Position numbers and translations under genes: made by a program
Notes under the pieces: generated by a model
Told to the model about the DNA's origin: nothing
Seen by the model: only the letters and a program-made list of their open reading frames with translations
The model's database searches: none
Shown here: positions 1-64,000 of the stretch, in pieces
How positions within the stretch are numbered: position 1 is the first letter of the stretch
Layout: every line of letters begins with the position of its first letter
Assembly: GCF_000426625.1 (NCBI RefSeq)
Contig: NZ_KE384547.1
Coordinates: 1,348,986-1,412,985, forward strand
Source of the DNA: Psychrilyobacter atlanticus DSM 19335
Lineage (GTDB): Bacteria; Fusobacteriota; Fusobacteriia; Fusobacteriales; Fusobacteriaceae
DNA length: 64,000 nt
Direction of reading: 5' to 3'

Positions 1-249
1 ATTCAATTTAATCCGGTATAAGAAACTTTTATTAATTTAAAAATCATCTCTAATACTGTATTTTAAAATGATACTAAAGTATTTAAAAAGGTGGTCCTAT
101 TCTCTGATTAGTGAAATAAATAACAAATTTTGAGCGTTCATTAATTGTTTTTTTATTGTCGTATTCTAATACTATTCTAATACAATTATAATAAACTTTT
201 AATTTTTTCTTTCGTTTTTTATTCCCTTCCTTTTCTAGATGACCCTGTG

Positions 250-273
250 AAAACAAATAAGAATTTGTTTTTA
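250..273. terminator. Hairpin, possible terminator
   Basis: A stem of AAAACAAAT against ATTTGTTTT with a 4-nt loop is followed by T residues on the + strand. It lies about 100 bases past the stop of the leftward pentapeptide gene, so it may end that transcript or one entering from the left. Bases 1-249 show no gene. Confidence 0.45.
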
Positions 274-370
274 TGCTTACATTACTATTTTTAATTAAAA
301 CATTCTAATTATCGTGAACAAAATTCAGAAAAACTGCAGATAAAACTAATAAAAGGATATCTTTAGATAT

Positions 371-976
371 TTATTCGACAACAACATCAAACTTGGCACC
401 GATTAGATCAGCACCACTTAAATTTACACCACTTAAGTTTGCACCACTTAAATCGGCGTCTCTTAAATTTACATTCCTTAAATCGGCATTCCTTAAATTC
501 GCACCACTTAAATCGGCACTCCTTAAATTTGAATTACTTAAGTCAGAGTTACTCAAGTTAGCAAGAACTAAATTTGCTCTAGTTAAATTAGTTCCGGTTA
601 AATTAGTATTGGCTAAATCAGCGTTAGTTAAATTTACACCACATAAATTTGCACCACGTAAAATATTAGCAGTTAATTTTGCACCGGATAAATTTGCGTT
701 ACGTAAATTTGTATAACTTAAATCTGTATTATTAAAATCAACACCGGATAAATTTGCATAGCTTAAGTCGGCATAAATAAAATGAGTATCCGCTAAATTG
801 ATATCACGCAGATCAGCACAAGTTAAGTTTACATTAGTTAAATTTGCATTACGTAAATCAGTATTACGTAAATCAGCATAACTCAAATCCAGATTTCTTA
901 GATTAACATAACTTAGATCTGCATTACGTAAATTTGCTTTCCTCAAATCCCCACTTAAATCCCTAGACTGTAACAT
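371..976 (-). CDS. Pentapeptide-repeat protein
   Basis: This 201-residue protein consists almost wholly of tandem A(D/N)Lxx five-residue units, roughly 37 of them, from about residue 6 to residue 195. Such runs fold into a right-handed quadrilateral beta helix. Family members include DNA-mimicking gyrase binders (Qnr, MfpA) and many proteins of unknown role; nothing here points to a particular partner. There is no signal peptide or membrane segment, so it is probably cytosolic. The 15-bp DNA repeat that encodes it also makes a long open frame on the opposite strand, which I treat as an artefact. The start is supported by AAGGAGG just before ATG. A promoter-like pair at 1057-1085 and a terminator at 1128-1156 make it a separate unit from the riboswitch genes upstream. 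Confidence 0.9.
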   Translation of the reverse strand: MLQSRDLSGDLRKANLRNADLSYVNLRNLDLSYADLRNTDLRNANLTNVNLTCADLRDINLADTHFIYADLSYANLSGVDFNNTDLSYTNLRNANLSGAKLTANILRGANLCGVNLTNADLANTNLTGTNLTRANLVLANLSNSDLSNSNLRSADLSGANLRNADLRNVNLRDADLSGANLSGVNLSGADLIGAKFDVVVE

Positions 977-1056
977 AAAAACCTCCTTTTTAATTTTTTT
1001 TAGAATATTTCCCCATAAATTTCTTCCTCTCTATTTTTTTCACAAAATTAAGAATT

Positions 1057-1085
1057 AGTATACCATTTTTCTTCAAACGTTGAAA
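1057..1085 (-). promoter_or_regulatory. Sigma-70-like promoter for the pentapeptide gene
   Basis: On the minus strand TTTCAA and TATACT are separated by 17 bases, about 80 bases upstream of the pentapeptide gene start and downstream of the preceding terminator. The hexamers are read by eye. Confidence 0.55.
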
Positions 1086-1127
1086 GTCTAAATTTAATGG
1101 GTTTCTTTAATTTCATCAAAAAAATAA

Positions 1128-1156
1128 AAAAAACAGAGTATTTATAATTCTGTTTT
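1128..1156 (-). terminator. Intrinsic terminator after the zinc-ribbon gene
   Basis: On the minus strand an ACAGA/TCTGT stem is followed by a run of eight T. It ends the two-gene unit that starts at the c-di-GMP riboswitch. Confidence 0.7.
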
Positions 1157-1178
1157 TATAAATTGATATTTCTTCAGG

Positions 1179-1325
1179 CTAAATTTTACCGATTACTCCT
1201 CTCGCATAACTTACTCTATTCTTTTTACATAATGGACAAATCTTTTTATATGGAATCCCATTAGAATCTAGCTCTGTTTCAAATTCTCTTTTACATTTTA
1301 AACATAATATTTTTTTCTTTGCCAT
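1179..1325 (-). CDS. 48-residue zinc-ribbon protein
   Basis: This small protein starts MAKKKILCLKCKREF and has two CxxC knuckles (residues 8-11 and 30-33) with a lysine-rich body, a typical minimal zinc ribbon. Its function is unknown; nucleic-acid binding is possible from the composition. It is the second small gene behind the c-di-GMP riboswitch, 49 bases after the 47-residue gene. A clear paralogue of identical length lies at 37398-37544, with conserved knuckle spacing and a shared GIPYKKIC segment. Confidence 0.75.
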   Translation of the reverse strand: MAKKKILCLKCKREFETELDSNGIPYKKICPLCKKNRVSYARGVIGKI

Positions 1326-1374
1326 AATTTCACACCTACAAATAAAAATTACAAAGTATCAGGCATCATTTTCA

Positions 1375-1518
1375 CTATTTATTTATTTCTTTTTCTAAGT
1401 TTTTTATTTTTTTCTCTAAATTTTCTAAAATAAAAATTAATTCATTAACTCCTTCTTGATCTTTATACTTTTTTAGAATCTGATATTTCAAACGATTAAT
1501 TAAATCAATATCCACCAT
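1375..1518 (-). CDS. 47-residue protein behind a c-di-GMP riboswitch
   Basis: The frame begins MVDIDLINRLKYQILKKY and is charged and probably helical throughout, with a coiled-coil-like Lys/Glu C-terminus. A good Shine-Dalgarno sequence (AAAGGTGGTG) precedes ATG. It is the first gene after the riboswitch and terminator at 1553-1673, so it is the most direct target of that control. I do not recognise the family. The ordered regulatory layout and ribosome site support it as real. Confidence 0.6.
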   Translation of the reverse strand: MVDIDLINRLKYQILKKYKDQEGVNELIFILENLEKKIKNLEKEINK

Positions 1519-1552
1519 TCACCACCTTTTTTAGTTTTAAAATTATGTAAAT

Positions 1553-1592
1553 AAAAAAGAGGCTATATTATTTTTTAAAATAGCATCTCTCT
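1553..1592 (-). terminator. Terminator of the riboswitch
   Basis: On the minus strand AGAG-GCTAT pairs with ATAGC-CTCT, followed by six T. It sits about 10 bases after the riboswitch aptamer and before the first gene, the usual expression platform for transcriptional control. Confidence 0.75.
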
Positions 1593-1603
1593 AAAAAAGT
1601 TTT

Positions 1604-1673
1604 GGCAACTGGCTGTCATATCTATAGACTTAGACCCTTAAGTTTTGCGTCATAGGATTTCCCCTATTTTGCC
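1604..1673 (-). promoter_or_regulatory. Cyclic-di-GMP-I riboswitch (GEMM-I)
   Basis: On the minus strand the element opens with GGCAAAATAGGGG, continues with CCTATGACGCAAAAC, then AAGGGTCTAAG, and closes with ATGACAGCCAGTTGCC. These are the conserved blocks of the GEMM-I aptamer: the first hairpin, the GACGCAAA joining region, the second hairpin with the tetraloop-receptor-like GGGTCTAAG, and the closing GCC...TTGCC strand that pairs with the opening GGCAA. A promoter lies upstream (1711-1739) and a terminator and two small genes lie downstream. Whether ligand binding switches expression on or off cannot be read reliably by eye. Confidence 0.92.
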
Positions 1674-1710
1674 TTTTTCAGAATTCAATTTTTTAATTAC
1701 AATTCTAATT

Positions 1711-1739
1711 ATGTTATCATATCAATTTATTTTTTTCAA
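1711..1739 (-). promoter_or_regulatory. Promoter of the riboswitch transcript
   Basis: TTGAAA and TAACAT are 17 bases apart on the minus strand. Transcription would begin about 30 bases before the riboswitch aptamer, the expected geometry. Confidence 0.6.
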
Positions 1740-1940
1740 CTAAAAAAACATTAAATAATTCTTTTATTGAATTGTATCAAAGGGGATTTCTCGATCTTTT
1801 TATCACTTTCTCATTGATTTGGAGATACTCTTCTAAAATCTTAGTTAAAATTTAGTTTTATTAATTAAATCTTAAATTTATCTTCATTTTTTTAATTTTT
1901 ATGTTATAATTTCTAAAACTATAACACAGGGGGATTAATT

Positions 1941-2162
1941 ATGCACTTTTTCATCAACACTAAAACTCAAGAGATTCACTCAGCTAAATGTTCTATATTA
2001 CCAAAACAACTTGGAATATCTTCAGCTTTTTATGCTGATTTTAAATTTTATACTAATTTAGGATTTCATAAAAATTTAGAATCTGTCATAATGAGTGGAA
2101 TCTCTAGAGGCTATATTAATGCTAGATCCTCTTCCTGTTGTTGTACTTCAATAGGCTGGTAA
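1941..2162 (+). CDS. Small Cys/His protein, Ada metal-site-like
   Basis: A 73-residue protein beginning MHFFINTKTQEIHSAKC. The pattern F/Y-x-N/D-T-x-T-x-x-I-H-x-x-x-C near the N-terminus followed by a C-terminal Cys group resembles small proteins related to the metal site of Ada, which usually end in CxxC. Here the C-terminal motif is SSSCCCTS rather than a clean CxxC, so metal binding may differ or be lost. AGGGGGA precedes the ATG. It is followed by a related gene at 2244-2435. Confidence 0.65.
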   Translation: MHFFINTKTQEIHSAKCSILPKQLGISSAFYADFKFYTNLGFHKNLESVIMSGISRGYINARSSSCCCTSIGW

Positions 2163-2186
2163 CTTTGAAATACCTCCTTTATTTAG

Positions 2187-2216
2187 TTTACAATTTTGTA
2201 ACTTTCATGCTATAAT
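2187..2216 (+). promoter_or_regulatory. Promoter for the 63-residue Cys/His gene
   Basis: TTTACA and TATAAT are separated by 18 bases, 28 bases upstream of the start codon. Confidence 0.6.
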
Positions 2217-2243
2217 TTTAGGACGAAAAAGGAGGTGACTTCT

Positions 2244-2435
2244 ATGATCTATTATATTGATTTTTATATTGATACTAAAACTTACAAAATACACCAATCT
2301 AATTGTAATCATATACCTACTGAAAATAATCTTTATCTAGGGATCTATAGGGATTTGGATGTGGCATTGGTAAACGCTATATCTAAAGGATTTAAAAAGG
2401 CTTCTGTCTGTAAATCTTGCAATATATTCTCTTAA
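2244..2435 (+). CDS. Small Cys/His protein with Ada-like metal pattern
   Basis: A 63-residue protein with DTKTYKIHQSNCNHI near the N-terminus and AISKGFKKASVCKSCN near the C-terminus. The H-x3-C plus late CxxC pattern suggests one bound zinc as in the Ada N-terminal site. Its role is unknown. I chose the ATG at 2244 over the in-frame GTG at 2235 because that GTG lies inside the Shine-Dalgarno sequence AGGAGGTGA. The preceding gene at 1941 is a divergent relative, and a truncated relative lies at 37310-37397. Confidence 0.7.
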   Translation: MIYYIDFYIDTKTYKIHQSNCNHIPTENNLYLGIYRDLDVALVNAISKGFKKASVCKSCNIFS

Positions 2436-2436
2436 A

Positions 2437-2475
2437 ATAATAAAAAGAGCTACTAAGTAGCTCTTTTTATTATTC
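2437..2475. terminator. Strong bidirectional terminator
   Basis: AAAAAGAGCTACT pairs with AGTAGCTCTTTTT around a very short loop, with A and T runs on both sides. Confidence 0.85.
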
Positions 2476-2632
2476 TTGAAAGTTTTCTCTCACCTATTAA
2501 CTCCTCCACCTTCTATTTTTCTAAAATACCGTTACTTGAGACTCTTTGCCTGAGACCTTATAATATCGCTCCTTATCTACTTAATTTAATTAATACCATT
2601 AATAATCTTAATTAATGTCGATAACGTTTAAG

Positions 2633-2661
2633 TTGTTTTTCTCTCTAAACAACTATACAAT
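2633..2661 (+). promoter_or_regulatory. Promoter of a candidate small RNA
   Basis: TTGTTT and TACAAT with 17-base spacing lie immediately upstream of a folded region that ends in an intrinsic terminator. Confidence 0.45.
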
Positions 2662-2666
2662 ATAAA

Positions 2667-2775
2667 TGTAATGAGTATTGTAGTGTTAGTTTAATGCTGC
2701 TCCCTCCCCAAGGGAAGTCATTATAACCATTGTATAAAGAAGGCTCTTAAATGACTATTTTAAGAGTTTTTTTTA
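2667..2775 (+). ncRNA. Candidate structured small RNA, about 105 nt
   Basis: TGTAATGA (2667-2674) pairs with TCATTATA (2718-2725) and encloses a C-rich apical hairpin with CCCT against AGGG. A terminator then follows (CTCTTAAA pairing with TTTAAGAG, then eight T, 2744-2775). A promoter-like pair precedes it and no same-strand gene follows before 12 kb, so it reads as a free-standing RNA rather than a leader. It matches no class I can name with confidence. A 6S-like rod is a weak alternative. Confidence 0.45.
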
Positions 2776-2837
2776 TATACTCATAAATATAACTGCAACA
2801 GTGACTTATTTTAGGAGGTCCGCCTAATCGAATATAT

Positions 2838-2966
2838 TTAAAAAATTTCTCTACTGCTTTCAAGAATTACTTTACATTTATCGTGAAACAACTCTCTTGC
2901 TTCTAAATACTTTCTTTCATCAAATAAACTCCATAGTTTATTAATTAAATTACCTTTATATCCCAT
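2838..2966 (-). pseudogene. Truncated SnoaL/NTF2-like fragment
   Basis: The 42-residue frame MGYKGNLINKLWSLFDERKY... resembles the N-terminus of NTF2/SnoaL-like proteins, in which a helix with LINKLW..LFDERK..EAREL.HD is followed by a beta sheet. The frame ends after about a third of the usual length of 120 to 130 residues, and the following DNA holds no clear continuation. It starts 24 bases after the VOC gene in the same direction. I read it as a remnant; a genuine mini-gene is less likely. Confidence 0.5.
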
Positions 2967-2989
2967 TAATAACCCCTTATTGAATCCAA

Positions 2990-3415
2990 TTAACCAATAT
3001 TTTTGATTGAGGTAGTGCTTTGTCCAACAATATTCCCTTCACCATCAGTAATAAAAATACCTTTTGTAGCATCTAATATTACATATTGATTACCCCAAGG
3101 GTCTTTTACAACAGCACATTTACCTATTTTTATATCAAAAGGTCCACATATAATTTCTCCACCTGCTCTTTTTATTTCTACAATTGTATCTATCACTGAT
3201 TCTACTTTAATGTCAATTTCTTGTGCCTTTCGCTCATTTTGAATAACAATTTCTGCTATTCCTTCACACATTCCAAGACCTATCGCTGAATCGGATTTCC
3301 ATATAATTTTCAATCCAAGTTTATTGCAATAATATTTTAATCCATCTTCTAAATTAGGAATATAAAATTGCACACAGTCTATATTTTTAAATATTGGTTG
3401 TTTTGATATTTCCAT
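2990..3415 (-). CDS. VOC (glyoxalase/bleomycin-resistance fold) protein
   Basis: This 141-residue protein shows the paired beta-alpha-beta-beta-beta layout of the vicinal-oxygen-chelate fold. It has an N-terminal half with FYIPNLEDGLKYYCNKLGL and a C-terminal half ending KDPWGNQYVILD. The usual first metal-ligand His is not evident in the first strand, so the catalytic class cannot be assigned; lyase, dioxygenase or drug-binding roles all occur in the family. It lies 21 bases after the Nudix gene and is probably cotranscribed with it. Confidence 0.8.
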   Translation of the reverse strand: MEISKQPIFKNIDCVQFYIPNLEDGLKYYCNKLGLKIIWKSDSAIGLGMCEGIAEIVIQNERKAQEIDIKVESVIDTIVEIKRAGGEIICGPFDIKIGKCAVVKDPWGNQYVILDATKGIFITDGEGNIVGQSTTSIKNIG

Positions 3416-3436
3416 TGATATCCTCCTTATTGAAAT

Positions 3437-3946
3437 TTATTTTCTTTTCCAGCTATCATATTTTATTAAATCACTGGGAAAATCTTTATTATTAAAATTT
3501 ATTTTCTCTTCTGATAATATTTTCATTACAAGTGGAGATGAATTTTCAATTGACAGCTCATTTAGATTTTTCCAGCATATCCCAGCGGAATCATTGATTT
3601 CGTTGTTTCCATAAACATTAATTTCATTGGAGATATCTCTAACTTTTTCTTTTAATTTTACTGAATAAAATATAGCTATATGATGAATAAATTGATAGTG
3701 TAAATATGCTTCTTTGATTTTAAAATCTTGTATTCCTAGATGTTCTAAAACTTCTATTTCATAACCTGTTTCTTCTATAAATTCTCTTTTTAGATGTTGA
3801 ATAATAGATTCATCTTCAGTTAAACTTCCCCCTGGCAGATCAAATCTATTAATATACGGTCCTTTTACTTTATTTATCAATAACATTTTAGAATTTTCAT
3901 AAACTATTCCATAGACACCATAATGTTTATGCCACTTTTTTTTCAT
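3437..3946 (-). CDS. Nudix hydrolase
   Basis: This 169-residue cytosolic protein contains a complete Nudix box, GGSLTEDESIIQHLKREF followed by IEETGYE, matching Gx5Ex7REUxEExGU. The box carries the Mg-binding glutamates that hydrolyse nucleoside diphosphates linked to another moiety; the substrate is not predictable. I place the start at the ATG preceded by AAAGGGGGAACG, six codons inside a longer frame. It is first in a short leftward unit with the VOC gene and the NTF2-like fragment. Confidence 0.88.
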   Translation of the reverse strand: MKKKWHKHYGVYGIVYENSKMLLINKVKGPYINRFDLPGGSLTEDESIIQHLKREFIEETGYEIEVLEHLGIQDFKIKEAYLHYQFIHHIAIFYSVKLKEKVRDISNEINVYGNNEINDSAGICWKNLNELSIENSSPLVMKILSEEKINFNNKDFPSDLIKYDSWKRK

Positions 3947-4076
3947 CGTTCCCCCTTTAACCATATCAAAACTTTATTTTCTTTTACAGCTATTAATTTC
4001 CTTTATTTAATTATACTGTAAAAGAACCAAGTGTAATAAAACTATTAAAGAAAATTCAGGTAAAAAAGGTAAATAA

Positions 4077-4104
4077 AAAGGCGGACTAATCCACCTTTTT
4101 ATAG
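4077..4104. terminator. Terminator overlapping the end of the zinc-ribbon gene
   Basis: AAAAGGCGGA and TCCACCTTTT form a stem with one mismatch and flanking A and T runs. It overlaps the stop codon of the leftward gene at 4086. Confidence 0.65.
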
Positions 4105-4226
4105 ATTCCACCTTCACAATCTGGACATCTTGGCAATTCCTCATTGTCAGTCTCTGTTATAAGTTCCAAGTGACACATCATGCACATATAGGTACCTAAA
4201 CCTGGTTTTTCACCTGCGACATACAT
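4086..4226 (-). CDS. 46-residue zinc-ribbon protein
   Basis: The protein begins MYVAGEKPGLGTYMCMMCH and has a second pair, RCPDCEGG, giving a CxxC...CxxC zinc ribbon. The start MYVAGEKPGxGTYxC is familiar from small zinc-ribbon proteins of unknown function in Firmicutes and Fusobacteria. GGAGGTGAAATCCT precedes ATG. It has its own terminator. No partner is suggested by the context. Confidence 0.75.
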   Translation of the reverse strand: MYVAGEKPGLGTYMCMMCHLELITETDNEELPRCPDCEGGIYKKVD

Positions 4227-4571
4227 AGGATTTCACCTCCTAAAAAAAATCATAATTTCTTTACCCTACGAGTATACATCAAAACACTTAAAAAAGCACT
4301 AAATTTATTGTTTTTTTTTAAGAATACTAGATTTAAAAACAAGAAAGACAGTTCCTAAAAACTGACTTTTACCTGTTTCTATATAAACATAACTCTCTCC
4401 CGAGGGATTATACATTACATACCAATAAAAGTAAATATTTAAATTTAAAAAAACTAATAATTATTAAAAAAATTAAATTCAAAGTGACAAGACTTCTACA
4501 GATTTAAAAAGGAAAATAAATACATAAAAAAAATCAGATATAAAAATCTGATTTTTTCTGTCTCAATGTTA
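4227..4571. other. Intergenic region with one terminator
   Basis: The only feature seen in these 345 bases is the hairpin at 4527-4558 (AAAATCAGA against TCTGATTTTT), which ends the leftward HIT-RpiB transcript. Confidence 0.6.
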
Positions 4572-4919
4572 TTACTTTGAAGATACCATAGAACCTAATG
4601 CTTCTCCACCTAAGATATGAAAGTGTAAATGAAAGACTTCCTGCCCCCCGTGGCTATTGCAATTGGTTATTACTCTATATCCATCCTCTGCAATCTTTAA
4701 ATCTTTAGTAATTTCCTTTATAGCCTTATACATCTCCATTAGATATTCACAGTCTTTTGCTTCAATATCATTTAATGTAGGTATTTCTTTTTTAGGAACT
4801 ACCAAAACATGAACCGGTGCTTGGGGATTGATATCATTAAAAGCAATCACCTTCTCCGTTTCATATACTATGGATGCCGGAATTTCTCTGTTAATTATTT
4901 TTGTAAATAATGTACTCAT
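4572..4919 (-). CDS. HIT-family nucleotide-binding protein (HinT-like)
   Basis: A 115-residue protein with the histidine-triad signature HLHFHILGG close to the C-terminus and the family N-terminus FTKIINREIPASIVYE. HinT proteins hydrolyse purine nucleoside phosphoramidates and adenylated lysine as cytosolic dimers. The length is normal. It lies 29 bases downstream of the RpiB gene in the same direction, so the two are probably cotranscribed. Confidence 0.93.
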   Translation of the reverse strand: MSTLFTKIINREIPASIVYETEKVIAFNDINPQAPVHVLVVPKKEIPTLNDIEAKDCEYLMEMYKAIKEITKDLKIAEDGYRVITNCNSHGGQEVFHLHFHILGGEALGSMVSSK

Positions 4920-4948
4920 AAACTCTACCTCCTAAATATAAACTTTAT

Positions 4949-5377
4949 CTACCCTTCTAATTGATCTATTCTTTTCTGGTGTCTTCCACCTTCAAATTCA
5001 GTAGTTAAGAAAACATCTACCATCTCTAAAGCTAAGATATCTCCTACCATTCTTGCACCCATAGATAATACGTTAGCATCATTATGTTCACGAGTTAATC
5101 TAGCCATTGTTGTATTTGTGCATAGTGCAGCTCTTACACCCTTCACTTTATTTGCAGCAATAGATATCCCTATTCCAGTTCCACAGATTACAATTCCTTT
5201 ATCGGCTTTTTTTTCAACTACTGCTTCTCCTACTAATCTTCCATATTTAGGATAATCTACAGAATCTATAGAATTACATCCTAGATCTAAAATTTCATAT
5301 CCATTCCCTGTTAAAAATTTTATTACTTTTTCCTTTAATTCGAATCCACCGTGATCACTACCAATAGCTATTTTCAT
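4949..5377 (-). CDS. rpiB: Ribose-5-phosphate isomerase B
   Basis: This 142-residue protein has the RpiB motifs SDHGGFELK at the N-terminus, the catalytic-cysteine segment VICGTGIGISIAANK, and REHNDANVLSMGARM. RpiB interconverts ribose-5-phosphate and ribulose-5-phosphate in the pentose phosphate pathway. The length is typical for the LacAB/RpiB family. LacA/B or a related sugar-phosphate isomerase is the alternative, but no galactose-pathway genes are nearby. Confidence 0.92.
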   Translation of the reverse strand: MKIAIGSDHGGFELKEKVIKFLTGNGYEILDLGCNSIDSVDYPKYGRLVGEAVVEKKADKGIVICGTGIGISIAANKVKGVRAALCTNTTMARLTREHNDANVLSMGARMVGDILALEMVDVFLTTEFEGGRHQKRIDQLEG

Positions 5378-5542
5378 TTCTTATACCTTCCTCTTATATT
5401 TATTTATAATTATAAAAAAATTATCGTCTTATTATATTCTATATACCTTATTTTTTCTAGGTTTGATTTTATTATTTTTAATTTAAAATTTATATCATTT
5501 AATTATCGGACTTTTAGATTATTTTTTATTAATTTAATTGTT

Positions 5543-5557
5543 GCAACGTCACATTGC
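5543..5557. repeat. Copy of the short palindrome family (variant)
   Basis: GCAACGTCACATTGC differs by one base from the palindrome at 12997-13011. It touches the stop codon of the phosphatase gene. See also 12507-12523; a related inverted half-copy lies near 6280-6291. Confidence 0.5.
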
Positions 5558-6195
5558 TATATATAGCTTATTTCTTCTACATTTTCTAAATGATCTATAT
5601 TAGAAAAATTTTCCATCTTAAATTTACCGGCACTATAACTTATAGTTGTCACACTGGTATTTTGAGGTACCGGATCTATCCAGAATTTATCCAAACCATG
5701 ACCTAATACATAACCAAATATAACCTTCAATATCATCCCATGACTGACTACCATGATATCTCCTGTTTTATTTTCATCCACTAATTTACCTAGCCCTTCT
5801 ATAGCTCTTTTTTCTACCTCTATAAAAGATTCTCCAGAAAAATCATTGGGATTATATTTTACAGCATCAGTCCATAAATTCATAAAAGCTTCTGGATGTT
5901 TCTCTTTAAATTTTTCTTTTTCCAGACCTTCTACATCTCCAAATCCCATCTCCATAATCTCTTGCAATTCCAGAATCTCTATATCTTTTTTTCCCTTTAA
6001 GATTCTCGCAGTATGAAGTGCTCTTCCTTGGGGGCTGGTATAGATCTTATTGAAATCAACATATTTTAGCTTTTCATAGAGAAGTTCTGTCTGATCTACT
6101 CCCTCCTCGGTCAATGGCGAATTAAGATGCCCCTGTAATTTTTTTATAACGTTCCATTCGGTCTGTCCATGTCTAACAAAATGTATTCTTAACAT
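5557..6195 (-). CDS. Histidine phosphatase family protein
   Basis: This 212-residue protein starts with the phosphatase loop FVRHGQTEWN and carries the second catalytic His in VVSHGMILK, with R and E residues in the expected places. The branch-2-like length and sequence fit the phosphoglycerate-mutase-like phosphatases (CobC/GpmB type). The substrate could be a phosphosugar, phosphoserine or alpha-ribazole phosphate; no cobalamin genes are adjacent. It is single and leftward, with about 180 bases before rpiB. Confidence 0.88.
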   Translation of the reverse strand: MLRIHFVRHGQTEWNVIKKLQGHLNSPLTEEGVDQTELLYEKLKYVDFNKIYTSPQGRALHTARILKGKKDIEILELQEIMEMGFGDVEGLEKEKFKEKHPEAFMNLWTDAVKYNPNDFSGESFIEVEKRAIEGLGKLVDENKTGDIMVVSHGMILKVIFGYVLGHGLDKFWIDPVPQNTSVTTISYSAGKFKMENFSNIDHLENVEEISYI

Positions 6196-6326
6196 ACTTA
6201 CTCCCTTTCTTATAAATTATTTCTTATATTATATAAGTTTTTTTTTATTTTGTCACTCTATCTAAAAAAGTAACCTAACGCAACGTTTCATCCAGATAAG
6301 CATAATTTAGATTTTTATAAGTTTTT

Positions 6327-6680
6327 TTATAATTCCTTTCCACATTTTGGACAATATTTAAAACTTTTATCTATTCTGTTGCCACACATTGGACAGCTAA
6401 CTTGCTCATAGATAATATCTTCTATATCATCATATTCTACCTTAGAACTCTCAATTATTTTATTGATTTTTTCTTCTTTGACTCTATATAAACTTCCACA
6501 CGACAAACAGTTTATTAAATATACTTTATCCCAATGATATACAGGAATAAAAAACAAATCAAAACTTTTACTTTGTTGAATTAAAACCGCCTTTTCTTCC
6601 ATGCATCCTGTACATTTAAACTTTACTTCTTTAAGTATTTTTCTTTTTTGTCCAATTCCAAAAACTCCTATAAAAAACAT
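6327..6680 (-). CDS. Zinc-ribbon protein with three CxxC pairs or more
   Basis: This 117-residue cytosolic protein contains FKCTGCMEEKAV near the N-terminus, NCLSCGSLYRV in the middle and a C-terminal double knuckle, CPMCGNRIDKSFKYCPKCG. The C-terminal part is the common zinc-ribbon domain found at the ends of regulatory and membrane proteins; the first part resembles zinc-ribbon modules with a YHWDK-like segment. The function is unknown. It is probably monocistronic. Confidence 0.75.
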   Translation of the reverse strand: MFFIGVFGIGQKRKILKEVKFKCTGCMEEKAVLIQQSKSFDLFFIPVYHWDKVYLINCLSCGSLYRVKEEKINKIIESSKVEYDDIEDIIYEQVSCPMCGNRIDKSFKYCPKCGKEL

Positions 6681-6723
6681 CTTTCCTCCAACTCATCTAT
6701 AATTTTCTCTATTATAACTCAAA

Positions 6724-6939
6724 TTATAACGACTGACAAAAATTACCACAAATCTTACTCTCAGGATTCAAATAAAAATTACCACTTGTACATCTCACTC
6801 TTGGAACAGCAGTACTGCTGAACATACTATAACTCACAGATAAGAGTGCTTCTACATATATACACCCTTTTCTTACGCATTCATAATGCCTTTCCAGCTC
6901 TCTCCTCTCCTCTTCCCTGGGTATCCTAAGCTCCGCCAT
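6724..6939 (-). CDS. Hypothetical 71-residue Cys-containing protein
   Basis: The protein begins MAELRIPREEERRELERHYE, a highly charged helical start, and has five Cys in the rest, including ECVRKGC and KICGNFCQSL. I do not recognise the family. An AGGAGGAAGATAG ribosome site precedes ATG, which supports translation. It lies between a zinc-ribbon gene and ilvA, all leftward. Confidence 0.6.
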   Translation of the reverse strand: MAELRIPREEERRELERHYECVRKGCIYVEALLSVSYSMFSSTAVPRVRCTSGNFYLNPESKICGNFCQSL

Positions 6940-7008
6940 CTATCTTCCTCCTTATACGGTAATTAGTTTTATTATAAGATCTTCAAAACTTTAAAAATAA
7001 TTCTAAAA

Positions 7009-7036
7009 AAAGACCCAATATATTGGGTCTTTTTGA
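7009..7036. terminator. Terminator after ilvA
   Basis: AAAAAGACCCAATATATTGG and its complement form a long stem with T and A runs on both sides. It ends the leftward ilvA transcript. Confidence 0.88.
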
Positions 7037-7054
7037 TACTATATCAACTTCTAA

Positions 7055-8263
7055 TTAACCTAATATTTCATATCCTTCTTCTGTTAATTTTTCTACAATT
7101 TTATCAGTATGTTCCTTATCAAAAGTTTCCAGTGTAAGTTTTACTTCCTGCTCACCAATTGCAAGGGAATTTTTATACATTGTTTGATTTAAAGTTAAGA
7201 TATTAGCCTTTAATTCAGCTATTAATCCTAATAATTTAGTCATCTCCCCAGCTTTATCCACTAATTTTACTTTTAATGTATATCTTCTGTTTTCACCAAT
7301 TAAGGCTTTGTTGATGATTCTTTCCATAAGATTAACATCTAAGTTTCCACCAGATATTACAGATACTATATTTTTACCTTTAAGATCTAAGTCGCTGTTT
7401 AAAAGTGCTGCTACTGATACTGCTCCAGCTCCCTCTGCTACTATCTTACCTTTTTCTAATAATAATAATACGGCTCTTGCTATCTCAGCTTCTGTAACAG
7501 TTACGAATTCATCTACATTTTCCTTGATGATCTCATAAGTTAACTCTCCAGCTCTTCTTACAGCAATTCCATCTGCTATTGTAGCTTTTGAATCGATTGT
7601 ATAAACTTCACCTTTTTCAATTGCACTCTTCATACAAGGTGCATGAGCTGCTTCTACACCAATTATTTTTACACTTGGCTTGATAGCTTTTATAGCAGTA
7701 GAGATTCCAGCTAAGATTCCTCCTCCACCAATCGGTACAAGAACTACATCTACATCTTCTAATTGATCTAAGATCTCTAATCCGATAGTTCCTTGTCCTG
7801 CAATTACAAACTTATCATCGAATGGGTGTAAGAATGTAGCTCCTGTTTCTTTTTGGATCTCACAGGCTTTTGCATAGGCATCATCATATACAGAACCGTG
7901 TAATACTACCTCTGCACCAAAGTTTTTAGTTGCTGCTACTTTTGCTAGTGGTGCGATTTCTGGCATCACTATAGTTGATTTTATTCCTAATTTAGTTGCA
8001 CTAAGTGCTACCCCTTGAGCATGATTTCCAGCTGAAGATGCAATTACACCGGCTGCTTTTTCTGCCTCACTTAGGTTGCTTATCTTATTAAAAGCTCCTC
8101 TAATCTTAAATGATCCCGTTAACTGAAGGTTTTCTGTCTTTAAATAAACATTTCCACCTGTTATCTTACTTAATTCCTTACACTCTAATAAACATGTGTC
8201 CTTTATAACCGGTTTTAAAACTTTTTGTGCCATTTGAATATCTTCTAATCTTACTTTATGCAT
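7055..8263 (-). CDS. ilvA: Threonine ammonia-lyase with C-terminal ACT domain
   Basis: This 402-residue PLP enzyme deaminates threonine to 2-oxobutanoate. The Schiff-base lysine lies in TGSFKIRGA and the phosphate-binding loop is PIGGGGILAG. Residues from about 325 form an ACT-like domain (KVKLVDKAGEMTKLL...). This is the roughly 400-residue form with a single ACT domain, seen in both catabolic and biosynthetic settings. No isoleucine-pathway genes are adjacent, so a catabolic (TdcB-like) role is equally possible. I chose the ATG preceded by GGGGGATTTAATT, 33 codons inside the longest frame. Confidence 0.93.
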   Translation of the reverse strand: MHKVRLEDIQMAQKVLKPVIKDTCLLECKELSKITGGNVYLKTENLQLTGSFKIRGAFNKISNLSEAEKAAGVIASSAGNHAQGVALSATKLGIKSTIVMPEIAPLAKVAATKNFGAEVVLHGSVYDDAYAKACEIQKETGATFLHPFDDKFVIAGQGTIGLEILDQLEDVDVVLVPIGGGGILAGISTAIKAIKPSVKIIGVEAAHAPCMKSAIEKGEVYTIDSKATIADGIAVRRAGELTYEIIKENVDEFVTVTEAEIARAVLLLLEKGKIVAEGAGAVSVAALLNSDLDLKGKNIVSVISGGNLDVNLMERIINKALIGENRRYTLKVKLVDKAGEMTKLLGLIAELKANILTLNQTMYKNSLAIGEQEVKLTLETFDKEHTDKIVEKLTEEGYEILG

Positions 8264-8376
8264 AATTAAATCCCCCGAATAATTTTTTAGTATTAAACTC
8301 CTTAAAACTATTATATAACTAAAGGTTAAAAAAATGCAACATTTTTCGTTAAAAAATATCATTTATTTATACTCTT

Positions 8377-9234
8377 TTATGTCAATACTCTGTTTATTTG
8401 TTCTATTTCTATTACAAAATCACCGTTTTCCAATATCTCTTCCTCTATTAATTTATTTTTTATCATACGATAAATATCCTCTCCTAGGATGTTTTTTAAG
8501 GTTTCACCATAGGTAACTATAAAGGGTTTAAAATCATCTTCAAGGAAACCATTTGGATTTTCCCTCCTGAAAATCGGACTCATAGCAAAGTCTATATTTA
8601 TACAAGATTTTGTATAAAAATTCTCTATAGTGAAATTATTAGTAAAATCATCAGGTAGTGTAAAGTAGAGAGTATTTGTCTCTTCATCCAAGATTATCTC
8701 CAATGGCCATATACTGCATATGAGTGGTTTATTATCTATAATTTCTTTGGGACTCATATTTTTTTCCAGACAAATTGAGTGCAGTGAGCACAAAGTCTGA
8801 CCATTTTTAGGAGTATATGCACAGGCACACAGGTCTACCTCATTGCCTAAATGCTTAGAAGGAATCAATACATCCTCCTCTAAAATCATATCTTCTATCT
8901 CATCACTATCATTTCCCAGCTCCTCCAATATATCCAGAGTCTTGGTAAGTTTATTATAACTCTCTTTATTTTCCAATATAAAATTTCTGATTTTTTTATT
9001 GAATATTGCCGGGGCATCACCGCAGCAATGTTCAACACAATTAAAACAATCAAAATTAGTTAAATTTGCAAACATTGCATAATCTATAACGGCATTATAT
9101 TCCTTTCCCTTTAATGTAACCTTTGTTTTTATAGTATCTATCCCGCTGAAATACCTTCTGATCCTCTCTTCAATTTCTTCGCTGACTGTATCTAATCCAC
9201 CCTTTGGATGGTCTGTAAATAAAAAATACTTCAT
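8377..9234 (-). CDS. DUF3109 cysteine-cluster protein
   Basis: This 285-residue protein has an FDCFNCVEHCCGDAP cluster near residue 68 and a second group, LCACAYTPKNGQTLCSLHSIC, followed by PLICSIWPLE. This spacing is that of DUF3109, related to the YkgJ cysteine clusters and likely to bind an iron-sulfur cluster or zinc. The function is unknown. It is leftward and separate from ilvA by 113 bases with no terminator in between. Confidence 0.8.
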   Translation of the reverse strand: MKYFLFTDHPKGGLDTVSEEIEERIRRYFSGIDTIKTKVTLKGKEYNAVIDYAMFANLTNFDCFNCVEHCCGDAPAIFNKKIRNFILENKESYNKLTKTLDILEELGNDSDEIEDMILEEDVLIPSKHLGNEVDLCACAYTPKNGQTLCSLHSICLEKNMSPKEIIDNKPLICSIWPLEIILDEETNTLYFTLPDDFTNNFTIENFYTKSCINIDFAMSPIFRRENPNGFLEDDFKPFIVTYGETLKNILGEDIYRMIKNKLIEEEILENGDFVIEIEQINRVLT

Positions 9235-9533
9235 TCTTTTTCTCCTTCTAATACATATTTAAATTTCTATCTTACACTAATTATTATAAAATTTATAGAA
9301 CACAGATTATATCCTCTGTGCATACAAATATTAAAAACTAAATTTAAAAATCTGACACTTAAATACAAACAAAACTAGACTTTTTTAATCTTTACACGAA
9401 GAGTATGAAGGTTATTGATAAAGCTCACTAAGTTCTAAATATTCTTTGTGTGCCTTCTTTCATTTTCTTTGTGTACTTTATGTCCGAAGTTTTATTGTTG
9501 GTTATTCTATTAAGTTCTACCAAAGATTTGTGG
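9235..9533. other. Intergenic segment with CACAAAG-type sequence
   Basis: On the minus strand this region contains clustered ACAAAGAA and GCACACAAAGAA motifs (9440-9500) and AGAACTTAGTGAGC. These resemble the low-complexity 'CACGAAG/CACAAAG' segments seen between genes of many unrelated bacteria. A CACAGA/TCTGTG hairpin lies near 9301-9322. I see no gene. Confidence 0.4.
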
Positions 9534-10259
9534 CTAAGTCGTTATCTTTCCTGTCCACCGAATCAGATCTCGTGTTTTTTCAAAACTCTCGCCATTTAAA
9601 AAATCTTTTGGATTTTTTAAATTTCCACAGATAGCTGGATGATTGTGCTCTATCACTTGGGATTTTTCAATATACTTTCTATATTTTCCTGCTTTAGCTC
9701 CCCAAAGTAAAAAAATAATATTATTATTTTTTTCCTCTATAAATCCTATAAGTTTTTCTGTGAAATTCCCCCATAATTTAATATGACTTCCAGAGTTTCC
9801 TACTTCAACTGTCAGTGCAGTATTTAAAAGGAGCACCCCTTGGGACTCCCAGGACTTAAACAATTCATTTGGCGGAAGGATGTCAAAGGTTTTATCATTT
9901 ATTTCCTGTCTTAGTTTGTCTATTCCAGGGATCTCTCCCATATAAGTTTTATAGATTAATTTCACCATATTTTTTAATGAGGTATTTACTCCCTTGTCCA
10001 TCCATGAATCCTTCTCCACTTCAAATGCTAAGCCTGTCGCCACTCCTTTCTGTGGGTATGGGTCCATGGCCAGAAGCACTACCTTTACCTTGCTCAAATC
10101 ATCTCTAAACACTTTAAATATATCTGAGTTCACAGGAGTGTAGTTACTGATTACTTCCATTATCTTCTCTATTTCCTGTATTACCTCTAAAGTAAAAAAT
10201 TCATGATAGCTATCATGAATTTTATTATCCTCTAAAAATTTATTTCTATCTAAGTTCAA
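9534..10259 (-). CDS. ung: Uracil-DNA glycosylase (family 1-like, divergent)
   Basis: This 241-residue protein aligns with Ung: VVLLAMDPYPQKGVATGLAF stands where the water-activating motif GQDPYH lies. WESQGVLLLNTALTVE matches the following conserved block, and EHNHPA replaces the usual HPSPLS loop. The catalytic Asp and the Tyr of motif A are kept while the motif-A His is Pro. It would remove uracil from DNA for base excision repair. The start is TTG behind AGGAGGCAAAA. It is the last gene of the glsA-Nudix-ung unit, 9 bases after the Nudix gene. Confidence 0.8.
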   Translation of the reverse strand: MNLDRNKFLEDNKIHDSYHEFFTLEVIQEIEKIMEVISNYTPVNSDIFKVFRDDLSKVKVVLLAMDPYPQKGVATGLAFEVEKDSWMDKGVNTSLKNMVKLIYKTYMGEIPGIDKLRQEINDKTFDILPPNELFKSWESQGVLLLNTALTVEVGNSGSHIKLWGNFTEKLIGFIEEKNNNIIFLLWGAKAGKYRKYIEKSQVIEHNHPAICGNLKNPKDFLNGESFEKTRDLIRWTGKITT

Positions 10260-10268
10260 TTTTGCCTC

Positions 10269-10709
10269 CTAAATTTTTTCACCTTTAAATTCAAATTTTT
10301 CTCCACTTTTTACTAAATATCTTTTTATAAATTCTCCCTGGATCTCTGGATAGGTTAAGTTTGAAGGAATTTCTTCCACCAGGATTTTATCCTCCATCTC
10401 AAAATTAGGAAGGTCACCAAACTTGTTTATCGCAGCCATAAAGACACTACCATAATTTAAGTCTCCATCTCTCTCTACACTATAGTCACACAGGTAAGTC
10501 AGCTCAAAACTAGTTGCACCACTTTCTTCATACAATTCTCTCTTGGCTGCCATCTCTGCTGTTTCACCTTTTTCAATGTGTCCCCCAGGCAGCTCCAGGG
10601 TGTCTCTCTCTTCATGTTTCACTAAAACTAATTTTCCTTCGTACAGGGGAATGATTACCGAATATTTTTTTTTATCCACAGCATTTTGATTATAAAATTT
10701 TATCTCCAT
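10269..10709 (-). CDS. Nudix hydrolase, MutT-like
   Basis: A 146-residue protein with the Nudix box GGHIEKGETAEMAAKREL then YEESGA. Together with the adjacent ung gene it may sanitise nucleotides, although the substrate cannot be read from sequence; ADP-ribose pyrophosphatase activity is another option. It lies 33 bases after glsA and 9 bases before ung in one leftward unit. Confidence 0.88.
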   Translation of the reverse strand: MEIKFYNQNAVDKKKYSVIIPLYEGKLVLVKHEERDTLELPGGHIEKGETAEMAAKRELYEESGATSFELTYLCDYSVERDGDLNYGSVFMAAINKFGDLPNFEMEDKILVEEIPSNLTYPEIQGEFIKRYLVKSGEKFEFKGEKI

Positions 10710-10742
10710 AAAAGCCTCCCTTATCTCTAAATTACAATTTTT

Positions 10743-11657
10743 TTAAAATATACTTAGATCCAATTCTTTGGATAGATCTTCTAATATACCGTCTCCACCT
10801 ATAGAGTTACCTTTTTTATCCAGAGCCGGACCATATATTCCTATCCCCATTTTATTCGGAAGAACTGACATTATTCCTCCTCCTACTCCACTTTTTGATG
10901 GTATTCCTACTTTTAGAGCAAACTCTCCAGATCCATCATACATTCCACAAGTCATCATCAATGATTTTACAACTCTAGCCTCATAATCTGATATTATTTT
11001 TTCTCCAGTAGATAACCTTCCATTTCTAGCCAAAAACATACCAACCATAGCCAGATCCATTGTAGTTACTTCTATAGAACACTGCTTAAAGTATACATCC
11101 AGACTCTCTTCTACAGAGGATTCTATTACTCCTTGGTCTTTCATAAAATAAGCCATAGCCCTATTTTTATTTCCTGTTCTATTTTCTCCTAAATATATTT
11201 CCTCATTGTATGTCAGTGTATCATTTTCAGTTACCAGTTTGAAAAAATCCAGAAGTCTCTTAAATTTATCTTCCTTATTTTCACCTTTTATCATAGATGA
11301 AACTGCTATAGCTCCTGCATTTATCATTGGATTATAAGGTTTTTTTATAATAGCTGTCTCCAGTCTGATCATAGAATTAAAAGCATCTCCTGTAGGTTCA
11401 GTTCCTACTTTTGAAAATACATAATCTACACCATTATCTAACATAGCCAGCATAAGGGCTATTGGTTTAGATACACTTTGAATAGTAAATTTTTTATTAT
11501 AGTCACCATATACATATCTATTTCCATCCATGTCCAATAAACATATCCCCAAGTCTTCTTTTTGTGCTTTATCCAATCCAGGTATGTAGTTAGCTACATT
11601 TCCAAATTTTGTTTTAATTTTATTTTTTTTAACTATTTTATCTAAAAGAATTTCCAT
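10743..11657 (-). CDS. glsA: Glutaminase
   Basis: This 304-residue protein hydrolyses glutamine to glutamate and ammonia. It has the serine-dependent beta-lactamase-like motifs of the family: FTIQSVSKPIALMLAM with the catalytic Ser-x-x-Lys, NPMINAGAIA, and the C-terminal PSKSGVGGGI. The length is normal. It is the first gene of a leftward unit with Nudix and ung genes, which has no obvious metabolic logic. Confidence 0.95.
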   Translation of the reverse strand: MEILLDKIVKKNKIKTKFGNVANYIPGLDKAQKEDLGICLLDMDGNRYVYGDYNKKFTIQSVSKPIALMLAMLDNGVDYVFSKVGTEPTGDAFNSMIRLETAIIKKPYNPMINAGAIAVSSMIKGENKEDKFKRLLDFFKLVTENDTLTYNEEIYLGENRTGNKNRAMAYFMKDQGVIESSVEESLDVYFKQCSIEVTTMDLAMVGMFLARNGRLSTGEKIISDYEARVVKSLMMTCGMYDGSGEFALKVGIPSKSGVGGGIMSVLPNKMGIGIYGPALDKKGNSIGGDGILEDLSKELDLSIF

Positions 11658-12095
11658 TACTCTCCCCCATATACTCTGTTCATTTTAAAAATAAATAAAT
11701 ATCAAAAAAACGATTATTTTTTATTTTCGTTTACCTAAAGTTTACCACATCATCCATTAAAATAAAAGCCAATACAACTTTATTCATAGATCTTTTAGAG
11801 GCAGTAAATCTTTATAAATATTGAAAATACCTTTTTACTCCTAAAAAAAATTTAAACAGACTATCCTGTTATTTTAAAAAAGTAAAAGGAATCTCCAGGT
11901 AAATAATATCAACTTTAATTAAATTAATAGAAGTATTTTTTTGATTTATATAAAAATATCATATTTTATAGTAATAAAAACATTGAACTTGATTTTTGCA
12001 TCAAAATATTGTATAATGTTGTGCCTAGTTTTTTATTTATATAAAGAGGCTATAGTTAGAAAATAAATTACAGATAGTAAAAGGAGATATAAATC
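11658..12095. other. Divergent intergenic region between glsA and phnA
   Basis: It contains a good rightward promoter at 11989-12017 (TTGATT, 17 bases, TATAAT) that serves phnA. Nothing else is recognisable in the left 330 bases, which must hold the glsA promoter. Confidence 0.6.
11989..12017 (+). promoter_or_regulatory. Promoter of phnA
   Basis: TTGATT and TATAAT are separated by 17 bases, with ATG 79 bases downstream and AAAGGAGA as ribosome site. Confidence 0.7.
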
Positions 12096-12434
12096 ATGAA
12101 AACTTTACCAAATTGTCCAAAATGCAATTCAGAATATACATATGAAGATGGAAACCTTATGGTCTGTCCTGAATGTTCATACGAGTGGAACCCAGAGATC
12201 GAAGCTGCAGAAAATGCAGAAAAAGTGTACAAAGATAGCAATGGAAATGTCTTAGTAGATGGAGATACAGTTAGTGTAATCAAAGACCTTAAAGTAAAAG
12301 GAAGTTCTCTTGTAGTAAAGAAAGGAACTAAAGTAAGAAACATAAGATTAGTAGATGCAGATCATGACATCAAATGTAAAATTGATGGTATCGGATCTAT
12401 GGAATTAAAAACTGAATTCGTAAAAAAAATATAA
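12096..12434 (+). CDS. phnA: PhnA/YjdM family zinc-ribbon protein
   Basis: This 112-residue protein has an N-terminal zinc ribbon ([21 protein letters not shown]) and the C-terminal barrel typical of PhnA ([20 protein letters not shown]). The family was named after the phosphonate operon, but the protein is not needed for C-P cleavage and its role is unclear. No phn genes are nearby. It has its own promoter and terminator. Confidence 0.93.
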
Positions 12435-12439
12435 TTTTT

Positions 12440-12492
12440 AAATCTTCCTGGTTAATCAGATCTGTTATCTGATTGATAGGAAGGTTTTTTTA
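12440..12492 (+). terminator. Terminator of phnA
   Basis: A long stem with AATCTTCCT against AGGAAGGTT, and an inner AATCAGAT/ATCTGATT stem, is followed by seven T. Confidence 0.85.
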
Positions 12493-12506
12493 TTATGCCT
12501 ATTTCA

Positions 12507-12523
12507 ATGAAACGTCACGTTGC
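12507..12523. repeat. Short intergenic palindrome, copy 2
   Basis: ATGAAACGTCACGTTGC followed by six T lies about 100 bases before the next gene. Together with flanking GCCT at 12498-12501 it matches the copy at 12997-13011 over roughly 36 bases. Confidence 0.6.
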
Positions 12524-12624
12524 TTTTTTATTTCTATAAAGATAAAATAAAAAAGGAAATATAAATTTAATGTGTAGATTATAATTAGAGTGAAAGTTAA
12601 AAAAATTAACTAGGGGTGATTATT

Positions 12625-12852
12625 ATGTCTAAACATTATCATGAAAAATTTATCGCTTATATAAAACATCTGCTTGAAATTGAAAAACATTCTATGGAAA
12701 ATATCTCTAAGAAAACAGGAATCCCTATGGATGACCTAAAGAAATTTCATGAAGAAGATGATATTGCCAACAAATTTGAATATGAAAAATTAATTGAAGC
12801 ATTTGATCCGGATAAAAAAGACGAAAAAAACAAAACTGAGGAAAGTAAATAG
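12625..12852 (+). CDS. Hypothetical 75-residue protein
   Basis: The protein begins MSKHYHEKFIAYIKHLLEIE and continues with a helix-turn-helix-like stretch, SMENISKKTGIPMDDLKKFH, then a charged tail ending NKTEESK. It could be a small DNA-binding protein, but the resemblance is weak. I chose the ATG at 12625 over an in-frame GTG at 12616, which is part of the ribosome site AGGGGTGA. It is monocistronic with a terminator. Confidence 0.7.
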   Translation: MSKHYHEKFIAYIKHLLEIEKHSMENISKKTGIPMDDLKKFHEEDDIANKFEYEKLIEAFDPDKKDEKNKTEESK

Positions 12853-12857
12853 AAACC

Positions 12858-12888
12858 AAAAAAATCTCCCATGTGGAGATTTTTTTAC
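12858..12888 (+). terminator. Terminator
   Basis: AAAAAATCTCC and GGAGATTTTTTT pair around CATGT. Confidence 0.85.
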
Positions 12889-12996
12889 TATACTAAGAAA
12901 TTATACCCGCAAGGGGCATAATACTATCTGTTTATTTTAATAAACATAGGATTTTGAGATAAAATTTATAAAAACCTAGATTACGCCTGTCTAGAT

Positions 12997-13011
12997 GCAA
13001 CGTCACGTTGC
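12997..13011. repeat. Short intergenic palindrome, copy 3
   Basis: GCAACGTCACGTTGC is a near-perfect palindrome (six-base arms around TCA) followed by five T, 58 bases before sbcD. It could act as a mini-terminator or a protein site. Confidence 0.6.
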
Positions 13012-13068
13012 TTTTTAATTTTTTTATTGGTATTATTATCTTAGACAACAGATGTTAGAGGAGGTAAG

Positions 13069-14220
13069 ATGAAAATACTGCACCTAGGTGATCTTCACAT
13101 TGGAAAAAAAGTAAATGGATATTCTATGATTGAAAATCAAAGGGATATTTTTGAACAAATATATAGTGTAATTTCAAAACACAAAATAGAGACAGTTTTA
13201 ATTGCGGGGGATATCTACGACAGATCTGTTCCTTCAGAAGAATCCATCCAACTATTAGATGATTTTTTATCCCAGTTAATCAATATATTAGGCGTCCACG
13301 TGATTGCCATAAGTGGGAATCATGACAGTCCTACAAGACTTGATTTTTCAAGGGGGATATTAGCAAAACAGGGGCTCCATATCCTAGGAGAATATAAAAC
13401 CCTCGTAAATAAAATAAGCATAGATAATTTTGATTTTTATTTGATGCCCTTTGTTACTCCCGCTGCCATAAGGAAAAAATTTGAAACAATCATAAAGGAA
13501 AGGGAGCTGGTTATCTCTACCTATGATGATACTATGAAGTTTATTGCAGGGGAAGCTGCCAAGACTTTAGACATTAACAGGGTTAATATCGCTCTCTACC
13601 ATGGATTTGTTATTGGCAGCGGTGATGATGAAAAAGAGATAGAGAAGGAAGAATCTGTAAAAACCCTAGCCATAGGAGGAAAAGAATCTGTTGCTGAAAG
13701 ATATTTCTTAGATTTTGATTATACAGCTCTAGGCCACCTTCACGGTAACCGAAAAGTGAAAAGTGAAAGGGTAAGATATGCCGGTTCTCCTATCAAATAT
13801 TCTTTCTCTGAAAAAAATCAAAAAAAATCATTGACCATAATAGACATTGATAAAGATAAATTTGACCTAGAACAAATCGAAATAAAAGATATATATCCTA
13901 TGATCGAATTAAAGGGGACTTTCGACGACATTATGAAAGCAGATATAAATTGTGATGCATATCTTAAAATAACTCTCACTGAAAGTGTATTAGATGCCAT
14001 GAATAAATTAAGAAGTAGATACTCTCAAATAATGGAACTTGGAATAGAGGTTCCAACTAATGATTCTATCGATAAAGATCACTCCTCTAAAGAGATCCAT
14101 AAGATTCCTGCTGACCAGCTTTTTACAGACTTAGGCCACAGTGTAGGAATCGAAATAGATAGTGAGGAGATGGAACAATTAAGAGATGTCATCAATGAAA
14201 TTAAGGAGGTGGCTCATTAA
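13069..14220 (+). CDS. sbcD: Exonuclease subunit SbcD
   Basis: This 383-residue protein is the nuclease half of the SbcCD (Mre11-Rad50) complex, which opens hairpins and trims DNA ends. The metallophosphoesterase motifs are visible: GDLHIGK, AGDIYDRS, SGNHD, LYHGFVIG and LGHLHGN. The length is typical. Its stop overlaps the sbcC start by one base (TAATG), so the two are translationally coupled. Confidence 0.96.
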   Translation: MKILHLGDLHIGKKVNGYSMIENQRDIFEQIYSVISKHKIETVLIAGDIYDRSVPSEESIQLLDDFLSQLINILGVHVIAISGNHDSPTRLDFSRGILAKQGLHILGEYKTLVNKISIDNFDFYLMPFVTPAAIRKKFETIIKERELVISTYDDTMKFIAGEAAKTLDINRVNIALYHGFVIGSGDDEKEIEKEESVKTLAIGGKESVAERYFLDFDYTALGHLHGNRKVKSERVRYAGSPIKYSFSEKNQKKSLTIIDIDKDKFDLEQIEIKDIYPMIELKGTFDDIMKADINCDAYLKITLTESVLDAMNKLRSRYSQIMELGIEVPTNDSIDKDHSSKEIHKIPADQLFTDLGHSVGIEIDSEEMEQLRDVINEIKEVAH

Positions 14221-17200
14221 TGAGACCTATAAGACTTAAGATGATGGGGATCGGTCCCTATGCTGGTGAAGTCGATCTTGACTTTTCAAAACTCAATGAG
14301 GAGGGATTATTTCTTATCACAGGAGCAACAGGAGCTGGAAAAACTTCTATATTTGACGGAATTACCTATGCCCTATTCGGGAAAGCTAATTTCGATGATA
14401 ATGAGAAAAAAAATGGTATTATCTGTGACTATATCGACGACAAGGAAAAATCTAAAGCCTATGTAGAATATACATTTGATCTGGATGGTATTGAATACCG
14501 TGTGAGGAGAACTCCTGCATATGAGTATATCAATAGGAATGATAAACTCTCAAAAAAACTCGAGAGTGTGGAAATTGAATTTAAAGACGAAATCAAAACT
14601 AATAAAACAGAGGTAAATAAATTTATCGAGGAAGATATTATAAAACTCGACTATAAACAATTTAAAAAAATAATTATGCTGGCCCAGGGTTCCTTCAGTG
14701 AATTTATTAAATCCAATTCCAATCAAAAATCAGAGATACTGAAACAGATTTTTAATACTGATATATATGAAAAAATCAGTTATAGATTAAAAGACAAGTC
14801 GGATAATATCAGAAAAAACATCTACAAAAGTAAGGGAGATATCTTTGCTGCCTTGAGAACTTTGGAGATAGAAGATGAAGAGTGGACAGATCTCTTAAAA
14901 AAAGAAGTTCTCGAATATGAAAAACTTAACAGGATAATAAGCTCAAATAAGTTGTCCTTAGAAACTCTCATAGAAGAAAAGAAAAACAAAAAATCCAAGC
15001 TAGATATTGTAACTCTTACCAAGGAAATTGAGGAATCCAAAGTTATCAATGAGGGAATAATAAAATTAAATTTAGCTGAGAGGGCTCTTTTAACCCTTCA
15101 GCAGCAGGATAAAGATATAAAAGATAAAATAAATAAAACAAAGAGAAACCAAGATGCCATGAAGATAAATGGAGAGTATAAAATACTTTTGGATTCTAAA
15201 AAAAACTTGGATTCTAAAAAATCTGAATATTCAGAAGGTAAAAATTTTCTTGAAAAATTAGAAGAAAAATCTAAAACAAATGTTGATAACTACAAGGAAT
15301 TTAAAGAAGAGTTGGAAGAAAAATCTAAATTTATAAGTAAAATGAGTATTCTAGAGGCAGACCTAAAAGTCTACACTTCCAATGAGGAAGAGGTAAGTAA
15401 CTTAAACAAAGAGGTTAAAAAATTAACCAGAAGACTCCGAGATACTAAAAGAAGCACTAAACATTTAAATTTTCAAAAATGTCACCTAGAGCATATTGAG
15501 TCTACTCTAAAAAAAGAACTGGAGAAGAGTAAAAAAATTAATGATAACAAAGGTCTGTTAGAAAAAAAACAGCTTATTTTAATACCTATCCTGTCCAAGA
15601 TAGGTGATATATCTTTCCTTGAAGACAGGATTAAATCATTAAAAATAGATGAAGAGAGACAGTTAAAGATAACTAAAAAAAAGTTGGGAATTTATAATGA
15701 TCTCCACAATATATGGATTCAAAATGAAGCTTATAATCTCTCAAAGAAGTTAAAAACAGGAAAACCTTGTATGGTATGTGGTTCTACAACCCACCCTGAT
15801 CCACCTAAAAAACCAGTAGATTGTCCTACCAAAAAAGAATTAGATAAAGCTAAAGAGATCTATGAAATTTCAAAAAAAGAGTTAACTTTATGTGAGGGGA
15901 ATCTTCTCTCATCAAAAGATCAATTAGATATTGAGAATGCTAAATTTTTAGAATTAATTACTCCCTATAATCTTCCAGAAGATAAATTTGACCTATTAAA
16001 TTTAAAGGATGAATACGAGAATAAAATATCTGACCTTAACATCCAATTAGATTCTTTACCTGCACAAATTGATTTGGACAAAGCTACCTCAGATAAAAAT
16101 GAAAACAACGACAAAATCATCCAAATCATTGAAAAAGAAGGTAAACTCTCTACTGATTTAGAGGTATCAAACTCTAAGATAGAGGGCTTTACCCATGGTA
16201 ATTTGGAGATAGAAAAAAAATTCCAAGAAAATAAACTGGATATTGAAAAATTTGAAAAAGTTTTAGCCACTGCCAAGGATAGATATGAAGAACTCCAAAC
16301 TATTATTAAAAATATTGAGGTTTTAAAAGAAAAAATTAAAACTCAAGAAATTCAGTTAAAAGCTGCTGAAGATGATATCAATAAGTTGACTAAAACTATT
16401 AAAACTCAAGAACAAAAATGGGATAAAACTCTCATAGAAAATAATTTTAAAGATTTGGACGAGTACCGATCTACACTAAATATCCCTGTAGACCTCTTAA
16501 GCGAAGAGATAAAAACTTATAACGAAGAGATCGTCAAACAAAAAACTATAATTTCTGAATCTGAAAAATTTAAAAATTTGAATCCCGTAGATTTAGAAAA
16601 ATTAAATGAGAAAAGTAAGTTATTAACCCAAGAAATCGAGGAGATAGATGGGTTTATAAATAGAAATCAGACTCAACTAAACAGCTTTACAAATCCTGAA
16701 AAAAAATTAGATCAGAGTAGAGTGTTATTAGAAGAGAAGGAAAAACAATATAAAATTTTTAATAAACTCTATGAAATATCTGTAGGTAAATATGGAGAAA
16801 AAAGAAACAATATAACTTTTCAAAATTATGTTCTGGCAGTTTATTTTCAAGATGTCTTAGACAGAGCTAATGACAGACTCAGTATAATGACAAATAACCA
16901 ATACCATATGAGGCTGGATACAGCTAAAAAAGGAAATGCCGGCTCAGGATTAGAGGTAAATGTCTTCGATTCCCATACGGGAAAGGAAAGGAGCATCAAA
17001 ACTCTCTCCGGGGGTGAAACTTTTAAAGCATCTATGGCTTTAGCTCTGGGATTATCAGATGTGGTGCAATCTCAAAATGGGGGAATAAAGTTGGATTCAG
17101 TATTTATAGATGAAGGTTTCGGTACCTTAGATGAGGAGTCTCTTTCTGTAGCCATGGATATTTTGATGGAATTAAAAACTAGTGGTCGAACTGTAGGAAT

Positions 17201-17294
17201 CATCTCCCATGTCAATGAACTAAAGCAGACAATAACCAGCCAAATTAAAGTTGAAAAAACTGTCAGGGGAAGCAGGGCAGAGGTTGTTTATTAG
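14220..17294 (+). CDS. sbcC: Exonuclease subunit SbcC
   Basis: This 1024-residue SMC-like ATPase partners SbcD. Walker A is GATGAGKTS near residue 36. Long coiled coils flank a zinc hook, PCMVCGSTTHP, near residue 517. The ABC signature LSGGETFKASMALALGLSD and Walker B DSVFIDEGFGTLD are near the C-terminus. The layout and length match the family. A terminator follows at 17311-17352. Confidence 0.96.
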   Translation: MRPIRLKMMGIGPYAGEVDLDFSKLNEEGLFLITGATGAGKTSIFDGITYALFGKANFDDNEKKNGIICDYIDDKEKSKAYVEYTFDLDGIEYRVRRTPAYEYINRNDKLSKKLESVEIEFKDEIKTNKTEVNKFIEEDIIKLDYKQFKKIIMLAQGSFSEFIKSNSNQKSEILKQIFNTDIYEKISYRLKDKSDNIRKNIYKSKGDIFAALRTLEIEDEEWTDLLKKEVLEYEKLNRIISSNKLSLETLIEEKKNKKSKLDIVTLTKEIEESKVINEGIIKLNLAERALLTLQQQDKDIKDKINKTKRNQDAMKINGEYKILLDSKKNLDSKKSEYSEGKNFLEKLEEKSKTNVDNYKEFKEELEEKSKFISKMSILEADLKVYTSNEEEVSNLNKEVKKLTRRLRDTKRSTKHLNFQKCHLEHIESTLKKELEKSKKINDNKGLLEKKQLILIPILSKIGDISFLEDRIKSLKIDEERQLKITKKKLGIYNDLHNIWIQNEAYNLSKKLKTGKPCMVCGSTTHPDPPKKPVDCPTKKELDKAKEIYEISKKELTLCEGNLLSSKDQLDIENAKFLELITPYNLPEDKFDLLNLKDEYENKISDLNIQLDSLPAQIDLDKATSDKNENNDKIIQIIEKEGKLSTDLEVSNSKIEGFTHGNLEIEKKFQENKLDIEKFEKVLATAKDRYEELQTIIKNIEVLKEKIKTQEIQLKAAEDDINKLTKTIKTQEQKWDKTLIENNFKDLDEYRSTLNIPVDLLSEEIKTYNEEIVKQKTIISESEKFKNLNPVDLEKLNEKSKLLTQEIEEIDGFINRNQTQLNSFTNPEKKLDQSRVLLEEKEKQYKIFNKLYEISVGKYGEKRNNITFQNYVLAVYFQDVLDRANDRLSIMTNNQYHMRLDTAKKGNAGSGLEVNVFDSHTGKERSIKTLSGGETFKASMALALGLSDVVQSQNGGIKLDSVFIDEGFGTLDEESLSVAMDILMELKTSGRTVGIISHVNELKQTITSQIKVEKTVRGSRAEVVY

Positions 17295-17310
17295 ATAATA
17301 AATAAATTAA

Positions 17311-17352
17311 AAAAACTTGAGTCCTTATTCTAATGAGGATTCAAGTTTTTTT
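17311..17352 (+). terminator. Terminator of sbcDC
   Basis: AAAAAAACTTGAGTCCT pairs with AGGATTCAAGTTTTTTT (one mismatch). Confidence 0.85.
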
Positions 17353-17510
17353 CTTTAACTACCCCAAAACAATCAAATAAAAACACCTAATATTTCTAAG
17401 ACGAGAAGACGTCATACTAACTTTTTTATAATTTAGAAAAGATTAATGCAGGATAAAACAAGTCTTTACCCTAAATTATAATAGTGGATTTTGTTTTGAG
17501 GAGGATGATT

Positions 17511-20500
17511 ATGAAAAAAATATATAAAATTACTCTACTGTCTCTTAGTATAATTATATTTCTTTTGGTAGTAGGCACAAACCTAATTTTAAAAGGAGTT
17601 GTCAGTTCATCTCTAGAAAGCAGCTTAAAGAGAAAGGTAAGTATCAGCAGCCTCTGGCTAAATCCTTTCACAGGAACTCTTTTTTCCCATAATGTGACCA
17701 TATGGAAAGATGAGAAAGATCCGCTATTGTCTCTAAAATCTATAGAGATCAATATAGATCCTCTTAAGCTTTTTAGAGGAAAGCTGTCTATAAGTGAGAT
17801 TCGTCTTATTGAGCCTGCTTTGAATCTCATTAATTTACAGGAAAACTCAGAAGTTAAAAAAAAACCTTCTACAGAAATAAAAAAATCAGCTTCTACGACT
17901 TCCTCTCAAGGCTTTATAAAAGAAGTAGAAGTTCATAATATTACAATAGAAAATTTGACTTTTATCAGACCACAGGGAATATTAAAATCAATGAATACAA
18001 TAACCCTTAAAGTCCCTGAGTCTACCTATGAAAACAATAAACTAAATTTATCTGCAAATCTAAAGGTTTTAGGGAGCGGACTCGTTGATATAAAAATTAA
18101 AGTTAATACGGAAACTGGCCTATTGGATACTTCGTTGACATCCCAAGGGTTTCATTTAAATAATACCTTTTCCTCAAAGGAAAAAGGTAACCTCAGTTTA
18201 TCTGGGGATATTAAAGGTAATATTTTTATTCAAGGAAACTACCTGAAAAAAATATTTCAGGTAGGAGGAAATATCATCAGTTCAAAGGTTCTTGCTGAAA
18301 ATGAAAAGGGAGAATTGCTTCTAACCTCTGAACATATATCTGTCGACCTGGAAAGTCTGACCTTTCCTGAGATATCTCTAAACCTTAAAAAGTTGGAAAT
18401 AGAGGACACTAAAGGTAATTTATCTATTTTTAAAAGAGAAAAGAAGGGTTCTATCCTTGAGAAAAAACATGAAGTAAATCTACTATCTGAAGAGACAAAA
18501 AATCCTATGCTAAAAGATATAAAGATCGATGAGATTTCAGTTAAAAGGTCTTCCCTCTCCTATGGGGCTCTTATATTTACAGATATAAATTTAAACCTCA
18601 AGGATCTGAAAAATATTCCTCAGAATATATCACCTGCTTTACTATCCTTTACCCTTAACGACTCCATAATTTTTTCATCTCAGTCACTTGTTGAGGTATT
18701 AGATTATTCTATGGGATTTGATCCTCTTCAATCTCTTATTTTTAAGGGTAATTTTACATTGGAGACCCCATCTTTGGAACTCCCTGATTCAATGAATAAG
18801 CACCTCCCATATGAGGCTGAAATTAAAAAAGTTAAACTTAAAGGTGATTACTTCTACACCTACCCTAATATCATATTAAACTCAGATATATTTACCGAAG
18901 ACCTAAAACTCATAGGAAAGGAGACGCAGCTTCATAATATCCTGATTAGATCCCTCTCTGGGAAGGTTTCTTCAACATATAATTTAGATGATAACTCATA
19001 CTCTATCTTTGGTCCATTAGATCTTAAAAGGCTCAATATCAAAGATAAAAAAGATCAGAACTTTTTTAATGGTGATCTATCTGTCGCTGTTGGTAGTTTA
19101 AGCAAGGAAAAGATTGTTTTAGATTCAGTAAGGTTTAGCAGCTTTTTTTTAGATTTAAATAAAAAAATTTCTCCTGAAGTTCCCAAAAGTTCTTCAGAAG
19201 AAGAAATTGCCACCCAAGGTGATAAAACACCTCCTAAAGAGGAGGACATTGAAGTTATAATAGATAATCTTAAATTGAGAAAGGGGCAGATAGTTACAGG
19301 AGATCTCTCCCTAAATAATGTCTATCTAGATGGAAATAATATATCCAATAAAAATATAAATTCAAATTTTATAGTAGATGTACTTGTAAATAATTCCGCT
19401 TCCTTTAAGGGAAATTTGAATGTAAAGTTAGACGATATAGACGTATTATCAGATCTCAAAGTAAAGGGAAATGTATCCGTTTCCAATTTAGATCTTAAGA
19501 TATTGACTCCTTATCTCAAAGCCCTCCCCTATGAATTCAATGGAGTTATCAACTATTCATCTTTTTTGAATTATTCAAAGGATACTATGAGCTCCAAGGG
19601 GGATTTTTCTGCCGCCGACCTCTACATAAAAAAACCTGATTCTATGGAAATATTCATGGGAAATATACGTTCTAAGGTAGATTTCAGATTAAAAAAAGAG
19701 GAGTTTACCCTTTCAAAAAGCAGTTTCTCTTTTACAAATCTAGATGGTAAAATAAAAGATGAAACTAAGTTTAAAATATCTAAAGGTGATATAGCTGTGA
19801 AGGAGTTCTCTCCTAAAATAATAAAATTAGGTACCATCTCCTTGATATCTCCCACAATAGATTTGAGAGAAGCTCCTAAAGAATCCAATGAGATAAAAAC
19901 GTCTTCAAAGGTTCCCAATGAACAAAAAGAAGAAAACCCTCTGCCTATATTATCAGCTTCGAAAATAAAAATTAAAAATGGAAAAGTTACCTACAGAGGT
20001 CTGAAAAAAATCTCTATCTATGACAATATAGATGTCTCAACTTTAAACTTTACTACTGAAAAAAATAAAATATTTTCCATAGATACAGGTTTTTCAATTA
20101 TAGGAATTGAAAAAATAGAACTCAAGGGGAACCTTAGTCTGAAGGAAGACTGGGATTTCTCTCCTAAAACACTTACCTTCAATGGAGCCTTTAATGTGAC
20201 AAAATTAAAAATCCCTGATTTTAATAACCTCCTAAGAAAAAGCCTGCCCAATGAATTTGATGGTGGTATTCTGTCATCCCGAGGAAAAGTTGATCTAAGT
20301 GGTGGTCAGTTAAATTCAGAGCATGATATAACCATCTCAAAAATAGATTTAGGGAAAGTTACCGGTTATTCCAGAGAAATTCCTTTAGGATCCATAGTAA
20401 AGGTGCTCACCGATAAATATGGAAATATCAACCTTACCCTTCCTGTGACCGGGGATCTTACCAATCCAAAGTTAGGTATAACAACAATTGTTACCAGCAG

Positions 20501-20927
20501 TCTTATGAGCGGATTGATAAAAGCAGCTAAATCTCCTCAAACTATCATTTCCAAGATCCTTACTTTGGAAAATAATGAGATCAAGACCATCTATTTTCAA
20601 TATCTTTCAGATGAATTGAATAAATTGGAGAGAGACAAACTGAGTGAAATTGTAAATATACTTACAGAAAATCCAAAATCTAAGGTGACTTTTACTCTCT
20701 ATACCAATAAAAACATAGAAAAGAATCTTATAGCCACAAAATCCATCACCGGTATCCTCTCTGGCCAGAAGACGGGTTCAGAAATAACTTTAGAAGGTCT
20801 CATGGAGGATAGAAAACAATATATCCTTAATTTCTTTACAAATAGAGTATCTTCCAAAAGAATAGAAGTAAAAATTTCTAAAGACAATCACTCTCTGCCA
20901 CAGGCTAAAGTTGATTTTAAAGAATAA
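17511..20927 (+). CDS. DUF748 / AsmA-like envelope protein
   Basis: This 1138-residue protein has an N-terminal membrane anchor (about residues 8-28) and a very long beta-rich periplasmic region built of AsmA/TamB-like repeats. Its C-terminal section (FQYLSDELNKLERDKLSEI) is typical of DUF748 proteins. Large AsmA-clan proteins form grooves that carry phospholipid between inner and outer membranes, so a role in envelope lipid transport or maintenance is likely by family, not shown. Internal linkers are rich in Lys, Glu and Ser. The start at 17511 has GAGGAGG six bases upstream; earlier in-frame codons lie in or before that site. Confidence 0.82.
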   Translation: MKKIYKITLLSLSIIIFLLVVGTNLILKGVVSSSLESSLKRKVSISSLWLNPFTGTLFSHNVTIWKDEKDPLLSLKSIEINIDPLKLFRGKLSISEIRLIEPALNLINLQENSEVKKKPSTEIKKSASTTSSQGFIKEVEVHNITIENLTFIRPQGILKSMNTITLKVPESTYENNKLNLSANLKVLGSGLVDIKIKVNTETGLLDTSLTSQGFHLNNTFSSKEKGNLSLSGDIKGNIFIQGNYLKKIFQVGGNIISSKVLAENEKGELLLTSEHISVDLESLTFPEISLNLKKLEIEDTKGNLSIFKREKKGSILEKKHEVNLLSEETKNPMLKDIKIDEISVKRSSLSYGALIFTDINLNLKDLKNIPQNISPALLSFTLNDSIIFSSQSLVEVLDYSMGFDPLQSLIFKGNFTLETPSLELPDSMNKHLPYEAEIKKVKLKGDYFYTYPNIILNSDIFTEDLKLIGKETQLHNILIRSLSGKVSSTYNLDDNSYSIFGPLDLKRLNIKDKKDQNFFNGDLSVAVGSLSKEKIVLDSVRFSSFFLDLNKKISPEVPKSSSEEEIATQGDKTPPKEEDIEVIIDNLKLRKGQIVTGDLSLNNVYLDGNNISNKNINSNFIVDVLVNNSASFKGNLNVKLDDIDVLSDLKVKGNVSVSNLDLKILTPYLKALPYEFNGVINYSSFLNYSKDTMSSKGDFSAADLYIKKPDSMEIFMGNIRSKVDFRLKKEEFTLSKSSFSFTNLDGKIKDETKFKISKGDIAVKEFSPKIIKLGTISLISPTIDLREAPKESNEIKTSSKVPNEQKEENPLPILSASKIKIKNGKVTYRGLKKISIYDNIDVSTLNFTTEKNKIFSIDTGFSIIGIEKIELKGNLSLKEDWDFSPKTLTFNGAFNVTKLKIPDFNNLLRKSLPNEFDGGILSSRGKVDLSGGQLNSEHDITISKIDLGKVTGYSREIPLGSIVKVLTDKYGNINLTLPVTGDLTNPKLGITTIVTSSLMSGLIKAAKSPQTIISKILTLENNEIKTIYFQYLSDELNKLERDKLSEIVNILTENPKSKVTFTLYTNKNIEKNLIATKSITGILSGQKTGSEITLEGLMEDRKQYILNFFTNRVSSKRIEVKISKDNHSLPQAKVDFKE

Positions 20928-20984
20928 AATTCTGATTTTAAAATAATTTATAACTGCAAATAACACATTAATAAATTTTATTCT

Positions 20985-21022
20985 AAAAGAGCAAGTCGAC
21001 AGATTAAATCGACTTGCTCTTT
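20985..21022. terminator. Bidirectional terminator between convergent genes
   Basis: AAGAGCAAGTCGA and TCGACTTGCTCTT form a perfect stem with T and A runs; it serves both the DUF748 gene and the AGCS transporter gene. Confidence 0.9.
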
Positions 21023-21031
21023 TTTATTATT

Positions 21032-22564
21032 CTATGATGTTTTTAATTCTACTGCACCTTCTTCAACTGTGTCTCTTCCCTCTCTTCTTATTTCATCCCA
21101 TACAGAAAAATTTCCTTCTATCCCAATCTTATTTGGATTAAAGTCCCACTCATCTTCTCTATTTTCTTTCATTCTTAATTTATAATCTTTTAGGCAGGCA
21201 ATTGCTGGTTTATGCATTATTAAAATTCCTACTATATTTATCCAAGCCATTATTCCTATCCCTATATCTCCAAAAGTCCAAGCCATTCCTCCTGCTGCTA
21301 TAGAACCTGAAAATGTAAATCCAAGATATACTAACTTTGAAACAAATCTGATTTTTTTACCTTTTTCACTACCCTTAGTTAAATATACTAACGCTGTATC
21401 TCCATTCCAGAAAAATGCTAATAATGTAGTAAAGGCAAAGAATACTATGGCTATGGCAACTATATATGCACCATATCCAATACCTATATCTAATGCTGTA
21501 GATGTATTAGCGGCTCCTACTGATCCCATACTCATACTAGAAGTTGCACCCTTTCCTGCAAATATTGTCTTACCGGTAGCTCCATCAAAGACCTTATATG
21601 CTCCTGTAATAATAATCATCAAAGCTGTAGCTGTACATACAAATATTGAGTCAATATAGATAGAAAATGCTTGTATCAATCCTTGTTTAGCAGGATGTGA
21701 TGTATCTGCTGCTGCTGCTGAAGCTGGTCCCGTTCCCTGCCCTGCTTCATTCGAATAAATACCTCTTTTTACACCCCAAGATATTGCTGCACCTGCAATT
21801 CCTGCAAAAGCTTCTTCTTTTCCAAATGCAGATTTAACTATTAAAGTTAATGATGGGATGATATCCCCGGCATTAAGTGCCAGCACTATCACTGCAATGA
21901 TGATATATATTACTGCCATAAATGGAACTACTATACCAGCAAACTTCGCTAATCTTTTCGCTCCTCCAAAAACAATAACACTTAAGAATCCTACAATAAT
22001 TAATCCTGTCATCCATTGAGGAACTCCTACTGCTGTCTTTAAACTTCCTGCGATTACATTTGATTGAGTAGACGGCATACATATCAACATAGCTAACACT
22101 GTAGACATTGCAAATAAATTTCCATACCAAGTTTTCCCGCCTAATAACCCTTTTTTAAAGTAATAAGCAGGTCCTCCTCTATATCCACCTTCAAATTTTT
22201 CTTTATATAATTGTCCCAATGTAGATTCCACATATGATGATGCAGCCCCTAACAATGAAATCATCCATAACCAGAATATCGACCCGGGTCCTCCTAATGC
22301 TATGGCTGTAGCTACTCCTGCAATATTCCCAGTTCCTACCCTTCCGGATACAGACATACACATGGCTTCAAATCCACTTATTGAATCCTTAGACCTTTCT
22401 CCTTCCTTAACATCTTTTCCCAATAATAATCTTATCATCTCTTTAATCATCATAAATTGAACACCACTTGTTTTTAAAGTAAAAAACAACCCTGCACCTA
22501 AACAAAGATATACAAGCACCGGTGACCAAACAATACTATTTAACCCATTAATTATAACTTCCAT
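21032..22564 (-). CDS. Sodium:alanine symporter (AGCS family)
   Basis: This 510-residue inner-membrane protein has about ten hydrophobic segments. The family signature GRVGTGNIAGVATAIALGG lies near residue 88, with GGPAYYF and SWGVKRGIYSNEAGQGTGP further on. AGCS proteins take up alanine or glycine with sodium. The C-terminal tail from about residue 470 is hydrophilic. I place the start at the ATG with GGAGG five bases upstream, four codons inside the longest frame. A marine or sodium-dependent lifestyle would fit. It is a single gene. Confidence 0.95.
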   Translation of the reverse strand: MEVIINGLNSIVWSPVLVYLCLGAGLFFTLKTSGVQFMMIKEMIRLLLGKDVKEGERSKDSISGFEAMCMSVSGRVGTGNIAGVATAIALGGPGSIFWLWMISLLGAASSYVESTLGQLYKEKFEGGYRGGPAYYFKKGLLGGKTWYGNLFAMSTVLAMLICMPSTQSNVIAGSLKTAVGVPQWMTGLIIVGFLSVIVFGGAKRLAKFAGIVVPFMAVIYIIIAVIVLALNAGDIIPSLTLIVKSAFGKEEAFAGIAGAAISWGVKRGIYSNEAGQGTGPASAAAADTSHPAKQGLIQAFSIYIDSIFVCTATALMIIITGAYKVFDGATGKTIFAGKGATSSMSMGSVGAANTSTALDIGIGYGAYIVAIAIVFFAFTTLLAFFWNGDTALVYLTKGSEKGKKIRFVSKLVYLGFTFSGSIAAGGMAWTFGDIGIGIMAWINIVGILIMHKPAIACLKDYKLRMKENREDEWDFNPNKIGIEGNFSVWDEIRREGRDTVEEGAVELKTS

Positions 22565-23272
22565 TAAAACCTCCAAAGTAATTTTGTTAAGAAATATAAA
22601 TTCTTAATTTTTTTATTTACTAATAGAAGTTTAGCTTCACTTCTTACCTAATGTCAAACCTAAAACAGAACAAGTTATCTCGTTTCAGTTCACCTATAGC
22701 GCATTGTATTCCTTTGGTTGTGATTTTTTTGTCAAAAAATAATTTTTTTTAACAAATGAAATTTAAGACCAATGTTTAAGTACGTTAATACTAAAATTGC
22801 AGAACTAACCCATAAGAAAAATAGAACTACAAGAGCCGAAATATTTAAAATCTAAGCTATTAATTTTATTTATTTTTTTATTTTATTTTGATCTAATTCA
22901 TCCATAGATCTTTAAGTTTATTATAATTTCTGTTGTAGCCACCAATTACTATATTGAGTTCTAAAGTAATACTTAATTTAGCTTAATATAGGATATTTTT
23001 ATCACTTTTTTTATTTCTATTAAAATTATACAATAAAATGGTATTAAATTATAAAACGATCCATTTTAATTTACTTTAGTTTTAACTTTTTTATAAGCTT
23101 TTTTTAATTAAGTGAAAGAGGTAACAATTCATTTCGATTTTAATTTTTTTTATTTTCATAGCTTTTTAACACTCTTCTAATATAATTCTAACAGTCACTA
23201 ATCCATTTCTAATGAAAAGACATCTATTTCTTCTCATATTATATTTATACCTTTTTAACATAACTAACAAAA
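22565..23272. other. Long AT-rich intergenic region
   Basis: Only A/T-rich sequence with no credible reading frame is seen here. It presumably holds the leftward promoter of the AGCS gene. An AGAAGT/ACTTCT hairpin lies near 22627-22647 in its leader. Confidence 0.5.
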
Positions 23273-23299
23273 GACCAAATTAAAAATTTGGTCTTTTCA
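23273..23299. terminator. Terminator of the MazG-like gene
   Basis: AAGACCAAAT and ATTTGGTCTT form a perfect stem. Confidence 0.85.
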
Positions 23300-23335
23300 T
23301 CTATCTACTTTTTTTATTAGATACCTCTTTAAATG

Positions 23336-23650
23336 TTAGGAATTCTCAACTTTTTCTAAAATTATTCTATTTTTAAAAGCTCCTCGTTTTCTATTTTTTT
23401 CCAGTCTGGCTCTTTCAATTTCATCCTCACTAAAACCATAATAATCTCCTAAGGCCCTTAAAACTTCCAATATGTCTGCCATCTCTTCTATACATGGTGT
23501 TTCATAAAATTCTTCTACTTCCTCATTAATCTTAGCTTTCAGAGCCACTAAATATTCTTTGTCATCTGCAGTATGACAATGTGATTTTTTCCCATTTTCT
23601 TTAATTATCTCAGGTATCCTATCCCTAACTAATTTATTATATATTTTCAT
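23336..23650 (-). CDS. MazG-like / phosphoribosyl-ATP pyrophosphohydrolase-like protein
   Basis: A 104-residue all-alpha NTP pyrophosphohydrolase-type protein. It begins MKIYNKLVRDRIPEIIKENG, a start typical of the short 'house-cleaning' MazG relatives, and contains the metal-binding pattern INEEVEEF...EEMADILEVL (ExxE then ExxD). The N-terminus distinguishes it from HisE. It probably hydrolyses non-canonical nucleotides. Confidence 0.85.
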   Translation of the reverse strand: MKIYNKLVRDRIPEIIKENGKKSHCHTADDKEYLVALKAKINEEVEEFYETPCIEEMADILEVLRALGDYYGFSEDEIERARLEKNRKRGAFKNRIILEKVENS

Positions 23651-23686
23651 TTCAAACCTCCTAATGTTTAATACCTTTTTATAGTT

Positions 23687-23830
23687 CTATCCACTATCTT
23701 CTACCCCATCTACTATATTTTTAAAAACTCCTATATTCTTTTCTATGACCTTTCTTGAAACTCTGTTGACAGTGTTACACGTAATCAAAGTTCTGTTTGC
23801 CCCTTCTTTTCTCAAAAGATCAAAACATAA
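23687..23830 (-). pseudogene. C-terminal remnant of a GNAT acetyltransferase
   Basis: The frame ends with LCFDLLRKEGANRTLITCN, TVNRVSRKVIEKNIGVFKN and IVDGVEDSG. This matches the end of GNAT proteins in which a helix is followed by LITC..xNxxSRKVIEKxGGxxEN. No N-terminal part or start is present upstream. It lies just upstream of the MazG-like gene. Confidence 0.6.
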
Positions 23831-24040
23831 GTATGATATATTTTAAAGTGTGATTTCATATATATAACTTATCTTTTCTGGAGTTTTATTCGAAAAAAAT
23901 AAATATTTAATTGACTATCCTCGTTTTATGATATACACTATATATGTTAAACATAAACAAGATAAACTACATAAATAAAATCGTACTTGAATTGTTTTTT
24001 AAATTAGTGTGTATATTTTTATAATTTATGGAGGTGTAAA

Positions 24041-24229
24041 ATGATTAGCAAACAAAAAAGCGAGATGACTATCGAAGAAAAGGATAACAAAATAATTTTT
24101 AATATATTAGTTATAACAGGTCTTCTCATAATAGCAGGCTTTATTTATAGTATCGTCAATAAACCACAACCAGCAAAAGCGGGTATAAAAAGTGCATTTG
24201 AAAGAAATTATCAGATAAAAATAACTTAA
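24041..24229 (+). CDS. Small single-pass membrane protein
   Basis: A 62-residue protein with a hydrophilic N-terminus, one membrane helix (about residues 20-41, ILVITGLLIIAGFIYSIV) and a short basic tail. GGAGGTG lies ahead of ATG and a terminator follows. I do not recognise the family. It is the last gene before the CRISPR region and points towards it. Confidence 0.65.
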   Translation: MISKQKSEMTIEEKDNKIIFNILVITGLLIIAGFIYSIVNKPQPAKAGIKSAFERNYQIKIT

Positions 24230-24254
24230 TTTAGATCTATCCAAAACATCTTTT

Positions 24255-24292
24255 AAAGAGGAATAATTCCTTTGAAATTACTCCTCTTTATT
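24255..24292 (+). terminator. Terminator
   Basis: AAAGAGGA and TCCTCTTT pair around a loop with an inner short stem, followed by ATTTT. Confidence 0.7.
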
Positions 24293-24403
24293 TTAACAAT
24301 TTTATACTCTTCAACCACTTTGTGACACATATACCCCCATATTATAAGGGCTGGGTCTATATATATCCTCCAACCAGAGAAGAGGAGATGTATCCCTCCA
24401 TGT

Positions 24404-24623
24404 ATTTTTTTATTCCACACTGGTTAGATTAATATTACAGTTCTAAAGATATGCTAAAATCATCTTTACATTCCACATTGATTAGATTAATGAAAATTAA
24501 CTCTGTTAAACATTCTCTTAGAATTTTATATTTATATTCCACATTGATTAAATTAATATCTATAAAGTTTAAATAAATTAATTCAGGATAAATATCTTTA
24601 CATTCCACACTGGTTAAATTGAT
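24404..24623 (-). CRISPR. Degenerate CRISPR array 1, four repeats
   Basis: Four copies of a roughly 28-base unit (on the + strand TTTACATTCCACATTG then RTTAGATTAAT) lie with their TTCCA anchors at about 24413, 24471, 24537 and 24603. Spacing is 58, 66 and 66 bases, so spacers are about 30 to 38. Every copy has substitutions relative to the others. Read leftward, each repeat ends in GGAATGTAAAT, which fits the repeat end of fusobacterial type I-B arrays as I know them. The array begins 30 bases beyond the stop of cas5, where cas3-cas4-cas1-cas2 would normally follow. An open frame through the array is not a gene. Confidence 0.8.
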
Positions 24624-24653
24624 ATAAGAATTTCTCAAATCATTTCCTGTTTC

Positions 24654-25754
24654 CTATATAAAATTAACAATATAATTTTCTCTTTCACCATTTTTCATTT
24701 TTCTTGTATCTATATAGATATCCCCACTATCTTCATGAATACCATATTCTGACGTATAAACAACTGTTTTTTTATTGAATATTCTCTTATTCCCACATAT
24801 TTCATAATTTTTATTTAAAAAATATTTTGTTCCATTTTTATTTTTTAACGTTATATCATTTTCCTTTATCTTCTGGTAATCTAAATATGCAGAATTTTTA
24901 CCGATAAAGCCTTCTAATTCATCTATAACTTCTTCCGATAAATCTTGAACCAATTCTACAATTTCACACTCACTTATATCCACAAAGTCTTCACTTCTTC
25001 CAATAGATTTTAAATTATAGATATTTTCTTTTATAATCTCTAATGTTTTATCATCTGTTTTAACATGAATAATTAAATTTACATCGTGTAAAATTTCATA
25101 ATACCTGATTGATGTTGTCAAAGAATTATATTTTGAAATTTCCCTTGTATAGTTATTATATTCAAATGCTTTTATCTTTTCATTGATATTCTTTTCTTTC
25201 TTTCTAACCTCTTTTTCCCTCAAATCTACACTTTTATATTTCCATGATTTTTTTATCAGATTTTTTTTCTTATCTGCCAGAGATTTTTTCCTAACTTTAA
25301 ATATTCTTTTTAGTCTCTCTATCCTAGTTCTTTTAAAATTTGAAATTTTATCGTTTAAGTTTTTTAACTTTCTATACTCATCCATCAAATCCGGGTTCTT
25401 TACCTCTATGGTTATTCCCTTCCTAAAACTATTTCCCATACTTTTTTTAGCTACTGCTACCTTATCAAAAGCGGTAGAAATTAGATTATTGTTTTTCATT
25501 TTCACTAAAATTCCCCGGTCATCCATGACAGAGTTTAAAAAACAATAATCTGTGTATGGTTGTTTCAGTAGGGATGAATAGGTCCCTTGAATAGAAAGAT
25601 CCATAGGATGATACTCTCTAAAGTTACAGGCATTATGCAGGGCACCTATCACTGTTGAAAGAGGAGGAAGCGGGTAGGTCATCTTATTGGTTATAGTCTC
25701 CTCCTTCTTATAGTGTGCCTTATTTTGGGTTAATACTAATCTCAGAGCCTTCAT
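24654..25754 (-). CDS. cas5: Type I-B Cas5 with a helical insertion
   Basis: This 366-residue protein opens with the RAMP segment MKALRLVLTQNKAHYKK and then YPLPPLSTVIGALHNAC, characteristic of Cas5 of the type I-B (Cst) group. Cas5 caps the 5' end of crRNA in Cascade. Most Cas5 proteins are about 220-260 residues; here a Lys/Glu-rich, probably coiled helical stretch from about residue 125 to 200 (KRTRIERLKRIFKVRKKS..., REKEVRKKEKNINEKIKAF) adds the extra length. It lies 2 bases after cas7 and is the last cas gene of the operon. Confidence 0.88.
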   Translation of the reverse strand: MKALRLVLTQNKAHYKKEETITNKMTYPLPPLSTVIGALHNACNFREYHPMDLSIQGTYSSLLKQPYTDYCFLNSVMDDRGILVKMKNNNLISTAFDKVAVAKKSMGNSFRKGITIEVKNPDLMDEYRKLKNLNDKISNFKRTRIERLKRIFKVRKKSLADKKKNLIKKSWKYKSVDLREKEVRKKEKNINEKIKAFEYNNYTREISKYNSLTTSIRYYEILHDVNLIIHVKTDDKTLEIIKENIYNLKSIGRSEDFVDISECEIVELVQDLSEEVIDELEGFIGKNSAYLDYQKIKENDITLKNKNGTKYFLNKNYEICGNKRIFNKKTVVYTSEYGIHEDSGDIYIDTRKMKNGERENYIVNFI

Positions 25755-25756
25755 AA

Positions 25757-26653
25757 TTATACTCCATAGTATTGATTGACTTCATCTTTTAAATTATCAA
25801 AGAACTTCGCTACACTCATAGGTCTTAATTCTTCGACTATATCAGTCTCATTATCTATACCATCTCCCTCTAAAAGTCCTACCCTGTATCCTTTGGCTAT
25901 CCTGTCCTTTAAATCATTCGTTATCTTTAGTTTTCCATCTTTTACTCTTACAACATTTTCAAATTGATGGGTCATCCTGTCTGATAATCCTCCCACAACA
26001 AATATAGGTTCAGCATTATCTAAATTTCCTTTTACAATTAAATTAAGGTTTTCAACAGTTTTTAACATAGAGTTAACTCTCTCTGCTTTCTCCTCGTGAC
26101 TAGCCTCTATATCAAAATTTTCATCTTTTCCAATCATAGAAAGATCAAATGTAATAGAATAGATCTTTAATGATTTGTCGTATTCATAGTTATATGGCAT
26201 GAGTCCTGTTTTTTTAGCGGCTTCCCTATCCTGAAGTCTTATATTATTTGCTTTACCATATGTCCTGGCAAGGTGAAGATTATTGTGAAATCTTGCTTCA
26301 TTTACAAAGGGTTCACAGGCAACAGCATCTGTTAGGTAAAATGAACTTTTTCTTACATATGTAAGTTTTTTCTCTCCTACAGCTGTATTCATATACCCAC
26401 CTTCTAGTGCCCTGCAGTTACTTACATTTAATTCTTCATTTACTTCTTTTTGAGTAGCTCCGTCTACAGTTACTTTCAAATCATCATACATCCCACTCTG
26501 TACCATCAATGAGTTCTTCAAACTTTCCCTGCTCCTGGTAGCATAGGTATTCCCATTTCTAAAAACTTTTTGTATAGAGGATACATTTCCTAATCCCTCT
26601 CCATAGTTTGAAGTTATATTGGCAATTACTGTCAACGTTAATGCTCTTTTCAT
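25757..26653 (-). CDS. cas7: Type I-B Cas7 (Cst2/DevR)
   Basis: This 298-residue RAMP protein forms the crRNA-coating backbone of Cascade. The N-terminus MKRALTLTVIANITSNYGEG and the following TYATRSRESLKNSLM match the Cas7/Cst2/DevR subfamily. No frameshift is seen and the length is normal. The start overlaps the cas8b stop by one base (TAATG). Confidence 0.92.
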   Translation of the reverse strand: MKRALTLTVIANITSNYGEGLGNVSSIQKVFRNGNTYATRSRESLKNSLMVQSGMYDDLKVTVDGATQKEVNEELNVSNCRALEGGYMNTAVGEKKLTYVRKSSFYLTDAVACEPFVNEARFHNNLHLARTYGKANNIRLQDREAAKKTGLMPYNYEYDKSLKIYSITFDLSMIGKDENFDIEASHEEKAERVNSMLKTVENLNLIVKGNLDNAEPIFVVGGLSDRMTHQFENVVRVKDGKLKITNDLKDRIAKGYRVGLLEGDGIDNETDIVEELRPMSVAKFFDNLKDEVNQYYGV

Positions 26654-27993
26654 TATTTCTCCTCCCCTTTGTAAGTTTTTTTCTCTCCCAATGTATTTAT
26701 AAATGTATACGCCAGATTTTTATTATCTTCAAAATTTTCAAAGAGATCTACAGCAACTCCTATACTGACCTGCGTATAAGCAGAAAGGTGTAATAATATT
26801 TCGCATACTCTATCATAATCCTTTAATGTAATAGCACTTACCAGTCTTTGCTCGTATGTTCTTATCTTACTTGGGTTATTTCTCAATGCTTTTTTTATCT
26901 GCATAGCAGATCCATAAGCAACCTTTTGTTTATCAGTCATATTTCCTCCCCTGTAGATCAATTCATTTATCTTTACCAGGTGTGATATTAAATATCCCTT
27001 ATTTCTTTCCTTCAATAAGTTATCTAACAAATCATCTAGCTTTATCTCATTTAAAATACTGTCGGTTACAACTTTTTCTAATTTTATAAATTCATTTTTT
27101 ACCTTACAGGGCTTTCTCAGAATATCTAATTGCTTTTTATCTATCTGATTAAATATCTTTCGGGCTTTTTCTCTGATATAGATGGTCTCAAAATAATCTT
27201 TTTCCCTTTCTTTATAGATCAACTCTACATCATAATCTATAAAATTAAAGCTGTCCCTATTAAATAAATTATTTCTAATACTTTTTTGTGACTGTTCATG
27301 GCACTCCCAGCTATTGGTTTTTATAAGTTGATTTAGGTTAAAATTATTATTTACAAAGAAGGCTTCCCTAGTTTTTGAAAAAGCAAAGGGGATAAAATCA
27401 AATAATCTATCATCTGAATACAAAAAAGTAGATGTATCTCTCATATAGGCTATAGACCTTCCTTTTTTAGGCATATCGATAGAATACCCCCTGATTCTGC
27501 AGGAATTAAGATCCTCCTTTAAAAGATTATTTTCATTACAGAAATTATAATATAAACTCCTCCCGCCTCTAAAAGTCTCACTTATTAATCGCAGTCGGTT
27601 TCTGTCTATAATCTCCTCTATCTCCAAACTATTTTTACCATTATATTTGATTTCTTTAAAAGTTTTTAACATTATAGTATTGCTAGATATATTTTTAGAT
27701 AATTTTTCGTTGACTGCCTTTATCCTTTCATCCTCCCTCTCATCCTCCCAAGGAGTATCCAATAGATCCTCAACTTTTTTATGATGCATTGACTCTCTAA
27801 AATATTTTTCTGCAAAGAGCAGATATTTTTCATCTGTTATCTCTTTAGTATTAAATTCTAAATAATCGTCTGTCTGATTATAATGAATGTCATAATCCTT
27901 TAAATATTTACTCACTCCTACAATAGCTGCACTCCAACGCCAATCCGATGGATACATCCGAGTATTGTACTCTCCCTCTATAACTTCTTTCAT
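26653..27993 (-). CDS. cas8b: Type I-B Cas8b (Cst1-like large subunit)
   Basis: This 446-residue protein occupies the large-subunit position between cas6 and cas7. Its start, YPSDWRWSAAIVGVSKYLKD, matches the Cst1/Cas8b1 N-terminus (W-x-x-x-A-x-I-V-G). The CxxC pairs that give some Cst1 proteins their older name are not seen. The large subunit recognises the PAM and recruits Cas3 in complete systems. The frame is intact, 8 bases after cas6. Confidence 0.82.
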   Translation of the reverse strand: MKEVIEGEYNTRMYPSDWRWSAAIVGVSKYLKDYDIHYNQTDDYLEFNTKEITDEKYLLFAEKYFRESMHHKKVEDLLDTPWEDEREDERIKAVNEKLSKNISSNTIMLKTFKEIKYNGKNSLEIEEIIDRNRLRLISETFRGGRSLYYNFCNENNLLKEDLNSCRIRGYSIDMPKKGRSIAYMRDTSTFLYSDDRLFDFIPFAFSKTREAFFVNNNFNLNQLIKTNSWECHEQSQKSIRNNLFNRDSFNFIDYDVELIYKEREKDYFETIYIREKARKIFNQIDKKQLDILRKPCKVKNEFIKLEKVVTDSILNEIKLDDLLDNLLKERNKGYLISHLVKINELIYRGGNMTDKQKVAYGSAMQIKKALRNNPSKIRTYEQRLVSAITLKDYDRVCEILLHLSAYTQVSIGVAVDLFENFEDNKNLAYTFINTLGEKKTYKGEEK

Positions 27994-28001
27994 GTCCCCC
28001 C

Positions 28002-28709
28002 CTACTCTATAATCTCCAGCATTCCAAAACCAGCTGATGATCTGCTTCCAAATCCTGATTTATATAAATAATTTAATATTTTTTTATCTCCCTTCATATA
28101 GAAGTTTCCCAAAGTTACAGGGAATTTAGAACTATAAAAACTCACCACAGTACGTTTTGTCTTTATAGGTACTATCTCAAATTCTTCCAATAACGATTTA
28201 GAAAATTTATCCTTTAAATTATATAGAGTATTTTTCTTTAATATTTTTAACCCTTTTTCGTCAAAATCATGGTACCAGCTGTTTTTTCCTTCTCTGACCT
28301 CTCTAATTACTATGGGTGATAGTGTCCTAAATACAGCCTCATCTCTGATCACTTCCTTTTCCAGTCTCTTATGAATCCTCACCACTACAAATGAATTTTC
28401 ATCCATAGAAATTTTTTTCCCCTTGCTGCCTATCAAGGCATTTAAAAAATGAAGAGCTTCCATCATATTTTCCACGGATAAAAATATTTTTATATAATTA
28501 TTTTTCAGGTATACCCTGTCTTTTTCTATTTTTTCAACAGGAAGGTATACAGAAAAAGTAAAATTCCTCCTTTCTGGATCATCATATATAGCTTTCTTTA
28601 TATCTATATTATATTCTTCCAATGATCCTTTAAAAAATGAGAGTATTTTCCTTCTATAATCTGTAGAAATGACTTTTTTTTCTAATTTACACCTTATTTC
28701 AAACCTCAT
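28002..28709 (-). CDS. cas6: Cas6 CRISPR RNA endoribonuclease
   Basis: This 235-residue protein has the tandem ferredoxin-fold layout of Cas6 and the C-terminal glycine-rich loop YKSGFGSRSSAGFGMLE. It cuts within repeats to release crRNAs. I place the start at the ATG preceded by AGAGGGGGCACT (28709), 17 codons inside the longest frame, because the earlier codons have no ribosome site. It is first in the operon; a terminator-like hairpin lies just upstream. Confidence 0.92.
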   Translation of the reverse strand: MRFEIRCKLEKKVISTDYRRKILSFFKGSLEEYNIDIKKAIYDDPERRNFTFSVYLPVEKIEKDRVYLKNNYIKIFLSVENMMEALHFLNALIGSKGKKISMDENSFVVVRIHKRLEKEVIRDEAVFRTLSPIVIREVREGKNSWYHDFDEKGLKILKKNTLYNLKDKFSKSLLEEFEIVPIKTKRTVVSFYSSKFPVTLGNFYMKGDKKILNYLYKSGFGSRSSAGFGMLEIIE

Positions 28710-28776
28710 AGTGCCCCCTCTATAATTGAAGATATCTTTAATTATTTTAAATTTATACATCTTGTAAAGTAAAAAA

Positions 28777-28800
28777 AAAGAACCCCAGGCTCTTTATTTT
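28777..28800 (-). terminator. Terminator-like hairpin before cas6
   Basis: On the minus strand AAAGAGCC and GGTTCTTT (one mismatch) are followed by nine T. It separates CRISPR array 2 from the cas genes, so the cas operon needs a promoter of its own between here and 28709 or read-through from upstream. Confidence 0.6.
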
Positions 28801-29112
28801 TTAATAGATATTCTTCCCACAAATAACCACGATTAATCAATAATTTAAAGAATTATTATAATCAATAAATTATTTCTTTTATACACTATCTTTCCTTTCA
28901 AACTTAGTGTACTTCAAAAAAATAGATTAATCAATAGTATCTTTGAAAAAACTTAACTTTTTTACGAGTTTAATTAAATTTTAACTATTTATTACTAAAA
29001 TAATAACTAATTTGTATATTAAAAACTACTTTCTAGATCTATAGGCCTAATCTTAGGATACAATAGATAAAAGAAATATTGGGGGATATTTTTGAAACGT
29101 TTCCTGATAAGA
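28801..29112. other. Region between the cas operon and array 2
   Basis: A/T-rich DNA without genes. On the minus strand TTGATT and TACACT with 17-base spacing (about 28910-28940) form a possible promoter towards cas6. Confidence 0.35.
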
Positions 29113-29158
29113 AAAAACGTCTCCCGAAGAAACAAATAGTCCCATCAGTAGACGTTTT
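29113..29158 (-). terminator. Hairpin at the end of array 2
   Basis: On the minus strand an ACGTCT/AGACGT stem with a large loop is followed by six T. It lies about 50 bases beyond the last repeat in the direction of array transcription. Confidence 0.5.
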
Positions 29159-29206
29159 AAGCCCGTAAATATAAGCTCAATTACAGCAATTGATTTTTCT
29201 TTAAAG

Positions 29207-29723
29207 TTTTCACTCCATATTGGTTAGATTAATAATTTGTCTGTATTTGGCTGAATTACTGGTCTTTGATTTAAATTCCATATTGGTTAGATTAAATTTA
29301 TCATTAAACCTGATTTTAGACTTGATTTTAATATGTTTACATTCCACATTGATTAGATTAATAATTTCTTATTTTAATGAAAATAATACATTTACATTCC
29401 ATTTTGATTAGATTAATACAGGTTAGCATAACATCTTTTTCAAGTGTTTATCTAAACTTTATTTCTACTAAATTGATACTAGATTTATCGGTAGTAATAT
29501 TACAAAAGAAAACAATTTACATTCCACTTTGATTAGATTAATATTTAGACGAATCTGTATTCTGTTGAAATAAAAGGGATTTATATTCCACACTGATTAA
29601 ATTAATATCTAAGTACCCATTCTCTCACGGTATCATTTCCTTTACATTCCATATTGGTTAGATTACCAGCTAACAAAGTTATTTACCAATTTAAATTCTA
29701 CTCTAGTTAGATTATTATAAAAT
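29207..29723 (-). CRISPR. Degenerate CRISPR array 2, nine repeat-like units
   Basis: Units with the pattern TTTACATTCCA..TTGRTTAGATTAAT (+ strand) have TCCA or TCTA anchors at about 29214, 29277, 29343, 29398, 29464, 29523, 29587, 29648 and 29697. Spacing is 63, 66, 55, 66, 59, 64, 61 and 49 bases, which is irregular for a CRISPR array. The unit at 29464 is heavily decayed and found mainly by its 66-base phase; the one at 29697 is also weak. It is the same repeat family as array 1. It lies on the cas6 side of the cas operon. Confidence 0.8.
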
Positions 29724-29931
29724 TTGTTTTTTGTCAATAGAGTATACTCCATTGAACCCTATCTGTCGACCCTGAAGAAATAAAAATAAAATTTTTATTT
29801 CAATATTTTTTTCTCCTCAAAATAAGTTTTATATAATTTAACAAAATTAAAAAATATAAAACTTGACTTAACATATCTAGTGAAGTAAAATTACTTGGAT
29901 TAAAATTTGAGAAGAAAAGGAGAAGAAAAAA

Positions 29932-30813
29932 ATGAAAAATAAGACCAAATCATTGCTCTATATTATTTTGGATTCCCTTGCAGTAGCAGGGATGTTGTTT
30001 TTTGTAAAGGATATAGGAAGAGATATACCTATCTTTGAAAAAATATTTTTTAAAAATATTTTATGTGTAATAGTGGTATTTTTACTCCTAAAGATTAAAA
30101 AAATACCTATACTGGGAAGTAGAAAGAATCGAAAAGCAATGATTTTAAGAGGATTTGTTGGTGGAATGGCCGTATATCTTCAATTTTATACTGTAAGTCT
30201 GTTAAAACTTTCTGATTCCGCGGTACTTTTAAAAACAGTTCCATTTTTCATAACGATAATTGCCTGCTTGTTTTTAAAGGAAAAATTAACTCCTATCCAA
30301 ATACCGGCATTGATAATATCTTTTGTAGGAGTACTTTTCATCGTACGCCCCGGGTACAATATCCAACTGGTACCATCTATGATAGCTCTTCTGTCTGCAT
30401 TTTTAGCTGCAATATCTTATTCCATTGTGAAGCATGTTAAAAATAATAACGAAAATACTCTCGTAGTTATATTTTACTTTACCGGGATCAACCTATTATT
30501 TAGTCTTCCTATGACAGTAATGGATTATCATGCTCCAGATCCACACCAGCTTTTTGATTTAATTTCATTGGGGATATGTCTTTTCATTGGTCAGTTTGCT
30601 CTGACTAAAGCTTATGAATATGCTCCTGCAAGTGAGGTTTCAATCTATTCATATTTCACTGTATTGGTAGCTTCACTTATAGCCTTCGCAGTCTGGGGTG
30701 AAGTTCCAAATAAATTTACAGCTATTGGAGCAGTGCTTATTATACTTTCTTCTTGTTTGATCTATAAATTTAATGGATTCAAAAAAAAGATGGCTGTAAG
30801 CTACTACAATTAA
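29932..30813 (+). CDS. DMT-superfamily (EamA) transporter
   Basis: This 293-residue inner-membrane protein has about ten hydrophobic helices in two EamA halves, each with the pattern of a charged N-terminus and a P-x-G-rich later helix (FVGVLFIVRPGYN in the first half, QFALTKAYEYAPASEVS in the second). Substrates of such exporters range from amino acids to nucleosides and cannot be told here. AAGGAG precedes ATG. Confidence 0.9.
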   Translation: MKNKTKSLLYIILDSLAVAGMLFFVKDIGRDIPIFEKIFFKNILCVIVVFLLLKIKKIPILGSRKNRKAMILRGFVGGMAVYLQFYTVSLLKLSDSAVLLKTVPFFITIIACLFLKEKLTPIQIPALIISFVGVLFIVRPGYNIQLVPSMIALLSAFLAAISYSIVKHVKNNNENTLVVIFYFTGINLLFSLPMTVMDYHAPDPHQLFDLISLGICLFIGQFALTKAYEYAPASEVSIYSYFTVLVASLIAFAVWGEVPNKFTAIGAVLIILSSCLIYKFNGFKKKMAVSYYN

Positions 30814-30822
30814 AAGATTAGA

Positions 30823-30852
30823 AAAGGACACAATATCAGTGCCCTTTTTTTA
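30823..30852 (+). terminator. Terminator of the EamA gene
   Basis: AAAAGGACAC pairs with GTGCCCTTTT (one mismatch), followed by T. Confidence 0.75.
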
Positions 30853-30901
30853 TCTATACATATCCCCTAAAAAAAACTATGTATTTGTATTGAAACTATA
30901 A

Positions 30902-30938
30902 TAAAAGCTGCTTTAAAATCAAATTTAAAAGCAGCCAG
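30902..30938 (-). terminator. Terminator of the MORN lipoprotein gene
   Basis: On the minus strand GGCTGCTTTTAAA and TTTAAAGCAGCTTT form the stem. Confidence 0.75.
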
Positions 30939-30952
30939 ATATTATCTCTATT

Positions 30953-32833
30953 TTATCTCTTATACCCATTTTCATATTGTGCTTCCTCTATGAGTTTCCC
31001 ATCTTTATTGTAAGCTTTAAGAGTCCCATGCCGATAACCTCTCTCATTATAACTTTCTATCTTTTCTATCTTTCCATTGGAATAATAATATTTTTGTGTT
31101 CCGACACTATACCCCCGGTCACCGTAGTTTTGTTCTGCTTTTTTCTTTCCATTTTCATAAAACTCAATTTTTTTCCCAATATTTTTATATAAATCATAGT
31201 CCATTGTACCTTTAGATTTCACCTTTCCATCAAAATAATATTCAGTAACTTCTACTTTTTTCCCTGAAGATAATTTATCTCCATAATTGATGGTCTTTTT
31301 TAATTTTCCATTTTCATAGTAGGTTTTATCCATTCCTACCCTGATCCATACTCTGTCTATATAGACACCTTTTTGTGTCTGAAGAACTTGTTTTTTATCG
31401 TAATTATAATAGATTGTCCTGTCATAATTCTTTCCTTGGCTGTATAGATCTATATAATAGATTTTATCCCCGTGATAGTGAATACTTTTCCCATCTATTC
31501 TTCCATCGACCATACTCCCAATAGTTTTGGCATTTTTATGTTCGTAGGCTGTAAATTTCCCATTAGCAATTCCATCAGCACTATAGTTCAAAATTTTCTT
31601 AAGAATTCCATTGTTATAGTCTTTTTGAATATACTTCCCATCATTTTTATAATGCTGTGATTGAGTCAGATAATTATTCTCGTATCTATACTTTTCCTTG
31701 AGAGCCCCGTTATCATAGTGGTAGAGATAGTTCCCAGAACCGCTATCATTACTTATTTCTTCTTTGGTATAACCACTGAAAGATTTTTTATCAACTATAT
31801 CTTTTACGTCAACTATAACAAGGTCAGAAGGAAGTCTGTCTCCTCCTCTATCCTCTTCTTTAACTCCATCTTTATAATAATGGATATAATCTCTATAACC
31901 TGTATAAACTCCTTTATCAAAAAAACCTAGTTTTTTTTCTAATTTCTCTCCTTTTTCAATCAATATCTCTACTCTTCCGTGGGGTATTCCTTTCACAAAA
32001 TTTTGTATAAATAAAGACTTAGAATAATTGTTCCTTGTTAAAGATTCTCCGTCAAGGTTTCCATCTGAATCATAATTTTTTAATTCCGTTAAAATCCCGT
32101 TTTTATACTCTATACTTCTTGTTATTTTTTTCAGATCACCATCTGCAAAGTGAAATTCACTTAGTTTTTTTCCCTCTTTATTGTAGTAGTTTCTAGAGAG
32201 GAGGATTCCGTCACTATAATTTTCTATCTGCATAACAGCATAATAGGTGTTCCCAAGATCTTTTTCAGCTTTGCCATAGAGTTCCCCTGTAAAATTTTCT
32301 TTAGGAGTATCTCCCCATACAACTACTCTTGATTGTTTTTTAACTGCCGGCTGGATATCTTCTGCTGTCCTCAAACCCTGGCTGAAGAATAATTTTTTAT
32401 CAGATGATTTTTCCTGTACCCCGTTTAAAACACCGTCACTGTACCTCTCTACTACCTTATTTCCTCTATAATCTTCAGAGCTAACTTCTCCATCTAAAAC
32501 ACCATGGGAATACTCGCTGTTTTTTCCTTTTTTCTCAAATGATACTCCATGGCGAAGTCCCATCTCGTCAAAAGACTGGTCAAAGGTAAGTTCGCCGGTC
32601 TTATTTACTTTTTTTAAGTTAGAAAGCACTCCTTTTTTATAGGTAGAATATTCTTTTCCCCCGTAGTATTCTTCCTTCTCCACCACTCCATTTATAGGTT
32701 TATTGTCCAGTACACTATAAACTTTTTTTTCCTTACTATACATTGGTATATCCAGAATTTTATTTTCTACAGATGTACAGCCCATCAGAAATAACAGCCC
32801 AGATACTAAAAATATTTTTGATTTTAAATTCAT
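30953..32833 (-). CDS. Large MORN/YwqK-repeat lipoprotein
   Basis: This 626-residue protein has a lipoprotein signal (FLVSGLLFLMGC, Cys near residue 19) and then many copies of the MORN-variant unit with the pattern YYxNGKxKxxxxY. The C-terminal part holds the clearest ones (YYENGKLKKTINYGDK, EFYENGKKKAEQNYGD). Such 'YwqK/toxin-antitoxin-like' repeat proteins are common in fusobacteria and lie at the envelope; their function is unknown. A much shorter relative is at 51219-51461. Confidence 0.85.
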   Translation of the reverse strand: MNLKSKIFLVSGLLFLMGCTSVENKILDIPMYSKEKKVYSVLDNKPINGVVEKEEYYGGKEYSTYKKGVLSNLKKVNKTGELTFDQSFDEMGLRHGVSFEKKGKNSEYSHGVLDGEVSSEDYRGNKVVERYSDGVLNGVQEKSSDKKLFFSQGLRTAEDIQPAVKKQSRVVVWGDTPKENFTGELYGKAEKDLGNTYYAVMQIENYSDGILLSRNYYNKEGKKLSEFHFADGDLKKITRSIEYKNGILTELKNYDSDGNLDGESLTRNNYSKSLFIQNFVKGIPHGRVEILIEKGEKLEKKLGFFDKGVYTGYRDYIHYYKDGVKEEDRGGDRLPSDLVIVDVKDIVDKKSFSGYTKEEISNDSGSGNYLYHYDNGALKEKYRYENNYLTQSQHYKNDGKYIQKDYNNGILKKILNYSADGIANGKFTAYEHKNAKTIGSMVDGRIDGKSIHYHGDKIYYIDLYSQGKNYDRTIYYNYDKKQVLQTQKGVYIDRVWIRVGMDKTYYENGKLKKTINYGDKLSSGKKVEVTEYYFDGKVKSKGTMDYDLYKNIGKKIEFYENGKKKAEQNYGDRGYSVGTQKYYYSNGKIEKIESYNERGYRHGTLKAYNKDGKLIEEAQYENGYKR

Positions 32834-33077
32834 AACTCCCCCTTGGTTTCTCTCATATTTTACTTAATGTTTACTTTAACATAATTTAATGAATTTTTAA
32901 ATTTTTATTTCAAATTTTTTTAATTTTCAGAACTTTCTTAACAGTAAAAAAGGACCCAGAGTGAAAGGTCACTCCAGACCCCGAAAAATTTAGAATAACT
33001 AACTCTACCCAAAAATTAAATTTCACTTAAAGAACAAATATGATATACTGGATAATAAAAATTAGGGAGGAAAATTT

Positions 33078-33593
33078 ATGAAAAATTTAATCGTCAGGGA
33101 AGCTGCAATCTCAGATGCTCAGGAAATATATAATATCTTTATGAAAACTTCAGATGAAACTGAATTTTTGGCCTGTAGTTCCAAAGAAAGAAAAGAGGAT
33201 GGTTTTACAGTAGAAAGTCAGGAAAAACGTATAGAAAAAATTATTAATTCCAACAATAAACTATATATCTGTACATGTGATAATGTGGTCATCGGTATGC
33301 TTGGAATTGATATTTCCCCTAGAAAAAGACTCAGCCATCGAGCAGCTATGGGTATCAATGTATTAAAAGATTATTGGGGGATGGGTGCAGGGAGTCTGCT
33401 TATGAAGAATGCAGTCGATTTTTTCCATTTAAACGAAAATTTAACAAAACTTGAACTGGAAGTCAGAAGCGATAATTTGCAGGCTGTCAATCTATATAAA
33501 AAATTTGGATTTAAAATTGAAGGAGAAATTTCTAAATATTTTTGTATCAACGACAAATATTATTCTGCATTTTTAATGTCGTTAATAAAATAA
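33078..33593 (+). CDS. GNAT N-acetyltransferase
   Basis: This 171-residue protein has the GNAT core with the acetyl-CoA loop VLKDYWGMGAGSLLMKNAVD and the C-terminal LEVRSDNLQAVNLYKKFGFK. The RimI/RimL-like pattern suggests acetylation of an amine on a protein or small molecule; the substrate is unknown. GGAGG precedes ATG. It is convergent with another GNAT gene at 33779. Confidence 0.88.
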   Translation: MKNLIVREAAISDAQEIYNIFMKTSDETEFLACSSKERKEDGFTVESQEKRIEKIINSNNKLYICTCDNVVIGMLGIDISPRKRLSHRAAMGINVLKDYWGMGAGSLLMKNAVDFFHLNENLTKLELEVRSDNLQAVNLYKKFGFKIEGEISKYFCINDKYYSAFLMSLIK

Positions 33594-33661
33594 AACAAAA
33601 AAAAGGATAATCTATTTTATTTAGAATAAAGTACTGGAAGTTGATTTAATTTTTTTTAATA

Positions 33662-33703
33662 ATAAAAACCTTGCAGCTGACAACTGCGATAATCAAAAGG
33701 TTT
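33662..33703 (+). ncRNA. Hairpin with inner stem, unknown RNA
   Basis: AAACCTT pairs with AAGGTTT and encloses a GCAG/CTGC hairpin. A TTTGGCCG tail then leads into a terminator at 33706-33745. It could be the 3' end of the GNAT mRNA or a small RNA. It matches no riboswitch I can name. Confidence 0.35.
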
Positions 33704-33705
33704 GG

Positions 33706-33745
33706 CCGAAAAAAACAGAATTATAAATAATTCTGTTTTTATTTT
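33706..33745. terminator. Bidirectional terminator between convergent GNAT genes
   Basis: AAAAACAGAATTAT and ATAATTCTGTTTTT form the stem. Confidence 0.85.
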
Positions 33746-33778
33746 TTTGAATTAATTTTTATTCTGCAACAGCAATAT

Positions 33779-34366
33779 CTATAATAATTTTACCATGTGT
33801 TTATATTTTAAATCTTTTATTTTTACATCGATATCATGGTTGTATCCTAAACTTTTATATAGTCTATATGCCTTATCATTTGAGTAGCTGCAAAGCAAGG
33901 ATGTCTTCTTACAACAATTATCCAGGGCAAGTTTTTCTGCATAGATCATCAGATTTCTACCTAAACCATACCCTCGATAATTTTCTTCTACAGCAAGACT
34001 ATCTATATAATATTCACCTTCAAAAGATTCTGAAACCTCTAATTGAGGCTCAATATATTTTTTATAACCTTTGGTTCCTGGTTTATATTTATTTATAAGA
34101 TTAGCAATTATAGGGTGGGATAAAGTTTCACTCTCATCATGTGATAAAGTAATCATACACCCAACAACATTCCCATCAATTTCAACAATCGTACAATTTT
34201 CATAGCTGAGAAAGTTGCCCTTTAAAATAAAAAATTTAGCTAATCCTTCAATAGTTTTTTCTTTGGTATCCTCTCCTACAATTAAAGATGCCAGATCTAG
34301 ATTGGCTTGATATATCAACTCAGCTGCTTTTAAATAATCTTCTAGAGTTGCTTTTCTTATTTTCAT
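33779..34366 (-). CDS. GNAT N-acetyltransferase
   Basis: A 195-residue protein with the GNAT motif A (YYIDSLAVEENYRGYGLGRNLM) split across a helix, and a C-terminal CSYSNDKAYRLYKSLGYNH. The insertion before motif A and the overall length fit small-molecule or peptide acetyltransferases of the broad family. The substrate is unknown. AGGAGGGG lies ahead of ATG. Confidence 0.88.
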   Translation of the reverse strand: MKIRKATLEDYLKAAELIYQANLDLASLIVGEDTKEKTIEGLAKFFILKGNFLSYENCTIVEIDGNVVGCMITLSHDESETLSHPIIANLINKYKPGTKGYKKYIEPQLEVSESFEGEYYIDSLAVEENYRGYGLGRNLMIYAEKLALDNCCKKTSLLCSYSNDKAYRLYKSLGYNHDIDVKIKDLKYKHMVKLL

Positions 34367-35104
34367 AACCCCTCCTAATTTAAATTTATTTATAATATAT
34401 TTTATAACAGATTTTTTTGCACTAACAAATCCATATTTAAGGATGTATATTCAATAATTTCAACAGAATTATCGAATCATTGAACTATGTTATACTCCAT
34501 TTTTTTATAATACCCTTCCTTTATTTCTTTGTCGATTAAATTGTTAAAAAAATCTAGAATTTTCTCATAATCCATCCTTTTTTCAAACTATTTTTCAACA
34601 CAGTTTTTAATCTACTTTAGGTTTTATTGGACTTTTTACCATTAACATAATATAATTAAATAAGAAACATCTTTTAAAATCTAGAAAATACTACACAATC
34701 CCCTACACTTATACTCCCATTTCCTCTTGAAAATTTATTATTCAACATTACAAAAAATTAGAAAATCATTACAATTTTGATAGACTTTTTGCTATTTTAT
34801 TCAGCTCAATCTGATTAAGTTTCAATGAAATACACCATTTTATATCTATTTAACTATTTTACATCTTCTATTCATTTTAGAAGCTCTATAAGTTCCATCT
34901 ATTTTATACTTTGTATCCACTCTATATATTACAATTTTTTACAATCTAAAATTAAATTATCAAAATAATGCAGAAGTGGGGGGAATATTCCTAAATAAAA
35001 GAATATTTTTAATCGTTCCCCAAAAAAACTAAAGATTTTTGAACTTCTTAAAAAACGTCGGAAAAACTAAAATTAGGTATTTACATTTAAGGGGGAGTTA
35101 AAAA
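34367..35104. other. Long AT-rich intergenic region
   Basis: There is no convincing gene in these 738 bases. A 32-codon leftward frame at 34479-34577 (MDYEKILDFFNNLIDKEIK...) has only a poor ribosome site and may be a remnant. The rightmost part must hold the promoter of the dehydrogenase gene, whose ribosome site is AAGGGGGAG. Confidence 0.45.
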
Positions 35105-36295
35105 ATGAAAAAAATAACCATAGTTGGAGGCGGTAGCAGTGCTCACATAGTAGCACCTTTACTAGCAAATTCAGGCTTTAGAGTGACAATTTTAACAAGT
35201 AAACCGGATCTTTGGAAAAAAACTTTAAAGGTAGAGTTTCAATCAAAAAATGGAGAAGTTAAAAAAATAGTGGAAGGTAAAATACATTTAGCTACCAGCA
35301 ATGAAAAAACAGCATTAAAAGATGCTGAAATAATTTTATTATGTATGCCGGTATCTCAATATTTTAAAGTACTTTTAAGAATTGGAGAATATATCCCCAA
35401 AGATAAAGAGGTGTGGCTTGGATCTATTTATGGACAAGGTGGATTTAATTGGATGTGTAACGAAATTAAAGAGAAGTTTTCACTGGATAAGTTGGTATAT
35501 TTTTCCTATGGACTGATCCCATGGATATGTAGAACCAAGGAATATGGATCAACTGGAATAACTTATGGTGCTAAATATATTAATATCGTATCTGTTTTTC
35601 CGAAGGATAAATTTAATGAATTAAATAATGATTTATTTAAAAAAATATCTTTAGAAGGGTATGAAACAAGTAAAACCTGTCAAGCTGATAATTTCTTGTC
35701 CTTAACTTTATCGGTAGATAATCAGATAATTCATACTTCACGTATGTACGGATTATACTTAAAAAACAAGCAAGGTTGGAAAACCTTAGATGAAGTCCCT
35801 TATTTTTATAGAGAGTTTGATGAAAGTTCAGCTGATATATTAAAGAGGTTAGATGCCGATTATGACAAAGTTAGACAAAAAATCAAAATTCAAAATCCAA
35901 CTGAACCTTTTGATTATATGCTAAATTATTTAGATTTGGAAAGGTTTACAAATAATTCTTCCAATGAAAATATAAAAGAATCTTTTGTAAATTCTAAAAC
36001 TCTTGGACAGATAAAAACTCCGGTAATGAAAGAAGGAGAAAAATATATTTTAGATAAAAATAGTAGATTTTTTACTGATGATATATTTTACGGAATTGCT
36101 ATAGTAAAATGGCTTGCAGATAAATATAAGATAGCAGTTCCTATGATCAATGAACTCTTAAATTGGAGTCAAAGTTATTTAAATTTAGATTTATTAAAAA
36201 ATGATGTGTTAAATACTGAGTATGAGTATAATGGTATAAAAGTTGGGATCCCAACAAAATACAAAACATACAAAGGGATAGACTTAATAAAATAA
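35105..36295 (+). CDS. Octopine/nopaline-type (opine) dehydrogenase family protein
   Basis: This 396-residue protein starts with a Rossmann nucleotide-binding loop, ITIVGGGSSAHIVAPLLAN. It continues with the NAD-dependent opine dehydrogenase layout, including a central LLCMPVSQYFKVL and a C-terminal catalytic domain (SLTLSVDNQIIHTSRMYG) holding a conserved His. Opine dehydrogenases reductively condense an amino acid with a keto acid; products include octopine-like fermentation products and metallophores such as staphylopine. No nicotianamine-synthase-like or metallophore transport gene is adjacent, so the product is unknown. Confidence 0.82.
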   Translation: MKKITIVGGGSSAHIVAPLLANSGFRVTILTSKPDLWKKTLKVEFQSKNGEVKKIVEGKIHLATSNEKTALKDAEIILLCMPVSQYFKVLLRIGEYIPKDKEVWLGSIYGQGGFNWMCNEIKEKFSLDKLVYFSYGLIPWICRTKEYGSTGITYGAKYINIVSVFPKDKFNELNNDLFKKISLEGYETSKTCQADNFLSLTLSVDNQIIHTSRMYGLYLKNKQGWKTLDEVPYFYREFDESSADILKRLDADYDKVRQKIKIQNPTEPFDYMLNYLDLERFTNNSSNENIKESFVNSKTLGQIKTPVMKEGEKYILDKNSRFFTDDIFYGIAIVKWLADKYKIAVPMINELLNWSQSYLNLDLLKNDVLNTEYEYNGIKVGIPTKYKTYKGIDLIK

Positions 36296-36311
36296 CATTC
36301 AAATATCCAAA

Positions 36312-36357
36312 AAAAGGTTTAATAAGTCCTCCAACAGACTTATTAAACCTTTTTTTG
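36312..36357. terminator. Strong terminator
   Basis: AAAAAAAGGTTTAATAAGTC and its complement form a perfect 20-base stem with T-rich flank, serving the dehydrogenase gene. Confidence 0.9.
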
Positions 36358-36415
36358 ATTGATTTTTTACTCAATAAAAAAATTAATCAACATCTAATCT
36401 AAGATTTTTAATGGA

Positions 36416-36499
36416 TTATTTATCCACTGCCAGTATTTTTTTATCTTCTTGGACTGGTGGATACATTATAAAAAATAAAATCATAAATAATACAAACAT
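36416..36499 (-). CDS. 27-residue membrane peptide
   Basis: MFVLFMILFFIMYPPVQEDK followed by KILAVDK: one hydrophobic helix then a short charged tail. GGAGG lies seven bases before ATG. It follows the heavy-metal-binding gene by 37 bases in the same direction and is likely in its operon. The function is unknown. Confidence 0.55.
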   Translation of the reverse strand: MFVLFMILFFIMYPPVQEDKKILAVDK

Positions 36500-36536
36500 A
36501 TATATACCTCCTCTATAATTTTTGTAGATCAGCAAC

Positions 36537-36884
36537 TTATTTATCTTTTTTATTCAGATCACAGCAATCAAGATGACCTTCTCCAAAAGTATTTTCATTT
36601 GAATTCCCTATTTTATCTATTAATTTAGAAAAAAATCCTTTTTTAGCAGAAGTGTTTATAGTTTTAGATCTTACCTGATTCATTTTCTTTATATCTATTA
36701 TTTTATAGCCTTCACTTTCAATAACCATTTTTAAGACATCATCAGAAATATCTCCTCCTATAAAAACTTCATCGGTTTCTAACACTACTTCAACTTCCCT
36801 TATCCCCTCTAAATTTTTTAATTTATTTTCAACAATAGTTACGCACTGGCTGCACATCATACCTTCAATTAATATTTTTTTCAT
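36537..36884 (-). CDS. Heavy-metal-associated (HMA) domain protein
   Basis: This 115-residue protein has an N-terminal HMA domain with the metal site GMMCSQC (normally GMxCxxC), as in copper chaperones and the tails of P-type ATPases. A linker leads to a basic C-terminal part ending HLDCCDLNKKDK, which may be a second metal site. It is longer than CopZ (about 68 residues). The flanking small membrane genes suggest a metal-handling unit; copper is most likely by motif. Confidence 0.8.
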   Translation of the reverse strand: MKKILIEGMMCSQCVTIVENKLKNLEGIREVEVVLETDEVFIGGDISDDVLKMVIESEGYKIIDIKKMNQVRSKTINTSAKKGFFSKLIDKIGNSNENTFGEGHLDCCDLNKKDK

Positions 36885-36909
36885 CTAGGCCCTCCTGTTA
36901 TTTCAAAAA

Positions 36910-37137
36910 TTATTTAATATCTTTTTTCATTTCATTGTATTCTTCCTTGTTCATCTCCCCTTTAGAATACCTTCTTTTTAAAATTTTAATTGATTCTTTT
37001 TCATGAACATTAATTATTTTGAAAATGGTCAATATTATTAGAAGTAGAATTATCCCCATAGCAACAGCCATTACCATATTGCCAAATATTCCATTCCCAA
37101 AAATATTGCACCCATATCCATCTCTATACCACAGCAT
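36910..37137 (-). CDS. SHOCT-domain membrane protein
   Basis: A 75-residue protein with a short N-terminal part rich in Gly and aromatic residues, one membrane helix (about residues 20-42) and a C-terminal SHOCT motif, ILKRRYSKGEMNKEEYNEMK. SHOCT tails of this kind occur in small membrane proteins beside copper genes, among other settings. AGGAGATG precedes ATG. It is the first gene of the leftward group with the HMA protein. Confidence 0.78.
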   Translation of the reverse strand: MLWYRDGYGCNIFGNGIFGNMVMAVAMGIILLLIILTIFKIINVHEKESIKILKRRYSKGEMNKEEYNEMKKDIK

Positions 37138-37251
37138 CAAATCATCTCCTAAGTTTTATTATAACTTTGAATCCTCTCTTCTTTAACAGCAAAAACCCTA
37201 CTATTCTTTACTAAGTTAGTATAAAATAGTTGTGTGAAATTTTTGTGAAGA

Positions 37252-37285
37252 AATAAAAAACTACCAAATAAATATATTTAGTAGT
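37252..37285. terminator. Hairpin, likely terminator
   Basis: AACTAC and GTAGTT arms with an A/T-rich middle and a preceding A run (T run on the minus strand). Confidence 0.55.
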
Positions 37286-37309
37286 TCTCATTATCTTGTC
37301 GGGACAATC

Positions 37310-37397
37310 TTATACAACTTCTTTTGGGTTACATATTTTACATGGAGTATATCCATTTCTTGCTGCAACTATCAGATGAATTGAGTCTAAACAAACA
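37310..37397 (-). pseudogene. Truncated Cys/His protein (C-terminal part)
   Basis: The frame reads DSIHLIVAARNGYTPCKICN then PKEVV and stop. The AARNGYTPCKICNP segment matches the C-terminal end of the Ada-like small protein family also seen at 1941-2162 and 2244-2435. The N-terminal half with the H-x3-C motif is missing. It lies directly beyond the stop of the zinc-ribbon gene. Confidence 0.6.
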
Positions 37398-37544
37398 TTA
37401 AAAAGCTCCACTTAAGCCCCGTCCATATTTTTTATTGTGTTGTTTACAGTTTGAACATATTTTTTTATATGGAATTCCTTTTGAATCTACTTCCGATATA
37501 AATTCTTTTTTACATTTTAAGCATATAATCTTTTTCTTCTCCAA
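37398..37544 (-). CDS. 48-residue zinc-ribbon protein, paralogue
   Basis: Starts at TTG behind AGAGGTG: MEKKKIICLKCKKEFISEVD then SKGIPYKKICSNCKQ. It has the same length and knuckle positions as the protein at 1179-1325. A change from CPLC to CSNC keeps the CxxC. Unlike its paralogue it has no riboswitch upstream. The function is unknown. Confidence 0.7.
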   Translation of the reverse strand: MEKKKIICLKCKKEFISEVDSKGIPYKKICSNCKQHNKKYGRGLSGAF

Positions 37545-37803
37545 GAAATTCACCTCTTTAATCATTTTTATTTAAATAATTATAAATTATATCACCGATT
37601 CCATAAATTCAAAAGATAACCTAAATTATCTAAATTAATTAAATAAACTAAACTTTTTTTACTCTTATTTGGAAATCATTGAGCTTGAGATAATTTCTAA
37701 TTTTATATTAAAATTTTATTAGAAATACATTAGAAAATCTTTTGATTTTTTAATTTAATATTGTATATATATAGTATCAAATGAAAATATAAGGGGGGAG
37801 AAA

Positions 37804-39591
37804 ATGAAGTTAAAAAAAATATTGGTTATGGGACTTGCTATATTTGGTCTGATTGGATGTGGTGGTAAGGAAGATACTAACCGTAAGGTAGAGGGTAGTT
37901 CTAAAAATGAAAGATCTTTAGTAGTAGCTTCTGGAAACTTTAACGGCGATTTTTATAATGGATGGACAAATTCCATTTACGATGCTAATGTAAAACGTCT
38001 CGTATGGGGAGAAGGATTAATGTCTAAGACTCCTACTGGTAAATTAGTTAAATCACAGTGGGTAGATAGTTTAGTTACTACAAAGTCAGATCCATCTAAG
38101 AAAAGTGAAGATATTTGGACGTTTAAAATAAAAGATGGGATGAAATTTTCAAATGGAAATCCATTGACTGTTAAAGATGTTAAGTTTACATATGATTTTT
38201 ATATGAATGAAAAAGCTCTCAATGATACAGGAGCTACAGATGATCTAAATGAGTTTATGGATAAAATTGAAGTGGATGAAGCGACAAATACAATAAAATT
38301 CCATCTTAAAGAAGTTATATACATGGTGGATTCCACGTTCGAATATTTTGTTTTAGATTCTAATACTATCATTAAAAATTCTGAAAAAGAAGGGATAACA
38401 CCCCAGCAATGGGTAAAGGCTAATATGTCTTCTCCAATAGGATATGGTCCTTATAAGATAGACAAATTTGTACCTTCTCAATATGTAAAGTTATCTATCA
38501 ACGAAAATTACCAGGGTAACTACGAGGGAGATAAACCTAGCATTAAAGAAATTATATTACAAAATACTCCAACTGAAACTAAGCTTACACAATTAATTAC
38601 AGGAGAAATAGATATTGCAACAGGGATATCAAAAGAAGAAGATGTAGACGCTGTTTTAGGTCAAGATACATTACAGACAAACAGATATTATAGACATGGA
38701 ACCGGTCAGCTTACATTCCACACAGATTTCGGTCCAGTTCAATTAAAGGAAGTCAGAAAGGCTATTGCTTACAGTTTTGACAGAATCAAGTATAAGAACA
38801 TTATTGTCGGTAAAAATGGGCTAATGGCTAATGCACCGTATTCTAGAAGTATGTGGATGATGTACGATGATGATGAAAAAATAGGAACAGAAAGTAGATT
38901 ATCAAGAACATATACTGATTATGATATATTAGATGCTAACGGTAAGTGGGATGAACAAGCTAATATTAAAGAAGCTCATAAATATTTAGATCAGGCAGCT
39001 AATAAAAAAGATGGTGAATACGCTAAGTTAACCAAAGTAAGTGGTGAGTATTTGTGGGAAGGTAAACCATTAGAGATCAATATGGCTTTAACTGCCGGAG
39101 TGGTAGATGCTTATAATCTTATATTCACTAAGGAAGTACAGAAGGAATTTGGAATAAAAATCAATATGGATTCTATGGACTGGTCAGTTCTAGCTAAATC
39201 TCTATATAGCAGCGCTCCATTATCAGAAAGAAGATACCATATATTTGCTACATCTACAAACTTTGCGACTAAGACAGATTATAATTTTTATAGAAAAAGT
39301 TATATAATACCATACGGTAGCGGAGTTACAAGTAATGTAACAAGATTCCCTATAAATAAAGAGATTCTAAATAGAATGAGAATTGCTAATCCATCTAGTA
39401 AAGAGGGAGACCAACAGTATAAAAAGGCATTTAGAGATTATATGAAAGTTATGAACGAAGAAATTCCTTTGTTGCCTACATTTTCAAGCTTGTATTTTGA
39501 TACTTATGCAGGTGATATAACTGATTTTGATACTACACCTATGTGGAGTTTCCCCTATGCTATAGTTAAAGCTAAATTTAAAAGCAATTAA
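37804..39591 (+). CDS. Oligopeptide ABC transporter substrate-binding lipoprotein
   Basis: This 595-residue lipoprotein has a signal peptide with lipobox IFGLIGC and belongs to the SBP family 5 (OppA/DppA). Recognisable parts are MKFSNGNPLTVKDVKFTYDF near residue 115 and SPIGYGPYKIDKF near residue 212. It would bind peptides, or nickel complexes, at the membrane for an ABC importer. No permease or ATPase gene follows; a terminator comes next, so it is an orphan gene. GGGGGGAG precedes ATG. Confidence 0.92.
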   Translation: MKLKKILVMGLAIFGLIGCGGKEDTNRKVEGSSKNERSLVVASGNFNGDFYNGWTNSIYDANVKRLVWGEGLMSKTPTGKLVKSQWVDSLVTTKSDPSKKSEDIWTFKIKDGMKFSNGNPLTVKDVKFTYDFYMNEKALNDTGATDDLNEFMDKIEVDEATNTIKFHLKEVIYMVDSTFEYFVLDSNTIIKNSEKEGITPQQWVKANMSSPIGYGPYKIDKFVPSQYVKLSINENYQGNYEGDKPSIKEIILQNTPTETKLTQLITGEIDIATGISKEEDVDAVLGQDTLQTNRYYRHGTGQLTFHTDFGPVQLKEVRKAIAYSFDRIKYKNIIVGKNGLMANAPYSRSMWMMYDDDEKIGTESRLSRTYTDYDILDANGKWDEQANIKEAHKYLDQAANKKDGEYAKLTKVSGEYLWEGKPLEINMALTAGVVDAYNLIFTKEVQKEFGIKINMDSMDWSVLAKSLYSSAPLSERRYHIFATSTNFATKTDYNFYRKSYIIPYGSGVTSNVTRFPINKEILNRMRIANPSSKEGDQQYKKAFRDYMKVMNEEIPLLPTFSSLYFDTYAGDITDFDTTPMWSFPYAIVKAKFKSN

Positions 39592-39655
39592 TTTTGAGGT
39601 AGATCAGTTATAAAAAATCAGATAAAGAATTTAAACTCTGTCTATAAATAATAGT

Positions 39656-39690
39656 GAAAACACCTTCAAAACCTGAAGGTGTTTTCTTTA
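39656..39690 (+). terminator. Terminator of the binding-protein gene
   Basis: AACACCTTCA and TGAAGGTGTTTTC form the stem. Confidence 0.88.
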
Positions 39691-39846
39691 GTTAAAGTTA
39701 GATTTTCATCAATAGTTGAGGTCAAATAGTAGAGAGTATATCCCATCCATAGAAAAGTCTTACAATATATTTTAAAGTTCCCATGGCAATAAAAAAAGGA
39801 AAAATATGATTTTATAGATATACCTTAATTAATAGGGAGTGATCAA

Positions 39847-41427
39847 ATGAATATAAAAAGAAAGATTTTTACTTTGACTTTTTTTACGGCTATAATTCCA
39901 ATATTAATTATCTCACTAATTACATTTTCAATATTTTCTGAAAAATTAAAAAAAGTGGAAAATCAAAAAATTGATCTACTCAACCAGGCTATAGAAAAAA
40001 CTCTCAATAAAGAAATTGATACTTCTAGTGAGATGCTAAAATATTTATCCTATACATATACTAATAAAGACAATCATTTAAAAGGAGGAAAGATTGATAC
40101 CACTGATGAAAATCGCCAAATTCATATGCTTCATCATATGGAGAATCTGGCAAAGTTAGAAAAAACTCTAAAATTTATAGCTTTCGGGACCGCTGATAAA
40201 AAAATGATATTTGATAATTCAGCTGGAAACCAAAATTTATCAGCTGATTATGATCCCACAACAAGACCATGGTATATTGGGGCACTTAACTCTAAAGGAG
40301 TCTACCTCTCTGATGTTTTCACCCACATAGGTACAGGTAACCCCATCGTTACACTCTCTAAAAAAGTGGTGTCCAACGGTAAAGTAGTTGGTGTTCTAGC
40401 GGCAATGGTTGACCTGTCTCACTTATCGGAAGAGATATCTAAATATAAGATCGGTACTTCTGGTACTTTTTTTATTGTCGATGAAAACAATAAAATTTTA
40501 ATAGATGGTGGAAACAACAAGAAAAATTTCAGTTATATTTCTAAAATGGATCTATTTGCCAAAGATCATTTTGAGGTTGTCAAAACTACTCTCTTAGGAC
40601 AAAGATTTTATCACATAAAAAAAATTAAAAGATTAAATCTTTTTTTAATCGGAAGCGCTTATGAAAAAGACCTTAACAGCACTATTTTAAAATTAAGAAC
40701 TTATACTGTTGAGGTTGTTGTATTAACTATAATCTTTATTCTTGCCATTTTATCCATCCTTAATATAAGTTTTAACAATTCCCTAAACAGATTAACCTAT
40801 ATTATAGAGAGTATTTCTAGAGGTAATTATAGTAAGAATATTGATAAACTGACTAAAATTATAGATGATAAAAATGAATTTAATTTTATGAAGAATGCTA
40901 TAGAAAAAATGAGTTATGAAATTATAAAAAGAGAGCACGATCTGATATACATATCTGAAACTGATCAATTGACTAACTGTTATAGTAGAAGGGCTATTAT
41001 CAATTTTATTGAAAAAGAAATCGAGCAATCAAAATTTTTTGATTTAAATTTCTCATTAATAATGTTTGATTTTGATAAATTTAAAAAGGTCAATGATTCT
41101 TTTGGTCACTTATTTGGAGATCTTGTTTTAAAAGATGTTTCTAAGGTTATGTTAGAAAATATAAAAACGACAGACAGCTTGGGAAGATATGGTGGAGAAG
41201 AATTTTTAATTCTATTACCTAATACTAAATTATCTGAAGGAATAAAGGTTGCAGAAAGACTAAGAAAAATTACAGAAAAGCTCTCGTGGGAATACGACAC
41301 TGTCATAACTATAAGTATGGGAGTTGCTGAAAATTTAAAAAATGACGACTTAGATTCTATCCTAGAAAGGGTCGATAACCTGCTCTATAAAGCCAAAAAT
41401 AATGGAAGGAATAAAGTAGAATATTAA
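39847..41427 (+). CDS. dCache-GGDEF diguanylate cyclase
   Basis: This 526-residue inner-membrane protein has a first membrane helix (about residues 9-30) and a periplasmic double-Cache sensor containing DYDPTTRPWYIGALNSKG and GTGNPIVTLSKKV. A second helix lies around residues 280-300, followed by a cytoplasmic GGDEF domain with active-site RYGGEEF. It should make cyclic di-GMP in response to an external ligand. Where the inhibitory RxxD site would lie the sequence reads KTTD, so product inhibition may be weak. A c-di-GMP riboswitch lies at 1604-1673 in this window. Confidence 0.92.
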   Translation: MNIKRKIFTLTFFTAIIPILIISLITFSIFSEKLKKVENQKIDLLNQAIEKTLNKEIDTSSEMLKYLSYTYTNKDNHLKGGKIDTTDENRQIHMLHHMENLAKLEKTLKFIAFGTADKKMIFDNSAGNQNLSADYDPTTRPWYIGALNSKGVYLSDVFTHIGTGNPIVTLSKKVVSNGKVVGVLAAMVDLSHLSEEISKYKIGTSGTFFIVDENNKILIDGGNNKKNFSYISKMDLFAKDHFEVVKTTLLGQRFYHIKKIKRLNLFLIGSAYEKDLNSTILKLRTYTVEVVVLTIIFILAILSILNISFNNSLNRLTYIIESISRGNYSKNIDKLTKIIDDKNEFNFMKNAIEKMSYEIIKREHDLIYISETDQLTNCYSRRAIINFIEKEIEQSKFFDLNFSLIMFDFDKFKKVNDSFGHLFGDLVLKDVSKVMLENIKTTDSLGRYGGEEFLILLPNTKLSEGIKVAERLRKITEKLSWEYDTVITISMGVAENLKNDDLDSILERVDNLLYKAKNNGRNKVEY

Positions 41428-41497
41428 AATTGAAGAAGGTGGAAGCTTATGAAAAGTGGAGGTGAAATTTATCTCTAGTCTGATTAAAAATAACTGT

Positions 41498-41530
41498 AAG
41501 CATAAAAAAAAGATCCTAATTTTATAGGAT
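41498..41530. terminator. Terminator
   Basis: AAAAAAGATCCTAA and TTATAGGATCTTTT form the stem between convergent GGDEF genes. Confidence 0.85.
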
Positions 41531-41607
41531 CTTTTATTTGCTTTTGTAAAATCTCATTCCTGGCTACCAAGCATCAATATAATTTAAGGTTTCATCAGTA
41601 ACATCTA

Positions 41608-42513
41608 TTATTCTACCATTACAGTTATTTGGTCTTTACCATTTTTTTTAGATTCATACATAATTTTATCAACTCTATCTATCAATTTTTTATGATCTTC
41701 AAATTTTTTATGTGTAGTAATTCCAATACTCAAACTTAATTTTATTCTATCCTCTTTTACAGATGACTTAGAAGTATTTTGTTTAATCCTTTCAGTCACC
41801 TGTAGAGCTGTCTTCATTTTTGTATTAGGGTAAATAATTAAAAATTCATCTCCACCATATCTAAAAGCATAGTCAGATTTTCTTATAGAATTATTTATTT
41901 GTTCTCCCAAGTTTTTTAATGTCATATCTCCAGTTATATGACCATAAGTATCATTAATATTTTTAAAATTATCTATATCAATAAACGCTACTGATATTTC
42001 TGAGTATATTTTACTCAATTCATTTAGTATGTTATCTAGTCGCTCTTCTAGATAATATCTGTTATATAGCCCCGTTAGGGAATCTCTTATACTTTTATCA
42101 TATATAACTTTCTTTTCTTCTGATAGGATGTTCTTAATTCTCTTTTCTTCTATAAAACGCCAAATAAATGCGATTGATATAATAATTAGTCCAGTTGGTA
42201 TTAAAATATTTTCTATTCTAGATAAAGGTCCTTCTAATATATAAATTTCATCCATTACATCTTGTAAATGTCCTAAATAAAACAAAATAAATCCAATGGT
42301 CATCAAGTAGTAGTTATTCTTATTTTTAAAACCAACTTCTCCAAAATATATCCATATTAAAGGTTGAATACATATCAAAATCTCACTTAAAATATCCCCA
42401 AATTCTATATTTTCTGTTCTTGTAAATGACATATCAAAGTAGATTAATATTATAGTTGCTGTTATTAAAATTAAGTAAGGTATAGACCTTTTCACCTGTT
42501 TTAAATTTTTCAC
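41608..42513 (-). CDS. Membrane GGDEF diguanylate cyclase
   Basis: A 301-residue protein with about four N-terminal membrane helices (residues 10-115) and a C-terminal GGDEF domain. The active site is RYGGDEF and an upstream RKSD matches the RxxD inhibitory site with the canonical spacing. It should synthesise c-di-GMP under product inhibition. It has no recognisable periplasmic sensor domain. It is convergent with the dCache cyclase gene. Confidence 0.92.
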   Translation of the reverse strand: MKNLKQVKRSIPYLILITATIILIYFDMSFTRTENIEFGDILSEILICIQPLIWIYFGEVGFKNKNNYYLMTIGFILFYLGHLQDVMDEIYILEGPLSRIENILIPTGLIIISIAFIWRFIEEKRIKNILSEEKKVIYDKSIRDSLTGLYNRYYLEERLDNILNELSKIYSEISVAFIDIDNFKNINDTYGHITGDMTLKNLGEQINNSIRKSDYAFRYGGDEFLIIYPNTKMKTALQVTERIKQNTSKSSVKEDRIKLSLSIGITTHKKFEDHKKLIDRVDKIMYESKKNGKDQITVMVE

Positions 42514-42814
42514 ATATTTACTCCTTTTATTCCCTAGATTGTCAAATCAAATGCAATACTATTTATAATGCTTACAAAAATTTTAAGAAATAATACATCT
42601 ATATCTACCTTATTCATTATTTTTCATTATTTCCTTTTCAAAAAAAAAGAGATCTCCTCAATTCATCTAATTTAAGATTATCTCTATAGATTACATATCT
42701 AACTAACTTGTATCAAATAATTGCAGATAAAATGATTTTATGAACCTCATATAATCTTGATTTAAATAAAGGATTAAATATTTGAAAAGCATTGACAGAC
42801 TACAAAGTATTTTC

Positions 42815-42900
42815 AATTAGAAATCTCTTAAAGTGATAAAGGTCTTCAAGCTTTAAACATAGAAACTGTAAAATTATATGAAATTTTAAATATTAAAAGG
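42815..42900 (+). pseudogene. Decayed 3' end of a cold-shock gene
   Basis: Sequence such as AGTGATAAAGG, TCTTCAAGCTTTAAACATAG, AAACTGTA and AAATTTTAAATATTAAAAG lines up with the last 20 or so codons and the 3' flank of the csp gene at 52588-52788, with substitutions and small gaps. No 5' part is present. It lies directly beyond the end of the metG gene. Confidence 0.75.
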
Positions 42901-42919
42901 AAAGTAAAGATAATAAAAA

Positions 42920-44596
42920 TTAATTAATTTTTCTCTCTTCATTAATTAAGTTTTTTAAAGAAAATTCTCTTGTCAAAACTTTTTCGTAATTTTGAAGTTG
43001 ATCATCATCAATTCTATTTAATATTGGGTAAGGTTTCTTTATTAATAGATCCATACTAGTGGAAGTTTCTTTACTATAGTGAATTTTTTCTTTTTTCTGT
43101 AATTGTTTTTCCCATAGTTCTCTACTTATAGTTGGTAAAATTGGATTTAAAAAAATAATTAATTTTTCACAAATATACATAGAAACTCCTAAAATTTCTT
43201 TTAATTTTTCTAAATCATTATTTTTAGCTAATTCCCAAGGTTTTTCATTATCGAAATAAATATTTCCAATTGATGCTAATTCTATTACTTTTGATAAAGC
43301 CGATCTAAAAGAGAAAATTTCATAGTTTTTCATTATTATACTGCATTTTTCATCGACTTTTGAGATGATTTCCAAATCATTAGAAAGATCAATTTTAATT
43401 TCTCCATCGAAGTTTTTCCAGACCATATTCAAACTCCTATTAAAAAAATTAAAAATTTTACCTATTAATTCGCTGTTATGAAAATTTTTATAATCTAATA
43501 AATTAAAATTAGAATCTCTTTTTTCTGGTAATATATAAGTTAAGTATGCTCTAAGTGAATCTATATTAATATCACAATTTAAAAAATTTATGCAAAATAT
43601 TCCGACCCCTTTACTTTTAGAAAATTTTTCATTTTCATATGTTAAATAATTATATCCAATTACATTATTAGGAGTATTATATTCTCCATTTCCAATTAAA
43701 AGCCCCGGCCAAAAAATAGTATGAAATGGGATATTATCTTTCCCCAAGAAATGATAAATTTTAGTATTTTTATTTTCCCAAAGGTTTTTATTATTAATTT
43801 CTTCAATGAAGCTTATGTACGCAATAGGGGCTTCAAACCACACGTAAAACACTTTGTCTTCATACATTTTTTTAGGAACAGGAATTCCCCATGTCATATT
43901 TCGTGTGATACTCCTAGGGTGTAGATCTTTATTCAACCAATTTTGAGCTTCACTATATGTAATATTATTAAAAACTTCTTCTTTTGTTTTTACCCAATCA
44001 GATATTTCATTTGAAACTTTATCTAATGAAAAATATAAATGAGTATCTTCTTTTTCTATAGGTTTATTCCCACAAAGTTTACATCTTGAATCTAAAAGTG
44101 AAGAAGATTCGGTCAGTGAACCACATTTTTCACATTGATCACCATTGGAATTTTCATACCCGCAATTAGGACAAGTTCCTTCAATAAGACGATCTGGTAG
44201 GTAAAGTTTGTCATATTCACAATACTTCATAATAGAAGTTTTTTCTTGAATATAACCATTATCATCAAGCTTTGTAAAAAAGTTTTGTACATTTTTTTTA
44301 TGTATAGGTGATGATGTTTTTGAATAGTTATCATATGAAATATTAAAATAATCATATAATTTTTTATGAACTTTATGTAGGTTATCTGTGAGAACTTCTG
44401 GAGAAATACCGATTTCTCTAGAAAGTATTAAAGAAGGAGTCCCATGAACATCTGATCCTCCTACAAACAAAGTGTCTTCTCCTTTGATTTTACAAAACCG
44501 ATTATAGATGTCTGCTGGTAAATGTGAACCAGCAATATGCCCTAGGTGTGGAACGTTATTAATATACGGTAAAGCAGCAGTAATAATTTTTGTCAT
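42920..44596 (-). CDS. metG: Methionyl-tRNA synthetase, accessory-type copy
   Basis: This 558-residue class I synthetase charges tRNA-Met. The HIGH motif reads HLGH in NNVPHLGHIAGSHLP, the KMSKS loop reads KFSKSKG, and the inserted zinc knuckles are CPNCG...CEKCG...CKLCG. It ends after the anticodon-binding helices and lacks the C-terminal dimer/tRNA-binding domain common in bacterial MetG. It lies in an accessory region between two csp 3' ends. Upstream is a Met-codon leader with a terminator. A second, housekeeping metG may exist elsewhere; extra MetRS copies are known to give resistance to MetRS inhibitors. Confidence 0.92.
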   Translation of the reverse strand: MTKIITAALPYINNVPHLGHIAGSHLPADIYNRFCKIKGEDTLFVGGSDVHGTPSLILSREIGISPEVLTDNLHKVHKKLYDYFNISYDNYSKTSSPIHKKNVQNFFTKLDDNGYIQEKTSIMKYCEYDKLYLPDRLIEGTCPNCGYENSNGDQCEKCGSLTESSSLLDSRCKLCGNKPIEKEDTHLYFSLDKVSNEISDWVKTKEEVFNNITYSEAQNWLNKDLHPRSITRNMTWGIPVPKKMYEDKVFYVWFEAPIAYISFIEEINNKNLWENKNTKIYHFLGKDNIPFHTIFWPGLLIGNGEYNTPNNVIGYNYLTYENEKFSKSKGVGIFCINFLNCDINIDSLRAYLTYILPEKRDSNFNLLDYKNFHNSELIGKIFNFFNRSLNMVWKNFDGEIKIDLSNDLEIISKVDEKCSIIMKNYEIFSFRSALSKVIELASIGNIYFDNEKPWELAKNNDLEKLKEILGVSMYICEKLIIFLNPILPTISRELWEKQLQKKEKIHYSKETSTSMDLLIKKPYPILNRIDDDQLQNYEKVLTREFSLKNLINEERKIN

Positions 44597-44639
44597 AATC
44601 TCAACTCCCTATTGATTTAATATAATATTTTTAGAAAAT

Positions 44640-44675
44640 AAAAAAAGCCTGTGGCGTCTACCACAGGCTTTCATA
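44640..44675 (-). terminator. Attenuator terminator before metG
   Basis: On the minus strand AAAGCCTGTGG and CCACAGGCTTT form an 11-base stem around TAGACG, followed by seven T. It lies about 45 bases before metG and downstream of the Met-rich leader ORF. Confidence 0.9.
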
Positions 44676-44693
44676 ATTGCTTGAAAGATGTTT

Positions 44694-44729
44694 GGCAGAC
44701 TCAGTAAATTAATACAAAATGAGTCTGCC
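44694..44729 (-). promoter_or_regulatory. Leader hairpins between leader peptide and terminator
   Basis: A perfect GGCAGACTCA/TGAGTCTGCC stem lies here. A further CTTAAATT/AATTTAAG stem lies just after the leader stop (about 44730-44750). Together with the terminator they give the successive hairpins expected of a ribosome-controlled attenuator. Confidence 0.7.
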
Positions 44730-44750
44730 CTTAAATTTAAATAATTTAAG

Positions 44751-44810
44751 TTACAAACCCTTCCAAAGCATCATCATCATATTTAATTGTCTGAATTCTA
44801 TATTTTTCAT
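44751..44810 (-). CDS. Methionine-rich leader peptide of metG
   Basis: The 19-residue frame reads MKNIEFRQLNMMMMLWKGL. Four consecutive ATG codons lie at 44769-44780. GGAG is nine bases before the start codon. It precedes hairpins, an intrinsic terminator and metG. Ribosome stalling at the Met codons when charged tRNA-Met is scarce would be expected to favour an antiterminated structure and raise synthetase expression. This reading is inference from layout. Confidence 0.78.
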   Translation of the reverse strand: MKNIEFRQLNMMMMLWKGL

Positions 44811-44989
44811 AACAATCTTCTCCATTTGAATTTTTTTAGATAATAACATAAATTTTATTTAAATGTAAAGTCTTTTTTTCAGAATTAATAATTATAAACA
44901 TGTTTTCATAGAAACTTTACCACCTTTCAAATCAACTAAAATAACTAAATATTTCGGGGCACATGTTAGAGCCTGTGTCCTTAAAAGTA

Positions 44990-45022
44990 ATTAAAAAAGA
45001 TCCTAATTTTTTTAGGATCTTT
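44990..45022. terminator. Terminator-like hairpin
   Basis: AAAAAAGATCCTAA and TTAGGATCTTTT form the stem; almost the same sequence ends the GGDEF genes at 41498-41530. It lies downstream of the frameshifted gene at 45151-45365. Between 45023 and 45150 a remnant frame (EPSKLLKNLVEEGAAYSDAL) is visible on the minus strand. Confidence 0.7.
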
Positions 45023-45150
45023 TATTATTTTAAGAGGTCAAGTGCATCAGAATACGCGGCTCCTTCCTCTACTAGATTTTTCAATAATTTAGAGGGTTCA
45101 AGTATCTAAGTAAATGCCGTTTTTGACCTCTAAGTTTAGAGGGTTTAATT

Positions 45151-45365
45151 TTAATAACTATAATCGTATTCCTCTTCTTCTTCTTCTTCTTCTTCTTCTC
45201 GACCCAGATCACTTTCAAACATAATATTGATATTTAGAGTTTTGATATGTTTATCCAAAACTACATATATATCATTTAATTTTTCGTGATTTTTCTCATT
45301 TATTTGCATTAGAATTTCTTTATATACTGTGAATACAACTCTTCTAATTCTTTAGAAATTTTCAT
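45151..45365 (-). pseudogene. Frameshifted or coupled small gene with poly-Glu tail
   Basis: An ATG behind AGGAGG starts MKISKELEELYSQYIKKF and stops. The stop overlaps a second ATG (TAATG) that opens MQINEKNHEKLNDIYVVLDK in another frame and runs to an acidic tail of about nine Glu then YDYSY. Either one base was lost in a single gene of about 70 codons, or these are two translationally coupled mini-ORFs. The Glu run is encoded by a GAA trinucleotide repeat (45174-45199). I do not recognise the family. Confidence 0.5.
45174..45199. repeat. CTT/GAA trinucleotide microsatellite
   Basis: Just under nine uninterrupted CTT units (+ strand). In the leftward frame they encode Glu, so changes in copy number would alter length without shifting frame. 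Confidence 0.85.
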
Positions 45366-45435
45366 TTTACCTCCTAAAATTAATTTTTACAATCTATACA
45401 CTTTATACAATAATATTTCAATAAAATCAATATTT

Positions 45436-45601
45436 ACTTACTAGCGTATTGATAAATTTACCCGTAGAATCTAAAAGAAACTCAGGCTCACTACTATATG
45501 GAGCCATTCCTGGAACTAGCAAACCTAGTAATGGAGGTAGCCTAATGGGTAAAGATGAATTTATGACTGCTACGAAACTTCGGAGTTTCATGGGAAGTTG
45601 A
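45436..45601 (+). pseudogene. Probable C-terminal remnant of an IS200/IS605 tnpB
   Basis: The open frame LLTSVLINLPVESKRNSGS... PGTSKPSNGGSLMGKDEF then MTATKLRSFMGS resembles the variable tail of TnpB proteins, where LPVE is followed by Gly/Ser-rich sequence. Nothing of the catalytic domain remains upstream (a stop precedes it). Its 3' part is unusually rich in short hairpins (GAAACTTCGGAGTTTC), as the omega RNA overlapping a tnpB end would be. Identification is tentative. Confidence 0.4.
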
Positions 45602-45614
45602 GTGAGTAGAGAAA

Positions 45615-45650
45615 AATCCAGGGAAATTAATTTACCCGGATTTTTCTATT
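45615..45650. terminator. Hairpin, terminator or IS right end
   Basis: AAAAATCC-AGGG and CCC-GGATTTTT form a stem followed by T. It may be the right-end hairpin of the IS605-type remnant. Confidence 0.6.
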
Positions 45651-45776
45651 TTTTTATAATTGTAAAACTTTCTTCGGCTTTAACTCTTCTTAATATCCCT
45701 TTCTGTATTTCAGTTTTATCTTTTAGATCTTCCAATTTTACTTTTAGAAGAGCTCTATAACCATAAGCCTAAAAAT
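45651..45776 (-). pseudogene. Fragment of an unrecognised gene
   Basis: On the minus strand a frame without a start codon reads AYGYRALLKVKLEDLKDKTE then IQKGILRRVKAEESFTIIKK and stop. It begins right after the TPR gene stop in another frame. It may be the end of an older gene cut by recombination. Confidence 0.3.
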
Positions 45777-46415
45777 TTATTGAGAGTCAATCTCAATGGC
45801 TTTAGTATAATCCTCTAATGCACCTTCAATATTGCCTAATTTTTCCCTAATTTTCCCTCTATCGCTATAGTTATAAATATAGTTAGGATCGACTTCTATT
45901 CCTTTAGTATAGTCTTCTAATGCACCATCAGTATTGCCTAATTTTTCCCTAATTTTCCCTCTATAGATATAGTTATAAATATAGTTAGGATCGACTTCTA
46001 TTCCTTTAGTATAATCCTCTAATGCACCATCAGTATTCCCCAATTTTTCCCTAAGTTGCCCTCTGTAGTTATAGTTATAAACATAGTTAGGATCGACTTC
46101 TATTCCTTTAGTATAGTCTTCTAATGCACCATCAGTATTGCCTAATTTTTCCCTAAGTTGCCCTCTATAGATATAGTTATAAATATAGTTAGGATCGACT
46201 TCTATTCCTTTAGTATAGTCTTCTAATGCTTCATCAGTATTGCCTAATTTTTCCCTAAGTAATCCTTTTCGACTATAGCTATAGGCAGCTGTATTGACTG
46301 TAGTATAAGGTTTATTGTTCACATCAAGATTTGAACCTGTTTTTCGCTTTTGACAACCTATAAATAATATTATTAAAAATAATATTAATAATTTCTTTAC
46401 CCATTTTCTTTTCAA
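45777..46415 (-). CDS. TPR-repeat lipoprotein
   Basis: This 212-residue protein has a lipoprotein signal (LIILFIGC) and five 34-residue TPR units of the pattern REKLGNTDGALEDYTKGIEV then DPNYIYNYxYRGQL. The units are almost identical in protein and DNA (102-bp period). TPR lipoproteins usually scaffold other envelope proteins; no partner is evident. The near identity marks recent expansion or repeated homogenisation, and unit number may vary between strains. Confidence 0.88.
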   Translation of the reverse strand: MKRKWVKKLLILFLIILFIGCQKRKTGSNLDVNNKPYTTVNTAAYSYSRKGLLREKLGNTDEALEDYTKGIEVDPNYIYNYIYRGQLREKLGNTDGALEDYTKGIEVDPNYVYNYNYRGQLREKLGNTDGALEDYTKGIEVDPNYIYNYIYRGKIREKLGNTDGALEDYTKGIEVDPNYIYNYSDRGKIREKLGNIEGALEDYTKAIEIDSQ

Positions 46416-46604
46416 TTAATTCCCCCTAATAAGTTTATTTCACGCAATATCTTAATACAGTATTTCAAATAATAGAATTCCTTTCCCTTAATTTTCATTC
46501 CTTTTGGTTTCATTTCTATTCTATTTTGTTTTTTAAGTCTTAATTAATTATAATTTTATATTTTTTTTATATAAAAGTCAATTTTAAATAGAAAAAATAC
46601 TACT

Positions 46605-46679
46605 CTTAACTTTCACCCTTTTATGTGTTAAAACTCCTATAGGAGTTGTTTTTTATGACACAATAAAAAAAATACTTAG
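46605..46679 (+). repeat. 75-bp direct repeat, left copy
   Basis: This matches 50027-50101 over 75 bases without gaps and with seven differences. It contains the palindrome CTCCTATAGGAG, a ribosome site and the first codons of a recombinase-like gene. Confidence 0.9.
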
Positions 46680-46831
46680 AAAACAACTATACCAAAGCTA
46701 CTATTGAGGCCTATTTTAAAGGAATAACTATATTCAATAATTTTTTAAAAGATAGAGAAATAAATAGATCTATTATAGATGAATCGCGGACAAAATTTAA
46801 AGAAAATCGAAGACAAAGTAATAAAAAATAA
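46655..46831 (+). pseudogene. Remnant of a tyrosine-recombinase-like N-terminus
   Basis: From ATG the frame reads MTQ, a TAA stop, then KKYLENNYTKATIEAYFKG, ITIFNNFLKDREINRSIID and on to a stop at 46829-46831. The N-terminus resembles the core-binding (SAM-like) domain of phage-type integrases (xYLxxNYSKATIxAYxxxIxxF). The right repeat copy has TAC (Tyr) at the codon that is TAA here, so this copy carries a nonsense mutation and is also truncated. Identification of the family is tentative. Confidence 0.5.
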
Positions 46832-46864
46832 TAAATAAAAAGACAGTAATTTTATACTGTCCTT
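46832..46864. terminator. Terminator-like hairpin
   Basis: AAAGACAGTA and TACTGTCCTTT form the stem after the recombinase remnant. Confidence 0.65.
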
Positions 46865-47012
46865 TAAAGGTCTATTTTATTGATGCCAATTATGAAGGTT
46901 ACAAAAGAATTAAAAAGACACAATCATTAGTATAAAGAAATTATACCGTTGACAAGCCTATCTTTTTTGAATGTAAATTAAGAATATATTACTCCCTAAC
47001 TACCTTCTTACT

Positions 47013-48665
47013 CTATACCTTTTTTTTTAATTCACAGGCCTCCTGAGTTTTATGTGAACGATGCTTTTTATATTCAGATTTTATAAATGTAGGATTATAT
47101 TTAAAGAAATCTTCGACTTCATAATAGGCTTCTCCTACACAATTTAACCCTTTGTAACTTCTTGCCATTAAAATATGGAGAAGGTCAGATTTTCTTTTAA
47201 CTACGTAATTAGTAATCCTTAGTATAGAAAAACCCCTTTTAAGTGCTTTCTCCATTTTTTCAATATCCCTTATTCTAGTAGATTTGAAACCATCTTCTCC
47301 ACCAAAATATCCACCTGAAGGGTGAAAGTGTTGCGCACCGTCTATTTCTACAAAAAGATTTTTCTTACGAATATAAAAATCAAAATGTCTGTTAGTTTTT
47401 AACCATGAAGGTTTAGCTCTATAAGTATACTCAATTTTTTCTTTAATTAAAAAATCTTCAAAAATCTTCTCTCCAAGAGACTGACCACCTTTTGAACATT
47501 TAGGACAACCAGCTAGTTCATCACATATGAGATGAGCCAAAGTAGCTTCCCATATGTAATTACATTCTTCATTAAGACATTTTAACTGGTGTTTCTTTCC
47601 CATTCCTTCATATGGTGTAAGTAGTTTAATTTTTTTTGTTTTGAAAATTTTATCAACTGTTTTAACGTCAAGTCTTTTTGTCTTTCCTACTTTAGCCGCA
47701 GCACATACAGGACAACCATGTCCTTGATTTATAGTAGTAGGTTTAACATTCCAATGGTTGTTACACACTAAGCATAAATGCTCAATTTTGTCATTAGCAT
47801 CTGTTGGATTGTTTATCAGCTTTATTTTCTTTTGAATAAGAGATTGTTTGTATTCCTCTATCCCAAATTTAAGCCGTCCAGAACATTTAGGACACCCTGT
47901 TGCTCTTCTTTTGTTTCCTGGTTTTATTTTTTGAATGTTTGCAGGTATCACATTCCATATATAACCACACTTAGTGCATTCTACTTTAATCTTTGCAATA
48001 GACTTAATATAAGTCCCATGGACTATAATTCCGTCTACTAAATTTTTTATAAATTCTTCATGTGATTTTCTAGAATTTTCTATACGAGATTTTTTTCTAC
48101 AAAAATGACAACCTGTTTTTCCAGACTTAATATCTTTTGGACATCCCTTAAATTCTTTTCCGCACACTAGACACTTATGAATTATATGAGTTGTTAATTT
48201 CTGAACATTCTCTAGTGGAATAATATTATATTTTTTTACGTCATCTTTATACTTATTTGTTCTTTCTCTCATTATTCTTATCTTTTTGCAATTTGAACAT
48301 TCATATCCCCCACTAATTCTTTGCGCCACAACAACTTCTTGATCATTACATTTCTTACAACAGAATCTATTTTTTACTCTGGAATTTATATATTTATCAA
48401 GAAGTATCCAGTTAGAGTTTTTTATCTTTTCTAAAAACTCTTCATGCGAGTCTCTTAGGTGATTGCCATACTTTTTCTTTCTACATTCAGGGCATCCACT
48501 ACCTTTTAATATATCACTCGGAGCTGCTTTTCATTTGTGCCCACACTCTTTTTCAAGGCAGAGATGATCGATAGGGCTCTTATTATTAAGATATTTCCCT
48601 ATAACTGCAATCTTCCTTCCTTTTAGTCTTTCAACGTACTCACTATGTTTCAACTTTTTCACCAT
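47013..48665 (-). pseudogene. Multi-zinc-finger nuclease gene interrupted by one in-frame TGA
   Basis: From an ATG at 48665 with a GGAGG ribosome site, one continuous frame of 551 codons encodes repeated zinc modules of the type CxxC...W...P...GCPxC. A C-terminal nuclease domain follows (HFDFYIRKKNLFVEIDGAQH, then SILRITNYVV), like Vsr/DUF559-type PD-(D/E)XK enzymes. The frame is broken only by TGA at 48531-48533 (codon 45), exactly where the module pattern (CGHK-W, compare CGYIW, CNNHW, CNYIW) calls for Trp; TGG to TGA explains it. Downstream of the stop, 438 residues could be made from an internal GTG. Such proteins are often near mobile or defence genes. Confidence 0.82.
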
Positions 48666-49200
48666 AATTCCTCCAGTTAAAAAATCAGATTAAATTTTTT
48701 CAAATTATTATGTCTTTCTCCTAATTAGAATTGGAACATATTATTTAATTCTTAACAAGAGCGTAATCTCCTTTCATTTTTTTACTAAAAAAGGAGAAAT
48801 AGATTTAATTTATCTAATCGCCCTTTATATTGAGGAAACTATATCAATTTTTTATTCTTGAAAAAGATAGTATTGAATTTTAAAAAATAATTTTTTGTAC
48901 ATTTATTTGAAACTATTTTAAATTTTGTTTGCATTCATGTCCTCTTTATTGGATTTCAGACTGTCCGAGGTTATTTTAATGGATTAAATCTACTTAATCC
49001 TAATAATACCAGTAGATATGACATAATATAACCGAAATTATATTCATTTTGATTATTTCCATTAATTTTAAATTATTTATTATATAAAAATATTTTTGAA
49101 ATATATGGTAATATTACGTATAAATTGTTAATAAATCTTAACTCAATTATTTAATACCATAGTGATTTAAGATTAAATTATATTTTTAAAGGAGTGAAAT
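48666..49200. other. Divergent intergenic region
   Basis: AT-rich with no recognisable gene or strong hairpin. It must hold the promoters for the leftward nuclease gene and the rightward alkylation-repair gene. Confidence 0.45.
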
Positions 49201-49878
49201 ATGAATATATTCGAAGAATTAAAAAGCCTTTCAGATGAAAGCTATAAAAGTTTTATTATAAAATTAGTTCCTACAAATCATAATATTTTAGGGGTCAGAA
49301 TGCCTTTATTAAAGAAGTTAGCTAAAAAAATTACTAAAGAATCACCATATGAATTTTTAGCTCTAGATAAAGGGAACAATTATGAAATGATTATGTTAGA
49401 AGGCTTAGTTATTTCATCTCTTAAAATTCCATTTTCCGATCTTGTCTCGTACATTGAAACTTATATGAAAAAAATTGATAATTGGGCCCAAGTCGATTCC
49501 TTTGTGATGAACTTTAAAGGTATTAAAAAAGACAAAGAAGTTGTATTTAATATGCTAAAACCATGGTTAAATTCAAAAGAAGAATTTATTGTTAGGACTG
49601 CTCTTCTCATACTCCTTAGTTACTATGTAAATAAAGAGTACCTTCAGAATATATTTGATATTTCTAATAAAATAACTCATAAGGGTCACTATGTTTTTAT
49701 GGGTAATGCCTGGCTTATTTCTGTGTGCATGGCTAAATTTCCAGAAGAAACTATCTTATTTTTTAAAGACAATCGATTAGATAAACTTACCCATAACAAA
49801 GCTATTCAAAAATCACGTGAAAGTAATAGAGTCAGCAAGGAACACAAAAATCTTTTAAAAACTTTAAAAAGAATATAG
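49201..49878 (+). CDS. DNA alkylation repair protein (AlkD-like)
   Basis: A 225-residue all-helical HEAT-like repeat protein. It contains GVRMPLLKKLAKKI and the conserved KKIDNWAQVDSFVMNF, whose Trp and Asp correspond to the lesion-site residues of AlkD. These monofunctional glycosylases excise alkylated purines such as N3- and N7-alkyl adducts. AAAGGAGTG precedes ATG. It lies within the segment bounded by the 75-bp direct repeats. Confidence 0.9.
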   Translation: MNIFEELKSLSDESYKSFIIKLVPTNHNILGVRMPLLKKLAKKITKESPYEFLALDKGNNYEMIMLEGLVISSLKIPFSDLVSYIETYMKKIDNWAQVDSFVMNFKGIKKDKEVVFNMLKPWLNSKEEFIVRTALLILLSYYVNKEYLQNIFDISNKITHKGHYVFMGNAWLISVCMAKFPEETILFFKDNRLDKLTHNKAIQKSRESNRVSKEHKNLLKTLKRI

Positions 49879-50026
49879 TACTTAAACAGTACTTACAAGA
49901 GCCTAAATCGTCAAAGAAGTAGGTCTGTCTCATATTTTGTGTAAACCTCTAAATGGGTGTAAACTAAAATTATGTTTATTTTATCGTTCATTAAAAATAA
50001 AAGGACACTATAAATTAAATAGTCCC
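49879..50026. other. Segment with possible insertion-sequence end
   Basis: Sequence at 49921-49966 (TCTGTCTCATATTTTGTGTA and a GTGTAAACTAAA follow-up) is reminiscent of the ends of IS256-type elements, but no transposase remains. A GGACACTAT..ATAGTCC hairpin lies at about 50003-50026. Confidence 0.25.
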
Positions 50027-50101
50027 CTTAACTTTTAGCCTTTTATGTTTTAAAACTCCTATAGGAGGTATTTTTTATGACAGAATACAAAAAATACTTA
50101 G
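50027..50101 (+). repeat. 75-bp direct repeat, right copy
   Basis: Matches 46605-46679. Here the frame after ATG reads MTEYKKYLADK and is cut off after the repeat by the terminator of the neighbouring gene, so the junction of the rearrangement lies at about 50102. Confidence 0.9.
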
Positions 50102-50105
50102 CAGA

Positions 50106-50130
50106 TAAAAAGGCTCTCGAAAGAGCCTTA
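50106..50130 (-). terminator. Terminator of the thioesterase gene
   Basis: AAGGCTCT and AGAGCCTT pair around a CGAA (TTCG on the minus strand) tetraloop, followed by T on the minus strand. Confidence 0.9.
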
Positions 50131-50133
50131 ACT

Positions 50134-50583
50134 TTATTTTTTTATTGCAACAAATTCTCCTGTAAACTTAGCTAAAATCTCACATGAATTTCTATGTTTT
50201 AAAACAGCATTCACCATAATTCTTCCCTTTCCGAATTTATTATATATTTTTTTTAATTTCGCTATATCCTTTTCCAGGAGAGGCTCTGTAATTACAATAT
50301 AGTCTTCAACTACAGGTTTTATGAAATCGGTGCTATTGCTTTTTATGAGAATAATCGCATTATTGTCAATATCTTCTATTAAAATTCTAACTCTCCCCCA
50401 ACCTGCTAAAGTCATCACAGAGGAAATACTTCCTCCAAATACAGAATTAGTATGATTGATGTGTTTTTTATATTCCCCTGAAACAATTATTTCGTTATCC
50501 CCTATATTTTCAATAATAAATCCCATTTCCTTTACGATAGGGATATTTTCTATAATATACTTTTGAAGTTCAATCTTATCCAT
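50134..50583 (-). CDS. YiiD-type hotdog thioesterase
   Basis: A 149-residue hotdog-fold protein with HINHTNSVFGGSISSVMTLA, the segment carrying the conserved Asn/His and Gly residues of the YiiD C-terminal-like thioesterase family. In YiiD this domain is fused to a GNAT domain; here it stands alone. It probably hydrolyses acyl-CoA or acyl-ACP thioesters; the natural substrate is unknown. Confidence 0.82.
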   Translation of the reverse strand: MDKIELQKYIIENIPIVKEMGFIIENIGDNEIIVSGEYKKHINHTNSVFGGSISSVMTLAGWGRVRILIEDIDNNAIILIKSNSTDFIKPVVEDYIVITEPLLEKDIAKLKKIYNKFGKGRIMVNAVLKHRNSCEILAKFTGEFVAIKK

Positions 50584-50741
50584 GATATCCTCCTTGATAA
50601 ATACAATTAAATTATTATACTACAAATATATCTATAGGAAGAGACATATCTAAAATATATTGTTTTTTATTGCTCTTTAAAATTAAAGGTAAAAAAAAAT
50701 TTAACTTAATTGAAATGGATTTATACTTTTTTTTACAAAGG

Positions 50742-51095
50742 CTATTCCAAACTATCAACTATATCTCGGCTTTTTTTCAAACTAATAATAGTTACTATAA
50801 ATATTAGTAAACTGATCATCCCTAAAGTATGTAATGTTTTCTCTAGGGAACCTTCACTAAAACCATCCATTCCAATGATACATCCTGTTAAAAAATTACT
50901 ATATAAACCTCTCTTTTTTTTCCCTTTTTTTTCCCATAAATAAAGTATATACGTGCCAAGAGCGACCATTAAAAATGTAACAACATCATGACTTCTAGGA
51001 ATAACCCCAAGTTTTACCCCTTTATATACTGCAAAAAATTTTAACAGAACCAATAATAATAAAGAACACCAGATCATTATTTTTTTCTTTTTCAT
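50742..51095 (-). CDS. Small multi-pass membrane protein A
   Basis: A 117-residue protein with four predicted membrane segments. It begins MKKKKIMIWCSLLLLVLLKF and contains FAVYKGVKLGVIP and NFLTGCIIGMDGF. It is clearly homologous to the protein at 51427-51804 (same WCSLL..LVLLK start, FLTGC motif and LHTLGMISLLIFIVTIISL end). The function is unknown. Confidence 0.72.
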   Translation of the reverse strand: MKKKKIMIWCSLLLLVLLKFFAVYKGVKLGVIPRSHDVVTFLMVALGTYILYLWEKKGKKKRGLYSNFLTGCIIGMDGFSEGSLEKTLHTLGMISLLIFIVTIISLKKSRDIVDSLE

Positions 51096-51218
51096 ATGAC
51101 CCCCTGTAATAAAAATGATAAATTTTAACCAAATAATATTGAAACTTATTATGAGTGTCTTTCAAATTTTAATAAAAGTCAACCTAAGTTTTAGTAGAAT
51201 AGCGCTTTATTTATTTAG

Positions 51219-51461
51219 TTAATCGACTTCTTTTTCACCTTTATATTTTGTTTTTGATTTAATTTTTCCATTTTTATAATTTTCTTGTAATTCCACTTTT
51301 CCATTTTCATAATAGAAAGTTGCTTCTCCTGTATATGGATTTTTTTGATCTATTTCATAAAAAGTCCCGTATCTGTTTTGTAAGTAACTTCTATTGATTG
51401 TTTTTCCATAACAAGTTAAACTTATACTAATTATTAATATTATCAATATTTTTTTCAACAA
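51219..51461 (-). CDS. Short MORN/YwqK-type exported protein
   Basis: An 80-residue protein with an N-terminal hydrophobic signal (ILIILIISISLTC) and one MORN-variant unit, FYYENGKVELQENYKNGKIK. The Cys at the end of the signal lacks a standard lipobox. It starts at a TTG codon inside the last 35 bases of the preceding gene, so the two overlap and are probably coupled. A long relative is at 30953-32833. Confidence 0.65.
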   Translation of the reverse strand: MLKKILIILIISISLTCYGKTINRSYLQNRYGTFYEIDQKNPYTGEATFYYENGKVELQENYKNGKIKSKTKYKGEKEVD

Positions 51462-51804
51462 TTTTCGTCCCCTTTTTTCCCAAACTAATTAAAGTTACTA
51501 TAAATACCAGTAAACTAATTACACCTAAAGCATGTAATATATTTTCAGGTGAATCTCCATAAGGGCTATTTGGTTTTAAAATATTAATAAATCCAAATAA
51601 ACATCCCGTTAAAAAAGAAATATATAAACTTTTCTTTCTTTTAAAAATTAATAGATAAGCTATTATGGTAAAAACATATACAATTGTATATATGTATATA
51701 TCATCAAATTGGGGTAAAATATCAAATTTTACTCCTTTATATAATGCGAATATTTTTAACAAAACCAATGATAATAAAGAACACCAGGTCATTTTCTTTT
51801 TCAT
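51427..51804 (-). CDS. Small multi-pass membrane protein B
   Basis: A 125-residue protein with four predicted membrane segments, homologous to the gene at 50742-51095: it shares MKKKMTWCSLLSLVLLK, FALYKGVKF, SFLTGCLFGF and ALGVISLLVFIVTLISL. The pair arose by duplication with the MORN-type gene between them. Its 3' end overlaps that gene. The function is unknown. Confidence 0.72.
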   Translation of the reverse strand: MKKKMTWCSLLSLVLLKIFALYKGVKFDILPQFDDIYIYTIVYVFTIIAYLLIFKRKKSLYISFLTGCLFGFINILKPNSPYGDSPENILHALGVISLLVFIVTLISLGKKGTKIVEKNIDNINN

Positions 51805-51879
51805 AACATCTCCTTTTTTTATTATTTTTTAAGTTTCACTTAAGGTAATATTATCTTTTAATTTTTAAAAAGTCAACTC

Positions 51880-51957
51880 AAATCTGTATAATCTACAGGA
51901 ATGGCGACATTGTAAGAACAGTACTGCTGAAGCTCAACGACTATAAACTTCGGTTTA
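51880..51957 (+). pseudogene. Possible C-terminal remnant of a second tnpB
   Basis: The frame ICIIYRNGDIVRTVLLKLND then YKLRFN and stop resembles the region just after the last catalytic motif of TnpB (IYACGDxVRP). Only about 25 codons are left. Identification is weak, but it sits beside an unexplained GC-richer block as the right end of an IS605-type element would. Confidence 0.3.
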
Positions 51958-52200
51958 ATTAAATTCTTTTTCTAGATGTTATTCTACTCCTCAGTAAATA
52001 TCTTTACGAGTTTCGCCGTACTCACCATGTCCGTCAGGCACCCCACTAAGAAACGGGGATCCATGGCCTCACTCTATAACATCAAATGGTTATTGCTTCG
52101 TCTTCTCTATTTGAGAGAAGTCAGAATGAGGAAGTATAAGATTTTTTGCTTTTCTTTGGTTCGTTTCTTTTGCTGCATTTTTATTTTTTTCTAATGTTAT
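51958..52200. other. Unexplained block richer in G+C
   Basis: This stretch is visibly less A/T-rich than its surroundings and has CCCC/GGGG, CCATG/CATGG and CTTCTC/GAGAAG pairings. One frame (52000-52194) is open, but I see no ribosome site or family match, so I do not call it a gene. It may be the end of a mobile element or a structured RNA. Confidence 0.4.
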
Positions 52201-52587
52201 TAGAGAAAAATAAAATATTCGCATATCTGAAATGAACCCAGTTAAGGATGGAATCCTTAGAATTTCTAGGGGGTAAAGGTTATCCTTATTAAAAACAAAT
52301 CTGATTCCCTAAGTCATATAAAAAATATATTACTTAGAGACGATCTCTCCAAGACAAATAAGATTCTTATCATAAGAATCTTGCGAAAGAGCTTAGGAGG
52401 GGAATGAGGGGGGTATTTTTGAGATTTAAGATAAAACTTTACTTTTTGTAACAGCTATGATACTATTTAATGGTAACAGAGAGTAAGACAAGAGCTTCAT
52501 TAGTTAAGAAACCCTTGATTGGGTCAGAGTTATATGAATTTTCAAGAAAAACTTATCTGTATTAAAATTTTACGGAGGAATATATAT
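52201..52587 (+). other. Long hairpin-rich leader region of csp
   Basis: Perfect stems include AAGGAT/ATCCTT at 52244-52258 and an 11-base AAGATTCTTAT/ATAAGAATCTT stem at 52360-52382; a smaller GAGA/TCTC stem lies between them. Purine runs (GGAGGGGAATGAGGGGGG) follow. Cold-shock mRNAs often have long structured 5' leaders, so part of this may be the csp leader; the promoter is not identified. Confidence 0.4.
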
Positions 52588-52788
52588 ATGTTAAAAGGAA
52601 CAGTTAAATGGTTTAACGATGATAAAGGATTTGGATTTATTTCAGCAGAAGACGGGAACGATTACTTCGCACATTTTTCACAGATCAATAAAGAAGGATT
52701 TAAAACTTTAAACGAGGGAGCAGAAGTAACTTTTGAAATCACTCAAGGTGATAAAGGCCCTCAAGCTTCAAACATAGAAACTGTATAA
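52588..52788 (+). CDS. csp: Cold-shock protein (CspA family)
   Basis: A 66-residue OB-fold protein with RNP1-like KGFGFIS and RNP2-like DYFAHFS motifs (usually DVFVHFS). It binds single-stranded RNA and acts as a chaperone in cold or stationary phase. I chose the ATG at 52588 with ACGGAGGAA upstream; a longer frame from 52519 has no support. Its 3' half and terminator are duplicated at 59836-60045 and a decayed copy lies at 42815-42900. Confidence 0.95.
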
Positions 52789-52863
52789 TTATGTAAAATT
52801 TTAAATATTAAAAGAGGTAGAAATTTCTACCTCTTTTTTATTTGCTGTTTTTGGATATTAAAT
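52654..52863 (+). repeat. 210-bp direct repeat (csp 3' end), copy A
   Basis: Covers codon 23 of csp to 75 bases past its stop, including the terminator. It matches 59836-60045 at constant offset (7182) with five mismatches by eye. The two copies bracket the two-partner secretion locus. Confidence 0.95.
52809..52842. terminator. Terminator of csp
   Basis: AAAAGAGGTAGAAA and TTTCTACCTCTTTT form a perfect stem followed by T. Confidence 0.92.
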
Positions 52864-53337
52864 ATGAAAACTTAGTAAATCAACAAAATCAGGCCTAAAA
52901 TGTTCTTAATTCCATATTAAAATAAATTTGATTTTTTATGATTTTAAAGGCATGCTAAAGTGAGGAGGTTCTTTAATCATCTATAAATATTTTCTATAGT
53001 CCCTCCCTTAACTATTTCAATATAATAGTATTAGTAAGTAATTAAGAAAGAGACAAAAATACAAAATTATTTGTATTTTTTACTGATATTACATCAAGTT
53101 ATTGGACAATTCTTTCTTCATTTTTATGCTACCTCTATGTACCCTTTAAGAGGCTTCTAATCTAGCTTTTTCTAGATTCTCCTTTTATTATACCAATTCT
53201 CTAGATATTCAATATTTATACTACTATTATATGGATACCCTCTAATATTTAGTGTTGTAATACACTTTATTGTTTAAAAAAAATTTTTCTATATGAACGG
53301 TAGAATATAATAACCAATTTGTTGTAGGAGGTTAATT
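52864..53337 (+). other. Upstream region of the tpsA gene
   Basis: No gene is seen. A perfect AATCTAG/CTAGATT hairpin lies at 53159-53178. The tpsA ribosome site is GTAGGAGG, just before ATG. Confidence 0.45.
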
Positions 53338-56300
53338 ATGTTTAAGAAAGAGGAATTAAAAATATTATCTACTCTACTAAAAATAGGAAGAAATACTCTA
53401 ATCTTCTCATTTTTAGTGGGGAGTTTTGCAAATGCAGCTCCACAAAGTGGAAAAGTTACTTTAGGACAAGCAAATATCTCTACAAAAGGAAGTGTTACTA
53501 ATATAACACAGTCCACTAAAAAAGCTAGTATCAATTGGAATAAATTTAGTATAAATAAAAATGAAACCGTTAATTTTAAGCAGCCAAACAAAAGTTCAAT
53601 AACTCTAAACAGAGTTACTGGTAGTGAACGTTCTGTTATAAACGGTGCTTTAAATGCTAATGGACAAGTGTGGATACTAAACTCCAACGGAGTTTTATTT
53701 GGAAAAAATGCAAAAATAAATACAGCAGGACTTTTAGCCACTACTAAAAACTTAACTGATAAAGACTTTTTAGCAGGAAAATATAATTTTAAAGGAAACT
53801 CTAAAAATTCAGTTATTAACCTTGGAGAGATAGAGATTACCGATGCTGGGTATGCAGCTCTTTTAGGTCATAAAGTTTCAAATGAAGGAAGTATAAAGGC
53901 GATCAAGGGAGTTATAAAATTAGTTGGTGCTAGTGAATATTCTATTAACCTCAATGGAAACTCTCTTGTAAGTTTAAAGGTAGAAAAATCTTTTATTGAT
54001 TCTCTTGTGGAAAATAAGGGAGCTCTTATTGCAAATGGTGGTGAGATCTATCTGACTACTTCAGGTGCCGAAGAACTTTTAAAGGGAACTGTAAACAATA
54101 CTGGAGTAATAGAAGCAAATTCCTTTGAAGATATAACAGGGTATGTAGAGTTGTTTGCCCATGGGGGTGAAGTCCAAGTAGGAGGTAGCATAAAAGCCAA
54201 AGACGGTTTTGTAGAAACCTCTGGAAAAGATTTTTCTATAGCAAAAGATTCCAGTATAGAAGCTAAAAAATGGCTAATAGATCCAGTGGATATAACAATA
54301 GATAACACCTTGGCTACTACTGTTGAGAATTCATTAAAAACTGGCGATGTCACTATCCAAACAACAGATAATAAAAGTTCTATTAATAGTTCTACACAAA
54401 GTACCGATACTAGTGGAGATGGTAATATTTATGTAAATAGTGCTATCGCTTGGGGTGCTGACACTACTTTAACTTTAGATGCATATAACAATATAATCAT
54501 TAATGAAGATATAACAATTAATAATTCTGAAGGAATTTTAAAGTTATATTATGGACAAGGTTTTAATTCTGATACTAATTCTAATTATATAGTAAATGGA
54601 GAAATAAAAACAGATTCAATTTTATCAGGTGATAATATATCTGTAAATAAGTCTGGTAATATTATTTTTACTAATGGAGGATTATTTTATAGAAAAAAAG
54701 GAACTAATGGAATAGAAAGATTATATCTCTTTAAAGACCGTGCATATGTAACCTCTAAAATTTCTTCTACTGTTATGTATGACGGAGTAAAAACAACATG
54801 GGAACATTTTTCTCAAGATCCAGAACAAAAAGACATTATTATTTCTCAGCCTAAATCAAATACCTATAACATTGATAATGTAGCAACAGAGTTAAAGATA
54901 ACAAATGAAAGCAAAGGAATAATAACTCAAGACTTTAGTAATACTACAAATTTTTCAGTTGTATATGAAGATATAACTTTAGAAGCAGGAGAAGAAGTTA
55001 TAAGAGAGTGGAACTATACTGCTCTTGATTATTCCCCTTTCAATGATGCATCCTTTGTTTCATTTGTAAACTTATCAAATAGTTCTGATCATACATCAAA
55101 AATTTATTCTTTAAATAGAGAAACACTTGTATTAGGTGCAACAGTTGAAGGAACTGGAAACTGGGGAACAGGAGACTATGGTTCAACAGGTTGGCAAAAA
55201 GTTAATTTAAAAGCAGGAGAAGCAGGAACTTATAGATTAGGATTTGTAGTCTTTAATTTATCAGATATGGGTCTTTCTCCTTATATCACTTTAACTAATA
55301 GTTCAGGAAGTACGTTAAAAAATAATGAACTATTTACTCCTATACCTGTGGATCCAACAGGTTTACTTGGAAAACAAGGTATAGTAATTGAGGTTCCTTC
55401 AGATATTGATATAAATTATGTTTTAGGTAATTTAACTGAAACATATAAAGGATCTGAATATTACTTAAGTGATTATTATACAAATGAATCAATTTTCGGT
55501 AGTGAATATTCCGACTGGGTTTTAGGAACGGACTATAACTTTATGTATGATGGCAATCTTCTAACTTCCATTACTGAAGCTGGAATGTATGAAGTATATA
55601 TAGATATACTTAAAGAGGGATACACTGAGGCTAATTATGGTAATACTAATGGCTTTTTTACAATTAATACAAAGGCTATTACAGCAGATTTTTCTGCTAG
55701 CAACAAGGTCTACGACGGTAACATAAATGCACAAATATCATTAAATTCTTTGAATGGAATTTTTGGTAGTGATTCAGTTGGTATATCTAATACTGCTTAC
55801 GGAATGTTTTCAGATAAAAATGCTGGGAACGATAAAGTTGTTTCTATCTCTGGAATTACCCTAAGTGGTGAAGATGCTAACAACTATCACCTAGTTTCAT
55901 CTACAGACACTGCTACAGCTAATATCACAAAAAGAGATATCAATGCCTCTTTTGTAGCGACTAACAAAACTTATGACGGTAGTTCCAGTGCCAATGTTTC
56001 ATTTAACTCTTGGGATAACTTAGTTGAAAATGATGTTCTTAATGCTTCTAATATAACTGCTTCTTTTAACGATAAAAATGCTGGAAACGATAAAGTCGTT
56101 ACTATCGACAATATCTCCCTTTCCGGCGAAGATGCTGATAACTACAACTTACTTTCTTCTGACTCTACAAAGGCTGATATCAACAAAAGAGATATCAATG
56201 CTTCATTTGTAGCAACTAACAAAACTTATGATGGTAGTTCCAGTGCCAATGTTTCATTTAACTCTTGGGATAACTTAGTTGAAAATGATGTTCTTAATAC

Positions 56301-58047
56301 TTCTAGTATAACTGCTTCTTTTAACGATAAAAATGCTGGGATCGATAAAGTCGTAACTATCGACAATATCTCTCTTACCGGTGATGATGCTGATAACTAC
56401 AACTTAGTTACTTCTAACTCTTCTTCAGCTGATATCAACAAAAGAGATATCAATGCTTCTTTTGTAGCGACTAACAAAACTTATGACGGTAGTTCCAGTG
56501 CCAATGTTTCATTTAACTCTTGGGATAACTTAGTTGAAAACGATGACCTTAATGCTTCTAGTATAACTGCTTCTTTTAATGATAAAAATGCTGGAAACGA
56601 TAAAGTCGTAACTATCGACAATCTCTCTCTTACCGGTGATGATGCTGATAACTACAACTTAGTTACTTCTAACTCTTCTTCAGCTGATATCAACAAAAGA
56701 GATATCAATGCTTCTTTTGTTACTTCAGACAAAACTTATGACGGTAGTTCCAGTGCCAATGTTTCATTCAACTCTTGGGATAGCTTAGTTGAAAACGATG
56801 ACCTTAATACTTCTAGTATAACTGCTTCTTTTAACGATAAAAATGCTGGAAACGATAAAGTCGTTACTATCGACAATATCTCTCTTACCGGTGATGATGC
56901 TGATAACTACAACTTAGTTACTTCTAACTCTTCTTCAGCTGATATCAACAAAAGAGATATCAATGCTTCTTTTGTTACTTCAGACAAAACTTATGACGGT
57001 AGTTCCAGTGCCAATGTTTCATTCAACTCTTGGGATAGCTTAGTTGAAAACGATGACCTTAATACTTCTAGTATAACTGCTTCTTTTAACGATAAAAATG
57101 CTGGAAACGATAAAGTCGTAACTATCGACAATATCTCTCTTACCGGTGATGATGCTGATAACTACAACTTACTTTCTTCTGACTCTACAAAGGCTGATAT
57201 CAACAAAAGAGATATCAATGCTTCTTTTGTTACTTCAGACAAAACTTATGACGGTAGTTCCAGTGCCAATGTTTCATTTAACTCTTGGGATAACTTAGTT
57301 GAAAATGATGACCTTAATGCTTCTAGTATAACTGCTTCTTTTAACGATAAAAATGCTGGAAACGATAAAGTTGTAACTATCGACAATATCTCTCTTACCG
57401 GCGAAGATGCTGATAACTACAACTTACTTTCTTCTGACTCTACAAAGGCTGATATCAACAAAAGAGATATCAATGCTTCTTTTGTTGCTAGTAACAAGAT
57501 TTATAATGGTGAAACACTTACAGAATTAAAATTTAGTAGTTGGGATAATTATCTAAATAGTGATGACCTCTCTGTAGATAATTATGTTGGAAATTTTGTA
57601 GACCCATATTCAGGAAATAATAAAGATATAATAGTTACAGATACTATCTTAACTGGAAAGGATAAAGATAACTATAATTTAGTTGGATCGACTTCCACAA
57701 AAGCTGATATTACTGAAAATAAAGTTGAATATATACTAGCCTCTATCGATAACACAACTAGTATAAAAACTCCTATTTCCAATGATATTAAAACTCCTAT
57801 AGATTCACTCCAAAGAAAGGGTAATAATATACAAAGAGAGGATATAGTTTCTACTCCTAAGATTGCTAGTAAAACTAAAAAGGTAACTCATTCTGAAGTT
57901 CAGTCTATGCAAGGAACAACAGAAACTAAAGTTCCCATTGGAGAAAATTCTATCCTTACTATAAATGGTTCCGGAGTAAATTTAACTTCTAAAGATACTC
58001 AAGTTGAACAAATATTTTATGTGACAGAGTATATAAACGATAAATAG
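53338..58047 (+). CDS. Two-partner secretion adhesin (TpsA) with YDG repeats
   Basis: This 1569-residue exported protein has a signal peptide (about residues 15-33, ending SFANA). The TPS secretion domain follows, with NITQSTKKASINWNKFSINK, ETVNFKQPN and VWILNSNGVLFGKNA, the filamentous-haemagglutinin start of a beta helix. A middle region (about 330-780) is unassigned. From about residue 779 eight YDG-type domains follow, each near 85 residues, marked by NKTYDGSSSANV, NDKNAGNDKVV and DADNYNL. The C-terminal 110 residues are low-complexity. It is secreted by the TpsB gene 18 bases downstream and probably acts in adhesion. Confidence 0.93.
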   Translation: MFKKEELKILSTLLKIGRNTLIFSFLVGSFANAAPQSGKVTLGQANISTKGSVTNITQSTKKASINWNKFSINKNETVNFKQPNKSSITLNRVTGSERSVINGALNANGQVWILNSNGVLFGKNAKINTAGLLATTKNLTDKDFLAGKYNFKGNSKNSVINLGEIEITDAGYAALLGHKVSNEGSIKAIKGVIKLVGASEYSINLNGNSLVSLKVEKSFIDSLVENKGALIANGGEIYLTTSGAEELLKGTVNNTGVIEANSFEDITGYVELFAHGGEVQVGGSIKAKDGFVETSGKDFSIAKDSSIEAKKWLIDPVDITIDNTLATTVENSLKTGDVTIQTTDNKSSINSSTQSTDTSGDGNIYVNSAIAWGADTTLTLDAYNNIIINEDITINNSEGILKLYYGQGFNSDTNSNYIVNGEIKTDSILSGDNISVNKSGNIIFTNGGLFYRKKGTNGIERLYLFKDRAYVTSKISSTVMYDGVKTTWEHFSQDPEQKDIIISQPKSNTYNIDNVATELKITNESKGIITQDFSNTTNFSVVYEDITLEAGEEVIREWNYTALDYSPFNDASFVSFVNLSNSSDHTSKIYSLNRETLVLGATVEGTGNWGTGDYGSTGWQKVNLKAGEAGTYRLGFVVFNLSDMGLSPYITLTNSSGSTLKNNELFTPIPVDPTGLLGKQGIVIEVPSDIDINYVLGNLTETYKGSEYYLSDYYTNESIFGSEYSDWVLGTDYNFMYDGNLLTSITEAGMYEVYIDILKEGYTEANYGNTNGFFTINTKAITADFSASNKVYDGNINAQISLNSLNGIFGSDSVGISNTAYGMFSDKNAGNDKVVSISGITLSGEDANNYHLVSSTDTATANITKRDINASFVATNKTYDGSSSANVSFNSWDNLVENDVLNASNITASFNDKNAGNDKVVTIDNISLSGEDADNYNLLSSDSTKADINKRDINASFVATNKTYDGSSSANVSFNSWDNLVENDVLNTSSITASFNDKNAGIDKVVTIDNISLTGDDADNYNLVTSNSSSADINKRDINASFVATNKTYDGSSSANVSFNSWDNLVENDDLNASSITASFNDKNAGNDKVVTIDNLSLTGDDADNYNLVTSNSSSADINKRDINASFVTSDKTYDGSSSANVSFNSWDSLVENDDLNTSSITASFNDKNAGNDKVVTIDNISLTGDDADNYNLVTSNSSSADINKRDINASFVTSDKTYDGSSSANVSFNSWDSLVENDDLNTSSITASFNDKNAGNDKVVTIDNISLTGDDADNYNLLSSDSTKADINKRDINASFVTSDKTYDGSSSANVSFNSWDNLVENDDLNASSITASFNDKNAGNDKVVTIDNISLTGEDADNYNLLSSDSTKADINKRDINASFVASNKIYNGETLTELKFSSWDNYLNSDDLSVDNYVGNFVDPYSGNNKDIIVTDTILTGKDKDNYNLVGSTSTKADITENKVEYILASIDNTTSIKTPISNDIKTPIDSLQRKGNNIQREDIVSTPKIASKTKKVTHSEVQSMQGTTETKVPIGENSILTINGSGVNLTSKDTQVEQIFYVTEYINDK
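55672..57714 (+). repeat. Tandem YDG-domain repeats, 255-bp period
   Basis: Eight units begin at about 55672, 55930, 56185, 56440, 56695, 56950, 57205 and 57460. The six central ones (55930-57459) are exactly 255 bp and nearly identical in DNA; the first and last are diverged. Alternating blocks (VATN or VTSD, LLSSDSTKAD or LVTSNSSSAD) are shuffled between units, a sign of recombination. Confidence 0.93.
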
Positions 58048-58065
58048 ACTTTAAAGGAGAAAATT

Positions 58066-59772
58066 ATGAAACCAATTAAAAACATACTAATTTTATCTTT
58101 ATTTTGTACCAACTTCCTCTATGGTAATAATGTTCCAAATATAGGGAGTGTTTTACAAGAAGTAAAAAAATCCCAAGGTGTAGAGGAAAGAAAAAGTGGA
58201 GATATCCCACAAGTAGGCGGTATAGATCTAATACAAGAAGAACTCCCAGATGATGTGGGACAAAAAATTCTAATTAAAGGCTTCAAATTTGAAGGCAATT
58301 ATAGTGTCGATACTGAAATTTTACAAGAGATACTAGCCTCCTATGAGGGAAAAAAACTTACCTTTTCACAAGTGAAGTATGCTGTATCTATTATTACCAA
58401 GCACTATCGTAATCAAGGTTTTTTTGTAGCTAGAGCTTATATTCCTAAAGATCAAGATTTCAAAGGTAATATCATAAAAATAAATGTTATTGAGGGATTA
58501 TATGGAAACTTTAATCTCGAAAACAATAGTGGTGTAAAAGACTTTATTGTCCAAGGATATCTTGATAATACAAAGACAAGCGGGTCATCAAGAAGTGCTT
58601 CTGTAGAAAAAAATTCCATCGAAAGAACCCTTCTTTTATTAAATGACCTTCCAGGAGTTGTTATTACCAAAGCTGAGGTGAAACCTGGCAATAAACCCCT
58701 TACTAGTGACTTTGATATCGTTGCTTCAAAAGGTTCTTCCTATGACGGCTATTTTATAGGTGATAACTACGGTGGTAAATATACTGGTAAGGAAAGGCTT
58801 ATGGCTGGAACAACTATCAATTCACCACTCTCACTAGGTGATCAGCTGTCATTAAATGGTATGATAACCGATGCTAGTGATATAATAAGTGGAAGTGCCT
58901 CCTATAGTCTTCCTATATACTATAGTGGACTTATCGGTAGTTTTGGATATGATCAAACAGAGTATGAGCTATCTGGAAAATACAGTAGCCTAGATGCTAA
59001 GGGAACATCTAAATCCTTCTATGGAAAGTTATCCTATCCTATAATTAGAAGTAGACTTGAAAACCTCTATATCAGTACAAGAATAGACAGTTCTGACCTA
59101 GAAGACAAATATGATGCTTTTGACGAAACTGAAAATAAAAGATTAGATAAGATCAATATAGGACTAGATTACGATAAAGAAGGTGTTTTTCTTAGCCGTG
59201 ATTTCTATACAAACTCTTCTATTATAGTAACTTATGGACATTTAGATATTAAAGAAGCTGATAAAAAAGAGATTAATGAACAAGGAGCTAATACCCAAGG
59301 TGATTTTTCAAAAATCAACTTAGAAAACTCTAACTTAATCTATTTGACCGATCTATTATCACTAAAAACATCTATCTGCTATCAACATACCCTACAAGAT
59401 AAAAATTTAGATGGTAGCGAAGACTTATCTATAGGTGGAGCATATGGTGTAAAACTATATCCAGATGGTGAGCTAAGTGCAGAAAATGGATATTTAGCAA
59501 ATGTTGAACTTGCCTACCAATTACCATATATCTATAATGTTGGTAACAAGGTAGGAATTTTCTATGATATTGGTAGAGTTTATATGACAAATAATGCTGA
59601 TAAAGTAGGCTTTAAAAGTAGAACTCTCCAAGATGTTGGGATATCATACTATATAGACTACAAGAACTTCTTCTTAAATTTCTATGCTGCCTATAAGATA
59701 GATAATGAAAATATAGAATCTGAACCTGACTATAACGCTAGATATATGGTTTCCACTGGATGGACTTTTTAA
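58066..59772 (+). CDS. Two-partner secretion outer-membrane transporter (TpsB, ShlB/FhaC family)
   Basis: This 568-residue protein has a signal peptide (NILILSLFCTNFLYGN). A POTRA-type region follows with ILIKGFKFEGNYSVDTEIL and GFFVARAYIPKDQDF, and then a long beta barrel with GDNYGGKYTGKERLMAGTTI near residue 230. It ends in the typical aromatic terminus MVSTGWTF. It should export the adjacent adhesin across the outer membrane without ATP. It is cotranscribed with tpsA. Confidence 0.94.
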   Translation: MKPIKNILILSLFCTNFLYGNNVPNIGSVLQEVKKSQGVEERKSGDIPQVGGIDLIQEELPDDVGQKILIKGFKFEGNYSVDTEILQEILASYEGKKLTFSQVKYAVSIITKHYRNQGFFVARAYIPKDQDFKGNIIKINVIEGLYGNFNLENNSGVKDFIVQGYLDNTKTSGSSRSASVEKNSIERTLLLLNDLPGVVITKAEVKPGNKPLTSDFDIVASKGSSYDGYFIGDNYGGKYTGKERLMAGTTINSPLSLGDQLSLNGMITDASDIISGSASYSLPIYYSGLIGSFGYDQTEYELSGKYSSLDAKGTSKSFYGKLSYPIIRSRLENLYISTRIDSSDLEDKYDAFDETENKRLDKINIGLDYDKEGVFLSRDFYTNSSIIVTYGHLDIKEADKKEINEQGANTQGDFSKINLENSNLIYLTDLLSLKTSICYQHTLQDKNLDGSEDLSIGGAYGVKLYPDGELSAENGYLANVELAYQLPYIYNVGNKVGIFYDIGRVYMTNNADKVGFKSRTLQDVGISYYIDYKNFFLNFYAAYKIDNENIESEPDYNARYMVSTGWTF

Positions 59773-59835
59773 TTATATCTTGGATATATAAACCATTTAC
59801 TAAACCATAAGATTTTTATTTAAATATGAAGGTTT

Positions 59836-60045
59836 GGGAACGATTACTTCATGCATTTTTCACAGATCAATAAAGAAGGATTTAAAACTTTAAACGAGGG
59901 AGCAGAAGTAACTTTTGAAATCACTCAAGGTGATAAAGGCCCTCAAGCTTCAAACATAGAAACTGTATAATTATGTAAAATTTTAAATATTAAAAGAGGT
60001 AGAAATTTCTACCTCTTTTTTATTTGCCGTTTTTAGATATTAAAT
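59836..60045 (+). repeat. 210-bp direct repeat (csp 3' end), copy B, truncated csp
   Basis: Identical to 52654-52863 except for five bases. A three-base change turns the GCA codon after TTC into ATG, which opens a frame for the last 39 residues ([12 protein letters not shown]... to the csp stop), but no ribosome site precedes it. The terminator is intact and now also faces the convergent GNAT gene. Confidence 0.95.
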
Positions 60046-60049
60046 GCTA

Positions 60050-60610
60050 CTATTCAACCCAATATCCTGCCTTGTTCATAGTATTAGCGCAGATTACCCT
60101 GCCTGGATTTTCCTTAATTTCTTTCATTGATATTAACGGCATATACATCCACGCATCATAGTGCTCTTCCGGGATATCATAAGTTGGTTTATATCCTATC
60201 TCTTTTATAGCATTTTTTATAAATCCGTATCTAGGATAAAAATCTAAGTGTCCTAAAACAAAAACAATATCTGTTTTTAATTCTTTTAATCTTTTTACTC
60301 CTTCATCTATAAGTTTTCCGCCAATTCCTAATTTTTGGTACTCCTTAATAATTCCCATAGGTGCTAGAATATAAGTCGATAGGTTATTTTTATCATTCTC
60401 TATTTTAGATTTTGAAAAAATTATATGCCCGACAGCTTCTCCATCAACAAATGCAAGCAATGATATTACAGGTTTGGCAGTTTCATCCTCTAAAAGATCG
60501 GTAACTAAAGTTACTATCTCCTCTTCCCCATAATTCTTAAACGCATCTCTATTAACCTTTATTACATCCTCATAGTCAAGTTTGGTTGTTTCTCTTATTT
60601 CTATATTCAA
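60050..60610 (-). CDS. GNAT N-acetyltransferase (YhbS-like)
   Basis: A 186-residue protein with LAPMGIIKEYQKLGIGGKLI, the acetyl-CoA loop in the YhbS-like arrangement, then VFVLGHLDFYPRYGFIKNA. The HxDFYxRYGF segment is characteristic of this subgroup. The substrate is unknown. It uses the csp copy B terminator and is leftward, facing the two-partner secretion locus. Confidence 0.9.
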   Translation of the reverse strand: MNIEIRETTKLDYEDVIKVNRDAFKNYGEEEIVTLVTDLLEDETAKPVISLLAFVDGEAVGHIIFSKSKIENDKNNLSTYILAPMGIIKEYQKLGIGGKLIDEGVKRLKELKTDIVFVLGHLDFYPRYGFIKNAIKEIGYKPTYDIPEEHYDAWMYMPLISMKEIKENPGRVICANTMNKAGYWVE

Positions 60611-60844
60611 TTTAGTTCTCCTTTAATTCTTATTTTTATCTGTTTCTTTCTCCAAAATTACTTCTTAATACAAACATAGTTCCACTCCCTGAATTCACCA
60701 AGCCTCTTAAAATATAGTCAGAGCCTGTAATTCTTACGATTTATTTAAAGTGCTCTATAGCTACTTTATAGGGACATAATAACATAGTTATATCAAAAAA
60801 TAAATCACTTTTTTCCTGTTAAAACTAGACTCAAATTTTACTCT

Positions 60845-62047
60845 CTAAAACCCTAAAATATAGAGTATTGATCCTACTATTAAAGCTGGAATTATATTAT
60901 AAAGTGTAGTAATAATGGCAGATTTCCGATCGATAGCCAATAACGGGAAAAGTGCATCCCCATCATTACATATGGCATTGGCCATAAGAGCAGAAAACGG
61001 TATTACTCCATTTATAAAGAGTGTTGTCAATATAATCTGTGGACCGCATCCTGGAATTATACCTATGACAACAGCTGCAAGGATAACTATAAAACCTGGC
61101 TGGCTCATAAAGTTGGCAACAACAGTTTCTCCTCCTACAGATCCAACAAAAACTTCATAGGAGAAAAGAGCTATAAATACCCACATAATAACAAAAGCTG
61201 TCTCTTCTGCATTGTGTATAAGTGTTTCTTTGAAAGAATTCATCTTACTCTCCACTTCAGCATGATTTTCATCGGATATGATTTTTTTACTGATAATAGT
61301 ATAGATCACTGAAAACATAGTCCCTATAAAACCTAAAACACTCAAATCTTTTATAAAAAATATGTTATCTACATCTCTTTGTAGAAGATTTAAAACTGCC
61401 AGGGGAAATGAAAAAATAATCAAAGTCCAAAAGATTTTATACCCTAGCGTATGTCTAAATTTATGAAAGGTTCCTGCCATGCTTTTCCCGTGATGAAGAG
61501 CTATATCTACAGCATCCCCCTCTTCGTGCCCTAGGTGTTTGAATGTGTAGATTTTGTTTTCTGTATTCAATTCAAATTCTGTGGGTTCCCTTCTAAACAT
61601 TTCATGTTCTTTTTCCAGCTCATATTTTGTCTTAGTTTTTTTAAGTATATTTTTTCCTATCCCAAAATAATCAATAATGTAACCTGTTACTATAGCTACT
61701 ATAAACGAAATTATAGATACAGCAGCAAATATTTTAGGAGATTTTACTAACAATAAAAAAGCTGCATCTCCCATTGTAGCTATAAGGGTTGCTACTATAG
61801 TTCCAAAACTTACCTTTCCCAAATGATAGAGAGGCATGACCATTATGGCTCCTCCACACCCTGGTGTCATCCCTAGAAAAGCTCCCAAAAGTACCTGAAT
61901 TTTTTTATTTTTTTCCATTTTATCGATGAGTCTTCCCTCGGTCTTGAAATTAATATAGCCTAAAATTAAAAGAGGTATTGCAACGAATGTCCCAACCTCT
62001 ACAAATGAACCTACTGCTGTTTCATAAAATATATTTTTTATATCCAT
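60845..62047 (-). CDS. Putative manganese/heavy-metal exporter (ArsP_2-like, 10 TM)
   Basis: This 400-residue inner-membrane protein has about ten helices in two halves. Each half carries a Cys-Gly-Pro-rich membrane motif, MTPGCGGAIMVMPLYHLG and IPGCGPQIILTTLFINGV. A central cytoplasmic loop rich in His, Glu and Asp (HLGHEEGDAVDIALHHGK) could bind metal. The family is annotated as putative manganese transporter. No yybP-type riboswitch is seen upstream. It is a single leftward gene. Confidence 0.85.
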   Translation of the reverse strand: MDIKNIFYETAVGSFVEVGTFVAIPLLILGYINFKTEGRLIDKMEKNKKIQVLLGAFLGMTPGCGGAIMVMPLYHLGKVSFGTIVATLIATMGDAAFLLLVKSPKIFAAVSIISFIVAIVTGYIIDYFGIGKNILKKTKTKYELEKEHEMFRREPTEFELNTENKIYTFKHLGHEEGDAVDIALHHGKSMAGTFHKFRHTLGYKIFWTLIIFSFPLAVLNLLQRDVDNIFFIKDLSVLGFIGTMFSVIYTIISKKIISDENHAEVESKMNSFKETLIHNAEETAFVIMWVFIALFSYEVFVGSVGGETVVANFMSQPGFIVILAAVVIGIIPGCGPQIILTTLFINGVIPFSALMANAICNDGDALFPLLAIDRKSAIITTLYNIIPALIVGSILYILGF

Positions 62048-62276
62048 AATTTTACTCCTTTTTTTATTTAATAATATCTTTAAAATTTATTATTCAACAT
62101 TAGATTACCACTTTAAAAATGTTTTGTAAATGTTTTTCTTTCTAATTATTTGAATATCAAATTAATGTATTTTTTAAAGTACAAATTTATTGTTACCTGA
62201 TATTAAATTTTGGGTTAGACAATAAAAATTAAAGATGCTACAATCTAAAATATAAATAAAAAAGGAGGCGATAATA

Positions 62277-62309
62277 ATGAAAAATTTAAGAGGTAGCAGT
62301 ACAATTTAA
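62277..62309 (+). CDS. 10-residue leader ORF
   Basis: AAAGGAGGCG lies six bases before ATG; the frame reads MKNLRGSSTI and stops. A structured region and a terminator follow, then a GNAT gene. The strong ribosome site on so short a frame suggests a regulatory leader peptide. Confidence 0.45.
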   Translation: MKNLRGSSTI

Positions 62310-62427
62310 TAAAAAGAGGATGTTTGATAAAACAATTATAACCATAGAACTTAACTTACTCATAGTATTTTTAGGTGCTTAAATTTATTGTTATTTATTC
62401 AAGACAACTCTTTCTCAGGAGTTTAGG

Positions 62428-62503
62428 TTTGTATCAATAGCTATTAGTTTAAGTAAATTAAAGTCTATTTAGATATTTCTAGATAGGCTTTTTTTGATAC
62501 AAA
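62428..62503 (+). promoter_or_regulatory. Attenuator-like nested hairpins before a GNAT gene
   Basis: TTTGTATCAA (62428-62437) pairs with TTGATACAAA (62494-62503). Inside it AAGTCTAT-TAGA and TCTA-ATAGGCTT form a terminator stem followed by seven T that overlaps the outer stem, so the two are alternative folds. Located about 85 bases before the GNAT gene and about 120 bases after the leader ORF. Confidence 0.55.
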
Positions 62504-62585
62504 TTATTCCCCTAGAGTTTATACAAAGGAGGTATAGTAGAAAAAATTATTAGAAATACTTATTTATTAATTGAGGAGATGAAAT

Positions 62586-63050
62586 ATGAAAATAAAAAAA
62601 ATAGAAAAAGAGACATTAAAAGATTATTTGGGATTAAAAAAAATTATAGTCGATTATTTTAAATATATATATAGGGGAGATATTCTATCGGGAAAAAAAT
62701 ATAATTTCGAAGATCATGGAGAGCATGTCATGTCTTTAGTTACTGAAGATAATGATACAAATATGATGGTTGCTTCGGAAAATGGTATTATTCTAGGATT
62801 TATCATGTATGATCGATATAATTTTAAAAAGACCGTTACTGGGAGAATTTGCGAATTATATGTGGATCCAAATGCCAGAAACACTAATATTGGCTCAAAG
62901 CTGGTTACCCTGGTAGAAGAAGAATTAGCTACAAAATCATATTATATAACTGCTGATAAGGATGCTGTAAATTTTTGGAAGAAAAACGGATACCACCATA
63001 TTGACGAAACTGCTGACAACGGAAACAGGATTTTTATTAAAAATTTATAA
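62586..63050 (+). CDS. GNAT N-acetyltransferase
   Basis: A 154-residue protein with GRICELYVDPNARNTNIGSK then LVTLVEEEL, the acetyl-CoA site (R/NxxxxG/S variant with NTNIGSKL), and a C-terminal AVNFWKKNGYHHIDE. The substrate is unknown. TTGAGGAG precedes ATG. An attenuator-like structure and mini-ORF upstream suggest inducible expression, as for some antibiotic-modifying enzymes, but this is inference. Confidence 0.88.
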   Translation: MKIKKIEKETLKDYLGLKKIIVDYFKYIYRGDILSGKKYNFEDHGEHVMSLVTEDNDTNMMVASENGIILGFIMYDRYNFKKTVTGRICELYVDPNARNTNIGSKLVTLVEEELATKSYYITADKDAVNFWKKNGYHHIDETADNGNRIFIKNL

Positions 63051-63099
63051 AATCAATTAATTAATAATAATGGGAGATGAAACCCAACTGTGAGCCTTT

Positions 63100-63176
63100 T
63101 TTAGGGTCTAAACTACTGTAATTAAACCTAAAATCATACCCTAAAAACGTCTATTGAGGAGACAGTTTGTCTTTTT
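63100..63176 (+). other. Two stacked hairpins of unknown role
   Basis: TTTTTAGGGT (63100-63109) pairs with ACCCTAAAAA (63138-63147), and next to it ACGTCTAT pairs with ATAGACGT around an inner AGACA/TGTCT stem (63148-63174). They lie between a GNAT gene and the promoter of the DUF1007 gene, so they may end the GNAT transcript or form a small RNA. Confidence 0.45.
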
Positions 63177-63366
63177 GATAGACGTTCTGTCAATTGAATA
63201 TACAAGTTTAAAAATTTGTCCTCTAGCCCAATGTTTTCAATCGTTTGGTGACCTTCTTATTTAATGTATAACTATTTAAACTTTTAAGGAGAAAATCTAC
63301 AAGAAAAAGAGTCTCTCATGATATAATATTTGGAAATCTATAAGCTAGAGATTTAGGAGGAATAAA

Positions 63367-63933
63367 TTGAAAAAATTAATGATAACAATTTTCTTTATTG
63401 TAACCATAATGGCAGAAGCACATCCCCATGTATTTTTAGAAACCTTTGTAGAGCTTAAAATAGAGGATGACCTCTTAAAGGGAGTTAACTTTATCGTAAT
63501 TATGGATGAGATGAATAGTTTAATCTATCTTTCTCTTTACGATCTTGATAATGATGGGAATTTAAATGAAGCGGAATTTAAAGCTTTAGCTGATGAAAAT
63601 TTTGAAGGGATTAGCGGCAAAAACAGCCATTTCCATATAAAATATAACCAAAGCATTGTAGATATAGATGAATTTGTTATAAAAGATGTCTTTATGGATA
63701 ATAATAATCTTATTTATAAACTTTATATACCTTTTGAACTTAAAATAAATTCAGGAGATAAAATGAATATTTCTATCTATGATGAGGAATATTATTATGA
63801 TTATGTCTATGATAAAAATTATTTCTTAAAAAATAATATAGAAAGATTTTTAAAATACGATCTGATAGAAAACGAAAATGTCAGTTACTACATGGGAAAT
63901 CTTAATCCAGTTGAATTTGAGGTGAAGTTTTGA
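63367..63933 (+). CDS. DUF1007 family exported protein
   Basis: This 188-residue protein starts at TTG behind AGGAGGAATAAA. It has a signal peptide ending MAEAHPHVFLET; the HPHV at the processed N-terminus is the hallmark of DUF1007. An EF-hand-like DLDNDGNLNEAEF follows. Family members are periplasmic and sit next to NicO-type nickel/cobalt exporters or related metal transporters. The next gene starts in the overlap TTTTGA, so the two are coupled. Confidence 0.88.
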   Translation: MKKLMITIFFIVTIMAEAHPHVFLETFVELKIEDDLLKGVNFIVIMDEMNSLIYLSLYDLDNDGNLNEAEFKALADENFEGISGKNSHFHIKYNQSIVDIDEFVIKDVFMDNNNLIYKLYIPFELKINSGDKMNISIYDEEYYYDYVYDKNYFLKNNIERFLKYDLIENENVSYYMGNLNPVEFEVKF

Positions 63934-64000
63934 AAAAAAAAATAAAGTTAATATTACTTATAATCTTGTTTATGGGGTTGTTTTATATTTTTAAGAGTTA
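63930..64000 (+). CDS. Start of the next gene, probable NicO-type transporter (partial)
   Basis: A TTG start with GAGGTGAAG upstream overlaps the DUF1007 stop by two bases (TTGA). The visible residues, MKKKIKLILLIILFMGLFYI then FKS, form a membrane helix. A NicO/RcnA-type metal exporter is expected from the usual DUF1007 context; the sequence shown is too short to confirm this. Confidence 0.55.
   Translation, partial: MKKKIKLILLIILFMGLFYIFKS

Follow-up and report, generated by a model that had tools for sequence, protein, structure and literature searches.

What controls expression of metG, the accessory methionyl-tRNA synthetase (MetRS) gene encoded within the window (the whole stretch of 64,000 nucleotides that was analysed)? 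A first-pass annotation had noted, all in one direction, a 19-codon open reading frame (ORF) with four ATG codons and a ribosome site, two perfect stems, an 11-bp terminator stem with seven T and then metG, and each of these features was confirmed (Table 1). It had also proposed that metG is governed by attenuation sensing Met-tRNA charging. This is supported computationally, with metG as one case of a wider family, and we consider it likely (probability about 0.86), on computational analysis and without experiment, that the metG leader is a ribosome-mediated transcription attenuator sensing charged Met-tRNA. Part of this reading, inferred from sequence alone, is that the leader belongs to a homologous attenuator family of the Fusobacteriota in which sensor codons have been exchanged to suit the regulated gene.

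Table 1. The metG leader region and the genes behind its copies; positions are those of the window.
Feature	Sequence	Position	Strand	Remarks
Promoter-like site	TTTACA-18-TATTAT	44840..44869	minus	Consensus match only
Leader ORF	MKNIEFRQLNMMMMLWKGL, then stop	44751..44810	minus	19 codons; GGAG 9 nt upstream
Sensor (Met)	ATG x4 in succession	44769..44780	minus	Inside leader ORF
Segment a	GGGUUUGU	44753..44760	minus	8 nt past last Met codon; overlaps stop codon
Hairpin P2	CUUAAAUU/AAUUUAAG	44730..44750 (arms 44750-44743/44737-44730)	minus	Perfect 8 bp; stem covaries family-wide
Segment c	GCAGACUC	44721..44728	minus	Partner is a or c'
Hairpin P3 (c:c')	GGCAGACUCA/UGAGUCUGCC	44694..44729 (arms 44729-44720/44703-44694)	minus	Perfect 10 bp
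Segment c'	GAGUCUGC	44695..44702	minus	Near-duplicate of a
Candidate antiterminator		44660..44696	minus	44696-44693 and 44687-44683 pair with 44663-44660 and 44672-44668; predicted only
Intrinsic terminator	AAAGCCTGTGG/CCACAGGCTTT	44644..44671 (arms 44671-44661/44654-44644)	minus	11-bp stem
Seven-T run		44640..44646	minus	Ends terminator
metG		42920..44596	minus	Accessory methionyl-tRNA synthetase, 558 aa; regulated gene
Gene behind leader copy L002				metN, methionine ABC transporter ATPase
Gene behind leader copy L003				hom, homoserine dehydrogenase

The leader ORF, its codon run and the terminator are shown at the level of sequence. The promoter-like site has 10 of 12 consensus matches, with TG preceding the second hexamer (by chance the region has 2.8 matches on average), and the paralogous metN leader carries TTTACA-17-TATTAT at the equivalent place. 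The 11-bp terminator stem was lengthened to 13 bp by a terminator scanner. Folding of 44640-44825 gave -61.0 kcal/mol by comparison with -33.4 kcal/mol for shuffled sequences (z = -7.0), and none of 200 shuffles was as stable. An Rfam search of the metG leader returned no T-box, SAM aptamer or amino-acid leader family, so the earlier statement that T-box motif and SAM aptamer are both absent held: the leader matched neither the T-box covariance model nor the conserved T-box bulge, the SAM-I aptamer model was likewise unmatched, none of the enterobacterial His, Trp, Thr, Leu and Phe leaders reached its gathering score, and the trpB motif (RF04312) gave no match. Elsewhere in the window lie a c-di-GMP-I riboswitch aptamer (1601-1683, minus strand; 79 bits, gathering score 35), genes for GGDEF-type proteins, and a lipoprotein-like ORF (45777-46415, minus strand) with near-identical tandem TPR-type repeats (EKLGNTDGALEDYTKGIEVDPNY).

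By the features that define a leader-peptide attenuator, the locus has a short ORF with a ribosome-binding site, a run of cognate codons and an intrinsic terminator before the gene; mutually exclusive helices including an antiterminator are met computationally only, and the metG antiterminator is weak. All of the defining features of classic leader-peptide attenuators that can be tested in the sequence are therefore present.

In the mechanism that we propose, a shortage of Met-tRNA would stall the ribosome on the Met codons and leave segment a free; a would then pair with c as soon as c is made, enclosing P2 and releasing c', and the 3' part of c' together with the bases following it would pair with the 5' arm of the terminator, allowing RNA polymerase to read into metG. 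With plentiful Met-tRNA the ribosome would reach the stop codon and cover a; c would pair with c', the terminator arm would be free and transcription would end. The net logic would be that of his and trp, with starvation giving antitermination and sufficiency giving termination. With a sensor codon in the A site, a stalled ribosome occupies about 9-12 nt past that codon, from which it follows that it would leave a free or nearly free, while a ribosome at the stop codon, located at or close to a, would cover a. It is inferred that the leader is translated, that the ribosome stalls on it and that read-through rises with uncharged tRNA; which way and how strongly the system responds is inference too. 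One point counts against Met sensing: Met starvation limits initiation too. Met is an odd sensor in this respect, as the start of the leader itself needs charged Met-tRNA and strong starvation should switch the sensor off.

The metG product matches TIGR00398 (metG) with 501.9 bits against a cut-off of 336, and the claim that it is an accessory copy held, as a second MetRS frame is present in the same genome (653 codons, G000:C2:879921-881324; 28-34% identical to the accessory MetRS). The genome's only T-box-like RNA (G000:C3:1020955-1021128; 73 of 93 bits, below the cut-off) lies upstream of an asparaginyl-tRNA synthetase-like gene (asnS-like). Copies of the metG leader precede metN (94-95% identical) and hom (82%) in this genome, and this repetition indicates that the features of the metG leader are more than chance. 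Same-genus genomes also have the leader before metY; the metN, hom and metY leaders of Psychrilyobacter contain three to four Met codons each, and the same leader is carried on contigs of Psychrilyobacter sp. CSMAG_2932, Fusobacteriaceae bacterium UBA2433 and Fusobacteriia bacterium 4572_74. Indels within the ORF of Met-type relatives are whole codons (CTA insertions), and three pairs of P3 in Psychrilyobacter show compensatory two-sided changes between metN-type and hom-type leaders.

Accessory metG was present in two of the eight same-genus genomes searched, and the next relative of the gene, 44% identical, is in another family. In one of the two, metG is split in two frames behind an intact leader (G007:C2:1505373-1507047), which may be a frameshift or an assembly error. 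The simplest reading, an inference, is that an acquired metG was placed behind a copy of the metN leader. The further suggestion in the first-pass annotation, that leader and gene form a self-contained inducible MetRS cassette, failed; the leader is a copy from the methionine regulon (metN, metY/hom) in front of a patchily distributed metG.

In other genera of the family metN has a SAM-I riboswitch upstream in 18 of 20 loci examined, which implies that Psychrilyobacter senses something else at this gene. There is one genus with two metN copies, one behind a SAM riboswitch and the other behind a Met leader. The sole SAM-I aptamer of the window's own genome (G000:C2:2308549-2308650) precedes an ECF-type transporter operon (S component and ATPase); methionine or a precursor is the likely substrate, although this too is inferred from sequence alone.

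R1, a covariance model trained on 12 Psychrilyobacter leaders, detected related leaders in other genera. A second model, R2, trained on 21 diverse leaders, matched 45 of 98 Fusobacteriota genomes and 11 of 29 genera at E <= 0.01. There were zero R2 matches in a 13-genome genus of the same order (g17), which serves as a negative control, and most other genera of the order had none. In a second genus of the family, metY and metN are preceded by Met-rich leaders (MFNKAMKTTMMNMMPLGVGTKN and MKNNLISKTTMMNMMMPMGVGTKN, each followed by a stop codon); a third genus has Met leaders before metY, His leaders (ending KHHHIGRV before the stop) before hisZ and a Met-Cys leader (ending NMCMCSRRV) upstream of a gene whose product has a sulfite/nitrite reductase domain. 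Across the family, Met runs precede metN, metY, metE, metA and metG; poly-His leaders precede hisZ and amino-acid ABC receptor genes; poly-Asn leaders precede asnA (aspartate-ammonia ligase; eight loci); and poly-Tyr, Pro-containing and Trp-Trp leaders precede an AGCS carrier gene, putP and an SNF-family symporter gene, respectively, with Cys leaders before cysK and an SDF-family symporter gene. The window's own genome has a poly-His member (MFNRSLIFITVHHHHHR, then stop; G000:C2:787076-787240, minus strand) before an amino-acid ABC receptor gene.

The match between codon run and gene is shown by sequence and extends to essentially all of the 80 leaders, a few of which rely on reading by eye. 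Automatic sensor calls are wrong for about seven leaders whose N-termini are rich in Asn or whose runs are mixed (three HisZ leaders, L160, L101, L164 and L158); by eye these read HHH, HYH, MCMC, WW and MMCMC. The training sequences contained no Asn, Pro or Trp leaders, and the match of codon and gene in these is therefore an independent success. N-terminal residues of the leader peptides are unconserved in the family comparison, whereas the codon run is conserved. Weak blastn matches (L014-L016, L023) and weak covariance matches (L082, L083, L085, L087-L090, L104) were rejected as chance on inspection.

Members share the order codon run, segment a, P2, segment c, loop, c', spacer and terminator. 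Segment a has the consensus GAGUUUGU and begins 6-8 nt after the last sensor codon in 64 of 80 leaders by automatic scoring, so that its near-constant spacing is also shown by sequence. Segment c is CAGACUC in the family, the following loop often starts UUUUG and c' is often a near copy of a. Alternative helices and their covariation are likewise shown. Given no structure, RNAalifold picked a:c, P2 and the terminator in both alignments, and double changes were present in 14 of 21 pairs in the alignment of the 21 diverse leaders, which was made with MAFFT and not fitted to a structure. Among the 80 distinct leaders, 93.9% of helix cells were paired (71.1% in shuffles), the covariation score was 0.675 (0.250) and there were 418 double-changed cells (122); sliding the helix partner by one base reduced pairing to below 50%. 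Helix a:c was paired in 95% of cells over the 80 leaders, with changes such as AU48/GC22/GU10 and GC58/AU18, and in the terminator stem of the family model all 10 of 10 pairs covary. The 80-leader alignment was fitted to the proposed structure and the covariation figures from it are therefore inflated. Of two checks proposed in the first-pass annotation, that on alternative folds showed that mutually exclusive folds exist (a:c versus c:c') and that the antiterminator candidate overlaps the terminator 5' arm; that on homologous loci showed Met codons to be kept wherever the gene is a Met gene, with matching amino-acid runs elsewhere.

In energy predictions, helix c:c' averaged -12.9 kcal/mol by comparison with -4.9 kcal/mol for shuffled sequences and was better in 77 of 79 leaders; candidate antiterminators averaged -7.5 against -5.0 kcal/mol and were better in 67 of 79. 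When a was masked, the terminator 5' arm was less paired than in the a:c state in 53 leaders and more paired in four. In metG the hairpin from a to c is predicted at about -13 kcal/mol, compared with -4.5 kcal/mol for P2 alone, and the candidate antiterminator at -8.6 against about -5.8 kcal/mol for shuffles; the latter is short, interrupted and weak. At equilibrium, helix a:c was the best fold, or tied for best, in no more than 34 of the 79 leaders; for metG it was worse than the best fold by about 4-6 kcal/mol, with values of 3.8-5.5 kcal/mol in the two metG leaders. Given that other folds win at equilibrium in metG, co-transcriptional timing would have to decide. Moreover, the antiterminator persisted in one folding test with the ribosome parked at the stop codon, a result that obliges the model to assume either timely release of the ribosome or formation of P3. 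Related leaders are non-independent observations, and the shuffle and rank tests overstate significance and are descriptive only. Two further pairings were set aside: direct pairing of GGGUUUGUAA with UUAYGAAAGCC of the terminator arm suits metN-type leaders and fails in most hom/metY leaders, and P1, the three-way-junction helix of the minimum-energy fold, is predicted in metG and metN, is unsteady in hom/metY and was left out of the core of the model.

We considered whether the leader could instead be a metabolite-binding riboswitch, the class proposed for the Rfam trpB motif, its Met-rich ORF being merely incidental. In favour of this are the conserved, structured RNA and the below-cut-off matches of several relatives to RF04312, which was published as a strong riboswitch candidate (PMC11109978). 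Against this, a single scaffold fronts Met, His, Tyr, Asn, Pro and Cys genes with the codon run as its variable part, apart from the switching helices the RNA shows no large conserved aptamer core, and the spacing from codon run to a is nearly fixed; we regard this explanation as very improbable. Little weight can be given either to the possibility that this is simply a terminator or mRNA leader that contains a short ORF and senses no amino acid, the Met codons having arisen by chance or drift. In its favour, the leader has been copied within the genome, so that paralogue similarity (94-95% for metG and metN) partly reflects recent duplication; it is opposed by codon runs that suit the genes in essentially all 80 leaders, by the restriction of Met-type ORF indels to whole codons and by covarying helices.

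Control by a nascent peptide or an antibiotic, as in ermC, for example of an inducible resistance MetRS, is the least favoured of the three rivals and also highly unlikely. Accessory MetRS genes can give resistance to MetRS inhibitors, and metG is both accessory and patchy in distribution. However, the N-terminus of the leader peptide is unconserved while the codon run is conserved, the same leader fronts metN and metY, and a MetRS inhibitor would still work via uncharged Met-tRNA, as in the attenuation model.

The attenuator reading also bears on the trpB motif. Narunsky 2024 (PMC11109978) described more than 900 members from the Firmicutes and Fusobacteria, most of them upstream of genes for amino-acid ABC transporters, and called the motif a strong riboswitch candidate without excluding a classic attenuator. 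It resembles the family described here in having a P3-like hairpin followed by a terminator, in its occurrence in Firmicutes and Fusobacteria and in its location mostly before amino-acid ABC transporter genes; it differs in leaving out the leader ORF and segment a and in being filed as a riboswitch candidate. RF04312 matched several relatives of the metG leader with up to about 52 bits (gathering score 59), although it reached its gathering score in none of 100 genomes and every Fusobacteriota match fell below. These matches span P3 and the terminator and not the leader ORF. Further RF04312 matches that were inspected also carry leaders with His runs. A leader found via RF04312 (L179, upstream of locus position 1476, minus strand; MRDMKKIENRKLNTANSFWYFYYFINTDL, then stop) contains FWYFYYF and precedes a DAHP synthase gene; it is inferred to be a possible aromatic-amino-acid attenuator. 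The His-run and FWYFYYF leaders at RF04312 matches favour the attenuator reading for Fusobacteriota members only, and the trpB motif may be an attenuator instead of a riboswitch. A bolder joint reading, towards which we lean by a narrow margin, is that one ancestral scaffold spread through the Fusobacteriota, was re-targeted by exchange of codon runs and replaced metN SAM riboswitches in one genus, with RF04312, at least in Fusobacteriota, representing the 3' half of an attenuator.

A concrete and testable reading is thereby offered for a published orphan riboswitch candidate. A scaffold with constant RNA and swapped codons lends itself to testing the evolution of regulatory specificity, and it could easily be used as an amino-acid reporter. 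Substrates are also predicted for unassigned Fusobacteriota transporters, namely Tyr for the AGCS carrier and His for the ABC receptors.

Most leader-peptide attenuation described in the literature searched comes from Proteobacteria, from Actinobacteria and from some of the Firmicutes: Naville and Gautheret 2010 (PMC2965389) gave leader peptides as known from Proteobacteria and Actinobacteria and added Bacilli, and Seliverstov 2005 (PMC1262725) found no Met attenuators in Actinobacteria. No description of Met leader peptides, or of attenuation in Fusobacteria, was found in the open-access literature searched, although absence there is no proof. The His attenuators of Firmicutes (Naville and Gautheret 2010, PMC2965389; PMC9413887) are similar in having a poly-His ORF before his genes and a terminator with an antiterminator, outside Proteobacteria; no homology comparison was made, and the searched text of these two papers mentions no occurrence in Fusobacteria. 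The SAM-I riboswitch (S-box) before metN acts on the same gene, is terminator-based and turns Met genes off when Met is plentiful, but it senses SAM, whereas the metG-type leader is proposed to sense Met-tRNA charging. The closest parallels are the enterobacterial attenuators of the trp, his and phe type (pheST for a synthetase gene), with which the Fusobacteriota family shares a short leader ORF, a cognate codon run, exclusive helices, an intrinsic terminator and ribosome position as the switch. It differs from these in having another scaffold, with repeated a/c' and no match to an Rfam leader family, and in the use of one homologous scaffold for many amino acids, with Met, Asn, Pro and Tyr sensors. 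The mechanism is thus of a known kind. The apparent novelties are the scaffold, its occurrence in this phylum, the presence of Met, Asn, Pro and Tyr sensors on a single homologous RNA and the connection with an orphan motif.
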